NCBI GenBank assembly: GCA_018820395.1
Contig: JAHJOG010000263.1
Location: forward strand, 1-64,000
Direction of reading: 5' to 3'
Length of the DNA stretch: 64,000 nt
From: Gammaproteobacteria bacterium
Lineage (GTDB): Bacteria; Pseudomonadota; Gammaproteobacteria; Burkholderiales; Burkholderiaceae_C
The notes beneath the pieces are model-generated. The model saw only the letters and a list, made by a program, of their open reading frames with translations. It did no database searches and had not been told where the DNA came from. Numbering within the stretch: position 1 is the stretch's first letter; each line of letters begins with the position of its first letter. The position numbers and the translations under genes are program-made. This document shows, one piece after another, positions 1 through 64,000 of the stretch.

Positions 1-374
1 CCGCGGGGCTCGCGGCGCTGCTGCGCCATCCGGAGCGTTTTCGCGGCAAGCGCGTCGGCCTCGTGCTGTCGGGCGGCAACATCGACCCGCTGCTGCTGGC
101 GGCCATCATCGAGCGCGGTATGGTGCGCGCAGGCCGGCTGGCGCGGGTGCGGATCAGTGCGCGCGACGTGCCGGGTTCGCTGGCGCAGATCACGGCGACC
201 GTCGCCGAAGCGGGGGCCAACGTCGACGAGGTGCACCACCAGCGCGCCTTCACCATGCTGGCCGCGCAGAACGTCGAAGTCGAGCTGGTGCTGCAGACGC
301 GGGGCCGCGCGCATCTGTCCGCCGTACTCGACGCGCTGCGCAACGCGGGCTTCGAAGCTGCCGAGCAGCGGTGA
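1..374 (+). CDS. ilvA: Threonine ammonia-lyase, C-terminal part (cut by window edge)
   Basis: Only the last ~124 codons lie in the window; the reading frame is open from base 3 and ends in TGA at 372-374. The visible part contains the end of the PLP-dependent fold (VLSGGNIDP, where a Gly-rich loop would hold the cofactor phosphate) and then one ACT-like regulatory domain (DVPGSLAQITATVAEAGANV). This single-ACT layout is typical of the short ~400-residue threonine dehydratases that deaminate threonine to 2-oxobutyrate for isoleucine synthesis or threonine catabolism. The catalytic lysine lies outside the window, so biosynthetic and catabolic forms cannot be told apart here. Confidence 0.85.
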   Translation, partial: AGLAALLRHPERFRGKRVGLVLSGGNIDPLLLAAIIERGMVRAGRLARVRISARDVPGSLAQITATVAEAGANVDEVHHQRAFTMLAAQNVEVELVLQTRGRAHLSAVLDALRNAGFEAAEQR

Positions 375-473
375 TAAGAAGAAAGAATTAACGGAACTAT
401 GGGAAGCCCCGGGTCGACCGCCGAGCGGGCCTGGGGAAAATCGTTGTAATCATTCGCTACCGAGGACCCCTGG

Positions 474-626
474 ATGGCCGACCCCACACCCGTTGAACCC
501 GCCGAGAGCGCCGCCGTCGAAACCGACGCGGTCGAATCGATCGTCCACATGATGCCGCTGATCCTGCCCTTGGCGGGCGGGGTGCTGATGCTGCTGCTCG
601 CGTCCATCGCCGTCTACATGGCCTGA
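474..626 (+). CDS. Small single-pass membrane protein, unknown function
   Basis: A 50-codon ORF below the cut-off of the supplied track. It has a good ribosome binding site (GAGGA about 8 bases before ATG). The first ~25 residues are acidic and rich in Ala/Pro/Glu; residues ~26-49 form one hydrophobic helix (MMPLILPLAGGVLMLLLASI), so a tail-anchored or single-pass inner-membrane protein is likely. A -10-like TGTAAT lies at 445-450. It sits alone between the ilvA-type gene and pckG. I do not recognise a family, and whether it is expressed is inferred from the RBS and the protein-like composition. Confidence 0.5.
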   Translation: MADPTPVEPAESAAVETDAVESIVHMMPLILPLAGGVLMLLLASIAVYMA

Positions 627-693
627 CATCCATCCGCGCCCTGGGCGGACACCCTTCATCGCCGGGCCGCGTGATGTTCGGGTGTGGGTTCCA

Positions 694-724
694 TTGACGC
701 TGGAGCCGAGTGCGCACCCACTAT
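694..724 (+). promoter_or_regulatory. Weak candidate sigma-70 promoter of pckG
   Basis: TTGACG at 694-699 and CACTAT at 719-724 are separated by 19 bases, longer than ideal, and would give an untranslated leader of about 80 bases before pckG. Only the -35 is a good match. The rest of 627-807 shows nothing else convincing apart from the pckG RBS. Confidence 0.25.
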
Positions 725-807
725 CCCAGGTGTCTTCTCCAACGGACCTTGCCGTCTCGCCGTGGCAGTCCCGTTCGACAAGACGAATTTCAACTTAGGA
801 GATATCG

Positions 808-2655
808 ATGAACGCACCCCTCAAGGGTCTGTCGGTGAATGCGCCGCCGCACGTCAAAAATGAAAAGCTCATTGCCTGGGTGAGCGACATGGCCGCCCTG
901 TGCAAGCCCGACTCGGTGGTCTGGTGCGACGGCAGCAACGAAGAATACGACCGGTTGTGCCAACAAATGGTCGACGCCGGAACGCTGCAACGCCTCAATC
1001 CTGCCAAGCGCCCCAATTCCTATCTGGCCACTTCCGACGTCAACGACGTGGCGCGCGTCGAAGACCGTACCTACATCTGTTCCGAGAAGAAGGAAGACGC
1101 CGGCCCGACCAACAACTGGATGGCGCCTGCCGAGATGCGCGCGACGCTGCAGCCGCTCTTCGACGGCTGCATGAAGGGCCGCACGATGTACGTCGTGCCT
1201 TTCAGCATGGGTCCGCTCGGTTCTCCGATTGCCCACATCGGCATCGAGCTGTCCGACAGCCCCTATGTCGTCGTCAACATGAAGATCATGACGCGCATGG
1301 GCAAGGCGGTTTACGACGTGCTCGGCGCGGACGGCGAGTTCGTTCCCTGCATGCACACCGTGGGCGCCCCGCTGGAGCCGGGTCAAAAAGACGTGTCCTG
1401 GCCCTGCAACACGACCAAGTACATCGTCCACTATCCCGAGACGCGCGAAATCTGGAGCTACGGTTCCGGCTACGGCGGCAATGCACTCTTGGGCAAGAAG
1501 TGCTTCGCACTGCGGATCGCGTCCAACATGGGCCGCGACGAGGGCTGGCTGGCCGAGCACATGCTGATCCTGGGCGTAACCAACCCCCAGGGCAAGAAAT
1601 ACCACGTCGCCGCTGCGTTCCCCAGTGCGTGCGGCAAAACCAACTTCGCGATGCTGATCCCGCCGGCCGGCTTCGAAGGCTGGAAAGTGACGACCATCGG
1701 CGACGACATCGCCTGGATCAAACCTGCCGCCGACGGCAAGCTGCGCGCCATCAACCCCGAAGCCGGCTATTTCGGCGTGGCGCCGGGCACCAACACGCAG
1801 ACCAACCCCAACTGCATGGCCAGCCTGGATCGCGACGTGATCTTCACCAACGTTGCGCTGACGGACGACGGCGACGTCTGGTGGGAAGGCATGAGCGAGC
1901 CCCCGGCGCACGCGATCGACTGGCAAGGCAACGACTGGACGCCCGCCATCGCCAAGGAAACCGGCGCCAAGGCCGCACATCCCAATGCCCGCTTCACGGT
2001 CGGCGCGATCAACAATCCGGCGCTGGACGACGCCTGGGACGACCCGAAGGGTGTCGCCATCGACGCATTCATCTTCGGCGGTCGGCGCTCGACCACGGTG
2101 CCCCTGGTCACCGAGGCGCGCAACTGGGTCGAAGGCGTCTATATGGCGGCGACCATGGGCTCGGAAACCACGGCGGCCGCCGCCGGCAAGCAAGGGGTGG
2201 TTCGGCGCGATCCTTTCGCCATGCTGCCCTTCGCCGGCTACAACATGAGCGATTACTTCCAGCATTGGTTGGACCTGGGCACGCGTCTGGCTGCTTCGGG
2301 CGCGCGGCTGCCGAAGATCTACACCACCAACTGGTTCCGCAAGGGTGCAGACGGCAAGTTCGTCTGGCCGGGCTACGGCGAAAACATGCGCGTCCTGAAG
2401 TGGATGATCGATCGCATCGAGGGCCAAGCCGAGGGGACGGAGCACGTCTTCGGCGTGAGCCCGCGCTACGAAGACCTGAACTGGAAGGGCCTGGCGTTCA
2501 GTGCGGAGCAGTTCGACACCGTGACGCACATCGACAAGGCCGCCTGGCAGGCCGAACTCAAGCTCCATGCCGAGCTATTCCAGCAACTGTCGCATCACCT
2601 GCCCAAGGAATTGCCGGAGACCAAGGCGGCCATCGAGCAGCGTCTTGCTGCCTGA
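808..2655 (+). CDS. pckG: Phosphoenolpyruvate carboxykinase (GTP)
   Basis: The 615-residue product matches the length and motifs of the GTP-dependent PEP carboxykinase family, which converts oxaloacetate plus GTP to PEP, CO2 and GDP in gluconeogenesis. The P-loop with its reactive cysteine ([13 protein letters not shown], residues ~271-283) is the hallmark of the GTP class; the ATP class has a different loop. Further conserved blocks are VPFSMGP and the arginine-rich [11 protein letters not shown]. The ATG at 808 is preceded by TAGGAGATATCG, a strong RBS. The gene is monocistronic: a rho-independent terminator follows within 35 bases. A 592-residue ORF on the opposite strand is a shadow caused by GC-biased codon use. 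Confidence 0.97.
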
Positions 2656-2686
2656 ATGAACGGAAGCGGCGTCCGCCGCGACCATG

Positions 2687-2715
2687 AAAAAAGCCGCCCG
2701 AAAGGGCGGCTTTTT
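2687..2715 (+). terminator. Rho-independent terminator after pckG, bidirectional
   Basis: The perfect stem AAGCCGCCC / GGGCGGCTT has a GAAA loop and is flanked by an A tract upstream and a T tract downstream. It can therefore terminate pckG on the plus strand and the convergent gene at 2738-3280 on the minus strand. Confidence 0.92.
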
Positions 2716-2737
2716 CGTTCAGGGGCTGGAAGGCGAA

Positions 2738-3280
2738 TCAGTAGTACCGCGCGAGATTGGCTTTGCGAACGGTGTCGTAGACCATCGGGATCGCGCCCTG
2801 CGCTTCGCCTGCAGTTGCGTTCAAAGGCGCAGTAGCGGCGACGCGGGCCATCGACGGCTCCTCGACTTCATGCCGCGAAGCGATGGCCTGGATGTCACGC
2901 AGCATGCGGCCGTCCTGCATGGCATACGCCAGGAATTGCGCGTCGGCGCGGGCGGCATCCCGCTTGCGTGCGGCGTGGCGGACGCTGGCGACCACCCGAG
3001 CCGCCATCGAACGCGTCGCCCCGGCGAAGAAGGCGATGGCCGAGAAAGCCACCAGCCACAGCACGAACCAGGCGACGAGCAGACCGCCCTCGGTCCAGGT
3101 CGACATCAGCTTGTCGGCCACGACCAGCAGAGACGACACGATGGCCGAAAGCAAAAGGAGAGCCAGGCCGCGCGCGCCGTCCAACCGATGCTTGGCGCGA
3201 CGGATTTGCGCCATCAGCGCCTCGGCGCGGACAACGCCCGGATGAGAGGCTGGCTGCTCTACGTGAACGAAACTTGTCAT
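2738..3280 (-). CDS. Two-helix membrane protein of unknown function
   Basis: The track ORF begins at 3379, but the ATG at 3278-3280 is preceded on the minus strand by GGAGGATCATC, an excellent RBS, giving 180 residues. Two hydrophobic segments at about residues 38-56 and 67-86 flank the short loop DKLMSTWTEGGL; the remainder is a basic and then Ala-rich soluble tail. It converges on pckG and shares its terminator, and is divergent from the LysR gene with a ~100 bp control region between. I do not recognise the family. The layout resembles small inner-membrane proteins carrying a cytoplasmic tail. Confidence 0.7.
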   Translation of the reverse strand: MTSFVHVEQPASHPGVVRAEALMAQIRRAKHRLDGARGLALLLLSAIVSSLLVVADKLMSTWTEGGLLVAWFVLWLVAFSAIAFFAGATRSMAARVVASVRHAARKRDAARADAQFLAYAMQDGRMLRDIQAIASRHEVEEPSMARVAATAPLNATAGEAQGAIPMVYDTVRKANLARYY

Positions 3281-3326
3281 GATGATCCTCCAGAAAAATG
3301 CGATGGGCTTGTGGCCCGATGGCTTG

Positions 3327-3356
3327 ATATTAGGGGATACCCTGATGTCATTCCAA
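3327..3356 (-). promoter_or_regulatory. Candidate sigma-70 promoter of the membrane protein gene
   Basis: On the minus strand TTGGAA (3351-3356) and TAATAT (3327-3332) are separated by 18 bases. Transcription would start about 35 bases before the strong RBS at ~3281-3291. The surrounding 3320-3380 is markedly AT-rich for this genome and also holds ATGAT-N4-ATCAT (3366-3379), a possible LysR-type or other operator next to the divergent gene. Confidence 0.4.
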
Positions 3357-3384
3357 TTTATTTTGATGATGTCTATCATTCCGG

Positions 3385-4416
3385 ATGATGATGGACGTTA
3401 ACTTTCGCACACTCGACCTGAATCTCCTGCGCGTCTTCGACGAGGTCATGTCGGAACGCAACCTCACGCGCGCGGCTCGGAACCTCTCCGTCACCCAACC
3501 GGCAGTGAGCAATGCGCTCAGGCGCCTGCGCGAGGTGGTGGGCGACGAACTGGTGCAACGCTCGGGCGCCGGCGTGGAGCCCACACCGCGCGCCCTGGCG
3601 CTGTGGCCGACGGTGCGCGACGCGCTGCAGCAGTTGCAGCACACCTTGGCGCCGGGTGAGTTCGACGCGTCGGTCGCCGACACGACCTTCCTGCTGGCCA
3701 TGGCCGATGCCACGGCCGCCGAACTGATGCCGGGTCTGGTCCGGATCCTGGAAACCGAAGCCCCTGCGGTCGCCGTACGGGTGTCACCGCTGACCACGCG
3801 CGATCCGCGCCGCATGCTCGAACATGAGGAGGTCGACATGGCCGTCGGCTACTTCCCGGCCCTGGTGGCGAGCCTGGCAGCGCGCGGACAGTCAGGAGAT
3901 TCCGTGCTGGCCTTCGAAACCCAGCGCCTCTACGTGGGGGAGTATGTCTGCGTGATGCGACGCGACCATCCGCTGGCCGCTGCGCCACTCACGCTCGACG
4001 CCTTCTGCGCGGCGCGGCACATGTTGGTGAGCTTTTCGGGGCGACCCTACGGTTTCATCGATCAGACGCTCGGCGCGCTGGGCCGGCGCAGGCACATTGT
4101 CATCACCGTCAATCAGTTCTTCACGGCCGAAAGGGTGGTGGCCAACTCGGATCTGCTCACCGTGCTGCCGCGTCACTTCGTCAGCGAGGCCGGCGTCGGC
4201 ACTCAGCTCGTGCTGCGCGACCTGCCCTTCGATCAGCCGATGGTTCATGTCGATGCCGTCTGGCACCGGCGCGCCCAGCGCAGTCGCGCGAACGAATGGC
4301 TTCGATCGGCGTTGCTGCGGTCGGCAGAGGAAGCGTTTTCAAGCGCAAGAACCGGGCGAACGCCGGACCGCGATCCGCCCCGGGGTTCGGGGAGTGACTT
4401 CAGCGAACGACGCTGA
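3385..4416 (+). CDS. LysR-family transcriptional regulator
   Basis: The 343 residues begin with a typical LysR winged helix (residues ~9-68, with NLTRAARNLSVTQPAVSNAL as recognition region), followed by a two-lobed periplasmic-binding-like effector domain. Three consecutive ATGs (3385, 3388, 3391) could serve as start. There is no Shine-Dalgarno; a TATCAT hexamer 5 bases upstream suggests a leaderless message. It is divergently arranged with the membrane protein gene at 2738-3280, the usual LysR geometry, so that gene is a plausible target. The C-terminal ~25 residues are low-complexity and may vary. Effector unknown. Confidence 0.9.
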   Translation: MMMDVNFRTLDLNLLRVFDEVMSERNLTRAARNLSVTQPAVSNALRRLREVVGDELVQRSGAGVEPTPRALALWPTVRDALQQLQHTLAPGEFDASVADTTFLLAMADATAAELMPGLVRILETEAPAVAVRVSPLTTRDPRRMLEHEEVDMAVGYFPALVASLAARGQSGDSVLAFETQRLYVGEYVCVMRRDHPLAAAPLTLDAFCAARHMLVSFSGRPYGFIDQTLGALGRRRHIVITVNQFFTAERVVANSDLLTVLPRHFVSEAGVGTQLVLRDLPFDQPMVHVDAVWHRRAQRSRANEWLRSALLRSAEEAFSSARTGRTPDRDPPRGSGSDFSERR

Positions 4417-4573
4417 GCCAGGCGCTGGCGGCGGCGCGGAGCTCTTGCGCCCGGTGCAGGTCGGTGCCGGCGAGGTGATCGGCGCTTTCCATCAGCGCAT
4501 GCGCGGGGCTTGAAGGAACGAGAACGGGAGAGGATTGAAAAACACGTGCCGCAAGGGCGAGGAGGGTGTACAT
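4400..4573 (-). CDS. Small protein, unknown function
   Basis: A 57-codon ORF (MYTLLALAARVFQSSP at the start) overlaps the last 17 bases of the LysR gene tail to tail. The protein is amphipathic, with Ala/Leu/Glu-rich helices and an SPAHALMESADHLAG segment. Its composition looks like a real cytosolic helical protein rather than a shadow frame. The RBS is weak (TTGAAG). The track lists it only within a longer frame starting at 4768, whose first half looks non-coding. Function not recognised; existence is moderately supported. Confidence 0.45.
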   Translation of the reverse strand: MYTLLALAARVFQSSPVLVPSSPAHALMESADHLAGTDLHRAQELRAAASAWLSVVR

Positions 4574-4689
4574 GACTTCAAGCGGGTATGGAGCGCTTCT
4601 GGGGTTGGTTGCAATGGAACTCAGTTTAAGGGTTTTCCCTATACTTCCAGGGCCAAGGTTATGCGGTTTGAACATGAGAGCATTCACCT

Positions 4690-4695
4690 TAGACT
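4690..4695 (+). promoter_or_regulatory. -10-like hexamer TAGACT just before a start codon
   Basis: TAGACT ends 6 bases before the ATG at 4702, and there is no Shine-Dalgarno sequence. If it is the -10, transcription would start at or within a base or two of the start codon (leaderless mRNA). Confidence 0.4.
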
Positions 4696-4701
4696 GCATC
4701 G

Positions 4702-5529
4702 ATGAAGATCCAGTTGCTCTCGGATCTCCATCTGGAGATTCATCCGCGCTTGACGGTCCCGCCTGCACCTGGCGCTGACCTGCTGGTGTTGGCTGGCGAC
4801 ATCGGCTCCTATCAGAGGGGCTCGATGCTCGATGCGCCAGACTACGGATTGACCCGCTTTTCTCCGCGCCACGGATGGCCGACCCCGGTGGTCTTCATTC
4901 CCGGCAATCACGAGTACGACCATGCCGACTTCGACGCCGTGCACACTCGGCTGCGCGAACTGTGTGACGCGCTCGGCATCGTCTGGCTGGAGCGGGAATC
5001 GATCCTTCTCGACGGCGTCCGCTTGGTCGGCACCACGCTCTGGGCCGATTTCGATGCCTTGTCCGAGCCTGGAGAGGCGCTGACCAGCGTGCTGCGAAAG
5101 CGCGGCAAGGCCATGCGCGCGGCAGACTTCTATCTGGCAAAGGCCGCCACCGAGCGGGCCGGGCAACCGTTCATGGCAGACGCGCTGAGAGAGCACTCAC
5201 TTGCATGCCAGGCATGGTTGGAAAAGGCCTTGCGAACCGCGCATGACGGTCCGACAGTGGTGATCACGCACTTTGCGCCGACCTTGGCCAGTGCAGATCC
5301 GCGCTACGGCTTGAGTCCGGGAACCGCCGGTTTCTGCAATTCACTGGACCATCTGCTGCCGCACGCCGACCTGTGGTTGCACGGCCACCTGCATTGTCAT
5401 TTCGACTATGTGAAGGACGGCTGTCGCGTGGTCGCCAACCCGCTGGGCTATCTGGCCAAGGGCGAGCAGGAGGGTTTCTTGCCGGACAAGCTCATCGACA
5501 CGGACCACCGCCGGCAGGGCCGCGCCTGA
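4702..5529 (+). CDS. Calcineurin-like metallophosphoesterase
   Basis: The 275-residue protein carries the full metallophosphoesterase signature in order: SDLHLE (residues 7-12), GDI (~33), GNHEYD (~72), THFAP (~190) and GHLHCHFDY (~228), followed by NPLGY. These Asp/His/Asn residues bind a two-metal centre that hydrolyses phosphate mono- or diesters. No signal peptide is visible, so it is cytosolic. The true substrate (nucleotide, phospholipid or other) cannot be read from sequence. It converges on the TetR gene, 10 bases away, and seems to have its own leaderless-type promoter. Confidence 0.9.
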   Translation: MKIQLLSDLHLEIHPRLTVPPAPGADLLVLAGDIGSYQRGSMLDAPDYGLTRFSPRHGWPTPVVFIPGNHEYDHADFDAVHTRLRELCDALGIVWLERESILLDGVRLVGTTLWADFDALSEPGEALTSVLRKRGKAMRAADFYLAKAATERAGQPFMADALREHSLACQAWLEKALRTAHDGPTVVITHFAPTLASADPRYGLSPGTAGFCNSLDHLLPHADLWLHGHLHCHFDYVKDGCRVVANPLGYLAKGEQEGFLPDKLIDTDHRRQGRA

Positions 5530-5543
5530 GAGGGGCGTCTCAG
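5526..5543. other. Small hairpin spanning the two convergent stop codons
   Basis: CTGAGA-GGGGCG-TCTCAG forms a 6-bp stem that covers the stop codons of the metallophosphoesterase and the TetR gene. There is no T tract on either side, so this is at best a weak or factor-assisted terminator. Confidence 0.3.
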
Positions 5544-6157
5544 CGCGCCGAGAGCCCGTCGAAGCAGGTGGACAACACCATCTCGACGATCTGCGCATCG
5601 GTGTGCTGCCCGCCAGCTTTCAGGAATTCGAGCACTGGGTCGCAGGCGCGAGCGAAGAGCGTGTAGAGCACCGCGATGGCTGGCAGCTTGGCGCTCAACG
5701 AACCGTCTGCCTGCGCCGCCTCGATCCAGCCGCCCAGCGTGTCGCTGACGGCGACCAGTCGATCGAGGTAATCGCGGTTGTTCATCAAGGTCGCTCGCAG
5801 CGTGGAGCTCTGATGCGGGAGCGAGGGCATTTCGCCGGCCAGCTGCACCTCCATGGTCCAGCGCGCGACGGCCCGGAGCTTGTCCAGCGGCTTGTCGTTC
5901 GCCGGCACCGAAGCCAGGAAATCCTTGGCACGCTGCATGATGCGGACCATCGCGGCAGCGGCCAGATCTTCCTTGCTCGGAAAATGCTTATAGAGGCTTG
6001 CCTTTGCAATGCCCACCGACGCTGCGACCTCGTCCACGGTCATGGCCTCGAAGCCTTTTTCGGCCAGGAGCCGGTTGACGGTCTGGACGATGGCCTCTTC
6101 GCGTGCCACCAACATCTGCTGTTTGAACGAGGGCTTGAGCGAGACAGCGGTATTCAT
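5540..6157 (-). CDS. TetR/AcrR-family transcriptional repressor
   Basis: The 205-residue protein has a TetR helix-turn-helix at residues ~24-66 (EKGFEAMTVDEVAASVGIAKASLYKHFPSKEDL spans it), then an all-helical ligand domain. The start at 6157 is supported by a TAGAAT hexamer 6 bases upstream on the minus strand (possible leaderless start; GAGGG there may also act in ribosome binding). It is separated from the ketopantoate-reductase gene at 6261, which is transcribed in the same direction towards it, by about 100 bases. It could lie at the end of the hpa operon transcript but looks independently promoted. Ligand and targets unknown. Confidence 0.9.
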   Translation of the reverse strand: MNTAVSLKPSFKQQMLVAREEAIVQTVNRLLAEKGFEAMTVDEVAASVGIAKASLYKHFPSKEDLAAAAMVRIMQRAKDFLASVPANDKPLDKLRAVARWTMEVQLAGEMPSLPHQSSTLRATLMNNRDYLDRLVAVSDTLGGWIEAAQADGSLSAKLPAIAVLYTLFARACDPVLEFLKAGGQHTDAQIVEMVLSTCFDGLSAR

Positions 6158-6163
6158 CCCTCA

Positions 6164-6169
6164 ATTCTA
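6164..6169 (-). promoter_or_regulatory. -10-like hexamer TAGAAT upstream of the TetR gene
   Basis: TAGAAT (minus strand) ends 6 bases before the ATG. No -35 stands out at 17 bp. The geometry is the same as at the other candidate leaderless genes of this window. Confidence 0.4.
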
Positions 6170-6260
6170 GCCGCTTTCGTCAAAAAATAGTCGATGGCAT
6201 CAAATTGCGACCAATCGGTTCAAACGGCGTCACGCGGCTTGACCGATCGACCGTGGAAGC

Positions 6261-7238
6261 CTAATAAAGCCCCAACTGCCTCGCGTGTAAACGCGCCAAT
6301 CCGAGCAGGGCATCGGTGAAGGGGGTCGCCACCTTCGTCAGTTGTCCGAGTTCCCGCACCACGGCGACGAGCGCGTCGAGTTCCACGGGCCGGCCAGCTT
6401 CCACGTCCTGCAGCATCGAGGTCTTGAACGCGCCCAGCTTGCGGGTCACGGCGTGACGGTCGTCGGGACTTTCGGCGATCGGGATGCCGATGCGGGCGCC
6501 GATGTCCCTGGCTTCGAGCATGACGGCCGAGACGAAGCCTCGCACCAGGTCGTCGCCCAGGATCAGGTCGGTCGTGGCGCCGGTGAGCGCACTGATCGGG
6601 TTGACCGTCATGTTGCCCCAGAGCTTGTACCAGACGTCCTTCTGGATCTGCGGCGACACGCGCGCCTCGATGCCCGCAGACACCATCAACTCGCACAGCG
6701 CCTTGACGCGCGGCGTGGCCTCGCCCGACGGCTCGCCCACGATCAGTCCGTTGCCGAAGTGGTGCCGCACCACGCCGGGCGCATCGAGCGAACAACTTGC
6801 ATGCACCACGCCGCCAATGACGTTCGCGCTGGGAATGGCGCGTGCAATGGCGCCGTCGGGGTCGATGGTCGCCAGCCGGCTGCCGGCCAACGGGCCGCCG
6901 AAGCCCCCCTCGAGGAACCACCAGGGCACACCGTTCATGGCCGTGAGCACCACGGTGTCGGGGCCGATCAGCGGCGCGATGCGCGCCGCCACGCCCGGCA
7001 ACGCCGGTGCCTTGACGGCGATCACGACCAGATCCTGCACGCCGAGCTCGGCGGGGTCGGCCACCGCATGGACCGGCGCACGCAGGCGTTGGTCGCCGCG
7101 CACGATGGAAAGGCCGTCGCGCTGCAAGGTCGCCAGCGTCTCCCCTCGGGCCACCACGTTGAGACGCGAGCCGGCCTGCGCCAGGCCCATGCCGATCCAG
7201 CCGCCGATGGCGCCGGCGCCATAAATGCAGACTTTCAT
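6261..7238 (-). CDS. Ketopantoate reductase-like (PanE/ApbA family) 2-oxoacid reductase
   Basis: A 325-residue protein beginning MKVCIYGAGAIGG, the NADPH-binding Rossmann turn of the PanE/ApbA family, with the family lysine/asparagine region KDVWYKLWGNMTVNP in the C-terminal helical domain. I start it at 7238 because the Rossmann strand begins there; an in-frame ATG at 7259 overlapping the previous stop (TGATG) would add 7 residues. It is the last gene of the hpaR-led operon. Pantothenate synthesis is unlikely in this context. Many PanE paralogues beside aldolases reduce other 2-oxo acids, and that role is inferred here. Confidence 0.85.
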   Translation of the reverse strand: MKVCIYGAGAIGGWIGMGLAQAGSRLNVVARGETLATLQRDGLSIVRGDQRLRAPVHAVADPAELGVQDLVVIAVKAPALPGVAARIAPLIGPDTVVLTAMNGVPWWFLEGGFGGPLAGSRLATIDPDGAIARAIPSANVIGGVVHASCSLDAPGVVRHHFGNGLIVGEPSGEATPRVKALCELMVSAGIEARVSPQIQKDVWYKLWGNMTVNPISALTGATTDLILGDDLVRGFVSAVMLEARDIGARIGIPIAESPDDRHAVTRKLGAFKTSMLQDVEAGRPVELDALVAVVRELGQLTKVATPFTDALLGLARLHARQLGLY

Positions 7239-7258
7239 GTTCGACGCGATGCCTTCCA

Positions 7259-8089
7259 TCAGTTCCGGTAGCTTCCGTCGATGCGGTCGACCTGCCGAAC
7301 CAGGGCGTCGAACACGTCCTGGCCGGCGCCGTGTTCGGGGCTGAACTGAAGGGCGTCGCGCGTGCAGCGGGCGGCGATCGCTTCCGACACCGGAATCGGC
7401 GCGCCCATCGACAAGGTCGCCATCTGGATCTCGCAGGCGCGCTGCAGCGTCCACAGGATGGCAAAGGTCTGCGGCAGGGTCTGGCCCCAGGCCAGAAGCC
7501 CGTGATTGCGCAGGATCACGGCATGCCGGTCGCCGATGCTCTTCAAGAGCCGCGGACCCTCGTCGGCGTGGATGGTGATGCCCTCGAACTCGTGGTACGC
7601 GACCATGTCGTGCAACTGGGCCGTGTAGAAATTCGTCTGCTGCAGGCCGCCCTGCAGGCAGGCCACCGCGACGCCCGCCGTGGTGTGCGTGTGCATCACG
7701 CAGTGCGCAGCCGGCAGACCGTCGTGGATGGCGGCGTGCACCGTGAAGCCGGCCGGATTCACCCGATGCGGCGACCCGTCGAGCACCTTGCCCTTCAGGT
7801 CGACCTTCACCAGGTTGCTGGCCGTTACTTCGGTGTAGTGCAGACCGAACGGATTGATCAGGAACTGCTTTTCACCGCCCGAAACGCTGTCGGGCAAGCG
7901 CACCGTGATGTGGTTGTAGATCATCTCGGTCCAGCCCAGCATCGCGAAGACGCGGTAGCAGGCCGCGAGTTGCAGGCGAGCCTCCTGCTCGTCCGGGTGC
8001 ATGGAGGCCAATGCCGAAGCCGGCGTCGCCACGGGTGCCGGGTTCGATGCCGGAGCCGATGCCGCGGGGAAAGTCGCCAAGGTGTTCAT
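7259..8089 (-). CDS. Class II aldolase/adducin-family protein
   Basis: 276 residues. The metal-binding His pair lies in CVMHTHTTAG and a third His in ILRNHGLLAWG, as in fuculose-phosphate aldolase and related decarboxylases/aldolases that use Zn2+ or Mn2+. The N-terminal ~30 residues are an Ala/Pro-rich extension. It starts 29 bases after the Bug-family gene and is followed by the PanE-like gene with a stop/start overlap option, so the three are co-transcribed. The substrate is not known; the neighbouring dehydratase suggests a sugar-acid or hydroxy-acid breakdown step. Confidence 0.88.
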   Translation of the reverse strand: MNTLATFPAASAPASNPAPVATPASALASMHPDEQEARLQLAACYRVFAMLGWTEMIYNHITVRLPDSVSGGEKQFLINPFGLHYTEVTASNLVKVDLKGKVLDGSPHRVNPAGFTVHAAIHDGLPAAHCVMHTHTTAGVAVACLQGGLQQTNFYTAQLHDMVAYHEFEGITIHADEGPRLLKSIGDRHAVILRNHGLLAWGQTLPQTFAILWTLQRACEIQMATLSMGAPIPVSEAIAARCTRDALQFSPEHGAGQDVFDALVRQVDRIDGSYRN

Positions 8090-8118
8090 CGCAGTTCCTG
8101 TTCGATCCGAGAAGCCGT

Positions 8119-9105
8119 TCAACCCTCCGCCGTGAAGCCCACCTTCTTGACGATCGGTGCCCACTTGGCGGTGTCTTTCTTGATGAGGTCTCCGAGCTCG
8201 GCGGGCGTGGACGACATGGCTTCCAGGCCGAAGGTGCCGAGCCCGTCGATCACTTCCTTGTTCGCGAGCGCCGTCTTCAGCGCGGCGTTGAGCTTGGCCA
8301 CCGTTTCCGGCGAGGCCTTTGCCGGCAGGAAGTAGGCGAACCACTCGCTGTGCGCCATGTCCTTGATGCCCTGTTCGGCGAAGGTCGGCACGTCGGGCGT
8401 GAAGCGGCTGCGCTTCTCGCCGGACACGCCGAGGATTCGCACCTTGCCGGTCGCGAGATGCTGCGTGATGTCGCCGATCGGGCCGGAGACGGCGGAGATG
8501 TTGCTGCCGAGCAGGTCGAGCATCGCAGGCTGGGTGCCGCGATAGGCCGCGTGCTTCAGTTCGACGCCGGCGCTCTTGCCCAGCAGCGCGCCGATGAAGT
8601 GGGGCGTGGAGCCTGCCGCTGGCGAACCGAAGTTGGCGCCCGTCGGGTTGGCCTTGGCCCACTCGAGGAATTCGGGCACCGTCTTGACGCTGGCCGGCAC
8701 GGCCGGACCGACGGCAAAGCCGAAGTCGAACACGCAGGCGATCGACACGGGCGTGAGGTCGGCCACGGGGTCGTAGGGCAGCTTCTTGTAGATGTGCGGA
8801 TAGATGGTGAGGATCGATGTCGGCGTCTGCAGGATCGTGGTGCCGTCGGCCGGCTGGGCCTTGACGTAGCTCACGGCGATCTGTCCGCCGGCGCCGGTGC
8901 GGTTCTCGACCACGGCGGCGGCCGCATAACCCGGCGAGAGCTTGGTGGCCACGCGGCGTGCGCAGGTGTCCGAGGTGCCGCCGGCGGCAAAACCCACGGC
9001 CAGCTTGGCTGTCTCGATGTTCTGCGCGAAAGCCTGTTGGCCGATGCCGGCGAGCAGGGCGGAAGCCCCGGCGGTTTGAATCACTTGGCGGCGTGTGAAG
9101 GTCAT
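8119..9105 (-). CDS. Tripartite tricarboxylate transporter (Bug/TctC) periplasmic binding protein
   Basis: 328 residues starting MTFTRRQVIQTAGASALLAG, a signal peptide with a twin-arginine-like motif and cleavage after AFA. The mature part has Bug-family features (VGFAAGGTSDTCAR near the start, PYDPVADLTPVS). Start 9105 is preferred over 9126 because AGGAG lies 10 bases upstream. Bug proteins capture small carboxylates for TctAB-type transporters or for sensing. No tctAB membrane genes are present here, which is common for orphan Bug proteins of Burkholderiales. Its place in the hpa operon suggests an organic-acid ligand linked to the neighbouring dehydratase and aldolase. Confidence 0.92.
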   Translation of the reverse strand: MTFTRRQVIQTAGASALLAGIGQQAFAQNIETAKLAVGFAAGGTSDTCARRVATKLSPGYAAAAVVENRTGAGGQIAVSYVKAQPADGTTILQTPTSILTIYPHIYKKLPYDPVADLTPVSIACVFDFGFAVGPAVPASVKTVPEFLEWAKANPTGANFGSPAAGSTPHFIGALLGKSAGVELKHAAYRGTQPAMLDLLGSNISAVSGPIGDITQHLATGKVRILGVSGEKRSRFTPDVPTFAEQGIKDMAHSEWFAYFLPAKASPETVAKLNAALKTALANKEVIDGLGTFGLEAMSSTPAELGDLIKKDTAKWAPIVKKVGFTAEG

Positions 9106-9130
9106 GGTGCGGTGTCTCCTCGACATGGTT

Positions 9131-10867
9131 TCAGGATTCGTCGCGCAGCCAGGTGACTGCGCCCGAGTGGGTCACGGCGCCTTGGTGGCCAGGACGCACG
9201 GTGAGCGCGTATTTTTCCAGCAAGCCGCCCAGATGGGTCCTCACGTTTACCTCACGTTCGGCGAGCCGCGCCGCAATTTCGTCGGTCGACAGCTCGACCG
9301 TGATGCTGCGCGCGTCGGCGCGGGCGTCGATGGCGATGATGTCGCCGTCGACCAGGGCTGCGATCGGACCGCCCTCGGCGGCTTCCGGGCCGGCATAGCC
9401 GATGCACAGGCCCCGCGTGGCGCCGGAAAAGCGCCCGTCGGTGAGCAGCGCCACCTTGTCGCCCATGCCCTGGCCATAGAGCAGGGCGGTGATGCCGAGC
9501 ATCTCGCGCATGCCCGGACTGCCCTTGGGGCCTTCGTTGCGGATCACGATCACGTCGCCGGGGGCATACCGGCGGTTCTGCACGGCCGCCTGCGCTTCTT
9601 CTTCGGAATCGAACACGCGCGCCGGCCCGCGATGCACCAGGGACTTCAATCCCGCAGTCTTCAGCAGCGCGCCGTCGGGGCACAGGTTGCCCTTGAGCAC
9701 GGCCAGGCCGCCGTCCTGCGAGAGCGGGTCGCCGGCCCTGCGCACCACGCGGCCGTCGGGCTCCGCCACGCCGGACAGTTCGTCGGCCAGCGTGCGACCG
9801 GTGAAAGTCAGCGCGTCGCCATGCAGCCAGCCCTGCGCCAGCATCGTGCGCAGGATCACCCCGGCGCCGCCGATGTAGTAAACGTCCCGCGCCAGGTATT
9901 TGCCGCCCGGGCGCAGATCGGCGATGAGCGGCGTCCGCGCGAACACTTCCGCCACGTCGTCGAGATGAAAACGAATGCCCGCCTCGTGCGCGATGGCCGG
10001 CAGGTGCAACGCGGCGTTGGTCGATCCGCCGGTGGCCGACACCAGCGCGCAGGCGTTCTCCAGCGCTTTGCGCGTGACGATGTCGCGCGGCAGCGGGCCA
10101 TCGCCCATGACGGCCTTCATAAGCGTCTTCGCGGCGCGGCGCATCAGCGGCGCACGCTCGCTGAACACGGCCGGCACCATGCTCGAACCGATCGGTGCGA
10201 GGCCCAGCGCTTCGGACACCATGCCCATGGTGTTGGCCGTGAACTGCCCCGCGCAGGCCCCGGCCGTCGGCAGGCAGGCGCGGCTCATGGCTTCGAGTTC
10301 GTCGGGCGTGGCGTCGCCCGCGAGCACCTTGCCGATGGTTTCATAGGTGTCGACCACGTTCAGGTCGGCGCCGTCCGGGCCCGGCATCTGTCCGGGCAAC
10401 GCCGAGCCACCGTGCACGAAGACGCTCGGGACGTTGCAGCGCACCATCCCCATCATCAGGCCCGGCAGGTTCTTGTCGCAGGCGCCGATGGCGAAGATGC
10501 CGTCCCACTGGTGGCCGCGCGTGGACGCTTCCACGCTGTCGGCGATGAGTTCGCGCGAGATGAGCGAAAAGCGCATGCCCGAATGCGCCATCGTGAGCCC
10601 GTCGCTGATCGACACCACCGGGCATTCGTGCGGCGTGCCGCCACCCGCGTAGATGCCGGTCTTGGCGTGCTGGGCCTGCTCGCGCAAATTGAGATTGCAC
10701 GGGCTCATTTCGCCGCCCGTGTGGAACACGCCGACGTGCGGCCGGAGGATGTCTTCGTCGTCCTGGCCCAGCGCATGCAGAAAGCTGCGCGTGGTGGCGC
10801 GGATCACGCCGTCGCGGATGGTGGCCGAGCGGAATCGCTGGGTCGGCTTGCGGGGCTCGTCGGTCAT
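9131..10867 (-). CDS. IlvD/Edd-family dehydratase
   Basis: 578 residues with the three cluster-binding cysteines of the family: [16 protein letters not shown] and [17 protein letters not shown]. The C-terminal barrel includes [11 protein letters not shown] and [14 protein letters not shown]. These iron-sulphur enzymes dehydrate 2,3-dihydroxy acids (branched-chain synthesis) or aldonic acids. Its position directly after hpaI (4-base gap), together with a Bug protein, a class II aldolase and a PanE-like reductase, argues against the housekeeping ilvD role and for a catabolic dehydratase. That assignment is inference. A 602-residue opposite-strand ORF is a shadow. Confidence 0.9.
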
Positions 10868-10871
10868 CGGC

Positions 10872-11681
10872 TCAGTAGCTCCCACCGGCGGCTTGCGCCT
10901 TGACGCCGTCCTTGAAGCGCGCGGCCAGCGCACTGGTGCCTCGCGCGAGCAGGTTGGTGTCGAGCCCGACTGCGACGAAGAGTGCGCCCAGTTGCAGGTA
11001 CTCGCGCGACAGCGCCTCGTCGGTCGTCAAAATGCCCGCGGCCTTGCCGGCGCGATTGATGCGCTCGATCGCATCGCGAATGGCGGTCTGCACCTCGGCG
11101 TGCCCGGGATTGCCCACGTGCCCCATCGATGCCGACAGGTCCGCGGGCCCGATGAAGACGCCGTCCACGCCCTCGACGGCGGCAATCGCATCGAGGTTCG
11201 CGAGCGCCTCGCGCGTCTCGGCCTGCACCAGCAGGCAGACCTGATCGTTGGCTTCGCGCGGGTACGCCGGGTAGCGACCCCAGCGCGACGCGCGGGCGCC
11301 GCCCATGCCGCGAACGCCCGTCGGCGGGTAGCGCATGGCGCGCACGATGTCGCGCGCCTGTTCGGCCGTGTCGACCATCGGCACCAGTAGCGTTTCGACG
11401 CCCAGGTCCAGGTACTGCTTGATCAGCGCCGTGCCGACGTGGCCGTGTCCGACCGGCACGCGCGCGATGGCGTGGGAGCCAGGATAGGCGGCGATCGCCT
11501 GCGCCTGCTGCAACACGCTGCGCAGGCCATTGGGCGAATGCTCGCCGTCGATCAGCAGCCAGTCGAAGCCGGCGCCCGCGCAGATCTCGGCGCTGTAGCT
11601 GTCGGCGAGGCCGAGCCAGAGCCCGATCTGCGCGCGCCGCTCGACCAGCGCCTTCTTGAATGCATTGATGGGAGTATTCAT
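10872..11681 (-). CDS. hpaI: 4-hydroxy-2-oxoheptanedioate aldolase
   Basis: 269 residues of the HpcH/HpaI class II pyruvate aldolases. Visible motifs are LIDGEHSPN (catalytic and metal region), [24 protein letters not shown] and [16 protein letters not shown]. It cleaves 4-hydroxy-2-oxoheptane-1,7-dioate to pyruvate and succinic semialdehyde, the last step of homoprotocatechuate breakdown. It lies 10 bases after hpaH in the order expected for the pathway. Close relatives act on sugar acids (KDR/KDG aldolases), which matters because the next gene is an IlvD-type dehydratase: this aldolase could serve both routes. Confidence 0.9.
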
Positions 11682-11691
11682 GCCGGGTCTT

Positions 11692-12495
11692 TCAGGTGAG
11701 GCGGAAGGCGATCGAGCCGAGCGGGCCGTAGTCTGCGTGGAAGCTGTCTCCGGGCAGCGCGGTGGTCGGGCGGGTGAACGAGCCGCCCAGCACCACTTCG
11801 CCGGCGTCGAGGTATTCGTCCCACGGCGCGAGCTTGTTGGCGAGCCAGGCCACGCCGGTCGCGGGATGGTTGAGCACCGCGGCGGCGACGCCCGATTCCT
11901 CGATGACGCCGTTCTTGTAGAGCAGTGCGCTGACCCAGCGCAGGTCGACCGCGTCGGGCTTCACCGGCCGTCCGCCAGTCACGATGCCTGCATTGGCGGC
12001 GTTGTCGGAGATGGTGTCGAACACGCGGCGCGGGGCCCTGGTGTGCCGGTCGAACTGTTCGATGCGCGCGTCGATGATCTCGATGGCGGGCACCACGTAG
12101 TCGGTGGCGGCCAGCACGTCGAAAATCGTCGCCTTCGGTCCGCGCAGCTTGCGGCCCAGCACGAAGGCCAGCTCGACCTCGATGCGCGGCGCGATGAAGC
12201 GCTCGAACGGGATGTCGCTTCCCTGGTCGAAGAACATGTCGTCGAAGAGCGTGCCGTAGTCCGGTTCGGTGATCTGGCTCGCCTGCTGCATGGCACGCGA
12301 GGTGAGGCCGATCTTGTGGCCCTTGACCGTGCGGCCCTCGGCCAGCTTGATGCGCGTCCATTCGCGCGAGATCGCGTAGCCGTCCTCGACGGTCATCTCG
12401 GGATGGCGCTTGGAGAAATGCTCGACCTGCACGCGCGACTTCTCGCTCTGGTGGAGTTCTTTCGCGAGCTGCTCGACGATGGGGGTGGCCAGCAT
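11692..12495 (-). CDS. hpaH: 2-oxo-hept-4-ene-1,7-dioate hydratase
   Basis: 267 residues, the usual HpaH/MhpD length. Conserved blocks include [38 protein letters not shown] and EIIDARIEQ, with the acidic metal ligands of the FAH-like hydratase fold. It adds water to the ring-cleavage product before HpaI. The ATG at 12495 lies 7 bases after the hpaF stop. The track shows it only as the tail of a 420-residue frame whose first half is shadow of hpaF. Confidence 0.93.
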
Positions 12496-12502
12496 GGGCG
12501 TC

Positions 12503-12907
12503 CTAGGCGTTGAAGAGAGGATGCAGGTTGCCGCACTTGCCATCGTAGACCTGGCCCGGCGCCTCGTCGATCTGCAAGGTGATGCCGACGTGGCGGCGCG
12601 CGAGGAGCGGCTCGAAGTGGCGCTTGGCGCTCGCCACCAGCGCATCGCCGATGCGCTTCTTGACCGCATCGGAGCGGCCCGCGGCCATGCGCACGTTGAG
12701 ATAGACGAAACCATGGTCGCCGCTGCCGTCGGCCACCGCGTGGTGCGCCGCCGGATAGGCCAACACCCGCGTGCCGCCCGTCGGGTAGACCTGCGCGCCA
12801 TGCTCGTCGTGCTGCGCCAGCATGGTGTCGGCCATGGTTCGGCAGAGGGCCGACATGTCGGTGTCGGCTTCGATGTTCGGCGTGTAGAGGATGACCATGT
12901 GCGGCAT
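12503..12907 (-). CDS. hpaF: 5-carboxymethyl-2-hydroxymuconate delta-isomerase
   Basis: 134 residues starting Met-Pro. After removal of Met, Pro-1 is the catalytic base in this tautomerase-like family. Length and motifs ([32 protein letters not shown]) fit CHM isomerase, which moves the double bond of 5-carboxymethyl-2-hydroxymuconate. The gene is tightly packed between hpaD and hpaH. Confidence 0.92.
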
Positions 12908-12923
12908 CGTGGGTTCCTTGCGT

Positions 12924-13751
12924 TCAGACGACCGACATGGTCGCCGCGGTGCATGTCACCGCGAAGATCGGAATGGCTTTCATGTGCAGGATCTCACCCT
13001 TGCCGCGCGCCGCGGCGGCGACCGACAGAAAGGTCCGCACTTCGAAGCCGCCCTGGCCGGCTTCGCGATAGGTGGCTTCATCGCCGTAGGTGTCGAGCGA
13101 CAGCAGCGCCTCGCGGTCGTTGGCGCACCAGCGGTCCATGAACTCGCGGTCCCAGGCTTCGTTGACCTTGCCCGAATCCGGCGTGGCCGGCCAGTGCGAG
13201 ATGCCGCCGGTGCCGACCAGCGCGATGCGCTCGGGCGCCTTGTCGCACGCCCGCCGCAGCGCTTCGCCGAAGGCCCAGGCGCGGTGCAGCGGCGTCAGCG
13301 GCGGCCCCTGGCAGTTGATGTTGACCGGAACGACCGTCGTGTCGAAGCCCGGCGTCAGGAAGTTGAGCGGCACGATGATGCCGTGGTCGAACTTCCATTC
13401 TTCGGCGTAGGCGACGTCGACCGTCTGCATCACCTCGCGGATCAGCCGCTGCGACAGCGCCGCGTCGCCCGGCACGCGGGTCTTTTCGATGCCGAGCCAT
13501 TTCGGGTCTTCGATCGGGCCTTCGTAGCTGTCGGCCATGCCCATCGCGTAGGCGGGCATGTTGTTCATGAAGAAGTTGGCGAAGTGCTCCGCGGCCACCA
13601 CGATCAGCGCGTCGGGCTTCGACGCGCGCAGCAGCTCGCCCATGCGATGGAACTGCGCGTGGAATTCGTCCTTGACGGCCGCATCGGCGAGGTGCGCCCG
13701 GCCGGTGATTCCCGGGGCATGGCTGCACACACCGGCGAAGACAAGGCTCAT
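12924..13751 (-). CDS. hpaD: Class III extradiol dioxygenase (LigB type), homoprotocatechuate 2,3-dioxygenase
   Basis: 275 residues of the LigB superfamily. The likely iron ligands are His in GVCSHAPG (near residue 11) and in the AAEHFANFF region, plus an acidic residue in the C-terminal half; the acid/base His is in GGISHWP. By context it opens the ring of 3,4-dihydroxyphenylacetate. It is preceded in the same operon by a LigA-like small subunit gene, which the single-gene HpcB/HpaD of enterobacteria lacks, so the enzyme may be an alpha-beta complex as in protocatechuate 4,5-dioxygenase. Substrate assignment rests on the surrounding hpaE/F/G/H/I. Confidence 0.88.
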
Positions 13752-13789
13752 GTCGATCTCCCGAGGCTGGCTGGAATACGGGGCGCCAT

Positions 13790-14125
13790 CTAGACCCCCG
13801 CGACTTTCTCGTCGTGCCCGGTCGTCATCGCATAGATGCCGGCGCGCACCGGGCCGTACTTGCGCACGCCCTCGCGCATCGCGGCGATGTAGTCGGCCCA
13901 GGGCATGCCGAGCAGGGGCGCGAAATGCATCAGCAGCTGGCCGTTGCAGCCCAGCACGTAGAGCTTGCCGATGTCGCCGGCGTCGATCGCCTCGCGCTCT
14001 TCGGGTTCGAGCTCGTAGCCGTCGAGGAGCGCCGCGCGGGCGGCGCCGCCTTCGGTATAGCGCCGCTGCACCTCGGCGTCGCGGTTGAGCGAGAACAGAA
14101 ACTTCTGCATGGCGTAGAGGCTCAT
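13790..14125 (-). CDS. LigA-like small subunit of extradiol dioxygenase
   Basis: 111 residues starting MSLYAMQKFLFSLNRD. The helical pattern with YELEPEEREAIDAGDIGKLYVLGCN matches the alpha chain (LigA domain) of protocatechuate 4,5-dioxygenase, which covers the active-site mouth of the LigB chain. It has no catalytic metal ligands of its own. The gene lies between hpaE (11-base gap) and hpaD (38-base gap). The track shows it only as the second half of a longer frame starting at 14440. Confidence 0.85.
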   Translation of the reverse strand: MSLYAMQKFLFSLNRDAEVQRRYTEGGAARAALLDGYELEPEEREAIDAGDIGKLYVLGCNGQLLMHFAPLLGMPWADYIAAMREGVRKYGPVRAGIYAMTTGHDEKVAGV

Positions 14126-14136
14126 GGCCGTCTCCT

Positions 14137-15594
14137 TCAGACGCCCCAATGCGGGATGTGGTGCGAGCCGAGCGACACGGCCACGTTCTTCGGCTCGCAG
14201 AAGACCTCGTAGCTCCAGGTGCCGCCCTCGCGGCCGGTGCCCGAGGCCTTGGTGCCGCCGAAGGGCTGGCGCAGGTCGCGCACGTTCTGGCTGTTGACGA
14301 AGCACATGCCGGCCTCGACGGCGGCCGCGACGCGGTGCGCGCGGCCCAGGTTCTCGGTCCACACGTAGCTCGAGAGGCCGTAGTCGATGTCGTTGGCCAG
14401 CCGAATCGCCTCGGCCTCGTCCTTGAACGGAATCAGGCACGCCACGGGGCCGAAGATTTCTTCCTGCGCGATGCGCATGCGGTTGTCGACGTCGGCGAAG
14501 ACGGTCGGCACCACGTAGTTGCCCTTCTTGACGCGGTCCGCGAGCTCAGGCGCGCCCAGTCCGCCGCACAGGAGCGTGGCCCCTTCCTTCGGGCCGAGCT
14601 CGATGTAGCTGCGCACCTTGGCCAGGTGTGCCTGCGAGATCATCGGGCCGACGATGGTCTTCTCGTCCAGCGGGTCGCCGACCAGGATGCGTTTGGCGCG
14701 CTCGGCGAACTTGGCGGCGAAGTCCGCGTAGATCGACTGCTGCACGAGGATGCGCGACCCGGCGGTGCAGCGCTCGCCGTTGTTGCTGAAGATCATGAAC
14801 ACGGCCGCGTCGAGCGCGCGCGCCAGGTCGGCGTCGTCGAACACCACGAAGGGGCTCTTGCCTCCGAGCTCCATGCTGAACTTCTTCAGGCCCGCGCTCT
14901 TCACGATGCGATCGCCCGTGGCCGTCGAACCGGTGAACGAGATCGCACGCACGCCGCGGTGCGACACCAGTGGCTCGCCCGCTTCCTTGCCGGTGCCGTG
15001 CACGAGGTTCAGCACGCCGGGCGGGATGCCGGCCTCGAGCGCGAGCTCGCCCAGGCGCGCTGCGGTGAGCGGCGAGAGCTCGCTCATTTTCAGCACTGCC
15101 GTGTTGCCGAAGGCGAGGCAGGGCGCGACTTTCCAGGTCGCCGTCATGAAAGGCACGTTCCACGGGGAGATCAGCGCGCACACGCCGACCGGGTGGAACA
15201 GCGTGTAGTTGAGGTGCGTCGGCGTCGGGTAGGTGTGGCCGTCGACGCGCGTGCACATCTCCGCGAAATAGTAGAAGTTGTCGGCCGCGCGCGGCACCAG
15301 TTGCTTGCCGGTTTGCGCGATCACCTGGCCGCAGTCGTTGGTTTCGGTCTGCGCGATTTCCGGCACGTGCGCGGCGATCAGGTCGCCGAGCTTGCGGATC
15401 AGCGCGGCGCGCTGCGGGGCGGGCAGGCCGGCCCACTTCGGAAAGGCGTCCTTGGCGGCGGCCACGGCGGCGTCGACTTCGGCCTTGCCGCCCGACGCGA
15501 CTTCGGCCAGCACCTCTTGCGTGGCGGGGTTGACGGTCTGGAAATAGTCGGTGCCGGCGACCGGCTTGCCGTTGATGAGGTGGTCGACTCTCAT
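14137..15594 (-). CDS. hpaE: 5-carboxymethyl-2-hydroxymuconate semialdehyde dehydrogenase
   Basis: 485-residue NAD-dependent aldehyde dehydrogenase. The catalytic Cys276 lies in NNGERCTAGSR, the general base Glu242 in MELGGKSP, and the cofactor motif FTGSTATG at residues 220-227. It oxidises the semialdehyde formed by HpaD. The start codon overlaps the hpaG2 stop by 4 bases (ATGA at 15591-15594), a sign of translational coupling. Length and neighbours fit HpaE closely. Confidence 0.94.
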   Translation of the reverse strand: MRVDHLINGKPVAGTDYFQTVNPATQEVLAEVASGGKAEVDAAVAAAKDAFPKWAGLPAPQRAALIRKLGDLIAAHVPEIAQTETNDCGQVIAQTGKQLVPRAADNFYYFAEMCTRVDGHTYPTPTHLNYTLFHPVGVCALISPWNVPFMTATWKVAPCLAFGNTAVLKMSELSPLTAARLGELALEAGIPPGVLNLVHGTGKEAGEPLVSHRGVRAISFTGSTATGDRIVKSAGLKKFSMELGGKSPFVVFDDADLARALDAAVFMIFSNNGERCTAGSRILVQQSIYADFAAKFAERAKRILVGDPLDEKTIVGPMISQAHLAKVRSYIELGPKEGATLLCGGLGAPELADRVKKGNYVVPTVFADVDNRMRIAQEEIFGPVACLIPFKDEAEAIRLANDIDYGLSSYVWTENLGRAHRVAAAVEAGMCFVNSQNVRDLRQPFGGTKASGTGREGGTWSYEVFCEPKNVAVSLGSHHIPHWGV

Positions 15595-16346
15595 GGGATT
15601 CCTCGAATGGTGTTGACGAGCGCACCGATGCGCTCGATCTCGGTGACGATCACGTCGCCGGGCTGACAGTCGACCACGCCATCGGGCGTGCCGGTGAGGA
15701 TCAGGTCGCCGGGCGACAGGGTCATGAAGCTGCTGAAGTACTCGATCAGGAAGGGCGCGTCGAAGATCATGTCCCTCGTGTTGCCGGACTGGGTGACTTT
15801 GCCGTTGACGGTGGTCTGCAGCGCCAGCGACATCGGGTCGTCGATGTCCGCCGCATCGACGAGCCAGGGGCCGATCGGCGTGCAGGTGTCGCGGTTCTTC
15901 ACGCGCAGGTTGGGGCGATACCAGTTTTCCAGGTAGTCGCGAATCGCGTAGTCGTTGGCCACGGTGTAGCCGCCGATGAAGTCGTAGGCGTCGTCGCGTC
16001 GCACCTTGCGCGCGGTCTTGCCGACGACGATCACCAACTCGCACTCGTAGTGCATGAACTTCACCTCGGCCGGGCGATCGGTCATCTGTCGATGGCCGGT
16101 GAGCGTGCTCTCGCCCTTGACGAAGACAAGCGGCTCTTCGGGCGCCTTGAACTCCAGCTCCTTGGCATGGTCGGCGTAGTTGAGCCCGAGCGCGAGGATG
16201 GTGCGTGGGCGGGGCGTGGGCGCGAGCGGCGGCAGCCACGACACGGATCCCGGGGCGACGCGGCGGCCGTCGGCCAGCAGCAGCTGATCGTCGGCGGCGG
16301 TGGCGTCGTGCTCTGCGCCTTCGAAGACAACGCGGGCGTGTTTCAA
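15591..16346 (-). CDS. hpaG2: HpaG2-type decarboxylase/isomerase subunit (FAH family)
   Basis: 251 residues of the fumarylacetoacetate hydrolase fold. ILALGLNYADHAKE, the metal ligands around HYECELVIVVGK, and SLSPGDLILTGTPDGV-like C-terminal motifs are visible. In enterobacteria HpaG is a single two-domain protein; here, as in many proteobacteria, the two halves are separate genes. It decarboxylates 5-oxo-pent-3-ene-1,2,5-tricarboxylate. It overlaps hpaG1 upstream and hpaE downstream by 4 bases each. Confidence 0.92.
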   Translation of the reverse strand: MKHARVVFEGAEHDATAADDQLLLADGRRVAPGSVSWLPPLAPTPRPRTILALGLNYADHAKELEFKAPEEPLVFVKGESTLTGHRQMTDRPAEVKFMHYECELVIVVGKTARKVRRDDAYDFIGGYTVANDYAIRDYLENWYRPNLRVKNRDTCTPIGPWLVDAADIDDPMSLALQTTVNGKVTQSGNTRDMIFDAPFLIEYFSSFMTLSPGDLILTGTPDGVVDCQPGDVIVTEIERIGALVNTIRGIP

Positions 16347-16966
16347 GCGGGTTCTCCGGTCAGGGTCTGGCTAAGCGGCTCGAAGCCCGGCGCGCTGATG
16401 CGGATGCTGTCGCCCGCACGCGCGAGCGGCCGCCCGGCATCGCAACCGAGCATCAACACATCGCCTTGCGCGAGGGTCATGAAGGCGCCGACCTCGGCGA
16501 GCAACTGCGATGCGCTTCGGACGAGGTGCGCGAAGTCGATCGACTGGCACGTCTGCCCGTTGATTTCCACGGTCAGATGGAAGGTGGCGGGGTCGTCCAC
16601 TTCCTCGGCATCGCGCAGCGCGGGCCCGACGCCCAGAAAGCCGTCCAGGCACTTGAACTTGACCGGCGGACGAAAGAAGCTCGCGTGGGGGATCGACAGG
16701 TCGTTCATGAGCACGAAGCCGACCACGTCGCCGTCCGCGCCGATCACCATGCCGACCGTCGCGCCCACTTCGACTTGGGGCACGTTCGCAGGCACCGCGA
16801 CGGCGCTGCCGGACGCGCTCCAGGTGTTGGCGGTCTTGATGTAGAGCACGGGCGCCTTGGGCGGCGCCTTGTAGGGCGGCTGACTCATCTGCGCTGCCAT
16901 CTGCTCGACTTCCGCCTGGAAGTTCAGCAGCACGCCGTAGACGGTGCCGGTGGGCATGAAGGTCAT
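16343..16966 (-). CDS. hpaG1: HpaG1-type isomerase/decarboxylase subunit (FAH family)
   Basis: 207-residue FAH-family protein matching the N-terminal half of enterobacterial HpaG (GTVYGVLLNFQAE, PPKAPVLYIKTANTW, MNDLSIPHASFF). The residues LMLGCDAGRP replace the usual LTGTP motif of the second domain, as expected for HpaG1. The ATG at 16966 overlaps the hpaR stop (ATGA), so regulator and enzymes are translated in a coupled manner. Confidence 0.9.
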   Translation of the reverse strand: MTFMPTGTVYGVLLNFQAEVEQMAAQMSQPPYKAPPKAPVLYIKTANTWSASGSAVAVPANVPQVEVGATVGMVIGADGDVVGFVLMNDLSIPHASFFRPPVKFKCLDGFLGVGPALRDAEEVDDPATFHLTVEINGQTCQSIDFAHLVRSASQLLAEVGAFMTLAQGDVLMLGCDAGRPLARAGDSIRISAPGFEPLSQTLTGEPA

Positions 16967-17394
16967 GGTTGTTCCAGTTCGATCACCTGGTCGAGCAGTT
17001 GGTAGAGCTGCATCAGCTTCTGCCGGCCCAGGGACTTTTCCATCCAGTCGTAATGCGATTCGATCGTGCACGACAGGTTGTTGACGAGCCGCATTCCCTT
17101 GGCGGTGGCTTCGACCACGCTGCGGCGCTGGTCTTCGGGGTCGCGCGCGCGGCGGATCAGGCCGTCGCGCTCCATGCGCGCGAGAACGCCCGTGAGGCTC
17201 GGGCCCAGGATGAAGGCCTCGCGCGCCACGCGTCCGGTGTCGACCACGCCATGTTCGCCAAGCACGCGCAGCACGCGCCATTGCTGATCGCTCAGGCCAT
17301 GCTCCCGCAGGCTCGGGCGCGTGTGTGCCATGACGGCTTCGCGCGCCTGCAGCAGCAGGCGAGGGAGGTTGCGGTGGGTGAAAGCAGTGGCCAT
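16963..17394 (-). CDS. hpaR: MarR-family repressor of the homoprotocatechuate operon
   Basis: 143 residues with a MarR winged helix: LSDQQWRVLRVLGEHG, then the recognition region ILGPSLTGVLARMERDGL and the wing DPEDQRRSV. The N-terminus LLLQAREAVM resembles HpaR of enteric bacteria, which represses the meta-cleavage operon until homoprotocatechuate or its precursor is present. An in-frame ATG at 17412 would add 6 residues but lies inside a perfect palindrome. I prefer 17394, though neither has a Shine-Dalgarno. It is the first gene of the operon, so it is autoregulated if it binds that palindrome. Confidence 0.9.
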   Translation of the reverse strand: MATAFTHRNLPRLLLQAREAVMAHTRPSLREHGLSDQQWRVLRVLGEHGVVDTGRVAREAFILGPSLTGVLARMERDGLIRRARDPEDQRRSVVEATAKGMRLVNNLSCTIESHYDWMEKSLGRQKLMQLYQLLDQVIELEQP

Positions 17395-17403
17395 GGTCGA
17401 TTT

Positions 17404-17419
17404 ATTTAACATGTTAAAT
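17404..17419. promoter_or_regulatory. Perfect 16-bp palindrome, probable HpaR operator
   Basis: ATTTAACATGTTAAAT is its own reverse complement and lies 10 bases before the hpaR ATG. On the minus strand its half TTAAAT could be the promoter -10, giving an almost leaderless hpaR message. Binding here would block transcription of the whole 13-gene operon. Assignment to HpaR is inferred from position and MarR-type symmetry. Confidence 0.7.
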
Positions 17420-17526
17420 GAATTGGCTTTCACGCGTCGTCCGGGATAACCCTCGGCCTTCTTCAGGATGGCATGTGCCGCGGTGCCGGGACGGCGCCCG
17501 GCAACTCCGGCCGGCTTTGCGCTCTC

Positions 17527-17532
17527 TACACT
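17527..17532 (+). promoter_or_regulatory. -10-like hexamer TACACT before radA
   Basis: TACACT ends 6 bases before the radA ATG; no Shine-Dalgarno is present. Probable leaderless start. Confidence 0.45.
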
Positions 17533-17538
17533 CCCGCC

Positions 17539-18930
17539 ATGGCCAAGGAAAAAACCAACTACGTCTGCGCCGAATGCGGCGGCACCAGCCCACGCTGGCT
17601 GGGCAAGTGCCCGCACTGCGGCGCCTGGAACTCGCTCGTCGAGCAGGTGACTGCCGGCGCGGAGGTCTCGGCCAACAACCGCTTCAACACCCGGTTCGCC
17701 GCGCTGGCCGGGTCGGCCGATCTCGCCGTGCTCTCGGAAATCGAGGCGTCGGATTTCGCCCGCACGCCGACCGGCATCGACGAACTCGACCGGGTGCTGG
17801 GCGGCGGCATCGTCGACGGCGGGGTCACGCTCATCGGCGGCGATCCGGGCATCGGCAAGTCGACGCTGCTGCTGCAGGCCGTCGATGCGCTGCAGCGTGC
17901 CGGGCGCAATGCCATCTATGTCACCGGCGAGGAAAGCGGGGCGCAGGTGGCGCTGCGCTCGCGGCGGCTCGGGCTGGAGCACTCGCAGGTGCAGGTGCTG
18001 GCCGAAATCCAGCTCGAGAAGATCCTGGCCACGCTCGACGCGACCCGGCCGGCGATCGCGGTCATCGACTCGATCCAGACCGTGTATTCCGACCAGCTCA
18101 CTTCCGCTCCCGGGTCGGTCGCACAGGTGCGCGAATGCGCCGCGCACCTCACCCGCTTCGCCAAGGCCAGCGGCACGGCCGTGGTGCTGGTCGGCCACGT
18201 CACGAAGGAAGGTGCGCTGGCCGGCCCGCGCGTGCTCGAGCACATGGTCGACACGGTGCTCTATTTCGAAGGCGACACGCATTCGAGCTTTCGCCTCGTG
18301 CGCGCCATCAAGAACCGCTTCGGCGCGGTGAACGAGATCGGCGTGTTCGCCATGACCGAGCGCGGGCTCAAGGGCGTGGCCAACCCGAGCGCGATCTTCC
18401 TGAGCCAGCACACCGAGCCCGTGCCCGGCAGCGTGGTGCTGGTCACGCTCGAGGGCACGCGGCCGATGCTGGTCGAGATCCAGGCGCTGGTCGACAACGG
18501 CGGCCCGAGTCCGCGCCGGCTGTCGGTGGGCCTGGACCGCGACCGGCTGGCGATGCTGTTGGCGGTGCTGCACCGGCACGCGGGCGTGGCCTGCATGGAT
18601 CAGGACGTGTTCGTGAACGCCGTGGGCGGGGTGCGCATCAGCGAGCCTGCAGCCGACCTCGCGGTGATGCTGGCCATCAGTTCGAGCCTGCGCGGCAAGG
18701 CGTTGCCCAAGGGCTTCATCGCCTTCGGCGAAGTCGGCCTGGCGGGCGAGGTGCGGCCCGCGCCGCGCGGCCAGGAACGGCTGCGCGAAGCGGCCAAGCT
18801 CGGGTTCAGCGTGGCGGTGGTGCCCAAGGCCAACGCGCCGCGCAAGGGAAGCAAGGACATCGAAGGGCTCACGATCCACGTCGTGGAGCGGATCGAGCAG
18901 ACCATGGACGTCGTTCGCGGCCTGAGCTGA
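17539..18930 (+). CDS. radA: DNA repair protein RadA
   Basis: 463 residues from the ATG at 17539, chosen because the C4 zinc finger begins at once (C10, C13, C24, C27). The track start at 17473 adds 22 unrelated residues. A RecA-like ATPase follows with Walker A GGDPGIGKST (~100-109), the RadA-specific KNRFG motif (258-262) and a C-terminal Lon-protease-like domain. RadA is a DnaB-type helicase/branch-migration factor used in recombinational repair. It is divergent from hpaR. Confidence 0.96.
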   Translation: MAKEKTNYVCAECGGTSPRWLGKCPHCGAWNSLVEQVTAGAEVSANNRFNTRFAALAGSADLAVLSEIEASDFARTPTGIDELDRVLGGGIVDGGVTLIGGDPGIGKSTLLLQAVDALQRAGRNAIYVTGEESGAQVALRSRRLGLEHSQVQVLAEIQLEKILATLDATRPAIAVIDSIQTVYSDQLTSAPGSVAQVRECAAHLTRFAKASGTAVVLVGHVTKEGALAGPRVLEHMVDTVLYFEGDTHSSFRLVRAIKNRFGAVNEIGVFAMTERGLKGVANPSAIFLSQHTEPVPGSVVLVTLEGTRPMLVEIQALVDNGGPSPRRLSVGLDRDRLAMLLAVLHRHAGVACMDQDVFVNAVGGVRISEPAADLAVMLAISSSLRGKALPKGFIAFGEVGLAGEVRPAPRGQERLREAAKLGFSVAVVPKANAPRKGSKDIEGLTIHVVERIEQTMDVVRGLS

Positions 18931-18971
18931 AGCGTCGGCCGCGCCGAAGTCATCGAGCGACAATTGTCGGC

Positions 18972-19493
18972 ATGAAGTTCGCCAAGATTCTGTTCCCGCT
19001 GGCCGCCCTGCTGTTCCTGGGCGTGGCCTATCGAAGCTACGGTTGGGGCGGTGTCGCCGTCGCCTTCGGCGCGCTCGTGATGTACCTGCTGCTGCACTTC
19101 ACGCGCGCGATGCAGGTGCTCAAGCGGGCCGCCGACCGGCCGATCGGCTACGTGGGCAGCGCCGTCATGCTCAACGCCAAGCTCAAGCCCAAGGTCTCGC
19201 TGCTGCACGTGGTCGCCATGACGCGCGCCTTGGGCGAGCAGCGCACGCCCAAGGACGAGCAGCCCGAGGTTTTTCGCTGGACAGATGCCGGCGGATCGTG
19301 GGTCGATGCGACCTTCGTGAACGGCAAGCTCAGCGAATGGCACCTGGTGCGGCCCGATCCGTCGGACGCGAACGACGGCACCCAAGTGGCCGATGCGACA
19401 TCCGCAGGCGATGACGTCGTGTCGGCAGCCGGCACACCCAGCGCCGACGCGGTGCGACCCGGCGCGGCCGACGCGCTGCGCCCGCCGGTCTGA
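18972..19493 (+). CDS. Membrane protein of unknown function
   Basis: 173 residues. Two hydrophobic helices at ~4-20 and ~25-43 are followed by a soluble domain (residues ~45-130, with FRWTDAGGSWVDATFVNGKLSEWHL) and an Ala/Asp-rich disordered tail. The start is set by MKFAKILFPLAALLF at the first helix. It lies 41 bases after radA and may be read with it. GACAAT 7 bases before the ATG resembles the leaderless-type -10. Family not recognised. Confidence 0.75.
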   Translation: MKFAKILFPLAALLFLGVAYRSYGWGGVAVAFGALVMYLLLHFTRAMQVLKRAADRPIGYVGSAVMLNAKLKPKVSLLHVVAMTRALGEQRTPKDEQPEVFRWTDAGGSWVDATFVNGKLSEWHLVRPDPSDANDGTQVADATSAGDDVVSAAGTPSADAVRPGAADALRPPV

Positions 19494-19509
19494 GGCGCGG
19501 GCCCGCGCC
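19494..19509. other. 16-bp GC palindrome between convergent genes
   Basis: GGCGCGGGCCCGCGCC immediately follows the stop codon of the membrane protein gene and lies before the rdgC stop. It could fold as a short GC hairpin but has no T tract. Role uncertain. Confidence 0.25.
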
Positions 19510-19549
19510 CCGACGTGCGGCCCGGCCCTCGACGCGGGCGGAGCGGGCC

Positions 19550-20512
19550 TTAGAAGGGCGCCGACTCGTCGGCTGTTTCCTCCGTCGCGGGCTGCACCGC
19601 TGGCGCGGCAGCGGCCGTCCCGAGCTTCATCTCGCCCCCGAGCGCTTCGAGCAGTTCGGGCATGAGCTGGCCGAGCTCGCCGGTCGCGATGGCTGCGTCG
19701 GCATCGAAGTTGTCCTCGCTCGATGCCGGCGCGTCGTCCAGCGTGCCTTCGAGGAATACGATCTTGCGCAACTGCATGCCTTCGGTGAGTTCGAAGGACA
19801 CGCGGTCGTCCCAGGTCATGGCCAGGCGCGTGGGCCGCTTGCCTTCGGCGATGTGCTGCCGGATCTCTTCGATGTCCAGCGGATGCTTGGCGTAGCGCAC
19901 CACCGCCTTCGATTCGTCCGTGGCCTTGAGCTCGCATTCGCGGTCGATGCTGAAGCCGGCCGGCGGCTCCTGCGTGGCGAGCCAGTCGGCCATGGCCGCT
20001 GCCGGTTCCATCTGGGTGTTGATCTGCGCCAGCGCGAAGCCGTCGAGCGCCTTCACCAGGCTGGTCACGACCTCGTCCGCGCGCGCGACGTTGCTCGCAT
20101 TGACCACCAGGCGGCGTTCGGTGGGGTCGATCCACACGGCAATGCGCGCATGGCGCGTGAACGCCAGCGGCAGCAGCTCGTGCGTCACGTCTTCCTTCAG
20201 CGCCTTCTTTTCCTTCTTGCCGGGCTTGCGGCCGGTGGTGGCTTCGATCTGGGCCGCGCGCTCGTCGACCTTGCGGCGCACCACCGACGCCGGCAGCGTC
20301 TTGCTTTCGATCATGAACTCCAGCAACCACTGGCCGCCCACCGATTCGACCAGCGGGCCGTGCGCCTGGCCGCGCGGCTCGGTCCAGCCGGACGACTTCT
20401 CTTGCGATGGGCTGCAGGGCGCGAAGCGAAACTTGTCGAGACTCTGCTCGGCGGCTTCGAGCGTGGACGACCAGGAAGGCTCGATGCGATAGGCAATGAC
20501 ATTCTTGAACAC
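19550..20512 (-). CDS. rdgC: Recombination-associated protein RdgC
   Basis: 320 residues if started at GTG 20512, which gives the N-terminus (M)FKNVIAYRI matching the family's usual MWFKNL-like beginning and has AGGA 10 bases upstream. An ATG at 20554 would add 14 poorly conserved residues. Conserved features include FAPCSPSQEKSSGW, DERAAQIEATTGRKPGKKEKK and FEL/LRKIVFLEG. RdgC forms a ring-shaped DNA-binding dimer that restrains RecA activity. It converges on the radA-linked membrane protein gene. Confidence 0.93.
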   Translation of the reverse strand: MFKNVIAYRIEPSWSSTLEAAEQSLDKFRFAPCSPSQEKSSGWTEPRGQAHGPLVESVGGQWLLEFMIESKTLPASVVRRKVDERAAQIEATTGRKPGKKEKKALKEDVTHELLPLAFTRHARIAVWIDPTERRLVVNASNVARADEVVTSLVKALDGFALAQINTQMEPAAAMADWLATQEPPAGFSIDRECELKATDESKAVVRYAKHPLDIEEIRQHIAEGKRPTRLAMTWDDRVSFELTEGMQLRKIVFLEGTLDDAPASSEDNFDADAAIATGELGQLMPELLEALGGEMKLGTAAAAPAVQPATEETADESAPF

Positions 20513-20596
20513 GAAGACGGGATCCTTTTCAGAGGTGTTGGCAAAGCCGGCCATTGTCGGCCCGACCGGTGGCCCGACGGACTCTCGGCCCGGTCG

Positions 20597-20602
20597 TAAA
20601 AT
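20597..20602 (+). promoter_or_regulatory. -10-like TAAAAT upstream of ilvE
   Basis: TAAAAT is followed by a leader of about 38 bases with a proper RBS (AAGGA) before the ilvE ATG. No clear -35. Confidence 0.35.
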
Positions 20603-20646
20603 GCCGGGCTTCGCGGCATTTCCCGTCGCCCCCAAGGACCCAACAC

Positions 20647-21585
20647 ATGAGCGCGCTTCCCCCCGCACTGGACGATCGTGACGGCAAGATCTGGATGAAC
20701 GGCGACCTGGTGGAATGGCGCGACGCCAAGATCCACGTGCTGAGCCACACGCTGCACTATGGTTGCGGGGCGTTCGAAGGCGTGCGTGCCTACAACACGC
20801 AGGACGGCACGGCCATCTTCCGGCTGGCCGAGCATACCGAGCGGCTCTTCAACAGCGCCAAGATCCTGCGCATGAAGATCCCGTTTTCGCCCGAACAACT
20901 CATCGAGGCACAGAAGCAGGTGGTGCGCGCGAATCAGCTCGACAGCTGCTACCTGCGTCCGCTCGTGTGGATCGGCTCCGAAAAACTCGGCGTCAACCCG
21001 CGCGGCAACCGGATCCACGCCATGGTCGCGGCCTGGTCGTGGGGCGCCTACCTCGGCGACGAGGGCATGAAGCGCGGCATCCGCGTGAAGACCTCGAGCT
21101 ACACGCGCCACCACGTCAACATCACCATGACGCAGGCCAAGGCGGTGAGCAACTACAGCAACTCGATCCTCGCCAACATGGAAGCCGTCGACGACGGCTA
21201 CGACGAGGCGCTCCTGCTCGACGCGAGCGGCTTCGTGTCCGAAGGCGCGGGCGAGAACATCTTCGTGGTCAAGGGCGGCGTGGTCTACACGCCCGACCTG
21301 TCGGCCGGCGCGCTCAACGGCATCACCCGCAACACCGTGCTGCACATCTGCAAGGACCTCGGCCTCGAGCTGGTGCAAAAGCGCATCACTCGCGACGAGG
21401 TCTACATCGCCGAAGAAGCCTTCTTCACCGGCACCGCGGCCGAAGTCACGCCCATCCGCGAACTCGACCGCATCGAGATCGGCGCGGGCTCGCGCGGCCC
21501 CATCACCGAGAAGATCCAGAGCGCGTTCTTCGACATCGTGAACGGCCGCAATCCCAAGTACGCCCACTGGCTCACGAAAGTCTGA
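20647..21585 (+). CDS. ilvE: Branched-chain amino acid aminotransferase
   Basis: 312 residues of the class IV PLP transaminases: GCGAFEGVRAY, the PLP-lysine region TQAKAVSNYSNSI, EGAGENIFVV and FFTGTAAEVTPI. It catalyses the last step of valine, leucine and isoleucine synthesis. The start at 20647 is supported by AAGGA 8 bases upstream; the track's 31-residue extension is non-homologous. The downstream zinc-finger gene begins 3 bases after its stop. Confidence 0.96.
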   Translation: MSALPPALDDRDGKIWMNGDLVEWRDAKIHVLSHTLHYGCGAFEGVRAYNTQDGTAIFRLAEHTERLFNSAKILRMKIPFSPEQLIEAQKQVVRANQLDSCYLRPLVWIGSEKLGVNPRGNRIHAMVAAWSWGAYLGDEGMKRGIRVKTSSYTRHHVNITMTQAKAVSNYSNSILANMEAVDDGYDEALLLDASGFVSEGAGENIFVVKGGVVYTPDLSAGALNGITRNTVLHICKDLGLELVQKRITRDEVYIAEEAFFTGTAAEVTPIRELDRIEIGAGSRGPITEKIQSAFFDIVNGRNPKYAHWLTKV

Positions 21586-21587
21586 CC

Positions 21588-21797
21588 ATGTCTGCCAACG
21601 CTGCGATCGAACTGCTCGCCAAGGACCTGAACGCGCAAGGCGGCGTGTTCTGCCCGAGCCCCAAGGCCGACATGAAGCTGTGGAGCGCGCACCCCAAGGT
21701 GTACCTCGACATCGCCCGCACCGGCGAAGCCAAGTGCCCGTATTGCGGCACCGTGTACCGGCTCAAGGCGGGCGAATCGGTGGGGCACTCGCACTAG
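21588..21797 (+). CDS. CHCC-type zinc-finger protein
   Basis: 69 residues too short to be shown separately in the track. It holds the CHCC zinc ligands: Cys in GGVFCPSP, His in SAHPKVYLD, and the pair KCPYCGTVYRL. The family is related to the NDUFS6-like zinc domain of complex I, but the role of these stand-alone bacterial copies is unclear. It is co-transcribed with ilvE. Confidence 0.88.
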   Translation: MSANAAIELLAKDLNAQGGVFCPSPKADMKLWSAHPKVYLDIARTGEAKCPYCGTVYRLKAGESVGHSH

Positions 21798-21826
21798 CTA
21801 GGCCTGTTCGCCGCGCCTCGTGACTT

Positions 21827-23110
21827 TCATCGCGAGGGGGTCGAGGCCGGCCGGCCGGCGCCGTTTTGCAGCGGACGCCACGATGGCCTCGGCCGCCCCG
21901 ATATCAATCCGCGCCACGAATCCTCCGGCTCCTGCGCGAGCCGCAGGTAGATCATCGCCACGAACAGCAGGCTGAGCCCGATCTGGGCGTCGCGCAGCGC
22001 CGAGTTGGCGTTGATCGCGATGAGCAGGATGAGCATGGCCACGAAGGCCAGGCGGCCGACCAGGTCGTCGCGGCGCCAGGCCTGCCAGAGGCCGGTGAGC
22101 AGGATCGCCAGCAGGCTGAGCGCGCCGGGCAGGCCGGCCTGCGAACCCATCCAGAGCAGGTCGTTGTGCGGCATGTTGTAGTCGGCCAGCAGCTTGGGAC
22201 CGCGCAGGTGCCATTGCTCGGTCCAGCCGCCGATGCCCCAGCCCGCGAGCGGCCGGTCGGCGATCATGCGGGCGGTGTCGCGATACATGTAGTAGCGCAC
22301 GACCCAGCTGCCCTCGGAGACGGCACCGGCCTTGGCGGCCTCGACTTCCTGCACGCCGAGCTCGAACTTCTGCTGCACGGCCGGTGAACTCCAGAGGGCG
22401 CCCGCGATCACCGCGCCGCCCACCACCATCGCGGTGGCAAGCACCTTGAACTGCCGGCGCCACTGGTGCAGGCACGCGGCCGGGATCACGATCAGCAGGC
22501 CGAGCAGTGAAGTGCGCGACGGCAGCGTGATGCTGATGATGAGCGCCACGGCAACGATCACCGCCAGCGCCGGCGGCACGCGCCAGGCCCGCCGATGCGT
22601 GATCGCGTCCAGCGCGAACGTCACGGCGGTCGCGGCGAGGATGGTGAAGAGGAGCGCGTTGCTGATGGACTTGTTGCCCACCAGCACGATGACACCGCGC
22701 CAGGCGTCCCACACCAGGAAGTGCAGGTGGAACCCGTAATACACCGCGATGAGCGCGATGTTGAAGAGCGCCATCAGCAGGAAGCCGCGCAAGGCCCAGA
22801 TGGCTTCGTCGCGCGTGAGCGCCAGCGCCATCAGCACGGTGGCGACGATGCGCAGGCCGTGCACCAGATTGGAGGGCGTTTCGGGGTAGTGCGGCTCGAA
22901 GGCGAGCACCACCAGAGTCCACGCCAGGTAGGCCATCACCGGCCACCACAGCGGGTTGCTTCGCAGGCGTTGCGCCCTTTCGCGCCAATGGCCGGTGCAC
23001 AAGAGTGCGACGAGCATCAGCAGCGCGGCCGCGTACGGCACGCCGACCGGCATGAACACCGTGAGGCCCCAGAACAAGGCCGCCGGGCGTACCAAGACCG
23101 ATCTCTGCAT
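21827..23110 (-). CDS. O-antigen ligase/polymerase-like membrane protein (Wzy_C type)
   Basis: 427 residues with about ten hydrophobic helices and a large loop holding the family signature region (GWGIGGWTEQW, YNMPHNDLLWMGSQAGLPGAL). Such proteins ligate or polymerise O-antigen or other glycans on lipid carriers at the periplasmic face. I start at 23110 (MQRSVLVRPA), which has TAGAAT 8 bases upstream and no RBS; ATG 23137 is an alternative. It converges on the ilvE-zinc-finger pair. Which glycan it handles is unknown. Confidence 0.85.
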   Translation of the reverse strand: MQRSVLVRPAALFWGLTVFMPVGVPYAAALLMLVALLCTGHWRERAQRLRSNPLWWPVMAYLAWTLVVLAFEPHYPETPSNLVHGLRIVATVLMALALTRDEAIWALRGFLLMALFNIALIAVYYGFHLHFLVWDAWRGVIVLVGNKSISNALLFTILAATAVTFALDAITHRRAWRVPPALAVIVAVALIISITLPSRTSLLGLLIVIPAACLHQWRRQFKVLATAMVVGGAVIAGALWSSPAVQQKFELGVQEVEAAKAGAVSEGSWVVRYYMYRDTARMIADRPLAGWGIGGWTEQWHLRGPKLLADYNMPHNDLLWMGSQAGLPGALSLLAILLTGLWQAWRRDDLVGRLAFVAMLILLIAINANSALRDAQIGLSLLFVAMIYLRLAQEPEDSWRGLISGRPRPSWRPLQNGAGRPASTPSR

Positions 23111-23118
23111 GGGGCAGG

Positions 23119-23124
23119 ATTCTA
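23119..23124 (-). promoter_or_regulatory. -10-like TAGAAT before the O-antigen-ligase-like gene
   Basis: TAGAAT (minus strand) lies 8 bases before the ATG at 23110, without a Shine-Dalgarno. Probable leaderless promoter. Confidence 0.4.
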
Positions 23125-23238
23125 GGTGTCGCCCCATTAGCCTTGCAGGGCGCGGGCTTGCGCTTCGAAGACCGGAGGCATCCGATGGCGCGGTCGCGCT
23201 GCACAGCGCCGGGCCGGACGCGTCCGGTCAGGCGGCGT

Positions 23239-24420
23239 TCAGGCCGGCAGTGCGATCACGAAGCTGGCGCCGCCGCCGGACCGCTCTTCGCAGCGCACGC
23301 TGCCGCCGTGCCGCTCGGCGATCGACTTGACCAGGGCAAGCCCCAGGCCGACCCCGCCGTTGCGCTCGCTCGCGCCCGGCAGGCGATAGAAGGGTTCGAA
23401 GATGCGCTCGCGCAGAGCGGCCGGCACGCCGGGCCCACGGTCGCTGACGCGAATCTGCGCTTGACCCGGGCGGCCATCGATCTGCACGCTGATCTCGCCG
23501 GCCCCGTAGCGGCGGGCGTTCTCCAGAAGGTTGCGGATGGCGCGGCGCAAGAGGCGCGGCACGCCCTGGACGGTGAGAGTGTCGCGGTCGACGCTGTCGG
23601 CCAGCTCGAGTTCGGCGTCGACGCGCGCGCATTCCTCGGCCGCGAGGCCGGCCAGGTCGACGGTCTCGACCGTGCCCATGTCGGCTTCCTTGGCGTCGAG
23701 CCGGCTTGCCAGCAGGATCTCGTCGATGAGCTGATCGAGTTCGCCGATGTTGCGCGCGATCTCGTCGCGCGCGGTCGGGGCGGGCTGGTCGCCCATCAGT
23801 TCGAGGCTCATGCGGATGCGGGTGAGCGGCGAACGCAGCTCGTGCGACGCATTGGCCAGCAAGGACTTGTGCGAGCGCACCAGTTGCTCGATGCGCTCGG
23901 CGGCGGCGTTGAACCGGTTGGCCAAATCGGCCACCTCGTCCTGGCCTTCGTCGGCGACCCGCACGGAGAGGTCGCCCTCGCCCCACTTCTGGACGCCGCG
24001 CTGCAGCACCTCGAGCCGCTTGGTGATCCGGCGAACGATCGGGTAGACGCCGAGCGCCACCGCGATGCCGACCAGCGCGATCATCCAGCCCAGGCCGAAG
24101 GGCGTGCGCCAGGGCGCCATTCCACCCGTGCCGTTGCGGCGCTCGCGCGGCGCCACCTGCAGCGTGAGTGCGCGGCCATCGTCCAGTTTCACGTCGAATT
24201 CCAGGCCCTTTCCGGGCACGCGAATCGCCTTGCCCGCGCCGATGGCGAGGTCCTGGTCGTTCAGCACCACCACGTCGCGCGGCAGGGGCGCCAGGCGCTC
24301 GCGCTCGCTCTGCGCGGCTTCGCGCACGATCCAGTTGGCGGTCAGGGTGAGGATGAACACGCCCGCCACCACCGCCAGCCAGACGCGGACGTAGAGGTGG
24401 CGCGTGTAGAGATTGCGCAT
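23239..24420 (-). CDS. Sensor histidine kinase (EnvZ/RstB-like)
   Basis: 393 residues: transmembrane helix ~11-30, a short periplasmic domain of ~80 residues, a second helix ~110-128, HAMP, then the phospho-acceptor His193 in SHELRSPLTR, the N box NLLENARRYG, the G1 box DRGPGVP and GGVGLGLALVKSI. The start at 24420 leaves 25 bases after the response regulator stop; an ATG at 24465 would overlap it. The pair is co-transcribed. The periplasmic domain is RstB-sized, but the signal is unknown. Confidence 0.93.
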   Translation of the reverse strand: MRNLYTRHLYVRVWLAVVAGVFILTLTANWIVREAAQSERERLAPLPRDVVVLNDQDLAIGAGKAIRVPGKGLEFDVKLDDGRALTLQVAPRERRNGTGGMAPWRTPFGLGWMIALVGIAVALGVYPIVRRITKRLEVLQRGVQKWGEGDLSVRVADEGQDEVADLANRFNAAAERIEQLVRSHKSLLANASHELRSPLTRIRMSLELMGDQPAPTARDEIARNIGELDQLIDEILLASRLDAKEADMGTVETVDLAGLAAEECARVDAELELADSVDRDTLTVQGVPRLLRRAIRNLLENARRYGAGEISVQIDGRPGQAQIRVSDRGPGVPAALRERIFEPFYRLPGASERNGGVGLGLALVKSIAERHGGSVRCEERSGGGASFVIALPA

Positions 24421-24445
24421 GCGTTGGGCGGGCCCGTGGCGACGA

Positions 24446-25159
24446 TCAGTCTTGCTGTTTGGCAAACACGTAGCCGACGCCGCGCACGGTCAGGATGCGC
24501 TTCGGGTTCTTGGCGTCGATTTCGATGGCGGCGCGGATGCGGCCCATGTGCACGTCGATCGAGCGGTCGAAGGCTTCGAGCTCGCGGCCGCGCACCGCTT
24601 CCATGATCTGGTCGCGCGACAACACGCGGCCGGCGCGCTCGGCCATCGCGACGAGCAGGTCGAACTGGTAGGACGTGAGGTCGGCCGGCTGCCCGGCAAC
24701 GGTGACGCTGCGCGCGTTGCGATCGATTTCCAGCGAGCCGAAGCGCATGACGGTGGCGGCGGTGGACTCGTTCGCGCCTTCGCTGCGGCGGCGCAGCACC
24801 GCGCGGATGCGCGCCAGCAGCTCGCGCGGTTCGAACGGCTTGGGCAGGTAGTCGTCGGCGCCGATTTCCAGGCCGATGATCCGGTCCATCGGGTCGCCCT
24901 TGGCGGTCAGCATCAGCACCGACACCTTGGACAGGCCGTTGGGCAGCGCCCGGATGCGTCGGCACACCTCGAGGCCGTCGGTGTCCGGCAGCATCAGGTC
25001 GAGGATCACGAGGTCGGGCGAGCGCAACTGGAGCTGCTCGATGCCGCTCGCGCCGTCGCCGGCATGGTGAAAGCCGAAACCCGACTTCACAAGGTACTCG
25101 CCGACCATCTGCGCCAGTCGCTCGTCGTCTTCGATCATCAGGAGTTGGGGGGTGCTCAT
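24446..25159 (-). CDS. OmpR-family response regulator
   Basis: 237 residues. The receiver domain has the acidic pair D11/D12, phospho-acceptor D54 and K107; the C-terminal winged helix (~135-235) ends in the usual RILTVRGVGYVF. The RBS CGAGGA lies just upstream. It partners the kinase encoded directly downstream. A direct repeat GTAAA-N6-GTAAA at 25236-25251 in its promoter region suggests autoregulation. Confidence 0.95.
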   Translation of the reverse strand: MSTPQLLMIEDDERLAQMVGEYLVKSGFGFHHAGDGASGIEQLQLRSPDLVILDLMLPDTDGLEVCRRIRALPNGLSKVSVLMLTAKGDPMDRIIGLEIGADDYLPKPFEPRELLARIRAVLRRRSEGANESTAATVMRFGSLEIDRNARSVTVAGQPADLTSYQFDLLVAMAERAGRVLSRDQIMEAVRGRELEAFDRSIDVHMGRIRAAIEIDAKNPKRILTVRGVGYVFAKQQD

Positions 25160-25235
25160 CTCGGTCCTCGGCCGGTGGGTCCGGCTTTCATGTTCACAGC
25201 TTCGCGGGTGGACGACAAGAAGTCTTGAAGGCTCC

Positions 25236-25251
25236 GTAAAGTTCGCGTAAA
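25236..25251. promoter_or_regulatory. Direct repeat GTAAA-N6-GTAAA, candidate response-regulator box
   Basis: Two GTAAA copies at 25236-25240 and 25247-25251, 11 bp apart (one helical turn), lie about 80 bases upstream of the response regulator ATG. OmpR-family regulators typically bind such tandem half-sites. Confidence 0.45.
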
Positions 25252-25275
25252 CCTCTCGCGCCGCAAGCGCCCAGG

Positions 25276-26901
25276 TCAGATCTCGAAGAGCAGTGTGCCC
25301 AGGGCGGCGCCCACCGGCTCGACCGTCATTTTCTCGGCCAGCACCGCGCGCAGGGCCGCGCCGTCGACGCCGGGGTATTCATCACTCACACGCACCAGGA
25401 TCTCGCCGGCCAGCACCCGCAGCTGTTCGACCGAGCCGCGCAGCCGGCTCCGGAACGCCGCGTCGTCGAGCTGGTCGTTCAGGCTGCGGTTGAGCTCGGC
25501 GAACCAGGGCAGGCTGGCCTGGTCGAGCATCACCGGCTTGTTCTGCTTTCGGCTCACGCCCGACCAGGCGCGCAGAAAAGGCTGCATGGCCAGGTTGAGC
25601 CGCTGGCAGTGCTGCAGCTCTTCGCGCAGGCTGCCGAGCACGGCGAGGTCGGTCAGGCGCTCGTGGAAGAAGATCTGCGAGAGCACGCCCCAGTAGTAGG
25701 TGTAGTCCCAGATCACCTTGGCGGGCAGCACTTCGGGGTCGCCGAAGAGCGCGTATTGATCGGTGTAGAGCGCCAGCGTGCTCTCGTAGAACGAGTGGTA
25801 GATCTGGTCGTAGAGCTGCGACCGCGCGTCGAGCGCATGGCCGGCGCGGTCGTGCCCGATCAGGTCGACGATGTAGGTGTTGCTCATCGCGATGAAGTCG
25901 CTGCCGGGCGAATAGAACGGGTCCAGGAAGAGCCCCGCCTCGCCGGTGAGCGCCCAGCGCTGGCTCGAAAACACCTGCTTGCAGCCGTAGGAGAAATTGC
26001 GGAAGAAGGCGAAGTCTTGCAATTGGTCGCGCTTGCCGTCGAGTTCGTCGTGCAGCATCGGCTGCCAGATGCGCAGCCAGTCCATCGCCTTGTCGAAGGT
26101 GTCGAAGGCTTCCAGCGGATGGTGTCTCGGGTCGGCCACGATGCCGATCGAATGCGAACCCGAGGCCAGCGGGATCAGCCAAACCCAGTAGCCCGTGCCG
26201 ACCAGGTGGTTGGTGGACATCCAGCGCGCACGGGGCTCGCAGCGCGCCCGCCAGGCGGGGTCGTCGCTCCATTCGTCGATCTCGATGCGGCCGCGCACGC
26301 GGAACCACACCGCATTGCAGGTGTGCGCATTGGTCTCGGCCAGGCCGAGCTTGCGCTTGAGGATGCCCGCGCGGCCGCAGGCGTCGATCACCCAGCGCGC
26401 CTCGATGTCGTGCGTCTGCTCGCCTTGCACCCAGGCCAGGCGATGTGGCTGGACTTCGTCTGCAGCCAGCTCGATCCGCACGACCCGCGCGTCGTCGACG
26501 AAGCGCACCCCGGCGCGCGTCGCCTCTTCGGCCAGGTAGTTTTCGAAGATGCCACGGTCGATCTGGTAGCTGGGCACCGACAGCGGACGGCTCGCGCCGA
26601 TCTCGGTCACCTCGGCGATGTCGCGCCGGCCTTCGCTGAAGAAGAAGCGAAAGCCGAACTTGCGCAACTGCCGGTCGTCGAGGTGCGGCTTGAGGCCCAG
26701 CACCGTGTCGAAATAGTGCGCGCCGATTTCCACCGACGATTCGCCGACCTTGTGCGTCGCGTGCGGCACCGGGTGCGACCGCCGCTCCAGCACCACCACG
26801 TCGATGTCGGCGAAGCGCTGGCGCAGCTGCAGCGCGAGCGTGAGACCCGCGAGCCCGCCCCCCATGATCACGACGTCGTGACGGCGGAGACCGGCGTTCA
26901 T
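25276..26901 (-). CDS. Flavin-dependent halogenase-like oxidoreductase
   Basis: 541 residues. The FAD-binding GGGLAG at 14-19 is preceded by a beta strand. KVGESS is near residue 51, then K81 in RKFGFRF aligns with the catalytic lysine region of tryptophan halogenases (K79 of PrnA), and WVWLIP at ~236-241 matches the diagnostic WxWxIP halogenase motif. This supports a flavin-dependent halogenase fold. Related proteins in aryl-polyene clusters are often labelled only FAD-dependent oxidoreductase, so halogenation activity is inferred. It starts 5 bases after the ketoacyl-synthase-like gene in a three-gene operon. No flavin reductase partner is nearby. Confidence 0.82.
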   Translation of the reverse strand: MNAGLRRHDVVIMGGGLAGLTLALQLRQRFADIDVVVLERRSHPVPHATHKVGESSVEIGAHYFDTVLGLKPHLDDRQLRKFGFRFFFSEGRRDIAEVTEIGASRPLSVPSYQIDRGIFENYLAEEATRAGVRFVDDARVVRIELAADEVQPHRLAWVQGEQTHDIEARWVIDACGRAGILKRKLGLAETNAHTCNAVWFRVRGRIEIDEWSDDPAWRARCEPRARWMSTNHLVGTGYWVWLIPLASGSHSIGIVADPRHHPLEAFDTFDKAMDWLRIWQPMLHDELDGKRDQLQDFAFFRNFSYGCKQVFSSQRWALTGEAGLFLDPFYSPGSDFIAMSNTYIVDLIGHDRAGHALDARSQLYDQIYHSFYESTLALYTDQYALFGDPEVLPAKVIWDYTYYWGVLSQIFFHERLTDLAVLGSLREELQHCQRLNLAMQPFLRAWSGVSRKQNKPVMLDQASLPWFAELNRSLNDQLDDAAFRSRLRGSVEQLRVLAGEILVRVSDEYPGVDGAALRAVLAEKMTVEPVGAALGTLLFEI

Positions 26902-26906
26902 GGCGT

Positions 26907-27725
26907 TCAAGCCTGCGGCGAAATCTGCAATTGAAGGTGCACGCCGCCGGCGAGCGGCAGGCCCAGCCGGGCGGCGTCGCCGCGCGCCAGCGCCTCGAAG
27001 AGCGGCAGCGCATCGGCCATGGCGTTGATCTGCAGCGCCCGTGCGGCGGGCGATGCCGGAGCGCCGGCCGGGGCCGCGCCGGGCGCCAGCGACCAATCGA
27101 ACTCGGCCACCGTCCGCTCGGTGCGTTCGGGCGCGATCACCAGGGCCACCGCCAGCAGGTCGCGGCTGGTCGTCACCGACGACAGGGCGCCGACCGACGG
27201 CATGTCGTAGCCGGCGAGCAGCACGGCCTGGTGGTCCGCGGCGCATTGGGCGGCGGCTTCGAGCAGGGCCGAGGCGAAAGTGCTTTCGTAGGCCGACACC
27301 GAGTTGCTCGCGGCCATGCAGCCGGTGCCGATGGTCCAGTAGCCCACCGCAGCGTTGTGCACCGAGTTGTGGAACTTGATGGGCGACAGCAGCTTGGGGT
27401 CGTTGGCCAGCGTGCTGCACATGTAGTCGTTGATGCCGAGGTCGCCATGGGCCGAGGCGAAAACGCAGGGCAGGTCGGCCGCCTGCCGGCCGGACGCAGC
27501 GATGGACGCCGCGGCCACCTCGAGGGCCAGGGCCACGGTGTCGGGCGCGCGGCGGCGCTCTGCCGGGGCCAGCACCTGCGGCGACGGCCGCTTGGCGGGC
27601 GGGTCGGCCGGCTCGGCTTCGCCGCGGAACACGGCGCGCGCCAGCTCCCAACCTGGCAGGCTCGGCGCCCACAGGGCCGGGCCTTCGATGTAGAGAGTCG
27701 GCGTCTTGGCTGGCGTGGCGCTCAT
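26907..27725 (-). CDS. Beta-ketoacyl synthase-like protein (chain-length-factor type)
   Basis: 272 residues of the short ketoacyl synthase N-terminal-like family found in aryl-polyene clusters beside a full ketoacyl synthase. The conserved stretch FHNSVHNAAVGYWTIGTGC corresponds to the thiolase-fold active-site region but lacks the standard TACSS nucleophile context, consistent with a structural partner. The ATGA start overlaps the upstream ketoacyl synthase stop, so the two are made together. Confidence 0.82.
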   Translation of the reverse strand: MSATPAKTPTLYIEGPALWAPSLPGWELARAVFRGEAEPADPPAKRPSPQVLAPAERRRAPDTVALALEVAAASIAASGRQAADLPCVFASAHGDLGINDYMCSTLANDPKLLSPIKFHNSVHNAAVGYWTIGTGCMAASNSVSAYESTFASALLEAAAQCAADHQAVLLAGYDMPSVGALSSVTTSRDLLAVALVIAPERTERTVAEFDWSLAPGAAPAGAPASPAARALQINAMADALPLFEALARGDAARLGLPLAGGVHLQLQISPQA

Positions 27726-28915
27726 GCTGCGGCTCCCTTGCCGAACACGAGCGAGCAGTTGTTGCCGCCGAAGCCGAAGGAGTTGCTCAGCGCATGCCGC
27801 ACGTTGCCGCGCGCCGGCTCGAGCTTGATCTGAGGGCCGCACTCGGGGTCGAGTCGGCCGGTGTTGACCGTGCCCGGCATCAGCCCTGTTTCGAGCGCCA
27901 GCAGGCTGATGACGGCCTCGACGATGCCGGCCGCACCCAGCGTGTGTCCGGTGAAGCCCTTGGTGGAGCTGGCGTGCGTGCTTGCCGGAAACCGGCGTGT
28001 CACCAGCGCGCCTTCGACCTCGTCGTTCTTCATGCTGGCGGTGCCGTGCATGTTGATGTAGTCGATCGAGTCGGCCGCGATGCCGGCGCGGGCCAGCGCA
28101 TCGTCCAACGCTTTCTCGGCGCCCAGGCCCTGCGGATGCGGCGTGGACATGTGGTGCGCGTCGCTCGCCTCGCCGTAGCCCTGGAGCTCGAGCGCGCCGG
28201 GGCCGCGCTCGATCAGCGCGAAGCCGGCGGCCTCGCCGAGGCTGATGCCGTTGCGTCCGGCGTCGAAGGGACGGCAGGGTTCGGGCGACACGAGCTCCAG
28301 CGAGTTGAAGCCGAACAGCACGCTGCCGCAGAGCGTGTCGACGCCGCCCACCACGGCTGCGTCGACCAGCCCCAGGCGGATCAGCCGCTCGGCCGATGCG
28401 AAGGCCTTGGCGCTCGACGAGCAGGCGGTCGAAATGGTTTCGGACGGGCCTTCGAGACCGAGCGCCTCCTGCACGAACATCCCCAACGAATGCGGGGTGT
28501 GGACCCGCGGGCGGTGCTGGTCCGGCGGAAAGCTGCCGTCGGCCTGGAGCTGCGTGTACGACAGCTCGGTCTCGCCGATGCTGGACGTCGACGTGCCGAG
28601 GATCAGCGCGACGCGCGTCGGGCCGTAGCGTTCACGCGCCTGCGCCACCGCATCGATGAAGCCATCGGCCTGCAGACCGAGCCAGGCCAGCCGGTTGTTG
28701 CGGCAGTCCCAGGCGGCGAGGTGTTCAGGAAGGCGAAGCGCTTCGAGGCCTTCCACGCGCCCGATCCAGGTCGGAAGCGGCGCGTCGCCGAAGTCGTTGG
28801 CGCGCAGGCCGCTCCGGGATTGCTCCATGGCCTGGAGCAGCGCGGCCTTGCCGACGCCGACCGCCGATGTCGCCGTGTAGGCGCTGATCTTGAGGGGTTG
28901 AATGGGAGAGGGCAC
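27722..28915 (-). CDS. Beta-ketoacyl-ACP synthase (FabF-like)
   Basis: 397 residues from a GTG at 28915 (no ATG fits; the frame upstream to 29047 is not homologous). The catalytic triad is complete: C165 in STACSSSAK, H290 in NMHGTASMKND and H324 in GFTGHTLGAAG. It would extend a polyene or fatty chain by decarboxylative Claisen condensation. With the two downstream genes it forms a compact module. The ACPs, ketoreductase, dehydratase and ammonia-lyase of a complete aryl-polyene cluster are absent from this window. Confidence 0.88.
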   Translation of the reverse strand: MPSPIQPLKISAYTATSAVGVGKAALLQAMEQSRSGLRANDFGDAPLPTWIGRVEGLEALRLPEHLAAWDCRNNRLAWLGLQADGFIDAVAQARERYGPTRVALILGTSTSSIGETELSYTQLQADGSFPPDQHRPRVHTPHSLGMFVQEALGLEGPSETISTACSSSAKAFASAERLIRLGLVDAAVVGGVDTLCGSVLFGFNSLELVSPEPCRPFDAGRNGISLGEAAGFALIERGPGALELQGYGEASDAHHMSTPHPQGLGAEKALDDALARAGIAADSIDYINMHGTASMKNDEVEGALVTRRFPASTHASSTKGFTGHTLGAAGIVEAVISLLALETGLMPGTVNTGRLDPECGPQIKLEPARGNVRHALSNSFGFGGNNCSLVFGKGAAA

Positions 28916-28994
28916 GGTGTGTGTCGAGAAGCGAAAAAAACACGACAGAGTACCAGTTAGCCGGTGCCCGAAGGCGCCCCGCGATGGTCGAGGG

Positions 28995-30383
28995 TTATTC
29001 GCCCGCTCGGCCCGCGTCGGGGGCGCCCGGCATGGCGCCCGCCGCACCGTTCGCCGACGAACGCCGGGCCCGTGCGGCCAGCACCACCAGCAGCAGCACC
29101 GGCACGCCCAGCAACGCCGTCCCGATGAAGAAGGGGCGGTAACCGTACCCGTCGACGAACACGCCCGAGTAGCCGGCGATGAATTTCGGCAGCAGCAGCA
29201 TCAGCGAACTGAAGAGCGCGTATTGCGTGGCCGAATAGCTGACGTTGGTCAGGCTCGACAGGTAGGCGATGAACGCGGCCGACGCGATGCCGCCCGCCAG
29301 GTTGTCCGCCGACACCACGAAGATGAGACCGTAGAGGTCGTGGCCGCGCGAGGCGAGCCACGCGAAGAGCAGGTTGCTCGCCGCGCTCAGCACGGCTCCC
29401 AGCATCAGCACGCGCATCACGCCCAGGCGCATCGACAGCACGCCGCCGACGAAGGCGCCCACCAGCGTCATCGCCACGCCGTAGATCTTGCTGACCGACG
29501 CCACCTCGTCCTTGGTGAAGCCCATGTCGACGTAGAAGGGGTTGGCCATGATGCCCATCACGACGTCGCTGATGCGGTAGATGGCGATCAGCGACAGGAT
29601 CAGCACCGCCTGCCACTTGTAGCGCCCGATGAAGTCGGCAAACGGTTCGATCAGCACGGCGTGCAGCCATTCGGCCGCGTTGCGCGTCGGCGGCAGCGCG
29701 ACGCGCGCGGGCTCCGGCGACAGCAGCACGGTGACCACGCCCACCGCCATCGACGCCGCCATCACCAGATAGGCCGTCTTCCAGCCGCCGTTCTGATAGC
29801 CCGAGGCGCCGCTGAGCTCGGAATAGGCGGCAATCCACAGCACGCCCGCGCCGGCCCAGATCATGGCGAGCCGGTAGCCGGTCTGGTAGGCCGCCGCCAG
29901 CGCCGCCTGCTTGCGGCTCGCTGCGGATTCGATGCGAAAGGCATCGAGCGCGATGTCCTGCGTGGCCGAACCGAAGGCCACCAGCAGCGCGGCCCAGATC
30001 AGCGGCTTCAGCCCGTCGCTCGGGTCGTTGAACGCCATGCCGATCAGGCCCGTCACCACGGCAGCTTGCGCCAGCAGCAGCCATCCGCGGCGCCGCCCGA
30101 GCAAGGTGGTGAGCGGCGGCACCGGAAGGCGGTCGACCAGCGGCGCCCACACCCACTTGAATCCGTAGGCGAGCCCGACCCAGCTCAGGTAGCCGATGGT
30201 GGTGCGGTCCACGCCGGCTTCGCGCAATCGAAAGCTCAACGTGCCCAGCACCAGCAGCAATGGCAGGCCCGCCGAGAAGCCCAGTGCCAGCATGCGCAGC
30301 GTCGCGGGTTCGAGATAGACCTTGAGCGCGTCGCGCCAGGGCAGGGGAGAAGGCGAGGCTTCGGCAGTCGAAGGTTCTGACAT
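28995..30383 (-). CDS. ampG: AmpG-family muropeptide transporter
   Basis: 462-residue MFS protein with at least 12 hydrophobic helices and AmpG landmarks (LGFSAGLPLLLVLGTL, WAPLVDR, SATQDIALDAFR, MGIMANPFYVDMGFTKDE, ADNLAGGIASAAFIAYLSSL, and SATQYALFSS near the end). It imports anhydromuropeptides for cell-wall recycling. It is transcribed in the same direction as the ketoacyl synthase gene, 79 bases upstream of it. A short palindrome lies just upstream of its start. Confidence 0.93.
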   Translation of the reverse strand: MSEPSTAEASPSPLPWRDALKVYLEPATLRMLALGFSAGLPLLLVLGTLSFRLREAGVDRTTIGYLSWVGLAYGFKWVWAPLVDRLPVPPLTTLLGRRRGWLLLAQAAVVTGLIGMAFNDPSDGLKPLIWAALLVAFGSATQDIALDAFRIESAASRKQAALAAAYQTGYRLAMIWAGAGVLWIAAYSELSGASGYQNGGWKTAYLVMAASMAVGVVTVLLSPEPARVALPPTRNAAEWLHAVLIEPFADFIGRYKWQAVLILSLIAIYRISDVVMGIMANPFYVDMGFTKDEVASVSKIYGVAMTLVGAFVGGVLSMRLGVMRVLMLGAVLSAASNLLFAWLASRGHDLYGLIFVVSADNLAGGIASAAFIAYLSSLTNVSYSATQYALFSSLMLLLPKFIAGYSGVFVDGYGYRPFFIGTALLGVPVLLLVVLAARARRSSANGAAGAMPGAPDAGRAGE

Positions 30384-30395
30384 GGAGGCGATCGG

Positions 30396-30408
30396 ATGGA
30401 CCGTCCAT
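30396..30408. promoter_or_regulatory. 13-bp palindrome upstream of ampG
   Basis: ATGGAC-C-GTCCAT is symmetrical and lies 12-25 bases before the ampG ATG, overlapping a possible -10 (AATAAT/TAATGG on the minus strand). Candidate operator; regulator unknown. Confidence 0.3.
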
Positions 30409-30431
30409 TATTCCCGCTCGGCCGGCGTCGG

Positions 30432-31400
30432 TCAGTCGCGAGCCGGCGGGTCGGGCACGTAGCCCGGTTGAGGCGTCTTGGGAAACGGCCGCGGGCGGGT
30501 CGGTCGTTCGTCGCGCCCCGGAATGACGCCCTGCGCGATCAGGTTGGCGACGCTGTCGTAGCGCAACGCGATCACTTCGTCTGGCGCGCTCGACGCGCGC
30601 ACGAAGCTGGTGTGGTTGATGACAGAGGTTTCACGCTCTCCGTGGCCGGTGCCGAGCTTGTCGTCGCCCGACGGCGGGCGCTCGCGCCTCGCGATCGACG
30701 ACTTTGCCGCGGCGCCGTCGGCGGCCCGGCCGACGCTGGCGCGCGACTCTGATTCCATCGGCGACGCCGGCGCTGCCGATGTGGCCGGCGAAGGCTGCAA
30801 GGGCCGCTCGGCATACTGCGACGGCGCACCCTCTGGCGCCCGCGACACCGGCGCAGAAACATCGGCCGGCGGCGCCGGGCGCGGTTCGGGTCGGCGCTCG
30901 CGAAACACGGCCACGCCGATGACACCCACATCCCTGGGTCGGCCGGTCACTGCGGCATACGACTGAGACTGCGGGGTGAACTCGAATGCAGCGATCTCGC
31001 GGTCGCTTTTGCGCCAGCCGTCGATCTGGCCGACTTCGAGCGGGCCCAGGACGTAGCCGTTCTGCCCCGTGCCGGCAGTCTGGCCGGTCAACACATTGAC
31101 CCCGTCGACCGACATGACCACCAGCACGCGCTCCCGGCGCAGGTTGCGCAGCACCACGCCGTAGCGTGCACCCGGGCGACCGGCCACGTACCACTGTCCA
31201 TCGGCGCTGTAGACGGGCAGCATCTCGCCGCTGTCGCGGTCCTGGACTTCGAGCTGCAGCCAACGGCCGCCGGCCCGCGTGCGCGGCCAGGCAGGCAGGG
31301 TGCAGGCGGCGAGCAGGCCTGCCGAAAGGCCGAGCAGGAGCCGACGCTTCAGGCGATGCGGCGTGGCGGGTTCGAGATCGTGAACGGGTGAAGTGATCAT
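30432..31400 (-). CDS. Putative lipoprotein with Pro/Ala/Arg-rich tail
   Basis: 322 residues. A twin-Arg-rich start (RLKRRLLLGLSAG) leads into a short hydrophobic stretch and a lipobox-like LLAAC, suggesting export and lipidation. Residues ~45-165 form a probable beta-rich domain (LQLEVQDRDSGEMLPVYSADGQWYV, GPLEVGQIDGWRKSDREIAAFEF); the rest is a long low-complexity tail. The N-terminal domain resembles proteins annotated only as hypothetical. It is divergent from the atzF operon and shares a ~130 bp control region with it. Confidence 0.7.
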   Translation of the reverse strand: MITSPVHDLEPATPHRLKRRLLLGLSAGLLAACTLPAWPRTRAGGRWLQLEVQDRDSGEMLPVYSADGQWYVAGRPGARYGVVLRNLRRERVLVVMSVDGVNVLTGQTAGTGQNGYVLGPLEVGQIDGWRKSDREIAAFEFTPQSQSYAAVTGRPRDVGVIGVAVFRERRPEPRPAPPADVSAPVSRAPEGAPSQYAERPLQPSPATSAAPASPMESESRASVGRAADGAAAKSSIARRERPPSGDDKLGTGHGERETSVINHTSFVRASSAPDEVIALRYDSVANLIAQGVIPGRDERPTRPRPFPKTPQPGYVPDPPARD

Positions 31401-31487
31401 GACGTTGTCCAGAAGCCGGTCAAAGTGGACCGTGCTTCCTTGTACGAAGGGCGAGCCCGAACGGGGTTAATCGGTACTCGAAATTTC

Positions 31488-31503
31488 TGGCACGCCCTTT
31501 GCA
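31488..31503 (+). promoter_or_regulatory. Sigma-54 (-24/-12) promoter of operon 1
   Basis: TGGCACG-N4-TTGCA matches the sigma-54 consensus, with the required 10 bases between GG (31489-31490) and GC (31501-31502) and an AT-rich flank (AAATTTC) upstream. Predicted transcription start about 31514, within the following palindrome. Sigma-54 control needs an enhancer-binding activator such as NtrC; I saw no clear NtrC site. Confidence 0.8.
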
Positions 31504-31508
31504 TCTCA

Positions 31509-31522
31509 TCTTGTACACAAGA
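31509..31522. promoter_or_regulatory. Palindromic operator TCTTGT-AC-ACAAGA (probable GntR site)
   Basis: Six-base arms around AC, starting 7 bases downstream of the sigma-54 -12 GC and covering the predicted +1. A near-identical element at the same spacing precedes operon 2 (37713-37726). The TTGTAnnCAA core fits FadR/FCD-type GntR sites. A related but weaker CCTT-GTACG-AAGG lies at 31438-31450. Confidence 0.65.
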
Positions 31523-31536
31523 CAGGATGCTTGACG

Positions 31537-33240
31537 ATGGTGCATGACAACCGCCCGCCCGACGGATTGGCGACAGAGGCTTGGATCGAAAGGTTCGCGC
31601 AGCCGCTCGTCGGCGCGGCCACGGGCCCGTTGAAAGGCCTCGTGTTTGCGGTCAAGGACAACATCGACGTGGCCGGCGTGGCGACCACCGCGGGCTGCGC
31701 AGCCTTCGCACGCACGCCGGCCCGCCATTCGTTCGTGGTGCAGCGGCTGCTCGATGCCGGTGCGAGCCTGCTGGGCAAGACCAACCTCGACCAGTTCGCC
31801 TGCGGCCTGAACGGCACGCGTTCGCCCTACGGCGCGGTGCCCAACAGCTTCGACGCGCGCTACGTCTCGGGCGGGTCCAGCTCGGGGTCGGCCTATGCGG
31901 TGGCGACGGGGCAGGTCGACTTCGCGCTCGGCACCGACACGGCCGGCTCGGGCCGCGTTCCAGCCGGGCTCAACAACATCGTCGGCATCAAGCCATCGCG
32001 CGGCTTGCTCAGCGCACGCGGCGTGGTGCCGGCGGCGCAGAGCATCGATTGCGTGTCGATCTTCGCGCCGACGGTGGCGCTGGCCGTGCAGGTGCTGGTG
32101 GCGGCGCTCGGCCCCGATCCGGCCGACCCCTATTCGCGCGCGCTCGAGCTCGACCCGACGCCATTGCCGGCGGGGTTTCGCTTCGGCTTGCCCGCCGAGC
32201 CCCGGTTCTTCGGCGACCGGCTGGCGCAGGTGGAATTCGAACGCGCCATCGTGCAGATGGAAGCGCTGGGCGGCGTGGCCGTGAAGATCGACTACACGCC
32301 GCTGGCCCAGGCCGCGTCGCTGCTCTACGACAGCGCGCTGGTCGCCGAGCGCTATGCGGCGGTGCGCGAGTTCTTCGACGCGAACGAAGCCGAAGTCATC
32401 GAGCCGGTGCGCAGCATCCTTGCGCAGGGCCGCGCTTACAGCGCTGCCGATTTCGTCGATGCTCGCACGCGCCTCCAGGCGCTGGCCGGCCAGGCCGACG
32501 CGCTCTGGAGCGACATCGACGTGCTGGTGGTGCCGACGGCGCCCACGCATTGCACGATCGAGGCGATGCAGGCCGAGCCGGTGGTGCGCAACCGCGAGCT
32601 CGGGGAATACACCAACTTCGTCAACCTGCTCGACTACGCCGCGATCTCGGTGCCCAGCAGCTTGCGGCCCGACGGGCTGCCTTTCGGCATCACGCTCATC
32701 GGCCGCTGCGGCAGCGATCTCCGGTTGGCCGAACTCGGCCAGCGCTATCACCACCGCACCGGGCTGGGTGTCGGCGCGACGGGCGCGCCCTTGCCGCCGC
32801 CCGCGCCGCTGCCGGGCATTCAGGTCGCCGCCACGCATGCCACCGTCCAGGTGGCCGTCGTCGGCGCTCACCTGTCGGGTATGCCGCTCAACAGCCAGCT
32901 CACCGAGCGCGGCGCGCGTCTCGTCGAAGCGACGCGCACCGCGCCCCTCTACCGTCTCTACGCTCTGCCCGGCACCGTGCCGCCCAAGCCCGGGCTGATC
33001 CGCGTCGGCGCGGGCGAAGGCGCGGCCGTCGAACTCGAAGTGTGGGAGATGCCGATGGCGGCCTACGGCAGCTTCGTGACGCTCATCCCCGCTCCCCTCG
33101 GCATCGGCAGCCTGAGCCTGGCCGACGGCCGCAGCGTGCAGGGCTTCGTGTGCGAACCCTGGGCGCTGGCCGGGGCCGAGGACATCACTCACCTCGGCGG
33201 CTGGCGGGCCTACATGGCTTTTCGCACGGCGGCTGCCTGA
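31537..33240 (+). CDS. atzF: Allophanate hydrolase, AtzF type
   Basis: 567 residues from ATG 31537 (AGGA 9 bases upstream; the track's TTG start at 31531 is less likely). The amidase-signature domain (~1-450) has the Lys in VKDNIDVAG, the cis-Ser in GGSSSGSAYAV and the nucleophile Ser in GTDTAGSGRVP. The C-terminal ~110 residues form the allophanate-hydrolase-specific domain (VAVVGAHLSGMPLN, GTVPPKPGLIRV). The enzyme hydrolyses allophanate to two CO2 and two NH3 without biotin, the last step of s-triazine and biuret nitrogen release. No urea carboxylase gene is nearby, which favours the biuret route. Confidence 0.93.
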   Translation: MVHDNRPPDGLATEAWIERFAQPLVGAATGPLKGLVFAVKDNIDVAGVATTAGCAAFARTPARHSFVVQRLLDAGASLLGKTNLDQFACGLNGTRSPYGAVPNSFDARYVSGGSSSGSAYAVATGQVDFALGTDTAGSGRVPAGLNNIVGIKPSRGLLSARGVVPAAQSIDCVSIFAPTVALAVQVLVAALGPDPADPYSRALELDPTPLPAGFRFGLPAEPRFFGDRLAQVEFERAIVQMEALGGVAVKIDYTPLAQAASLLYDSALVAERYAAVREFFDANEAEVIEPVRSILAQGRAYSAADFVDARTRLQALAGQADALWSDIDVLVVPTAPTHCTIEAMQAEPVVRNRELGEYTNFVNLLDYAAISVPSSLRPDGLPFGITLIGRCGSDLRLAELGQRYHHRTGLGVGATGAPLPPPAPLPGIQVAATHATVQVAVVGAHLSGMPLNSQLTERGARLVEATRTAPLYRLYALPGTVPPKPGLIRVGAGEGAAVELEVWEMPMAAYGSFVTLIPAPLGIGSLSLADGRSVQGFVCEPWALAGAEDITHLGGWRAYMAFRTAAA

Positions 33241-33350
33241 GCGCCGCATCGCGGCAAACGAAGCACCGGCTCACCTCCAGCACCGGCCCTCCGCAACACC
33301 CGCACCACCCGACGCATTCCTTTCCACCCATCCACTTCCAGGAGCCCTTC

Positions 33351-34364
33351 ATGCCACCGATTCCACGCAAGACCCCGGACCTCGGCTCGCGATCGCGCCG
33401 CACCCTGCTGCAGGTGGGCGCGGCCGGCCTGGCCGCCATGGCCGCGCCAGCCGTGGTGCGGGCACAGGCGGGCCCGAAGATCCGCATCGGCTACTGGCCC
33501 ATCGCGGCCGGCCTGCCTTTCTATGCGGCGGTCGAACAGGGCTACTTCAAGAACGCGGGCCTGGATGTCGAAGTGCTTCGCTTCGCCGGCGCCCAGCAGA
33601 TCATGGAAGCCATGCTGTCCGAGCGCTGCGACGGCAGCGCCAACGGCACCGGCTCGGCCAACATCGCCATCGGCGAGATCGCCGCGCCGGGCAGCTTCAA
33701 GATCTTCTGCTCCAACCCGAGCAACGTGAAGAACGTGCTCGACGAAGTGCTGGTGCCGACGGCGAGCACCGCCAAGACCATGGCCGATCTCAAGGGCAAG
33801 CGCGTTGCGTCCGGCCCCGGCATCCAGAACGTCACACTCGCCAAGACCGTGCTGGAGCGCGGCGGCGCCACCGGCGCCACGGTGATCGAGTTGCCCATCG
33901 GCCAGCACGTCGCGGCGCTCGCTGCCGGCCAGGTCGACGGCTGCTACACGCTCGAACCCACCGGCACCATCGGCCGGCTCAACGAAAGCACCCGCGTGCT
34001 CGAGGCCGGCGTGATCGCCAAGTACGTGCTCGGCGACCCGATGGCTCCGTGGTTCGGCGGATCGGCGTCGCTCACCGGCGCGTTCATCAAGCAGAACCCC
34101 GAGGTCTCGAAGAAGTTCATCGCGGCCTACGGGCAGGGCGTCGCCTATGTCCGCAGCAAGCCGGCGGAAGCGCGGCAGTACCTGAAGGGCTACACCGCCA
34201 TCGAGGGCAAGCTCACCGGCGAAGTGCCGCTGGCCGCCTACACCATGTACAACGAGTTCACGCCGGCCGACGTGGCGCACTTCCAGAAGTTCTTCGACCT
34301 GTTCTCGGACAAGGGCATCTTCACGTCGCGCCTGATGGTCGACTCGATGCTCTACAAGGGATGA
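33351..34364 (+). CDS. NitT/TauT-type ABC transporter substrate-binding protein
   Basis: 337 residues. The signal peptide carries RSRRTLLQVGAAGLAAMAAPAVVRA, a twin-arginine-type export signal. The mature protein begins GPKIRIGYWPIAAGLPFY, a typical NMT1/SsuA-like start. AGGAG lies 8 bases before the ATG. It is followed within 4 bases by its permease and ATPase genes. Its ligand is unknown; position next to AtzF suggests a nitrogen-rich amide or triazine-derived compound. Confidence 0.9.
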   Translation: MPPIPRKTPDLGSRSRRTLLQVGAAGLAAMAAPAVVRAQAGPKIRIGYWPIAAGLPFYAAVEQGYFKNAGLDVEVLRFAGAQQIMEAMLSERCDGSANGTGSANIAIGEIAAPGSFKIFCSNPSNVKNVLDEVLVPTASTAKTMADLKGKRVASGPGIQNVTLAKTVLERGGATGATVIELPIGQHVAALAAGQVDGCYTLEPTGTIGRLNESTRVLEAGVIAKYVLGDPMAPWFGGSASLTGAFIKQNPEVSKKFIAAYGQGVAYVRSKPAEARQYLKGYTAIEGKLTGEVPLAAYTMYNEFTPADVAHFQKFFDLFSDKGIFTSRLMVDSMLYKG

Positions 34365-34368
34365 GGCC

Positions 34369-35199
34369 ATGAGCGCACCGGCCCATCCCGCGACCCGTCC
34401 CTGGTCGCCCCCTGCCGGCGGTGCGGCCAGCGCGCCGCCCCGTCCTTCGCCCTGGCTCAAGGCGCTGCCCTTCATCGGTCCGGTGGTGCTCTTCATCGTG
34501 TGGGACCTGGCCGTGCGGCTCGGCTTCATCAAGGCGATCCTGCTGCCGATGCCTGCCGACACCGTTGCCACGTTGATCACCGGCTTGGCCGGCGGCCCGC
34601 TGCTGGTGGATTTCGCGGTCACGGTGTGGCGCACGTTGCAGGCTTTCCTGGTGGCGGCCATCGTGGGCGTGCCTCTGGGCGTGCTGCTCGGCAGCAACGA
34701 GAAGGCCTATCGCAGCGTCGAATTCCTGATCGACTTCTTTCGCTCGACGCCGTCGTCCGCGCTGATCCCGCTGTTCCTCATGATCTTCGGCGTGTCCGAC
34801 GTGAACAAGGTCGCCATCGCGGCCTTCGGTGCCTTGCTGATCGTGGTGTTCAACAGCGCCTATGGGGTGATGAACGCGCGCAAGCAGCGCGTCATGGCCG
34901 CCAAGGTGATGGGCGCCTCGCGCTGGCAGATCTTCAAGGACGTGCTGCTGTGGGAAAGCCTGCAGCCGAGCTTCGTCGGGCTGCGTTCGGCGGTGTCGAT
35001 GGCGCTGGTGATCGTGATCGTGGCGGAGATGTTCATCGGCTCGGACAGCGGGCTGGGCCACCGCATCATCAACTCGCAGCAGGTCATGAACGTGCGTGAC
35101 ATGTACGCCTCGATCCTTGCGGCCGGCGCACTGGGCTATCTGCTGAACATCCTGTTTCTGGTCGCCGAGCGCCGCATCGTCCACTGGAGCGGCCGATGA
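34369..35199 (+). CDS. ABC transporter permease (TauC/SsuC family)
   Basis: 276 residues with about six membrane helices and the EAA-type cytoplasmic loop (AAKVMGASRWQIFKDVLLWESL) that contacts the ATPase. The N-terminal ~25 residues are Pro/Ala-rich. Its last 4 bases (ATGA) overlap the start of the ATPase gene. Confidence 0.93.
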   Translation: MSAPAHPATRPWSPPAGGAASAPPRPSPWLKALPFIGPVVLFIVWDLAVRLGFIKAILLPMPADTVATLITGLAGGPLLVDFAVTVWRTLQAFLVAAIVGVPLGVLLGSNEKAYRSVEFLIDFFRSTPSSALIPLFLMIFGVSDVNKVAIAAFGALLIVVFNSAYGVMNARKQRVMAAKVMGASRWQIFKDVLLWESLQPSFVGLRSAVSMALVIVIVAEMFIGSDSGLGHRIINSQQVMNVRDMYASILAAGALGYLLNILFLVAERRIVHWSGR

Positions 35200-36029
35200 G
35201 AGCCCCGACCGACGTCGTTGTCGCAGGCCCCGTGTTCGCGGACGTCCCGCGCCCCGCTTTTCGGCCCGGCCCGGCCGGCACGCACATCACCATCCGCGGG
35301 CTTACGAAGTACTTCGCGGGCTGGCCGCTGTACGAGCACTTCGACCTGGACATTCCCAAGCACAAGATCGTGTCGGTGTTCGGGCCCAACGGGTGCGGCA
35401 AGTCGACGCTGATCAACATGATCGCCGGCCTGATCCCCATCGATTCGGGCGAGATCCTGTTCGACGGCAAGTCGCTGGCAGACACCAAGATCGGCTACGT
35501 GTTCCAGAACTACCGCGAGGCGATGTTCCCGTGGATGCGCACCATCGACAACATCGCGTACCCGCTCAAGCTCGAAGGCCGTTCCAAGGCAGAAGTCGAC
35601 CGGCGCATGGCCGAACTGGTGGCGTCCTTCGACGTGAAGTTCGACCTGCACCGCTATCCGTACGAGCTCTCGGGCGGCCAACAGCAGACTGCGTCGATCA
35701 TGCGGGCGCTCGCGCCCAACCCCGAAGTGCTGTTCCTCGACGAGCCCTTTTCCGCGCTCGACTTCGAGATGACGCTCTTCATCCGCGAAAAGCTGCAGGA
35801 AGTGTTCATGCAGACCGGCACCACCATGCTGCTGGTCTCGCACGACCTGGAGGAGGCGGTGTATCTCGCCGACCAGGTGCTGTTGCTGACCAAGCGACCT
35901 ACCGGCGTGGCCGAGATCCTCGACTACGCCGACGCCCGCCCGCGCACGCTCGAGACGCTCAGTGCGCCGAGCTTCATCGCAACGAAAAAGCGCAGCCTGG
36001 AGATCTTCCAGCGCGAGGTTCGCCGCTGA
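35196..36029 (+). CDS. ABC transporter ATP-binding protein (TauB/SsuB family)
   Basis: 277 residues: Walker A GPNGCGKSTL (~65), signature LSGGQQQ (~160), Walker B VLFLDEPFSALD and the H-loop VSHD. A 30-residue N-terminal extension precedes the nucleotide domain. It powers uptake with the two preceding genes. The atzG-like gene follows 18 bases later. Confidence 0.94.
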   Translation: MRAPTDVVVAGPVFADVPRPAFRPGPAGTHITIRGLTKYFAGWPLYEHFDLDIPKHKIVSVFGPNGCGKSTLINMIAGLIPIDSGEILFDGKSLADTKIGYVFQNYREAMFPWMRTIDNIAYPLKLEGRSKAEVDRRMAELVASFDVKFDLHRYPYELSGGQQQTASIMRALAPNPEVLFLDEPFSALDFEMTLFIREKLQEVFMQTGTTMLLVSHDLEEAVYLADQVLLLTKRPTGVAEILDYADARPRTLETLSAPSFIATKKRSLEIFQREVRR

Positions 36030-36047
36030 GTCGGCGAGGAGCAAGGC

Positions 36048-36254
36048 ATGACGCCCGCACAGATCGAAACCTACGTCGACGCTGCCGCTGCCGCGCTCGA
36101 CCTCCGGCTGCGGCCGGAGCATCGCGCCGGCGTGCTCGGCTACTTCGCCATCGCCGCCGGAATGGCCGCCGTGGTGGACGCCGTTGCGCTCGATGCGCAC
36201 GACGAATCCGCGCTCTGCTTCACGCCTGTCGCGCCGCCGGAGTCCGGCGCATGA
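36048..36254 (+). CDS. atzG: AtzG-like small subunit (DUF4089 family)
   Basis: 68 residues, all helical, with the pattern IETYVDAAAAALDLRLRPEHRAGVLGYFAI. The DUF4089/AtzG family forms a complex with the amidase AtzE in s-triazine degraders, structurally like GatC with GatA. The gene overlaps atzE by ATGA (36251-36254), as expected for an obligate partner. Confidence 0.85.
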   Translation: MTPAQIETYVDAAAAALDLRLRPEHRAGVLGYFAIAAGMAAVVDAVALDAHDESALCFTPVAPPESGA

Positions 36255-37681
36255 CGCCCGACGCATGGCTCGGCCAGGACGGTGCGGCCATCGCCGAGGC
36301 CGTGCGCAGCGGCGGCGTCGGCGCCGTCGAGCTGACGCAAGCCTGCCTCGGCCGCATCGACGCGACCAACGCGCGCGTGAATGCCTTCACCGCCGTCGTG
36401 CGCGAACGCGCGCTGCGGCGCGCGGCGCAGATCGACGCCTCGCTCGCTTCCGACGCGGGTGCACGCACGCGCGAGCTGCCACTGCTCGGCGTGCCCTTCG
36501 CGGTCAAGAACCTGTTCGACATCGCGGGCCTCACCACGCTGGCCGGCTCGAAGATCGAGCGCGACAGCACGCCCGCGCGCGCCGATGCCGAGCTGGTGCG
36601 ACGCCTCGAGCGCGCGGGCGCCGTGCTGGTCGGCGCGCTGAACATGGACGAGTACGCCTACGGCTTCACCACCGAGAACAGCCATGTCGGCCCGGTGCGC
36701 AACCCGCACGACCTGTCGCGCATCGCCGGCGGCTCGTCCGGCGGCTCGGGTGCAGCGGTGGCGGCGGGGCAGGTGCCGCTCACGCTCGGCTCCGACACCA
36801 ACGGCTCGATCCGCGTGCCCGCGTCGCTGTGCGGCGTGTTCGGGCTCAAGCCGACCTTCGGGCGGCTGCCGCGCACCGGCAGCTATCCGTTCGTCTCCAG
36901 CCTCGACCACCTCGGCCCGTTCGCGCGTTCGGCACGCGACCTGGCGCTGGCCTACGACGCGATGCAGGGTCCGGAAAGCCTGCACGGTGCGCACGACCCC
37001 GGCTGCGCACAGCGGCCCGTGGAGCCGGTGATGCCGGCCCTGGAGCGCAGCACGCTCGGCCTGCGCATCGGCGTGTTGGGCGGCTATTTTCGGCACCATG
37101 CGCAATCCGAGGCGCTGAATGCCGTCGACGCCGTGGCCGAAGCGCTGGGCGCGAGCCAGACGGTCGAACTGCCGATGGTCGACGCCGGTCGCGCGGCGGC
37201 TTTCCTCATCACCAATTCGGAAGGCGCAGCGCTGCATCTCGCCGAACTGCGCAGCCGGCCGCAGGACTTCGAGCCGCTGTCGCGCGACCGCTTCCTGGCC
37301 GGCACGCTGCTGCCGGCCGCGTGGGTGGCGCGCGCGCAGCGTGTGCGCCGCCGCTATGCCGAGGAAGTCGCCCGCGTGTTCGGCCGCTTCGACGTGCTGC
37401 TGGCGGCCGCCACGCCGTGCGCTGCGACGCCGATCGGGGCGGAGTGGTTCGAGATCAATGGCCACCGCATGCTGGTGCGCCCCAACATGGGTTTGCTGAC
37501 GCAACCCATCTCGTGCATCGGGCTGCCGGTGTGCACCGTGCCGGTCTGGGGCGTGCATGCGCAACTGCCGATCGGCGTGCAGGTCATCGCCGCGCCATGG
37601 CGCGAAGACATTGCGTTGCGCGTGGCGTTCGCCCTCGAGTCGGCCGGCAAGGCGCATGCGCCGGTGGCGACGCTCGGCTGA
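36251..37681 (+). CDS. atzE: AtzE-type amidase (1-carboxybiuret hydrolase family)
   Basis: 476-residue amidase-signature enzyme: Lys in VKNLFDIAG, cis-Ser in GGSSGGSGAAV and nucleophile in GSDTNGSIRVPAS. Its tight coupling to an AtzG-like partner distinguishes it from general amidases and from GatA (present separately at 51855). AtzE/AtzG deaminates 1-carboxybiuret, the true product of cyanurate ring opening, to 1,3-dicarboxyurea. No cyanuric acid hydrolase (AtzD/TrzD) is encoded in the window. It ends operon 1; a second sigma-54 promoter follows at once. Confidence 0.87.
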   Translation: MTPDAWLGQDGAAIAEAVRSGGVGAVELTQACLGRIDATNARVNAFTAVVRERALRRAAQIDASLASDAGARTRELPLLGVPFAVKNLFDIAGLTTLAGSKIERDSTPARADAELVRRLERAGAVLVGALNMDEYAYGFTTENSHVGPVRNPHDLSRIAGGSSGGSGAAVAAGQVPLTLGSDTNGSIRVPASLCGVFGLKPTFGRLPRTGSYPFVSSLDHLGPFARSARDLALAYDAMQGPESLHGAHDPGCAQRPVEPVMPALERSTLGLRIGVLGGYFRHHAQSEALNAVDAVAEALGASQTVELPMVDAGRAAAFLITNSEGAALHLAELRSRPQDFEPLSRDRFLAGTLLPAAWVARAQRVRRRYAEEVARVFGRFDVLLAAATPCAATPIGAEWFEINGHRMLVRPNMGLLTQPISCIGLPVCTVPVWGVHAQLPIGVQVIAAPWREDIALRVAFALESAGKAHAPVATLG

Positions 37682-37691
37682 GCGTGCCGCT

Positions 37692-37707
37692 TGGTACGGT
37701 TTATGCA
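37692..37707 (+). promoter_or_regulatory. Sigma-54 (-24/-12) promoter of operon 2
   Basis: TGGTACG-N4-ATGCA has GG (37693-37694) and GC (37705-37706) exactly 10 bases apart. It is slightly weaker than the operon 1 promoter but has the same layout. Predicted start about 37718, inside the following palindrome. Confidence 0.7.
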
Positions 37708-37712
37708 TCCCT

Positions 37713-37726
37713 TCTTGTATCCAAGA
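37713..37726. promoter_or_regulatory. Palindromic operator TCTTG-TATC-CAAGA (probable GntR site)
   Basis: 12 of 14 bases are identical to the element at 31509-31522, and it begins the same 7 bases after the -12 GC. It lies 35 bases before the BMP-family gene. Confidence 0.65.
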
Positions 37727-37761
37727 TCGATATCCCGAGTCATTCACCCAGGAGCTTGCCC

Positions 37762-38880
37762 ATGACCCAGTTCAACCGCCGCGATTCGATCAAGTCGCTC
37801 GCCGCCATCGCCGCCACCGGCTCGCTCGCCGGCTGGTCGTCGCTCGCCGGCGCGCAGAAGCCGCTCACGGTCGGCGTGATCTACGTCGGCCCGCGCGAGG
37901 ACTACGGCTACAACCAGGCGCACGCGCAGGCGGCGGCCGAACTCAAGAAGATGCCCGGCGTCAAAGTGGTCGAAGAAGAGAACGTGCCGGAAACCGCGGC
38001 CGTGCAAAAGACCATGACCGGCATGATCGAACAGGACGGCGCCAAGCTGCTGTTCCCGACGTCGTTCGGCTACTTCGACCCGCACATCCTGGCCGTCGCA
38101 CCCAAGTACCCGGACGTGCGCTTCTCGCATTGCGGCGGGCTGTGGACCGAAGGCAAGCACCCGAAGAACGTCGGCAGCTTCTTCGGCTACATCGACGAGT
38201 GCCAGTACCTCAACGGTGTGGTGGCCGGCCACATGACCAAGAGCAAGAAGATCGCCTTCGTCGCCGCCAAGCCGATCCCGCAGGTGCTGCGCAACATCAA
38301 TGCGTACACGCTCGGCGCACGCTCTGTGGACCCGTCGATCACCTGCAGCGTGATCTTCACGGGCGACTGGTCGATGGCGGTGAAAGAGGCCGAGGCCACC
38401 AACAGCCTGGCCGACCAGGGCTGCGACGTGTTCACGATGCACGTCGACGGACCCAAGGTGGTGGTCGAGACGGCGGCCAAGCGCGGCAAGATGGTGTGCG
38501 GCTATCACGCGAGCCAGGCCAAGCTGGCGCCCGATGCCTATCTGACCGGAGCCGAATGGAACTGGATCACGGCGTACAAGACCTTCCTCGACGCTGCCCA
38601 GACGGGCAAGCCGCATCCGAACTTCCTGCGTGGCGGGCTCAAGGAGGGCTATGTGAAGACCTCCCCCTACGGCCCCAAGGTGACGGACACCGCCAAGAAG
38701 AACGCCGATGCGGTCAAGGCCAAGATGATGAGCGCCTCGGGCATGGACATCTTCACCGGCGGCCTGAAGGACAACAAGGGCACGGTGGTGGTCGCGGCCG
38801 GCAAGTCGCTGAAGCAGACCGACCTCGAACTTGAAAAGATGAACTACCTGGTCGAGGGAGTGATCGGAAGCATCGGCTGA
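37762..38880 (+). CDS. BMP-family ABC transporter substrate-binding protein
   Basis: 372 residues starting MTQFNRRDSIKSLAAIAATG, a twin-arginine-type signal, then LTVGVIYVGPREDYGYNQAHA, the hallmark start of basic-membrane-protein/PnrA-like nucleoside- or nucleobase-binding proteins. AGGAG lies 7 bases before the ATG. First gene of operon 2. Homologues bind purine nucleosides and related heterocycles, which fits uptake of a ring compound as nitrogen source. Confidence 0.92.
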   Translation: MTQFNRRDSIKSLAAIAATGSLAGWSSLAGAQKPLTVGVIYVGPREDYGYNQAHAQAAAELKKMPGVKVVEEENVPETAAVQKTMTGMIEQDGAKLLFPTSFGYFDPHILAVAPKYPDVRFSHCGGLWTEGKHPKNVGSFFGYIDECQYLNGVVAGHMTKSKKIAFVAAKPIPQVLRNINAYTLGARSVDPSITCSVIFTGDWSMAVKEAEATNSLADQGCDVFTMHVDGPKVVVETAAKRGKMVCGYHASQAKLAPDAYLTGAEWNWITAYKTFLDAAQTGKPHPNFLRGGLKEGYVKTSPYGPKVTDTAKKNADAVKAKMMSASGMDIFTGGLKDNKGTVVVAAGKSLKQTDLELEKMNYLVEGVIGSIG

Positions 38881-38890
38881 TCGCCTTCTC

Positions 38891-39973
38891 ATGCGCAGCA
38901 CGGCCAACGACATCGCACTGCCGGTGTTCGCCATCACGGCGGCGCTGCTGCTGTTCGGCGTGTTCGTGTGGTTTGCCGGGGTGGACCCGGTCGAGATGTG
39001 GGTGGTGCTCTTCAAGGGCGCGTTCGGCAGCTGGTTCTCCTGGCAGAACACGCTGCAGCGGGCGGCGCCGCTGATGCTGACGGCGCTGTGCGTGGCGATC
39101 CCGGCGCGCGCGGGGCTGGTGATCATCGGCGGCGAGGGCGCGCTGGTGCTGGGCGGTCTGGCGTGTGCGGCCTTGCCCTATGCGGTGCCGCTGCCGGCCA
39201 ACTTCGCGGGCACGGTGCTGCTGTGCGCAGCGGGCGCCGTGGCGGGCGGGCTGTGGATCATGCTCGCGGGCTGGCTGCGCCAGTACCGCGGCATCAACGA
39301 AACCATCAGCAGCCTGCTGCTGGCCTACATCGCGATCGGGCTCTTCAAGCACCTGGTCGAAGGCGTATTGCGCGACCCGGCGAGTCTCAACAAGCCGGCC
39401 ACGCGCTCGCTCGATCCTGGCCTGGGCATCGGCGGCATCGGAGGCTCGGACATCCACTGGGGCCTGGCGGTGGGCGTGCTGGCCTGCATCGCGCTGGGGC
39501 TCTGGCTGCGCGCCACGACGTCGGGCTTCTCGGTGCGCGTGGTCGGCGGCAATCCACGCACGGCGCAGATGGTCGGGCTGCCCGCCAACCGGCTGATTCT
39601 GGCGGCCTGCGCGATCGGCGGCGCCTGTGCCGGCACGGCCGGCGCGATCGAGGTAGCGGCGGTGCACACCAACGCCAACGCTTCGCTGATCGCGGGGTAC
39701 GGCTACGCGGGCATTCTGGTCGCCTTCATCGCGCGGCAGAACCCGTTGGCGATCATTCCGGTGGCGATCCTGTTCGGCGGCTTCGGCGCGGCAGGCAGCC
39801 TGCTGCAGCGTCGGCTGGGGCTGCCGGATGCCTCGGTGCTGGTGCTGCAGGGCATGGCTTTCGTGCTGATCCTCGCGAGCGAGGGGTTGCGCATGATCGA
39901 CTGGAGCCGGCTGAAGAACGTGCGCGTGCGGCGCCCCGCCGACGCGGGCTCGCGGGCCGAGGTGGCGCCATGA
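38891..39973 (+). CDS. ABC transporter permease 1 (BMP/nucleoside type)
   Basis: 360 residues with ~10 membrane helices and the RGINETISSLLLAYIA motif plus GGNPRTAQMVGLP, typical of YufP-type permeases paired with BMP binding proteins. It overlaps the second permease by 4 bases (ATGA). It forms the channel with the next gene. Confidence 0.92.
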   Translation: MRSTANDIALPVFAITAALLLFGVFVWFAGVDPVEMWVVLFKGAFGSWFSWQNTLQRAAPLMLTALCVAIPARAGLVIIGGEGALVLGGLACAALPYAVPLPANFAGTVLLCAAGAVAGGLWIMLAGWLRQYRGINETISSLLLAYIAIGLFKHLVEGVLRDPASLNKPATRSLDPGLGIGGIGGSDIHWGLAVGVLACIALGLWLRATTSGFSVRVVGGNPRTAQMVGLPANRLILAACAIGGACAGTAGAIEVAAVHTNANASLIAGYGYAGILVAFIARQNPLAIIPVAILFGGFGAAGSLLQRRLGLPDASVLVLQGMAFVLILASEGLRMIDWSRLKNVRVRRPADAGSRAEVAP

Positions 39974-40890
39974 CGCACGACCAGTGGATCGCGCTCGTGG
40001 CCGGCATCGTCGGCGGCGCGCTGCGTGTGGGCGCGCCCTTTCTGTTCGTGAGCCTCGGCGAATGCCTGACCGAGAAGTCCGGGCGCATCAACCTCGGGCT
40101 CGAAGGCGTGCTGGTGCTGTCGGCGATAGCGTCCTTCGGGGGAGCCTGGCTCACGGGCTCGGCATGGCTCGGTGCGTTGATCGGCGCCTGCGCCGGCGCA
40201 CTGCTGGCGCTGCTGCACGGGCTCTTGTGCTCGCTCGACCGCGTCAACGACGTGGCCACCGGCATCGCGCTGATGCTGTTCGGCACCGGGCTGGCCTTCT
40301 ATCTCGGCAAGCCGCTCATCCAGCCGCAGGCGCCGCAACTGCCGGCGATCCCGCTGGGCGCGTGGAGCGACAGCGCCGTGGTGCGTTCGGCGCTGCAGGT
40401 GAATGCGCTGGTGCCGGTCGGCATCGCGCTGGCGCTGCTGCTCTGGTGGGGCTTCGCGCGCACGCGCATCGGCCTCCTGGTGCGGATGGCGGGCGATTCG
40501 GCCAACGCCACGCGTGCGCTGGGCTATTCGGTGTCGGGTCTGCGCATCGCGGCGACCACGGCGGGCGGCTTCATCGCCGGACTCGGCGGTGCATCGCTCA
40601 CGTTGTTCTATCCCGGCAGCTGGAACGAGGGCATCTCGAGCGGACAGGGCCTGATCGCGGTGGCGCTGGTGATCTTCGCGCGCTGGAGCCCGCTGCGCTG
40701 CATCGGTGCGGCGCTGCTCTTCGGCGGCGCGGGCGCGATCGGGCCGGCGCTGCAGTCGATCGGGGTCGGCTGGGGCTATCACCTCTTCAACACGGTGCCC
40801 TATGTGCTCACGCTGGTGATCCTGGTGATCACCTGCAGGCCGGGCAGCGTCGCCGCCGGCAGCCCCGGCGAGCTTTCTTCCACGCGCTGA
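39970..40890 (+). CDS. ABC transporter permease 2 (BMP/nucleoside type)
   Basis: 306 residues, strongly hydrophobic. [20 protein letters not shown] and [19 protein letters not shown] are conserved in YufQ-type permeases. It is translationally coupled to permease 1. The matching ATPase gene is separated from it by two enzyme genes, which shows that transport and catabolism are one unit. Confidence 0.92.
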
Positions 40891-40910
40891 CATTTTTCTG
40901 GAGTCTTTGC

Positions 40911-41954
40911 ATGAGTGGTCTGGGTGGTCTCAACAAATCGGAACATGGTGTCGTCGTCGGGCTGGTGCAGCTGCAACTGCCCAACGTGAAGACTCCGCAG
41001 GATCTGGCCGACCAGACGCAGCGCATCTGCGACATGGTCGGCAAGGCGCGGCGCAACCAGGGGACGATGGACCTGGTGGTGTTTCCGGAATACTCGCTGC
41101 ACGGCCTGTCGATGGACACCTCGCCCGAGATCATGTGCTCGCTCGACGGGCCCGAGGTGACGGCGTTCAAGCAAGCCTGCGTCGACAACTCGATCTGGGG
41201 CTGCTTCTCGATCATGGAAGCGAATCCCGGCGGCAACCCGTACAACAGCGGGCTGATCATCGACGACAAGGGCGCGATCCGGCTCTACTACCGCAAGATG
41301 CATCCGTGGGTGCCGGTCGAGCCCTGGGAGCCGGGCAACGTCGGCGTTCCGGTGTGCGACGGCCCCAACGGCAGCAAGCTGGCGCTGATCATCTGCCACG
41401 ACGGCATGCTGCCCGAAATGGCGCGCGAGGCCGCGTACAAGGGCGCCGAGATCATCCTGCGCACGGCCGGCTACACGGCGCCGATCCGCCATGCCTGGCG
41501 CATCACCAACCAGGCCAACGCCTTCTGCAACCTGGCCTACACCGCCAGCGTGTGCATGTGTGGCAGCGACGGCAGTTTCGACTCGATGGGCGAGGGCATG
41601 TTCTGCAACTTCGACGGCACCGTGCTGGTCGAAGGCGGCGGCCGGGTCGACGAGATCATCACCGCCGAGCTGCGCCCCGACCTGCTGCGCGAGGCGCGAA
41701 TCGGCTGGGGCGTGGAGAACAACATCTACCAGCTCTACCACCGCGGCTACGTGGCGGTGCGCGGCGGGGCGCAGGACTTCCCCTACACCTACATGCAGGA
41801 CATGGCGGGCGGCCGCTACGAACTGCCGTGGCACGACAAGGTGCAGGTGGTCGACGGCAGCGGCTTCGGCTTCGCGCCGCCGGTGCGCGCCTACAAGGGC
41901 CCCGAATCGCACCCGCTCGTTCCGCAGGTGCCCAAGAAGGTCCGACCGACATGA
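40911..41954 (+). CDS. Formamidase (AmiF-type, nitrilase superfamily)
   Basis: 347 residues. Glu-Lys-Cys catalytic residues: Glu in [10 protein letters not shown], Lys in YYRKMHPW, Cys in [11 protein letters not shown]. Long stretches such as [27 protein letters not shown] and [16 protein letters not shown] match AmiF formamidases more closely than aliphatic amidase AmiE. It hydrolyses formamide to formate and ammonia. The RBS GGAG is 8 bases upstream. Its place inside a triazine/biuret-type operon is unusual and hints at a substrate with a CH (formyl-level) carbon. Confidence 0.88.
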
Positions 41955-42664
41955 GCACGGCCGCGTCGCTCGAACGCTTCGTGCGGGCCGAGCCGTACGC
42001 CTGGCCCTACCACGGCGCGCTCCGGCCCGACAACACGGCGCTGATCGTGATCGACATGCAGACCGACTTCTGCGGCAAGGGCGGCTACGTCGACGTGATG
42101 GGCTACGACTTGTCGCTGGTGCAGGCGCCGATCCAGCCGATCGCGCGCACGCTGGCGCGCCTTCGGCCCCTCGGCTTTCACATCATCCACACGCGCGAAG
42201 GGCATCGGCCCGACCTGGCCGACCTGCCGGCCAACAAGCGCTGGCGCTCGCGGCAGATCGGCGCCGGCGGCGTGGGCATCGGCGACGACGGCCCCTGCGG
42301 GCGCATCCTGGTGCGCGGCGAGCCGGGCTGGGAGATCATCCCGGCGCTCGCTCCGATCGACGGCGAGGTGGTCATCGACAAGCCGGGCAAGGGCTCGTTC
42401 TACGCGACGGACCTCGAACTGGTGCTGCGCACGCGCGGCATCGAGAACCTCGTCCTCGCCGGCATCACCACCGACGTCTGCGTGCACACCACGATGCGCG
42501 ACGCCAACGACCGCGGCTTCGAATGCCTGCTGCTGTCGGACTGCACCGCCGCGACCGACCACGGCAACCACCTGGCCGCGCTCAAGATGATCACCATGCA
42601 GGGCGGTGTCTTCGGCGCGCATGCGAGCTCCGCGGCGCTGCTGGACGCGGTGGGCGACCTGTGA
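41951..42664 (+). CDS. biuH: Biuret amidohydrolase-like cysteine hydrolase (isochorismatase fold)
   Basis: 237 residues. The catalytic triad Asp (VIDMQTDF), Lys (IDKPGKGSF) and Cys (TTDVCVHTT) is intact. [32 protein letters not shown] and the C-terminal MQGGVFG stretch resemble biuret hydrolases, which convert biuret to allophanate and ammonia, the substrate of AtzF. Ureidoacrylate or carbamoyl-sarcosine hydrolases are possible alternatives. It overlaps the formamidase gene by ATGA. Confidence 0.8.
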
Positions 42665-42676
42665 ACGGACGGGCCC

Positions 42677-44323
42677 ATGGCTGACGAAGCCCGTGTTCCC
42701 ATCGGCGCGCTGCCCGCAGGCAGCGGCGCGCTCGCGCTCGACACCTATCGCCTCACCAAGCGCTTCGGCACGTTCACCGCGATGGACAGCGTGACGCTGC
42801 AGGTGAAGCCCGGCACGGTGCACGCGCTCCTGGGCGAGAACGGCGCGGGCAAGAGCACGCTGGTCAAGTGCGTGGCGGGATTCCAGCGCGCGGAAGAGGG
42901 CAGCATCCTCATCGACGGTCGCGAGCAGAACATCGCCAACCCGATCGTGGCGCGCGCGCTGGGCATCGGCATGGTGTATCAGCACTTCACGCTCGCGCCC
43001 GGCATGACCGTGGCCGAGAATCTGCTTCTCGCGGGCGGCAAGACGCCGGCGCTCATCGACTGGACGCGCCAGCGCGCCGAGCTCAAGGATTTTCTGGCCA
43101 CCACGCCGTTTCGGCTCGACCTCGACGTGCGGCCCGCCGAACTCGCGGCCGGCGAGAAGCAGAAGCTCGAACTGCTCAAGCAGCTCTACCTCAAGCCGCG
43201 CCTGCTCATCCTCGACGAGCCGACCTCGGTGCTGACGCCGCAGGAGGCCGACGAGGTGCTGGGCCACGTGCGCGACTTCGCGCGCAGCGGGCTGTGCACG
43301 GTGCTCATCATCACGCACAAGTTCCGTGAGGTCATGGCCTATGCCGACGCGGTCACCGTGCTGCGCCGCGGCAAGGCGGTGCATCACTGCGAGGTGGCCG
43401 ACACGTCACCGTCGCGGCTCGCGGCCGCGATGATGGGCGCAGGCGAAAGCGCACCTCCCGAATCCGACACCGCACGGCCGGCGAGCCGGGCGTCGCATGG
43501 CATGCAGGACACGCCCGCCGACGCGCCTGTGGCGCTCCAGGTCGACCGGCTGCGCGCGCAGGGCGACCGCGGCACGCTGGCGGTGCACGACCTGAGTCTT
43601 GCGGTCCGGGCGGGCGAGATCCTCGGCGTGGCCGGCGTTTCGGGCAACGGCCAACGCGAGCTGGTCGAAGCGCTGGTCGGCCAGCGCACGCGGCAGGGAG
43701 GCAGCGTGACGGTCATGGGCGAGCCCTATCGGGGGCGGCGCGAGGAAAACCGGCGGCTCAAGGTGCGCAGCCTGCCCGAGGAGCCCTCGCGCAACGCCTG
43801 CGTCGGCGACCTGAGCGTCGCCGAGAACATGGCGCTGCGCGACTTCGACCAGCCGCCGCTGGCCTGGAAGGCGCTGGGCGCGGGCGTGCTCAACTTTGCC
43901 TACTGGCGCACGCGGGCTCGCGAATGGATCGCCGAATACGGCGTCAAGACGCAGGGCGAGGGTGCGCCGATCCGCAGTCTTTCGGGCGGCAACGTGCAGC
44001 GCGCGGTGCTGGCGCGCGAGCTGGCGGGTGACATCAACGTGCTGATCGCCGCCAACCCGGTGTTCGGACTCGACTTCGCTGCCGTGGCCGAGATCCACGG
44101 CCGCATCGCGCAGGTGCGCGCACGCGGCGGCGCCGTGCTGCTCGTCAGCGAAGACATCGACGAATTGCTCGAAATGGCCGATCGCATCGTCGTGATGAGC
44201 GAAGGACGCATCGTCTACGAAACCTCGGCCGCCAAGGCCGAGCGGCATGTGCTCGGGGCGCACATGGGCGGCGGCGACCATGGGCACGCACAGGCGCCGG
44301 CGCACGCGGGAGTGGCCGCATGA
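42677..44323 (+). CDS. Double-domain ABC transporter ATPase (BMP/nucleoside type)
   Basis: 548 residues with two nucleotide-binding domains. The first has a complete Walker A (GENGAGKST) and Walker B ([11 protein letters not shown]) with a variant signature ([12 protein letters not shown]). The second has the degenerate Walker [10 protein letters not shown], a good signature LSGGNVQRA and no Walker B acidic pair ([11 protein letters not shown]), as usual for MglA/YufO-type proteins. It energises the permeases at 38891-40890. The C-terminus is His/Ala-rich ([14 protein letters not shown]). Confidence 0.93.
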
Positions 44324-44378
44324 AGCGGCAGGCCGCCACCGCTTTCGAGGCGCGCTCGACGCTCAAGGGAGATTGGCC

Positions 44379-45044
44379 ATGCAGATAGACGCCCAGCCCT
44401 TCGCCTTCGATTTCGAGATCGGCCGCACGGCCCTGGTGATCATCGACATGCAGCGCGACTTCGTGGAGCCCGGGGGCTTCGGCGAATCGCTGGGCAACGA
44501 CGTGTCGCTGCTGCAGGCCATCGTTCCGGCCGCACAGGCCGTGCTGGGCGCTTGGCGGCGTCACGGCGGCCTTGTGGTGCACACGCGCGAGGCCCACCGG
44601 CCCGACCTGGCCGACTGCCCGCCGGCCAAGCGCAATCGCGGCAATCCGCGCCTGCGCATCGGCGATGTGGGCCCGATGGGGCGCGTGCTGATTGCGGGCG
44701 AACCGGGCAACCAGATCATCGAGGCGCTCGCGCCGCTCGAGGGCGAGATCGCCATCGACAAGCCCGGCAAGGGCGCCTTCTACGCCACACCGCTTTCGGC
44801 CCTGCTGCAGGAGCGCGGCATCCGCCAGCTGGTGTTCATGGGCGTCACCACCGAAGTCTGCGTGCAGACCACGATGCGCGAAGCCAACGACCGCGGCTAC
44901 GACTGCCTGCTGCTCGAAGACTGCACCGAAAGCTACTTCCCGCACTTCAAGGCGGCCGCCATCGAGATGATCCGCGCGCAGGGCGCCATCGTCGGCTGGA
45001 CCGCGCCGAGCGCGGCGCTGTTGAAGGCGCTCGCCAGCGACTAA
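44379..45044 (+). CDS. Second isochorismatase-fold cysteine hydrolase (biuret hydrolase-like)
   Basis: 221 residues from ATG 44379 (AAGGGAG upstream); the track extension to 44247 is shadow of the ATPase tail. The triad is Asp in VIIDMQRDF, Lys in IDKPGKGAF and Cys in TTEVCVQTT. It is a clear paralogue of the protein at 41951 (shared RPDLADxPxxKR, GPxGRxLxxGEPG and DKPGKGxFYAT) but lacks its N-terminal ~15 residues and ends with [15 protein letters not shown] instead of the QGGVFG end. The two probably act on different intermediates. Confidence 0.82.
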
Positions 45045-45047
45045 CAT
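45042..45047 (+). promoter_or_regulatory. -10-like TAACAT before the GntR gene
   Basis: TAACAT overlaps the stop codon of the preceding gene and ends 6 bases before the GTG start; no Shine-Dalgarno. It may give the regulator an extra, leaderless transcript independent of the sigma-54 promoter. Confidence 0.35.
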
Positions 45048-45053
45048 TTCGGG

Positions 45054-45797
45054 GTGAACACCGTCCGACCCGACCCCGCGCTCATGCCGACTCCGGCCGG
45101 TGGGCCGGCCGCGTTCCGCACGCGGGCCGACGAGGTCTACGCACAGCTCAAGCGCGACGTCGCCGAGTTCAGCCTGGTGCCGGGCGACCGCTTCACCGAA
45201 AGCGAGATCAGCGAGCGGCTCGGCGTGTCGCGCACGCCGGTGCGGCAGGCGCTGTTCCGGCTGCAGCAGGAGGGGTTCGTCGAGGTGCTGTTTCGCAGCG
45301 GTTGGCGCGTGCTGCCTTTCGACTTCGACCAGTTCGAGCAGCTGTACGACCTGCGCATGGTGCTCGAGACGACGGCGGCGCATCGCCTGTGCGAAGGCAT
45401 CCGGCCGGTCGACCGCCAATTGCTCGACGCCCTCGCGGGCATCTGGCTGGTGCCGGGCGCGCAGCGCAGCACCGACACGGCGCGCGTCGCGCAGTGGGAC
45501 GAAGACTTTCACTGTTCGCTGGTGGCTGCGGCCGGCAATGCCGAAATGGCGCGCGTGCACCGTGACGTGACCGACCGCATCCGCATCATCCGGCGCCTGG
45601 ACTTCACCAAGCAGCCGCGCATCGACGCGACCTACGACGAGCACGCCAAGATCCTCAAGGCCATCCGCGCCAATCGCGGCGACCAGGCGGCCATGCTGCT
45701 GCGCGCACACATCGAAACCAGCCAGGCCGAGGTGCGCAAGATCACGCTGCACCAGGTGCACCTGGCCCACGCGGCGCATCGCGCGGCGCGCACCTGA
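45054..45797 (+). CDS. GntR-family regulator (FCD subfamily)
   Basis: 247 residues from a GTG codon. The winged helix at ~22-88 (FTESEISERLGVSRTPVRQALFRLQQEGFVE) is followed by an all-helical FCD domain with likely metal-binding His residues (DFHCSLVAAAGN, ILKAIRANRG, LRAHIETS). FCD proteins sense carboxylates or related small ligands. It is embedded in operon 2, so it is the best candidate to bind the paired TCTTGTAnnCAAGA palindromes at the start of both operons. That link is inference. Confidence 0.92.
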   Translation: MNTVRPDPALMPTPAGGPAAFRTRADEVYAQLKRDVAEFSLVPGDRFTESEISERLGVSRTPVRQALFRLQQEGFVEVLFRSGWRVLPFDFDQFEQLYDLRMVLETTAAHRLCEGIRPVDRQLLDALAGIWLVPGAQRSTDTARVAQWDEDFHCSLVAAAGNAEMARVHRDVTDRIRIIRRLDFTKQPRIDATYDEHAKILKAIRANRGDQAAMLLRAHIETSQAEVRKITLHQVHLAHAAHRAART

Positions 45798-45819
45798 AGT
45801 TGCCGAACCGGTACCGGGC

Positions 45820-47400
45820 ATGAGCGAGCGCGACGAGATCGACCACCGAGACGGGGACGCCGCGCGCGGTTCGCGCGGCGACCGCGGGGATTTCGTCGAC
45901 GGCATCGATTGCACCTGGCTGTTGGCCGACCCGGGCTCGGAGCCCGCGCTGGCGCAGACGCGCTTGACGATCCAGAACGGGCGCATCGCGACCGTCGCGC
46001 CGGAGGCCGCACCGTCCGGCGGCAAGTCGTGGTTGGCGCTGCCCGCGCTGTCCAACGCGCACGACCATGCGCGTACCTTCCGCACGGCCACGCTCGGCGC
46101 CTTCGGCCGGCCGCTCGAAAGCTGGCTGCCGTTCCAGGGATTGGTGGGCGGCCTGGACCCCTACCTGTGCGCGACCACCTCGTTCGCGCGTTCGGTGCGC
46201 CACGGCGTGGCGAACCTGATGGTGCACTACACGCGCGTGCAGGGCGGCATGCCCTTCGTCGACGAGGCGGCGGCCGTGGCGCGTGCCGCGCGCGACGTTG
46301 GCGTGCGCATCGGCTTCGCCGTCGCACTGCGCGACCGCAACGGCATCGGCTACTGCAACGACGCGACGATGCTGGCGGCGCTGCGGCCGGAGATCCGCGA
46401 TGCGGTGGCGGCGCGCCTGTCGGTGAAGCCGCTGCCGCTCGCCGAGCAGATCGCGCAAGTGGACGACGTGGCCCGCTGCATGCAGCAGAGCGGCTGCGCC
46501 GACCACGTCACCGTGCAGTACGGGCCGACCGCCGTGCAGTGGTGCAGCACGCCGCTGCTCGAAGCCATCGCGCAGGCCTCGGCGGACCGTGCGCGGCCCG
46601 TGCACATGCACCTGCTCGAAACGCGCTACCAACGTGCATGGGCCGACGCCGAGCACCCGCAGGGCATCGTGCGCTTTCTGGACGACATCGGCCTGCTCAC
46701 GCCGCGCCTCACTCTCGCCCACTGCGCCTGGGCTCGCCCCGACGAGCTGGCGCTGATCGCCGAACGCGGCGCGACCATCGCCGTCAACACCAGTTCCAAT
46801 CTCTGGCTGCAGTCCGGCATCGCACCCGTGGCCGAAATGCTCCGGCAAGGCTGCCGCGTGGCGATGGGCCTGGACGGCTCTGCCTTCGACGACGATGACG
46901 ACGCACTGCGCGAACTTCGCCTGGCCTACGCGCTGCACCGTGGCTGGGGCTTCGAGACCACCATGACGCGCCAGCAGCTCTGGGCGTTCTCCGCGCGGCA
47001 CGGACGGCGCGCCGTGCGGGGTGCCGCGGCCGTCGGCGATGGCCACATCGGCGGGAGCATCGGCGCGCGGCTCGCACCCGGCGAGCCGGCCGATCTGCTG
47101 CTGCTCGACTGGAGCGCGCTCGACGACGACAGCCTGTTCCCCGACGTCGACCCGCTCGACCTGCTGCTCGCGCGCGGCACCGGACAGCACATCGACCAGG
47201 TCGTCATCGGCGGACGCCGCGTGGTCGAAGGCGGCCGCGTGCTCGGCATCGACGAAGCGGCATTCAAGGCCGAACTGCTCGCGCAAGCGCGCTCGGTGCT
47301 GGCCAATGATGAGGACTCGAAAGATTGGCGCGAGACGCTGCGCGCGCTGGCCGACGATCTCGGTCCGTTCTATCGGAGCGCGGGATTCGGCTGCTGCTGA
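45820..47400 (+). CDS. TRZ/ATZ-type metal-dependent amidohydrolase
   Basis: 526 residues. Metal ligands of the amidohydrolase fold are visible: H81-x-H83 in SNAHDHAR, H262/H264 in VHMHLLET, H301 in AHCAWARPDE and D352 in MGLDGSAF. The C-terminal strand region VVIGGRRVVEGGRVL closes the composite beta domain. The family removes amino, alkylamino or chloro groups from s-triazines, guanine, isocytosine and other heterocycles. It is probably the entry or ring-level enzyme of the locus. The N-terminal ~25 residues are charged and may not be translated if a later start is used. Confidence 0.88.
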   Translation: MSERDEIDHRDGDAARGSRGDRGDFVDGIDCTWLLADPGSEPALAQTRLTIQNGRIATVAPEAAPSGGKSWLALPALSNAHDHARTFRTATLGAFGRPLESWLPFQGLVGGLDPYLCATTSFARSVRHGVANLMVHYTRVQGGMPFVDEAAAVARAARDVGVRIGFAVALRDRNGIGYCNDATMLAALRPEIRDAVAARLSVKPLPLAEQIAQVDDVARCMQQSGCADHVTVQYGPTAVQWCSTPLLEAIAQASADRARPVHMHLLETRYQRAWADAEHPQGIVRFLDDIGLLTPRLTLAHCAWARPDELALIAERGATIAVNTSSNLWLQSGIAPVAEMLRQGCRVAMGLDGSAFDDDDDALRELRLAYALHRGWGFETTMTRQQLWAFSARHGRRAVRGAAAVGDGHIGGSIGARLAPGEPADLLLLDWSALDDDSLFPDVDPLDLLLARGTGQHIDQVVIGGRRVVEGGRVLGIDEAAFKAELLAQARSVLANDEDSKDWRETLRALADDLGPFYRSAGFGCC

Positions 47401-47482
47401 AGTGCTCGCCTTGGTTCCGCCTCAAGATTTCTGGCGAGCACGGTGCCTTCGATCCGAAGCACGCGATCTGGCGGGGTGGTTT

Positions 47483-47495
47483 TTGTATATACAAT
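47483..47495. promoter_or_regulatory. Palindrome and overlapping -10 of the brnTA locus
   Basis: TTGTATATACAA (47483-47494) is a perfect 12-bp palindrome. The overlapping TACAAT (47490-47495) ends 5 bases before the brnT GTG. BrnA antitoxins autoregulate by binding such promoter palindromes, so this is the likely BrnA operator. Confidence 0.55.
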
Positions 47496-47500
47496 AAAGC

Positions 47501-47776
47501 GTGCGCATCTCCTACGATCCGGTAAAACGTCAGAAGACTCTCGACGATCGAGGCCTGGATTTTGAAGACGCTGTCGATGTGTTTGCAGGCCTGACGGTCG
47601 AAGTCGAGGATGTGCGCAAGGAATAAGGTGAACCTCGAATACTTTGCTACGGCCTGCTTGCTGGCAGGCTCGTGGTTGTCGGGTACACCCCGCGTGGCTC
47701 GGTCCGCCATGTCTTCAGTATGCGAAAGGCCAATGATCGTGAACAAACCCGTCTCGCGCCGTACCTCGAGCTCTGA
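47501..47776 (+). pseudogene. brnT: BrnT-family toxin gene with premature stop
   Basis: Reading from GTG 47501 gives VRISYDPVKRQKTLDDRGLDFEDAV... to RKE, then TAA at 47624-47626 (codon 42), then GEPRILCYGLLAG through RHVFSMRKANDREQTRLAPYLEL and TGA at 47774. Both halves stay in the same frame and together have the ~91-residue BrnT length. In the family this position is usually Tyr (DYGEPR-type), so one base change TAC/TAT to TAA explains the stop. The RNase toxin would be cut before its conserved C-terminal half. No frameshift is needed. The ORF track misses it because each half is short. Confidence 0.8.
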
Positions 47777-48032
47777 TCTGACACGCGTCGACGCGCATGT
47801 GATCAAGCCGTCCGAGTACAAGGAGCTCCCCGAACTCACCGAAGAAATGCTCTCCCGCGCGGTCGTCCGTCATGGTGGCCGCCCTCGCTCCGAGCATCCG
47901 CGCCAGCTCATCAGCTTGCGCTTGCCGGCCGAAGTCGTCGCGCGTTGGAGGGCAACAGGTCCAGGTTGGCAGACGCGCATGGCCGAGCGCCTGGCGCGAC
48001 CGCCGATGCCACGCGCGAAGAGTGAAGGCTGA
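47733..48032 (+). CDS. brnA: BrnA-family antitoxin
   Basis: 99 residues from ATG 47733, overlapping the end of brnT by 44 bases (AAAGG just upstream). The N-terminus is disordered (toxin-neutralising part in this family); the C-terminal part GRPRSEHPRQLISLRLPAEVVARWRATGPGWQTRM is the BrnA ribbon-helix-helix-like DNA-binding domain. It is intact although the toxin gene is broken. The 41-residue extension in the track (from 47610) is shadow of brnT. Confidence 0.85.
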   Translation: MIVNKPVSRRTSSSDLTRVDAHVIKPSEYKELPELTEEMLSRAVVRHGGRPRSEHPRQLISLRLPAEVVARWRATGPGWQTRMAERLARPPMPRAKSEG

Positions 48033-48095
48033 GCATGGAATCGAGTTGTATCGGCCGCTTGGCCCTTGTTTGGCGACTGGCATGCCGCGCTCACG

Positions 48096-48899
48096 TCAAA
48101 TCGTGAACTCGTAATCAATCGTGATCGGCGCGTGGTCGCTGAACTTCAGCGTCTTGAAGATCTGCTCGTTGCGCGCCAGCGCGGCCAGAGCTGGTGTGGC
48201 CAGGTGGTAGTCCAGCCGCCATCCCACGTTCTTGGCGTAGGCCTGCCCGCGATTGCTCCACCAGGTGTAGGCCTCGTCGGTGGTGTCGGGCTTGAGCAGG
48301 CGATAGACGTCGACCAGGCCGGCGCCCTCGGCGCCCGCATCGAGCAGGCGCGTCATCCAGGCGCGCTCGTCGGGCAGGAAGCCGCTGTTCTTCTGGTTGC
48401 CGCGCCAGTTCTTCAGGTCGATCTGCTGGTGGGCGATGTTGATGTCGCCGCACAGGACGAACTCGCGCTCCCGCTTGAGCGCGATGAGGTGGGGAAAGAA
48501 GCCCTTGAGGAACCGGTACTTCGCGGCCTGCCGCTCTTCGCCTGAGGATCCGCTCGGAAAATAGCAGCTGATGACCGAGAGCTTGCGCGCCGGCGTGTCG
48601 AAGCGCAGTTCGAGGTAGCGGCCTTCGGCATCGAACTCGGCATCGCCCCAGCCGATGATCACGTCGGTGGGCGCGTGGCGGGTGTAGATGGCGGTGCCGG
48701 CATAGCCTTTCTTCTGCGCGAAATGGAAGTGTCCTCTGAGGCCGGCCATCTCTTCGAAGCGGCCTTCTACGTCGCTTGCCTGCACTCGGATTTCCTGCAT
48801 GCAAATACAATCCGGCCGCAGTTGCTCCACCCAGTCGGCGACGCCTTTGGTCGCTGCAGAACGCAGGCCGTTGAGGTTGAGGCTTGTCAGTTTGAACAC
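48096..48899 (-). CDS. xthA: Exodeoxyribonuclease III
   Basis: 267 residues from a GTG at 48899 giving (M)FKLTSLNLNGLRSAATKGV, the family N-terminus; GGAAA lies 9 bases upstream. Catalytic elements: MQEIRVQ (metal-binding Glu), GDINIAH and the C-terminal SDHAPI. The enzyme is a 3'-5' exonuclease and AP endonuclease in base-excision repair. It is divergent from pyrE, with only 13 bases between the start codons, so each promoter lies in the other's coding region. Confidence 0.95.
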   Translation of the reverse strand: MFKLTSLNLNGLRSAATKGVADWVEQLRPDCICMQEIRVQASDVEGRFEEMAGLRGHFHFAQKKGYAGTAIYTRHAPTDVIIGWGDAEFDAEGRYLELRFDTPARKLSVISCYFPSGSSGEERQAAKYRFLKGFFPHLIALKREREFVLCGDINIAHQQIDLKNWRGNQKNSGFLPDERAWMTRLLDAGAEGAGLVDVYRLLKPDTTDEAYTWWSNRGQAYAKNVGWRLDYHLATPALAALARNEQIFKTLKFSDHAPITIDYEFTI

Positions 48900-48912
48900 G
48901 AAGGTATTTCCA

Positions 48913-49614
48913 ATGGCTGAAGAGACGAAACTGGGAAACGGGGCCGACGAGGCCGGTGCACTGGCGCAGGATTTCGTGGCGTTCGCGCTGGAATCCGGCG
49001 TCCTGCGCTTCGGCGAATTCAAGACCAAGGCCGGGCGCATCAGTCCGTATTTTTTCAACGCCGGCCTGTTCGACGACGGCGCCAAGATCCTGCGGCTCGC
49101 GGAATTCTATGCAGACCGTTTGATCGCGAGCGGTCTGCAGTTCGACATGATCTTCGGCCCGGCCTACAAGGGCATTCCGCTCGGCGCCACGCTGGCCGCC
49201 GAGCTGGCGCGGCGCGGACGCAGCGTGCCCTTCGCGTACAACCGCAAGGAAGCCAAGGACCACGGCGAAGGCGGCACGCTGGTCGGCGCGCCGCTCAAGG
49301 GCCGGGTGCTGATCGTCGACGACGTGATGTCGGCGGGCACCGCGGTGCGCGAGTCGATTGCGGCGATCGAGCGGGCCGGTGCCGTGCCCCATGCCGTGGC
49401 GATCGCACTCGACCGTCAGGAAAAAGCCACCGAGAACGGCGCCGATGTGCCACACAGTGCCGTGCAATATGTACGAAGCCAACTCGGGCTGCAGGTGGCC
49501 TGCATCGCCACGCTCGACGACTTGCTAAAGTACCTTTCTTCCACCGCTGATAACGCACTGAAGGCGCACCACGAGAAGGTGCTCGCCTACCGGGCCCGCT
49601 ACGGCGCAGCTTGA
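48913..49614 (+). CDS. pyrE: Orotate phosphoribosyltransferase
   Basis: 233 residues. The PRPP-binding motif VLIVDDVMSAGTAVRES and the substrate loop FAYNRKEAKDHGEGG are typical of PyrE, which makes orotidine 5'-phosphate from orotate. The N-terminal ~17 residues (MAEETKLGNGADEAGA) are an extension. GAAGG lies 8 bases upstream of ATG 48913. A DUF4124 protein gene follows 28 bases later. Confidence 0.96.
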   Translation: MAEETKLGNGADEAGALAQDFVAFALESGVLRFGEFKTKAGRISPYFFNAGLFDDGAKILRLAEFYADRLIASGLQFDMIFGPAYKGIPLGATLAAELARRGRSVPFAYNRKEAKDHGEGGTLVGAPLKGRVLIVDDVMSAGTAVRESIAAIERAGAVPHAVAIALDRQEKATENGADVPHSAVQYVRSQLGLQVACIATLDDLLKYLSSTADNALKAHHEKVLAYRARYGAA

Positions 49615-49642
49615 TTTTTTCACCGGATTTCTGGAGTCATCG

Positions 49643-50296
49643 TTGACGCGCACCCGCACAGGTACGGCCCTGTTGGCCTTGTCGCTCACTTGGGCGGGAG
49701 GCAGCCTGGCGCAAGAGTCGCCGGCCGGCCGCGGCATCTACAGCTGCGTCGACGCGCGTGGCCGCACGATCACGTCCGACCGTCCGATTCCCGCCTGCAT
49801 CGACCGCGAGCAGCTCGAGCTGCGGCCGAGCGGCGGCATTCGGCGCACGATCGAGCCGACACGAACGGCCCGCGAGCAGGCCGAGCGCGAGGAAAAGGAA
49901 CGGCAGGAAGCGCTGGTGGCCGCGCGTGCCACCGAAGAGCGGCGCCGCGAGCGCGCCTTGCTCATTCGCTACCCCAATGCCGAGACGCACGATCGCGAAC
50001 GCACCGATGCCTTGGCGCAGATCGACGTGGTGATCCAGGCTGCCAAGAAGCGTCTCGACGAACTCGCTTCGGACCGCAAGCGGATCGATGAGGAACTCGA
50101 GTTCTACAAGGGCGACCCGGCCAAGGCGCCTCCGAGCCTGCGCCGCAGGATCGAGGACAACGCCCAGAGCATGGCCGTGCAGAAGCGCTTCATCGACGAT
50201 CAGGACGACGAGAAGCGGCGCGTCAACGCGCGCTTCGACGAAGAGCGTTCACGGCTCAAGGCGCTCTGGACGGCGCGTGGCCCTGCATCGCGCTGA
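49643..50296 (+). CDS. DUF4124-domain exported protein with coiled coil
   Basis: 217 residues from a TTG start (CTGGAG RBS 7 bases upstream). A signal peptide (ALLALSLTWAGGSLA) precedes a DUF4124 domain (GIYSCVDARGRTITSDRPIPAC, residues ~32-53, two cysteines likely disulphide-bonded). The rest is a long charged helical region (EQAEREEKERQEALVAARATEERRRE) predicted to form coiled coil. Periplasmic; function unknown. Confidence 0.85.
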   Translation: MTRTRTGTALLALSLTWAGGSLAQESPAGRGIYSCVDARGRTITSDRPIPACIDREQLELRPSGGIRRTIEPTRTAREQAEREEKERQEALVAARATEERRRERALLIRYPNAETHDRERTDALAQIDVVIQAAKKRLDELASDRKRIDEELEFYKGDPAKAPPSLRRRIEDNAQSMAVQKRFIDDQDDEKRRVNARFDEERSRLKALWTARGPASR

Positions 50297-50353
50297 CCCG
50301 GCGTCTACTTCGGCTGACTTCCGGCCCAACCGGATTCAACCGTCTCGATCGAA

Positions 50354-51853
50354 TCAGCCGAGTCGGGCCTTCAGCAGCGCATTGACCTGGCCAGGATTGG
50401 CCTTGCCCTGACTCGCCTTCATCACCTGGCCGACCAGTGCGTTGAAGGCCTTGTCTTTGCCGGCGCGGTACTCGTCGATGTTCTTCTGATTGCGTGACAG
50501 CACATCGTCCACGATGGCTTCGAGCGCGCCGCTGTCGCTCATCTGCTTCAGGCCTTTGGCCTCGATGAGTCGGTCGACGTCGGCGCCTTCGCCCGTCCAG
50601 AGCGCGTCGAACACCTGACGCGCCGCCGCGTTCGAGATGGTGCCGTCGGCAATGCGTGCGATCAGTGAAGCGAGTTGCGTCGCAGCCACCGGCGCCCGGT
50701 CGATCGGCAGGTCCTGCAGATTGAGGCGCCGCGCGATCTCGCCGGTGATCCAGTTGCTCGCGAGCTTCGGGGGCGCGCCTGCGGCGACGCTGTCCTGGAA
50801 GTAGGTCGCGAACGCAAAGCTCTGCGTGATCTGCGCAGCGTCGTAGTCGGACAGGCCATGGTCGCGCACGAAGCGTTCAGCCATCGAGCGCGGCAGCTCG
50901 GGCATGCCTTGTCGGACCTGCTCGATCCACTCCGCGGAAATGGCCAGCGGCGGCAGGTCGGGATCGGGAAAGTAGCGGTAGTCGGCGGCGTCTTCCTTGG
51001 TGCGCATCGACCGCGTTTCGCCCGTGGCGGGGTCGAAGAGCACGGTGGCCTGCTGGATCCGGCGGCCGTCTTCGAGCTCCTCGATCTGCCAGCGGATCTC
51101 GTAGTCGATCGCCTGCTGCATGAACTTGAAGCTGTTGAGGTTCTTGATCTCGCGGCGCGTGCCCAGCGACGAGCCCGGCTTGCGCACCGACACGTTGGCA
51201 TCGCAACGAAAACTGCCTTCCTGCATGTTGCCGTCGCAGATGCCGATCCAGGTGACGATCTTGTGCAGCTCGCGCGCATAGGCCACGGCCTCGGTGGTGG
51301 AGCGCATGTCGGGTTCGGTGACGATTTCCAGCAGCGGAGTGCCGGCACGATTGAGGTCGATGCCGGACTGGCCGACGAAGTCTTCGTGGAGCGACTTGCC
51401 GGCATCTTCCTCGAGGTGCGCGCGAACCAGACGCACGGTCTTCTTCTCGTCGCCCAGGAGGAAGCTCACCGTGCCGCCCTGCACCACGGGGATTTCGTAC
51501 TGGCTGATCTGGTAGCCCTTTGGCAGGTCTGGGTAGAAGTAGTTCTTGCGCGCGAAGACGCTGCGCGGCGCGATGTGCGAGCCGAGCGCCAGGCCGAGCT
51601 TGATGGCGCGCTCGACCGCGCCCTTGTTCATGACCGGCAGCGTGCCGGGCAGCGCCAGATCGACGGCGCAGGCCTGGGTGTTGGGCTCGGCGCCGAAGGC
51701 GGTCGATGCGCGGCTGAAGATCTTGCTGGTGGTGGACAGCTGGGCATGGGTTTCGAAGCCGATGATGACTTCGTAGCCCTGCACGAGCGGGCCGGTGGGC
51801 CGGCCCTCCTGCATCTGTTCGAAAGAGTTCATGGACGGCTCGGTGCTGCTCAT
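50354..51853 (-). CDS. gatB: Asp/Glu-tRNA amidotransferase subunit B
   Basis: 499 residues: [49 protein letters not shown] and the C-terminal YqeY-like tail ending [22 protein letters not shown]. GatB is the kinase/tRNA-binding subunit that transamidates Glu-tRNA(Gln) and Asp-tRNA(Asn). It begins one base after the gatA stop. ATG 51832 is an alternative start. Confidence 0.96.
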
Positions 51854-51854
51854 G

Positions 51855-53338
51855 TCAGGCGCCCTCCGGCAGGCGCAGGTGCCAGTCGGTGGCCTGCTGG
51901 AAACCGTGCGCCGCGTTGAGCAGGCGCCCCTCGTCGAGGTAGTTGCCGATCAGCTGCAGGCCGACCGGCAGGCCGTTGTCGAAGCCGGCCGGAACGCTCA
52001 TGCCGGGCAGGCCCGCCAGCGAAGCCGGCAGCGTGAAGATGTCCGCCAGGTAGTCGGCCACCGGATCGTTGCCGTGTTCGCCGATCTTCCAGGCAACGGT
52101 GGGTGCCGCCGGCCCGGCGATGAGGTCGCACTGCGCGAAGGCCTGGCGGAAATCGACGGCGATCATGCGGCGCACCTTCTGCGCCTGGAGGTAGTAAGCG
52201 TCGTAGTAGCCGTGCGAGAGCACGTAGGTGCCGATCATGATGCGGCGCTTGACCTCGTCGCCGAAGCCCTCTTCGCGCGTCTTGGCGTACATGTCGGCCA
52301 GGTCGCGATAGTGGCTGGCGCGATGGCCGAACTTGACGCCGTCGAAGCGGCTCAGGTTGCTCGACGCCTCGGCCGCCGCCAGCACGTAATAGACGGGGAT
52401 CGACAGCTCGGTGCGCGGCAGCGAGATCTCGACGCGGCGCGCGCCCAGCTTTTCGTATTCGGCCAGCGCGGCGTCGACGGCCGCGCGCACGCCAGGGGCC
52501 ACGCCGTCGCCGAGGAATTCGCGCGGGACGCCGATGCGCAAGCCTTTCAGCGATGCGCCGAGGCCGCGCGCGAAGTCTTCGGCAGGAACGTCCAGCGAGG
52601 TCGAATCGCGATCGGGGTCGGGTCCGCACATCGCGGAAAGGAGCAGCGCGCAGTCCTCGGCCGAGCGCGCCAGCGGGCCGGCCTGGTCGAGGCTCGAAGC
52701 GAAGGCGACCATGCCGTAGCGCGACGCACGGCCGTAGGTGGGCTTGATGCCGGTCACGCCGCAGAAGGAGGCGGGCTGGCGAATCGAGCCGCCGGTGTCG
52801 GTGCCGGTGGCGCCGGGCACCAGTCCGGCCGCCACCGCGGCAGCGCTGCCGCCGGACGAGCCGCCCGGGATGCGCGACGCGTCCCACGGGTTGCGCACCG
52901 GCACGGGCTTGTCGCTGCCCAGGGCGGGCACGGCGACGTTTTCGTTGCCCGAGCCCATGGCGAATTCATCGCAGCTCAACTTGCCGAGCGTGACGGCGCC
53001 GGCGTCGGCCAGCCTGCGCACCACGGTGGCGTCGAAAGGTGAGCGGTAGCCGGCCAGCATGCGCGAGCCGGCGGTGGTCGGAAAACCCTTGGTGACGAAG
53101 ATGTCCTTGTGCGCAATGGGCAGTCCGGCGAGCGCCGGTGCGTTTCTGTCGGAAATGCGCGCGTCTGCCGCGCGGGCCTCGGCCAGCGTGACCTCTTCGT
53201 CGATGGCGACGAAGGCGCCGATGTCCGGGTGGCGGGCGATCCGGTCGAGATGGTGTCGAGCCACTTCGACTGCGGAGACCTTGCGCTCGCGCAACGCAGC
53301 CGTGAGGGCCGCAACGCCCATGCGGTGAAGTTCGCCGC

Positions 53339-53342
<4 letters not shown>
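51855..53342 (-). CDS. gatA: Asp/Glu-tRNA amidotransferase subunit A
   Basis: 495-residue amidase-signature protein: Lys in [10 protein letters not shown], cis-Ser in [11 protein letters not shown] and nucleophile Ser in [13 protein letters not shown]. It supplies ammonia from glutamine through a tunnel to GatB. The order gatC-gatA-gatB with ATGA coupling to gatC is classic. Confidence 0.96.
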
Positions 53343-54921
<1,579 letters not shown>

Positions 54922-54984
54922 CGCTCGCCCTCAGGCTGCGCGGCATCTCGCCAAAATCGAGGTGTTATGGCGTAAAACCGCACC

Positions 54985-56025
54985 ATGCCGCTCGGTACCC
55001 TCGACCGCACTGCGCCGCCCCTCTTCAACCAGGGGCCGTCCGCGCTGAGCAAGCTGATCTTCTTCAGTGCACTGGCGTTGTTCCTGATGGTGGCCGACGC
55101 GCGTTTCAATGTGGTTCAACCGGTTCGTGCAGCCATCGGAACGGTGCTCTATCCGATCCAGTTGCTGGCACTGAAGCCGGTGCAGCTCGCGATCGGCAGC
55201 GGACGCTATTTCGAAGAGCTGCAGTCGGCGCAGGCGCGCGAGGAGAGCGCGCGCCGGACGCTTGCGCTACAGGCCGAGCGCGCCAGCCAGGCCGACACGC
55301 TCGCCAAGGAAAACGCCCGCCTGCGTTCGGTGCTCGAACTGCGGCAGATCACGCCCACCCCCAGCAAGGCTGCCGAGGTGCTCTACGACGCAGCCGACCC
55401 GTACACCCGCAAGCTGATCATCGACCAGGGCATGGCCAGTGGCATCGCCGCCGGCTCTCCGGTGATCGATGAGCGCGGCGTGCTCGGGCAGGTGACCCAA
55501 GTGCTGCCCTTCACCAGCGAGATCACGCTGGTGACCGATCGCGATCTCGCGATTCCTGTGCAGAACGTGCGCACCGGCGTGCGCAACCTCGCGTTCGGCG
55601 ACGCCAGCGCGCACGGCGGCGGGCTCGAATTGCGCTTCGTCGCACCGAGCTCGGACGTTCAGGAAGGCGACGTCCTGACGACCAGCGGAGTCGACGGCGT
55701 CTACCCGCCGGGCCTGGCCGTGGCGAAGATCGATCGCATCGAGCGCAGGGCGGATTCGGCTTTTGCACGGATCTACTGCGTCCCGATGGCTCAGGTGACG
55801 GCCGCGCGTTTCGTGCTGGTGTTGTCGCCCGTGGGTGTCCAGAGTCCGAATCCACCCGCCGTGGCTGGCGATGGCACGCCGGCGGCTTCGGGCAAGACGG
55901 ACAAGCCCGCGAGCAAGCCGGCGAAGGCCGACAAGGCCTCGGTGAAAGATGACAAGGGCGCCGCCAAGGCGACGCCAAAGCCGGTGCGCAAGCCCGCAGC
56001 GCCGAAGGAAGAGCCCGCGCGATGA
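54985..56025 (+). CDS. mreC: Rod shape-determining protein MreC
   Basis: 346 residues: one N-terminal membrane helix (~22-45), a coiled coil (EELQSAQAREESARRTLALQAERA), then the two beta-barrel domains (ASGIAAGSPVIDERGVLGQVTQV, GDVLTTSGVDGVYPPGLAVAKI). The C-terminal ~60 residues are a Lys/Ala/Pro-rich tail (KTDKPASKPAKADKA) longer than usual. TAAAAC lies 6 bases before the ATG, without an RBS. Confidence 0.95.
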   Translation: MPLGTLDRTAPPLFNQGPSALSKLIFFSALALFLMVADARFNVVQPVRAAIGTVLYPIQLLALKPVQLAIGSGRYFEELQSAQAREESARRTLALQAERASQADTLAKENARLRSVLELRQITPTPSKAAEVLYDAADPYTRKLIIDQGMASGIAAGSPVIDERGVLGQVTQVLPFTSEITLVTDRDLAIPVQNVRTGVRNLAFGDASAHGGGLELRFVAPSSDVQEGDVLTTSGVDGVYPPGLAVAKIDRIERRADSAFARIYCVPMAQVTAARFVLVLSPVGVQSPNPPAVAGDGTPAASGKTDKPASKPAKADKASVKDDKGAAKATPKPVRKPAAPKEEPAR

Positions 56026-56543
56026 TCATGCGTCCCGGCCAGCAGCAGTTGCTGCTTCCGCTCAATCCGGTCTTCATGTGGGGCAGCCTGCTCGTCGCGC
56101 TGTTGCTCAGCATGGTGCCCGTCGGGCGCGGCGCTTGGACGCCCGACCTGCTGGCCCTGGTCATCGTCTTCTGGAGCGTGCACCAGCCGTCGCGCATCGG
56201 GATCGGCGCGGCCTTCGTCTTCGGGCTCTTGATGGACGTTCATCAGACGGCGTTGCTCGGGCAGCACGCCTTTTCATACACGACGCTGGTGTTCTTCGCG
56301 ATCGTGCTGCATCGCCGGCTGCTGTGGTTTCCGATGTTGTCGCAGGCGCTGCAGGTGTTGCCGCTCTTCGCGCTGTCGCACCTGATCGAGCTCGGCATCC
56401 GGATGCTCGGCGGTGGGATTTTTCCGGGCTGGTCGCTGCTGCTGTCACCGCTGATCGAGGCCATGCTCTGGCCGGTCGCGAGCCTGTTGTTGCTTGCACC
56501 GCAACGCCGCACCCCCGAGCCCGATGCCAATCGCCCCTTGTGA
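56022..56543 (+). CDS. mreD: Rod shape-determining protein MreD
   Basis: 173 residues, five or six hydrophobic helices, with LVIVFWSVHQPSRIGIGAAFVFGLLMDVHQ typical of MreD. Coupled to mreC by ATGA overlap. Works with MreC in the elongasome. Confidence 0.92.
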   Translation: MIMRPGQQQLLLPLNPVFMWGSLLVALLLSMVPVGRGAWTPDLLALVIVFWSVHQPSRIGIGAAFVFGLLMDVHQTALLGQHAFSYTTLVFFAIVLHRRLLWFPMLSQALQVLPLFALSHLIELGIRMLGGGIFPGWSLLLSPLIEAMLWPVASLLLLAPQRRTPEPDANRPL

Positions 56544-56591
56544 CGCATTCGGCTTGTCGCGCTGCCGATGCGCGATTAGGCTCGTGGCCTC

Positions 56592-58565
56592 ATGACCGAG
56601 ATCCGAAACGTTGCCGCCGACCTCGCGCGCTTCAAGCGCCGCGTGATCGTGATCGGGCTGGTGGTGATCGTGGCCTTCGGCCTGCTGTGTTCGCGGCTGT
56701 TCTTTCTGCAGGTGGTCCGGCACGAAGACCTGGCCGAGCAGGCCGAAAGCAACCGCACGGCGATCGTCCCCGTCACGCCGAACCGTGGGCTCATCCTCGA
56801 CCGCAACGGCATCGTGCTGGCGTCGAACTATTCGGCCTACACGCTCGAGATCACCCCGTCGAAGGTGGCCAACCTCGAACAGACGCTGGACGAGCTGAGC
56901 CAGATCGTCGAGATCTCGCACCGCGACCGGCGCCGCTTCAAGCGGCTGCGCGAAGACTCGCGCAGTTTCGATTCCACCCCGATCCGCACGCGCCTGAGCG
57001 ACGAGGAGGTGGCGCGATTCGCCGCGCAACGCTTTCGGTTCCCTGGCGTCGAGATCAAGGCGCGACTCTTTCGCAACTACCCGTACGGCGAGATGGCGAG
57101 CCACGTGCTGGGCTACATCGGCCGCATCAACCAGCGCGAGAAGACCGCGATGGAAGACTGGGACGAAGAAGACCAGTCGAACTACAAGGGCACCGACTAC
57201 ATCGGCAAGCTCGGCATCGAACAGAGCTACGAGAAGACGCTGCATGGGCAGACCGGCGTGGAAGAAATGGAAACCTCCGCCGGCGGACGGGCGGTGCGCA
57301 GGCTGGCGGCTCACCCGGCAACTCCAGGTGACAACGTCATGCTCTCGATCGACGTCAAGCTGCAGAAGCTGGTGGAAGACATGTACGGCGAGCGCCGCGG
57401 CGCCCTGGTGGCGCTCGACCCCAAGACGGGTGAGATCCTGGCACTGGTCAGCAAGCCCAACTTCGATCCCAATCTGTTCGTCGAAGGCATCGATTCCGAA
57501 AGCTGGAAGGAGTTGAGCGAGTCGATCGACAAGCCGCTCTTGAACCGCGCCCTGCGGGGCACGTACCCGCCCGGCTCGACCTACAAGCCCTTCATGGCGC
57601 TGGCGGCCCTCCAGACCGGCAAGCGCGGGCCCAACGTGGTGGTCAACGACCCGGGCTACTTCAACTTCGGCGGCCACCGATTCGGCAGCCCCGAAGGCAA
57701 TATCGGCGGCGTCGACATGCGGCGGTCGATCCAGCTGTCGAGCAACATCTACTACTACTCGCTCGCCAACGAAATGGGCGTGAATCTGATCCACGACTTC
57801 ATGAAGCCGCTGACCTTCGGCCAGGTCACGGGCATCGACCTGGGCGGCGAGGTTCGCGGCGTGCTGCCCAGCACCGAGTGGAAGCGCAATGCGTACCGCC
57901 GTCCCGAGCAGCAGAAGTGGTACGCCGGCGAAACCATTTCGCTGGGCATCGGGCAGGGCTACAACAGCTTCACCATGCTGCAGCTCGCGCAGGCCACCGC
58001 GATCGTCGCGGACGGCGGCATCAAGCACCGTCCGCACATCGGCCTGGCCACGCGCGACACCGTGACCCGGCAGGTGACACCCATCGAGCAGCCCCCCGCA
58101 GAGAACCTGGGCTTCTCGGCCGCGAACGTGGCCGTGGTGCGCGAAGGCCTGACGGCGGTGGTCACGGGCGGCACGGCCCGGGGCGTGTTCGCCGGGGCGG
58201 GCTACACGGCGGCGGGCAAGACCGGCACGGCACAGGCGGTGTCGCTCGCGCAGAACACCAAGTACAACGCCCGCGCCCTCGAAGAGCACAAGCGCGACCA
58301 TGCCTTGTTCATCGCCTTCGCGCCGGTCAACGACCCCAAGATCGCACTCGCGCTCGTCGTCGAGAACGCGGGCTGGGGCGCGGGCGCCGCCGCACCGATC
58401 GCTCGGCGCGTGTTCGACTACTGGCTGCTGAACCAGTACCCGAGCGAGGCGGACATGGCAGCAGTCAGGATCGGGAAGGCGACCGCCCCGATCGGCAAGC
58501 CGCGCGTCGCGAGCGAGATGCCCTGGCCGCCGGAATCGGCGGTTGTCGTGCCACCTGCGCCTTGA
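56592..58565 (+). CDS. mrdA: Penicillin-binding protein 2 (elongation transpeptidase)
   Basis: 657 residues: an N-terminal membrane helix (~17-37), pedestal domain with RGLILDRNG-like motif, and a transpeptidase domain with SxxK (STYK, ~330), SxN (SSN, ~384) and KTG (~543, AGKTGTAQ). It crosslinks lateral-wall peptidoglycan and partners RodA and MreCD. rodA, which often follows, is not here; a convergent GMC oxidoreductase gene lies downstream instead. TAGGCT 9 bases before the ATG may be a promoter. Confidence 0.96.
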   Translation: MTEIRNVAADLARFKRRVIVIGLVVIVAFGLLCSRLFFLQVVRHEDLAEQAESNRTAIVPVTPNRGLILDRNGIVLASNYSAYTLEITPSKVANLEQTLDELSQIVEISHRDRRRFKRLREDSRSFDSTPIRTRLSDEEVARFAAQRFRFPGVEIKARLFRNYPYGEMASHVLGYIGRINQREKTAMEDWDEEDQSNYKGTDYIGKLGIEQSYEKTLHGQTGVEEMETSAGGRAVRRLAAHPATPGDNVMLSIDVKLQKLVEDMYGERRGALVALDPKTGEILALVSKPNFDPNLFVEGIDSESWKELSESIDKPLLNRALRGTYPPGSTYKPFMALAALQTGKRGPNVVVNDPGYFNFGGHRFGSPEGNIGGVDMRRSIQLSSNIYYYSLANEMGVNLIHDFMKPLTFGQVTGIDLGGEVRGVLPSTEWKRNAYRRPEQQKWYAGETISLGIGQGYNSFTMLQLAQATAIVADGGIKHRPHIGLATRDTVTRQVTPIEQPPAENLGFSAANVAVVREGLTAVVTGGTARGVFAGAGYTAAGKTGTAQAVSLAQNTKYNARALEEHKRDHALFIAFAPVNDPKIALALVVENAGWGAGAAAPIARRVFDYWLLNQYPSEADMAAVRIGKATAPIGKPRVASEMPWPPESAVVVPPAP

Positions 58566-58582
58566 TTCGAGAAGTTGGGGGC

Positions 58583-58609
58583 AAAAAAAAGCGCCGACCA
58601 GCGGCGCTT
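58583..58609 (-). terminator. Rho-independent terminator on the minus strand
   Basis: On the minus strand AAGCGCCG-N5-CGGCGCTT is followed by a run of eight T residues. It would stop transcripts coming leftward from the GMC oxidoreductase gene before they enter mrdA. Confidence 0.85.
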
Positions 58610-58720
58610 GAGGGGTGAAACCGGCATCTCGTTGCGGATACCTTGAATCAACTGCTTTTGTTCTTGACGTGCGAAATTTGTCTCCTCGGCCCCCGCGCTA
58701 CGGGCGAGCCCGATTGCGAG

Positions 58721-58755
58721 TGCATGGACTCTAGGGCCTGCACCTAGTCAGTGCA
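58721..58755. other. Imperfect inverted repeat in the mrdA-GMC intergenic region
   Basis: TGCATGGACTCTAGG and CCTAGTCAGTGCA are imperfect inverted copies around a 7-base centre (GCCTGCA). It lies between two convergent genes and carries no T tract. The rest of 58610-58828 shows no gene or other recognisable element. Confidence 0.35.
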
Positions 58756-58828
58756 TCCGGGATTACCCCGCCAGATGGCAACGATGCGGTGCGTTGTTCG
58801 CAACCCCCGGCGGCCCTGGCGCTAGTGG

Positions 58829-60454
58829 TTACTCCCGCGCGCGGATCCAGCCAGCTGCCTTCTCGGCCATCATGAGTGTCGGGCTGTTGGTGTTGCCGCT
58901 GGTGATCGTGGGCATCGCGCCGGCGTCGACCACGCGCAGTCCGGCCACGCCGCGAACGCGCAGGTGGGCATCGAGCACCGCCATGGGGTCGTTGTCGTGC
59001 CCCATCTTCGTGGTGCCCACCGGATGGAAGATGGTGGTCGCGATGTCGCCGGCCAGGCGCGCCAGCTCTTCGTCGCTCTGGTATTGCACGCCGGGCTTCC
59101 ATTCTTCGGGCCGGTACCTTTCGAGCGCCGGCTGAGCGGCGATGCGGCGCGTGACGCGCAGCGAATCCGCCGCGACCTTGCGGTCTTCGTCGGTGCTGAG
59201 GTAGTTGGGTGCGATGGCGGGCGCGTCTTCGAAGCGAGGGCTTCGGATGCGCACGCTGCCCCGGCTGGTCGGGTTGAGGTTGCACACGCTGGCCGTGAAG
59301 GCGGGGAAGCTGTGCAGGGGGTCGCCGAAGGCTTCGAGCGACAGCGGCTGGACGTGGTATTGGAGATTTGGCCACTCGCGCTCGGGCGAACTCCGGGTGA
59401 AGGCGCCCAGCTGCGAGGGAGCCATGCTCATGGGGCCGGTGCGCCGAAGCAGGTATTCCATGCCGATGCGGGCCTTGCCGACCAGGGTCGATGCGAGCAC
59501 GTTGAGCGTCGGTGCGTCCTGGATCTTGTAGACGGCGCGGATCTGCAAATGGTCTTGCAGGTTGGCACCGACGCCGGGCGCATCGAGCAGCACGTCGATG
59601 CCGTGCTCGCGCAGCAGGTCGGCCGGGCCGATGCCGGAAAGCTGCAGGATCTGCGGCGAGCCGATGCTGCCGGCACAGAGAATGACTTCCTGTGTGGCCC
59701 GGGCGGTGACCATCTCGTGGCCGTCCCACACCTGGGCGCCGGTGCACCGCCTGCGGCCGTCGGGCATCGACTCGGTGATGAGCCGCGTGACCTGCGCCCC
59801 CGTCCACAACTCGAAATTGGGGCGGCCGTAGCAGGTGGGCCGCAGAAAGGCCTTGGCGGTGTTCCAGCGCCATCCGTTCTTTTGGTTGACCTGGAAGTAG
59901 CCCACGCCTTCGTTGCTGCCGCGATTGAAATCCGCCGAGGCCGGAATGCCCGCCTGCTGCGCCGCCAGCGCGAAGGCATCGAGGATGTCCCAGCGCAGCC
60001 TTTGCTTTTCGACGCGCCATTCGCCGCCGGCGCCGTGCATCTCGTCGGCACCGAGGTAGTGGTCTTCGTGTTTCTTGAAGGCGGGGAGCACCTCGCTCCA
60101 GCGCCAGGCGTCGTCGCCGGTGAGCTCGGCCCACTGGTCGTAGTCCCGAGACTGTCCGCGCATGTAGATCATGCCGTTGATCGACGACGAGCCGCCCAGG
60201 GTCTTGCCGCGCGGATAGCGCAGTGCCCGGCCGTTGAGGCCCGCGTCGGGCTCGGTCTGGTAGAGCCAGTCGGTGCGCGGGTTGCCGATGCAATAGAGAT
60301 AGCCGACCGGGATGTGGATCCAGTGGTAGTCGTCCCGGCGCCCGGCCTCGATGAGCAGCACCCGCACCGGCGTGTCGGCGCTGAGCCGGTTGGCCACCAG
60401 GGCGCCGGCCGTGCCTCCGCCGATGACGATGTAGTCGAAGGTCGTGTCGCTCAT
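58829..60454 (-). CDS. GMC-family FAD oxidoreductase (choline dehydrogenase-like)
   Basis: 541 residues: ADP-binding IVIGGGTAGALVANRL (~9-24), LGGSSSINGMIYMRG, GSIGSPQILQLSGIGP, and the C-terminal catalytic region with HPVGTTKMG and GNTNSPTLMMAEKAA. It oxidises a primary alcohol with FAD; no choline-specific context (betB, betI) is present, so the substrate is open. The start at 60454 has only a weak RBS; the track extension upstream is not homologous. A 14-bp tandem repeat lies just upstream. Confidence 0.92.
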   Translation of the reverse strand: MSDTTFDYIVIGGGTAGALVANRLSADTPVRVLLIEAGRRDDYHWIHIPVGYLYCIGNPRTDWLYQTEPDAGLNGRALRYPRGKTLGGSSSINGMIYMRGQSRDYDQWAELTGDDAWRWSEVLPAFKKHEDHYLGADEMHGAGGEWRVEKQRLRWDILDAFALAAQQAGIPASADFNRGSNEGVGYFQVNQKNGWRWNTAKAFLRPTCYGRPNFELWTGAQVTRLITESMPDGRRRCTGAQVWDGHEMVTARATQEVILCAGSIGSPQILQLSGIGPADLLREHGIDVLLDAPGVGANLQDHLQIRAVYKIQDAPTLNVLASTLVGKARIGMEYLLRRTGPMSMAPSQLGAFTRSSPEREWPNLQYHVQPLSLEAFGDPLHSFPAFTASVCNLNPTSRGSVRIRSPRFEDAPAIAPNYLSTDEDRKVAADSLRVTRRIAAQPALERYRPEEWKPGVQYQSDEELARLAGDIATTIFHPVGTTKMGHDNDPMAVLDAHLRVRGVAGLRVVDAGAMPTITSGNTNSPTLMMAEKAAGWIRARE

Positions 60455-60467
60455 TGTGCTTCTCGCT

Positions 60468-60501
60468 TGTCTCGCGCTGCGTGTCTCGCGCTGCGTGTCT
60501 C
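60468..60501. repeat. 14-bp tandem repeat, ~2.4 copies
   Basis: TGTCTCGCGCTGCG occurs at 60468-60481 and 60482-60495, followed by a partial third copy TGTCTC, 14 bases upstream of the GMC start codon in its leader or promoter. Confidence 0.7.
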
Positions 60502-60627
60502 CTGGCCGCTGCCAGTCTACGCGGAACGATGGTGCGGAAGACAGGGTGGCGGGCCCCCGGCGGCCGCGCAGCGGTCCTACGCTCGAGCGGGCCGGCGGGT
60601 GGTCGATCATTCGCACCCGGCCGGTTA

Positions 60628-60667
60628 GGATGGGCAGCCATCTGTCCGTGTCAGATCATGCCCATCC
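60628..60667. promoter_or_regulatory. Long inverted repeat ending at the mlaE start codon
   Basis: GGATGGGCA ... TGCCCATCC are perfect 9-bp arms, and the inner ATCTG/CAGAT pair adds 5 bp around a 7-base loop. The element begins inside a possible -10 (TAGGAT, 60626-60631) and ends on the base before ATG 60668. It could be an operator or, if transcribed, a hairpin hiding the start codon. No Shine-Dalgarno is visible. Confidence 0.55.
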
Positions 60668-61834
60668 ATGACCATTGCATCGCCGAACGCTGAAGCGCCA
60701 GGAGAACCGGCAACGGATCCGCGCGTCAGTGCGTGCGAGCGCGACGGCCGACGTTGGGCCCTCGCCGAAGGGCCATGGACTGCGATGTCGATGTCGACTC
60801 CGCGCGCCTGGCATGCGTTGGCAGCGAGCCTGCGCGGCGTGCCGGCGAGCGGGGATCTCGGCTGGGACCTGAGGCCGATCGAGAAGCTCGATCACATCGG
60901 CGCGCAGCTGCTCTGGAATCACTGGCAGCAGGCCTGGCCCAAAAACCTGGAGCTCGATCCGCAGCACAGGTCGGTGCTCGACCAGGTGGCTCGCTTCACC
61001 ACCGCGGCGCCGCCCGAGCCGACCAAGACCCTGGCCGAACGCTTGAAGGATTTCACGCAGTACGGACCGCGCATCATGTTCGTCGCGCGCGATTTCCTCC
61101 GGCTGATCGGCCAACTCACGCTCGACATCGGCACCTTGCTGCGCGCGCCCCACCGCGGCCCTTGGCGGGATTTTTCCGGCCACCTCTATCAGTTCGGTGC
61201 GACCGCATTGCCCATCACGGCCCTGGTCGGGCTGCTGATCGGCGTCGTGCTCGCCTACCTCACGTCGCAGCAGTTGCGGCAGTACGGCGGCGAGACCTTC
61301 ATCGTCAACATCCTGGGCCTGTCGCTGATCCGCGAACTCGGGCCGGTGCTGGGGGCCGTGCTGATCGCCGGGCGCTCGGGCTCCGCGATCACCGCGCAGA
61401 TCGGCGTGATGCGCGTCACCGAAGAACTCGACGCGATGCGCGTGATGGGCATCCCGCACGGCTTCCGGCTGGTGATGCCGCGCGTGCTGGCGCTGGCGAT
61501 CGCCATGCCGCTCATCAGCATGTGGACGTCGATGTCGGCGCTCTTCGGCGGCATGATCGCGGCCGATCTGGCACTTGACATCTCGCCGGCCTATTTCATG
61601 TCGGCTCTGCCGCGCGCCGTGCCGATGACCAATCTGTGGCTGGCGATGGCCAAGTCGGCGGTGTTCGGCATTCTGATCGCGCTCATCGGCTGCTACTTCG
61701 GAATGAAGGTCAAGCCCAACACCGAAAGCCTCGGTCGCGGCACCACCTCGTCGGTCGTGAGTTCGATCACGGTGGTCATCCTGGTCGACGCGATGTTCGC
61801 GGTGCTGTTCAGAGGCGTGGGGTTCCGGGCATGA
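60668..61834 (+). CDS. mlaE: STAS-MlaE fusion: lipid-transport ABC permease
   Basis: 388 residues, ~125 longer than a plain MlaE. The N-terminal ~110 residues (RWALAEGPWTAMSMS ... LRPIEKLDHIGAQLLWNHW) look like a STAS domain, equivalent to the separate MlaB of enteric bacteria. The remainder is a five- to six-helix MlaE permease (GLLIGVVLAYLTSQQLRQYGG, IAGRSGSAITAQIGVMRVTEELDAMRVMGI). It moves phospholipids between membranes with MlaF and MlaD. Coupled to mlaF by ATGA. Confidence 0.92.
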   Translation: MTIASPNAEAPGEPATDPRVSACERDGRRWALAEGPWTAMSMSTPRAWHALAASLRGVPASGDLGWDLRPIEKLDHIGAQLLWNHWQQAWPKNLELDPQHRSVLDQVARFTTAAPPEPTKTLAERLKDFTQYGPRIMFVARDFLRLIGQLTLDIGTLLRAPHRGPWRDFSGHLYQFGATALPITALVGLLIGVVLAYLTSQQLRQYGGETFIVNILGLSLIRELGPVLGAVLIAGRSGSAITAQIGVMRVTEELDAMRVMGIPHGFRLVMPRVLALAIAMPLISMWTSMSALFGGMIAADLALDISPAYFMSALPRAVPMTNLWLAMAKSAVFGILIALIGCYFGMKVKPNTESLGRGTTSSVVSSITVVILVDAMFAVLFRGVGFRA

Positions 61835-62676
61835 GCGACGGCGAATCGATCGACCCCATCCAACCCGCCGAGCCGACAGACGTGGTCCGGATCCAGAAGC
61901 TCTGGACCGTGTTCGAAACGCCGGAGGGCGATCAGGTGGTGCACCGCGATCTCGACCTGACGATTCGCCAAGGCGAGCTGTTGTCGCTGGTGGGCGGATC
62001 GGGCACCGGCAAGACGGTGCTGCTGCGCCAGATCCTCGGGCTCGAGCATCCGGCCAAGGGCGAGATCAGCGTGCTTGGGCGGCCGCCGGGCCAACTGGGC
62101 GCGATGGGCGCGGCGAACGTGGGCATGCTGTTCCAGCACGGCGCGCTCTTCTCCGCGTTCAGCGTGCTGGAGAACATCGCCTTTCCGCTGCGCGAACTCA
62201 AGCTGATGCCCGATGACCTGATTCGCGATGCCGCGCTGGTCAAGCTGCAGATGGTGGGCCTCGAAGCGCACCATGCCACGCGGCGGCCGGCCGACTTGTC
62301 GGGCGGGATGATCAAGCGCGTGGCGCTCGCCAGGGCGCTGATCATGGACCCTCCGCTGCTGCTGCTGGACGAGCCCACCGCAGGGCTCGACCCAGAGGGC
62401 GCCGACGAATTCTGCGACCTGCTCGGGGGGCTGCATCGCGAGCTCGGGCTCACGGTCGTCATGGTCACGCACGACCTCGACACGTTGTTCGATCTGAGCA
62501 CGCGCATCGCCGTGCTGGCCGATCAGCGCGTGATCGTCGCCGGGACGGCGCGCGAGGTGATCGCCTACCCGCACCCCTTCATTCAAAACTACTTTCTCGG
62601 CGGACGCGGCCAGCGTGCCATGGAAGCGCTGCACGTTCCTCGCGCGCGCGACACCGCCTCATCGAAACAAGGGTAA
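61831..62676 (+). CDS. mlaF: MlaF-type ABC ATPase
   Basis: 281 residues: Walker A GGSGTGKTVLL, signature LSGGMIKR (the MlaF-type variant), Walker B LLLLDEPTAGLDP and H-loop VTHD. It energises the MlaE permease. The track start at 61636 is shadow; ATG 61831 overlaps the mlaE stop. Confidence 0.94.
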   Translation: MSDGESIDPIQPAEPTDVVRIQKLWTVFETPEGDQVVHRDLDLTIRQGELLSLVGGSGTGKTVLLRQILGLEHPAKGEISVLGRPPGQLGAMGAANVGMLFQHGALFSAFSVLENIAFPLRELKLMPDDLIRDAALVKLQMVGLEAHHATRRPADLSGGMIKRVALARALIMDPPLLLLDEPTAGLDPEGADEFCDLLGGLHRELGLTVVMVTHDLDTLFDLSTRIAVLADQRVIVAGTAREVIAYPHPFIQNYFLGGRGQRAMEALHVPRARDTASSKQG

Positions 62677-62680
62677 CGCC

Positions 62681-63667
62681 ATGGAAAACAAAGCACATGC
62701 CATTGCCGCCGGCGCCTTCGTGCTCGGACTGATCGGCTTGCTGGTCGCGCTGGTGGTCTGGCTCACGCACGACAACACCGTCCGCAACACGTACGAGCTT
62801 TCAACCCGCGACGCGGTGAGCGGGCTGCAGCCGCAGGCGACGGTGCGCTACCGAGGCATCTCGGTCGGCCGCGTCACGTCGATCGACTTCGACCCAAAAG
62901 TCAAGGGCAACGTGCGGGTGCGCATTTCGGTCGACGAGCGGGTCCCGCTCACCACCTCGACCTTCGCCACGCTGAGCTACCAGGGCGTGACCGGGCTGGC
63001 CTTCATCGCGCTGGACGACAAGGGCGAATCGCAGGTGTCGCTCAAACCCGATGAAAACAACCCACCGCGCATTCCGCTGCGGCCGTCGCTCCTGGCGCAA
63101 CTGCAGGATCGGGGCGAGGTCATCATCGACCGCGTGGACGACGTGACGCGCCGCGCCAGCGTGCTGCTGGGGGACGACAACCAGAAGCGCATCGCCGACG
63201 CGCTGGAGAACATCGCGCAGGCGGCGGCCAGTGCCAATCACCTCACGAAGTCGCTCGAAGCCACGGTCAACACGGGGCTCAACCCGACGCTTGCCGCCCT
63301 GCCTCCGCTGGTGGACCGCACCAAGGACACCATGGCCTCGCTCAAGAAGGCCGCAAGCGATGTCTCGCGCGCAGCGAGCAACTTCAACACCACCGTCGCG
63401 AAACTCAATGCCAAGGACGGCGCGATCGATCGCCTGGGCGACGGCACCAAGGCGCTGTCGCAGGCGGTCGAGACCTTCAGCACGGCCACACTGCCGCGCG
63501 TGAATCAGGTCGCCGACGACACGTCGCGCGCGCTGCGCCGCGTGGGCCGCGCGGCCGACGGTTTGACCGATAACCCTCAGTCGTTGCTGTTCGGCTCCGG
63601 CGGCGTCAACGCAGGTCCGGGCGAGCCCGGCTTTTCGCCGCCCGCGGCGGCAGCGGCCCGTCCCTGA
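62681..63667 (+). CDS. mlaD: MlaD-type MCE-domain protein
   Basis: 328 residues: one N-terminal helix (~7-27), an MCE domain (~35-120, VSGLQPQATVRYRGISVGRV ... GVTGLAFIALDD), then a long helical region (~150-300) that probably forms a tunnel or needle, longer than E. coli MlaD and closer to PqiB/YebT-like organisation. It is anchored in the inner membrane and contacts the periplasmic lipid path. RBS AAGGGT upstream. Confidence 0.93.
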   Translation: MENKAHAIAAGAFVLGLIGLLVALVVWLTHDNTVRNTYELSTRDAVSGLQPQATVRYRGISVGRVTSIDFDPKVKGNVRVRISVDERVPLTTSTFATLSYQGVTGLAFIALDDKGESQVSLKPDENNPPRIPLRPSLLAQLQDRGEVIIDRVDDVTRRASVLLGDDNQKRIADALENIAQAAASANHLTKSLEATVNTGLNPTLAALPPLVDRTKDTMASLKKAASDVSRAASNFNTTVAKLNAKDGAIDRLGDGTKALSQAVETFSTATLPRVNQVADDTSRALRRVGRAADGLTDNPQSLLFGSGGVNAGPGEPGFSPPAAAAARP

Positions 63668-63694
63668 ACTCCCTCGAAACCCCTGAAAGCACGC

Positions 63695-64000
63695 ATGAAC
63701 TCCCCACGCAAAGCCGCACTGGCTCGTGCAGCCATGCTGGCCGTGGCGCTGGTCGCCGGCTGCGGCGCGCTGCCGGACAAGCCGACCCGCGCCACGCTGT
63801 ACGACTTCGGGCCGGGTCCCAAGATCAGTTCGCCTTCAGCGACGAATGCGTCGCGCCTGCCGCCGATCGCTTTCGCCGAGATCGACGCGAGCCCACGCCT
63901 GGAAGGCACTCAGCTGCTGTATCGGCTCGGCTATGCCAATGCCAACGAACTGCGGCCTTACGGGCAGGCGCGCTGGAGTCTCGCGCCGGCGCAACTGCTG
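63695..64000 (+). CDS. ABC-type transport auxiliary lipoprotein (partial)
   Basis: The first 102 codons are visible and the frame runs off the window. A signal peptide with lipobox VAGC (Cys23) is followed by ATLYDFGPG and AFAEIDASPRLEGTQLLYRLGYAN ... PYGQARWSLAPAQLL, the pattern of the ABC_trans_aux (PqiC-like) family. It would sit at the outer membrane and complete the lipid-transport system. Confidence 0.85.
   Translation, partial: MNSPRKAALARAAMLAVALVAGCGALPDKPTRATLYDFGPGPKISSPSATNASRLPPIAFAEIDASPRLEGTQLLYRLGYANANELRPYGQARWSLAPAQLL

Follow-up and report, generated by a model that had tools for sequence, protein, structure and literature searches.

What decides when the allophanate hydrolase gene atzF and the genes behind it are transcribed? 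In the window, the whole stretch of 64,000 nucleotides analysed here, the region at 31488–31544 is, with a probability of roughly 0.7, the switch that controls a 1-carboxybiuret/allophanate-type cluster for nitrogen scavenging, composed of a sigma-54 promoter that is repressed by a GntR-family protein and probably opened by NtrC. The region contains the following elements.

31488–31494, + strand: -24 element TGGCACG of the sigma-54 promoter (read from the sequence; conserved in atzF loci)
31499–31503, + strand: -12 element TTGCA of the sigma-54 promoter (read from the sequence; conserved in atzF loci)
31509–31522, no strand: putative operator TCTTGT-AC-ACAAGA over the expected +1 (conserved, at a fixed gap)
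31525–31530, + strand: GGATGC, a conserved block past the operator and possible outer operator arm (suggestive only)
31528–31544, no strand: NtrC-like box TGCTTGACGATGGTGCA, overlapping the atzF start (11 of 14 consensus positions)
31537–33240, + strand: atzF, allophanate hydrolase (TIGR02713)

The best start of atzF is the ATG at 31537 (TIGR02713, 746 bits against a cut-off of 511). Upstream of it, TGGCACGCCCTTTGCA at 31488–31503 of the + strand is a perfect TGGCACG-N4-TTGCA, with the GG at 31489–31490 separated by N10 from the GC at 31501–31502, which confirms the exact GG-N10-GC spacing reported in the first-pass annotation. The same annotation described a 14-bp palindrome here. Its position holds: TCTTGTACACAAGA at 31509–31522 begins 7 bases past the C of the -12 GC and covers the expected +1, which by convention lies 12 nt downstream of that C, at about 31514. 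Its symmetry needs amending, as the two 6-bp inverted arms are perfect and the AC centre is non-symmetric. From this arrangement we infer that sigma-54-dependent initiation occurs at ~31514. In addition, a half-operator-like CCTTGTACGAAGG at 31438–31450 of the window may be an auxiliary site, as may the CTTG...CAAG repeats with a wider spacer that are found upstream of the -24 element in three other loci (L047, L048, and L050).

The window contains a second promoter–operator pair at 37692–37726 with an identical 5-bp gap, located within the same run of genes.

37692–37707, + strand: second sigma-54-like element TGGTACGGTTTATGCA (read from the sequence)
37713–37726, no strand: second putative operator TCTTGTATCCAAGA, at the 5-bp gap seen at atzF (read from the sequence)
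37762–38880, + strand: Bmp/PnrA-family ABC substrate-binding protein, encoded downstream of the second copy (domain match)
45054–45797, + strand: GntR-family regulator with an FCD domain, the proposed repressor (domain match, co-occurrence)

The second operator ends 35 bp before the ATG (37762) of the Bmp-family gene. On the + strand, atzF is followed by an NMT1-type ABC transporter, an AtzG-like protein, an AtzE-family protein, and the Bmp-type ABC transporter, and further on by a formamidase-like protein, two isochorismatase-fold hydrolases, the FCD-GntR regulator, an amidohydrolase, and a PyrE-like protein. This gene order fits the Comamonadaceae clusters of Esquirol et al. 2018 (PMC6219798), where the available text likewise places an allophanate hydrolase upstream and same-strand ABC transporters and amidases around the atzG-atzE-atzH clusters of Variovorax and Rhodoferax. 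The word "promoter" is absent from the main text of that article, and its available sections describe no regulation.

The promoter alone is unremarkable: in the 5.28-Mb genome, its exact pattern and the reversed control have one match each. The operator, allowing up to 2 mismatches, is found at two sites in the window against a shuffle mean of 0.48, and 7 of 100 shuffles reach two. The composite of both elements behaves differently from its control: the 35-bp pattern with up to 3 mismatches is present in 58 of 399 family genomes and 31 of 141 genera, whereas the reversed pattern is present in 0 of 399. Together with the identically spaced second copy, this excludes chance. Among the 30 composite loci listed, 26 have atzF behind the site, two have Bmp, and two (L003 and L004) neither; the latter, in G262 and G325, have no cluster gene, their genomes have no GntR match, and they look like chance hits. 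When the gap between the -12 element and the operator was left free over 29 values, 43 of 64 matches fell at one value and every other gap received at most 4; the share is 43 of 51 for plausible operator centres, a list picked after looking at the data. Moreover, a tighter pattern gave nine sites in 8 of 398 genomes sampled across the phylum (reversed control, 2 genomes). Eight of the nine are found at genes for NMT1, AtzF, Bmp, or FCD-GntR, and two of the nine belong to one family member, G114.

We aligned 36 atzF loci on the -24 element, namely the window and, out of 80 loci, the 35 that fit the composite geometry. The loci were selected on columns 0–34, thus the informative part of the alignment lies outside these columns. 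Conserved blocks are confined to columns 0–56, from the -24 element on, and mean information is 0.14 bits in columns -60 to -1 and 0.30 in columns 57–109. No shared sequence was found upstream of the -24 element in the 36 loci. Conservation and the rpoN gene encoded in the genome strongly support TGGCACG-N4-TTGCA as a sigma-54 promoter, in agreement with the first-pass assignment.

Promoters of the sigma-54 type often serve genes needed when nitrogen is scarce. RNA polymerase with sigma-54 forms a closed complex and requires an ATPase activator. At atzF, it would sit on 31488–31503 and stay closed until such an activator, most likely NtrC, opens the complex under nitrogen shortage. The FCD-GntR protein would bind the operator and block opening until it has bound a pathway compound, presumably an intermediate. 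Positioned at about -5 to +9, a repressor would cover the start point and part of the melting region, and could block opening without displacing the polymerase. The GGATGC at 31525–31530 mirrors the GCATC of the -12 element, and the GCAT/ATGC pair is present in 29–34 of the 36 loci. This outer arm is suggestive only and possibly a coincidence, as its left half is the -12 element itself; at L068, a locus with a shorter gap, the left side shows no mirror arm by eye. If the arm is real, the repressor would touch -12 bases and exclude the polymerase. Repression could work as a roadblock, by preventing melting, or by keeping polymerase off the promoter. Provided that NtrC is the activator, the switch would follow AND logic, the genes being on only under nitrogen shortage and in the presence of the right nitrogen compound. 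The second copy would drive the Bmp transporter genes and probably transcribe gntR on the same strand, which would provide feedback.

The first-pass annotation proposed nitrogen control through NtrC. The genome indeed harbors an ntrC gene (TIGR01818, 662 bits against a cut-off of 558.6). An upstream NtrC enhancer was sought from -400 to +19 in 35 atzF loci (L045 was left out for lack of flank) and was rejected at the sensitivity used, since the best upstream scores over ~400 positions are 8–11, near those of shuffled sequence and slightly higher. Scoring used the enteric NtrC consensus TGCACCAnnnTGGTGCA, as given in the available text of PMC8743547; that of PMC4987338 contains a similar one. 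The regions preceding P-II genes (30 loci, 26 genomes) served as a yardstick and yielded no local consensus: in Variovorax, four glnB loci carry a sigma-54-like site, but neither near that site nor near glnK could a clear NtrC dyad be found, and the amtB locus of the source genome ends just upstream of the gene. A first NtrC pattern, TGCACYNNNNNRGTGCA with up to 1 mismatch, has 30 genomic matches (reversed control, 11). TGCACY-N5-RGTGCA is matched perfectly at a single place in the genome, TGCACCTAGTCAGTGCA at 58739–58755 of the window, between converging genes.

The only candidate activator site common to atzF loci is the box at 31528–31544, downstream of the start point, which the first-pass annotation missed. 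At a fixed distance, the alignment of the 36 loci shows the block G-r-ATGC-n-T-n-A-nn-[AGT]TGGTGCA. It ends in TGC-N7-TGGTGCA, and this end overlaps the start codon of atzF in the window. A genus-wide search for TGGTGCA behind the sigma-54 elements, with 29 distances allowed, found matches in 81 of 101 genomes, and the reversed control in none of the 101. Counted from the list of 91 matches, 80, in 80 of the 101 genomes, have the block at exactly 57 bp; the remaining 11 vary in length and appear to be chance matches. Columns 40–56 agree with 11 of the 14 fixed NtrC consensus positions in the window and with 10–13 in 33 of 35 loci. The window holds 10 sites within 3 mismatches of the consensus, and shuffles average 3.2; a match of this quality is thus not unusual there. 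The argument for the box as an NtrC site rests on its conservation and position. Three atzF sites (L014, L066, and L073) are without the block. In G114 (L232), most of it precedes the NMT1 transporter gene, where it does not form the start codon and could be the remnant of a lost atzF start.

We consider it possible, at somewhat less than even odds, that the whole 57 bp form a three-protein switch, in which the sigma-54 elements are joined by an operator on +1, perhaps sharing -12 bases, and by an NtrC enhancer downstream over the first atzF codons, with no enhancer upstream. NtrC, possibly bound downstream of the start, would then act from about +15 to +31, and repressor and activator would compete for adjacent DNA. 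To about the same tentative degree, the same promoter and GntR operator may instead be opened by another enhancer-binding protein, acting from solution or from a degenerate site, and TGC-N7-TGGTGCA would be a translation start context, an outer GntR contact, or an RNA contact. Eight strong Sigma54_activat matches in the genome indicate several activators besides NtrC, in atzF loci the box and the start codon share bases, and no consistent NtrC-like box was found at the 11 Bmp promoters examined. Against this speak the fit of the block to the published NtrC consensus cited above and the variation of its codons. Codon 2 is GTG in 75 of 82 distinct sites, whose start codons are ATG (62), TTG (8), or GTG (5), and in the 69 sites with TGGTGCA the third codon encodes His 44 times and Gln 25 times, with its CA constant. 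As the start codon varies and codon 3 switches while CA is kept, the constraint appears to act on DNA or RNA and not on protein, and the block seems not well explained by translation alone. A comparison of half-sites, from which L001 and L002 (copies of the window) were left out, points weakly to compensation: a perfect left NtrC half is present in 3 of 60 sites (L027, L028, and L060), two of them from one genus, and the right half is damaged in all three. In B. cenocepacia, according to the available text of PMC5491218, growth on biuret was better rather than worse in an ntrC mutant, which speaks against NtrC, as do the Bmp promoters and the three atzF sites without the block. In favour of NtrC, a urea carboxylase and related genes were among those reduced in the same mutant.

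Returning to the repressor, the regulator encoded at 45054–45797 is well supported as the protein of the palindrome, as the first-pass annotation had suggested, by its co-occurrence with the motif and by blind pattern matches at the same genes. A relative with at least 66% identity, a line chosen after looking at the data, is encoded in 48 of the 58 motif-bearing genomes versus 4 of the 341 others (Fisher 4e-47, kinship not corrected for); with relatives at E <= 1e-50, the counts are 55 of 58 versus 59 of 341. Of the four genomes with such a relative at 66% but outside the first pattern, G022 and G023 have a related site with a gap 3 bp shorter, and G114 has a site at the usual gap with more mismatches. 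No related site was found in G232, which has a GntR relative at the same identity line. The palindrome might be bound by another GntR/FCD paralogue or an unrelated regulator, as such paralogues are many (45 first-look candidates in the source genome, of which 6 were scored) and 7 of 62 genomes with only a 45–63% relative also carry the motif. We regard this as improbable, given the co-occurrence, the location of the 45054 gene in the cluster, and a like site in three distant genomes of the phylum (L228–L230). There, a sigma-54-like site and CTTGTATGCAAG stand before an FCD-GntR-like gene, as if that gene were autoregulated; its product shares 27–30% identity with that of 45054.

That the elements arose by chance, or that TTGCAT is the -35 of a sigma-70 promoter, is disfavoured and hardly credible, for although an exact sigma-54 pattern is expected about once per genome, the arrangement is conserved with fixed spacing, the GG of the -24 element is invariant in the 36 loci (GG having been a selection criterion), and the hexamer 17 bp beyond TTGCAT makes, by eye, no good -10.

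The proposed combination of a GntR-repressed sigma-54 promoter and NtrC has parallels. HutC is a member of the GntR family. In the Pseudomonas hut operon, whose regulators are HutC, NtrC, CbrB, and sigma-N, a single promoter region of the sigma-N type is likewise the target of both the local repressor and NtrC, and binding sequences are shared and steric hindrance occurs, as far as the available text of PMC8871633 describes it. The hut NtrC subsites are far upstream of +1, whereas the only NtrC-like box at atzF is downstream, and unlike that of hut the regulator here is of the FCD type. An AND gate built on sigma-54 exists in synthetic form (available text of PMC4490610). In the parts of the open-access literature covered, on allophanate/biuret regulation, NtrC/RpoN sites, downstream enhancers, and start-site repressors, no description of the element was found.

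For enhancers placed downstream, a precedent is offered by the FleQ-dependent flagellar sigma-54 promoters of P. aeruginosa, at which, from the work of Jyot et al. in 2002, enhancer sites reportedly lie downstream of the RpoN site. Their activator is FleQ and not NtrC, and we know of no repressor operator on +1 at these promoters. If the reading of the atzF region as a GntR-repressed sigma-54 switch is right, it would give a widespread cluster for nitrogen scavenging a testable regulator, an operator, and two promoters. Such a rigid natural promoter could also reveal by what means a repressor prevents sigma-54 opening, and whether action of NtrC from downstream is possible at very short range.

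In other clades, operator-like and sigma-54-like elements, scored separately, are found together in atzF loci at gaps other than the 5 bp of the window. The gap is 3 in Nitrincola, 13 in Herbaspirillum, and 15 in Acinetobacter, and it is 7 and 8 in a Moraxellaceae and a Cellvibrio MAG, respectively. The partnership of promoter and operator may thus be older, with the 5-bp gap a family trait. By eye, the Herbaspirillum operators (L101 and L102) have long outer arms apart from the -12 element. In Variovorax paradoxus ISL-3 (L038), the sequence just upstream of 10001 is TGGCACGCGGCTTGTACACAAG, apparently with about one helical turn missing, the operator on the -12 position, and the downstream block kept. 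Elsewhere in the window, ketosynthase domains lie beside a halogenase-like flavoprotein on the minus strand at 25276–29047, and a BrnA-type antitoxin domain (PF14384) at 47610–48032 is probably part of a toxin–antitoxin pair.
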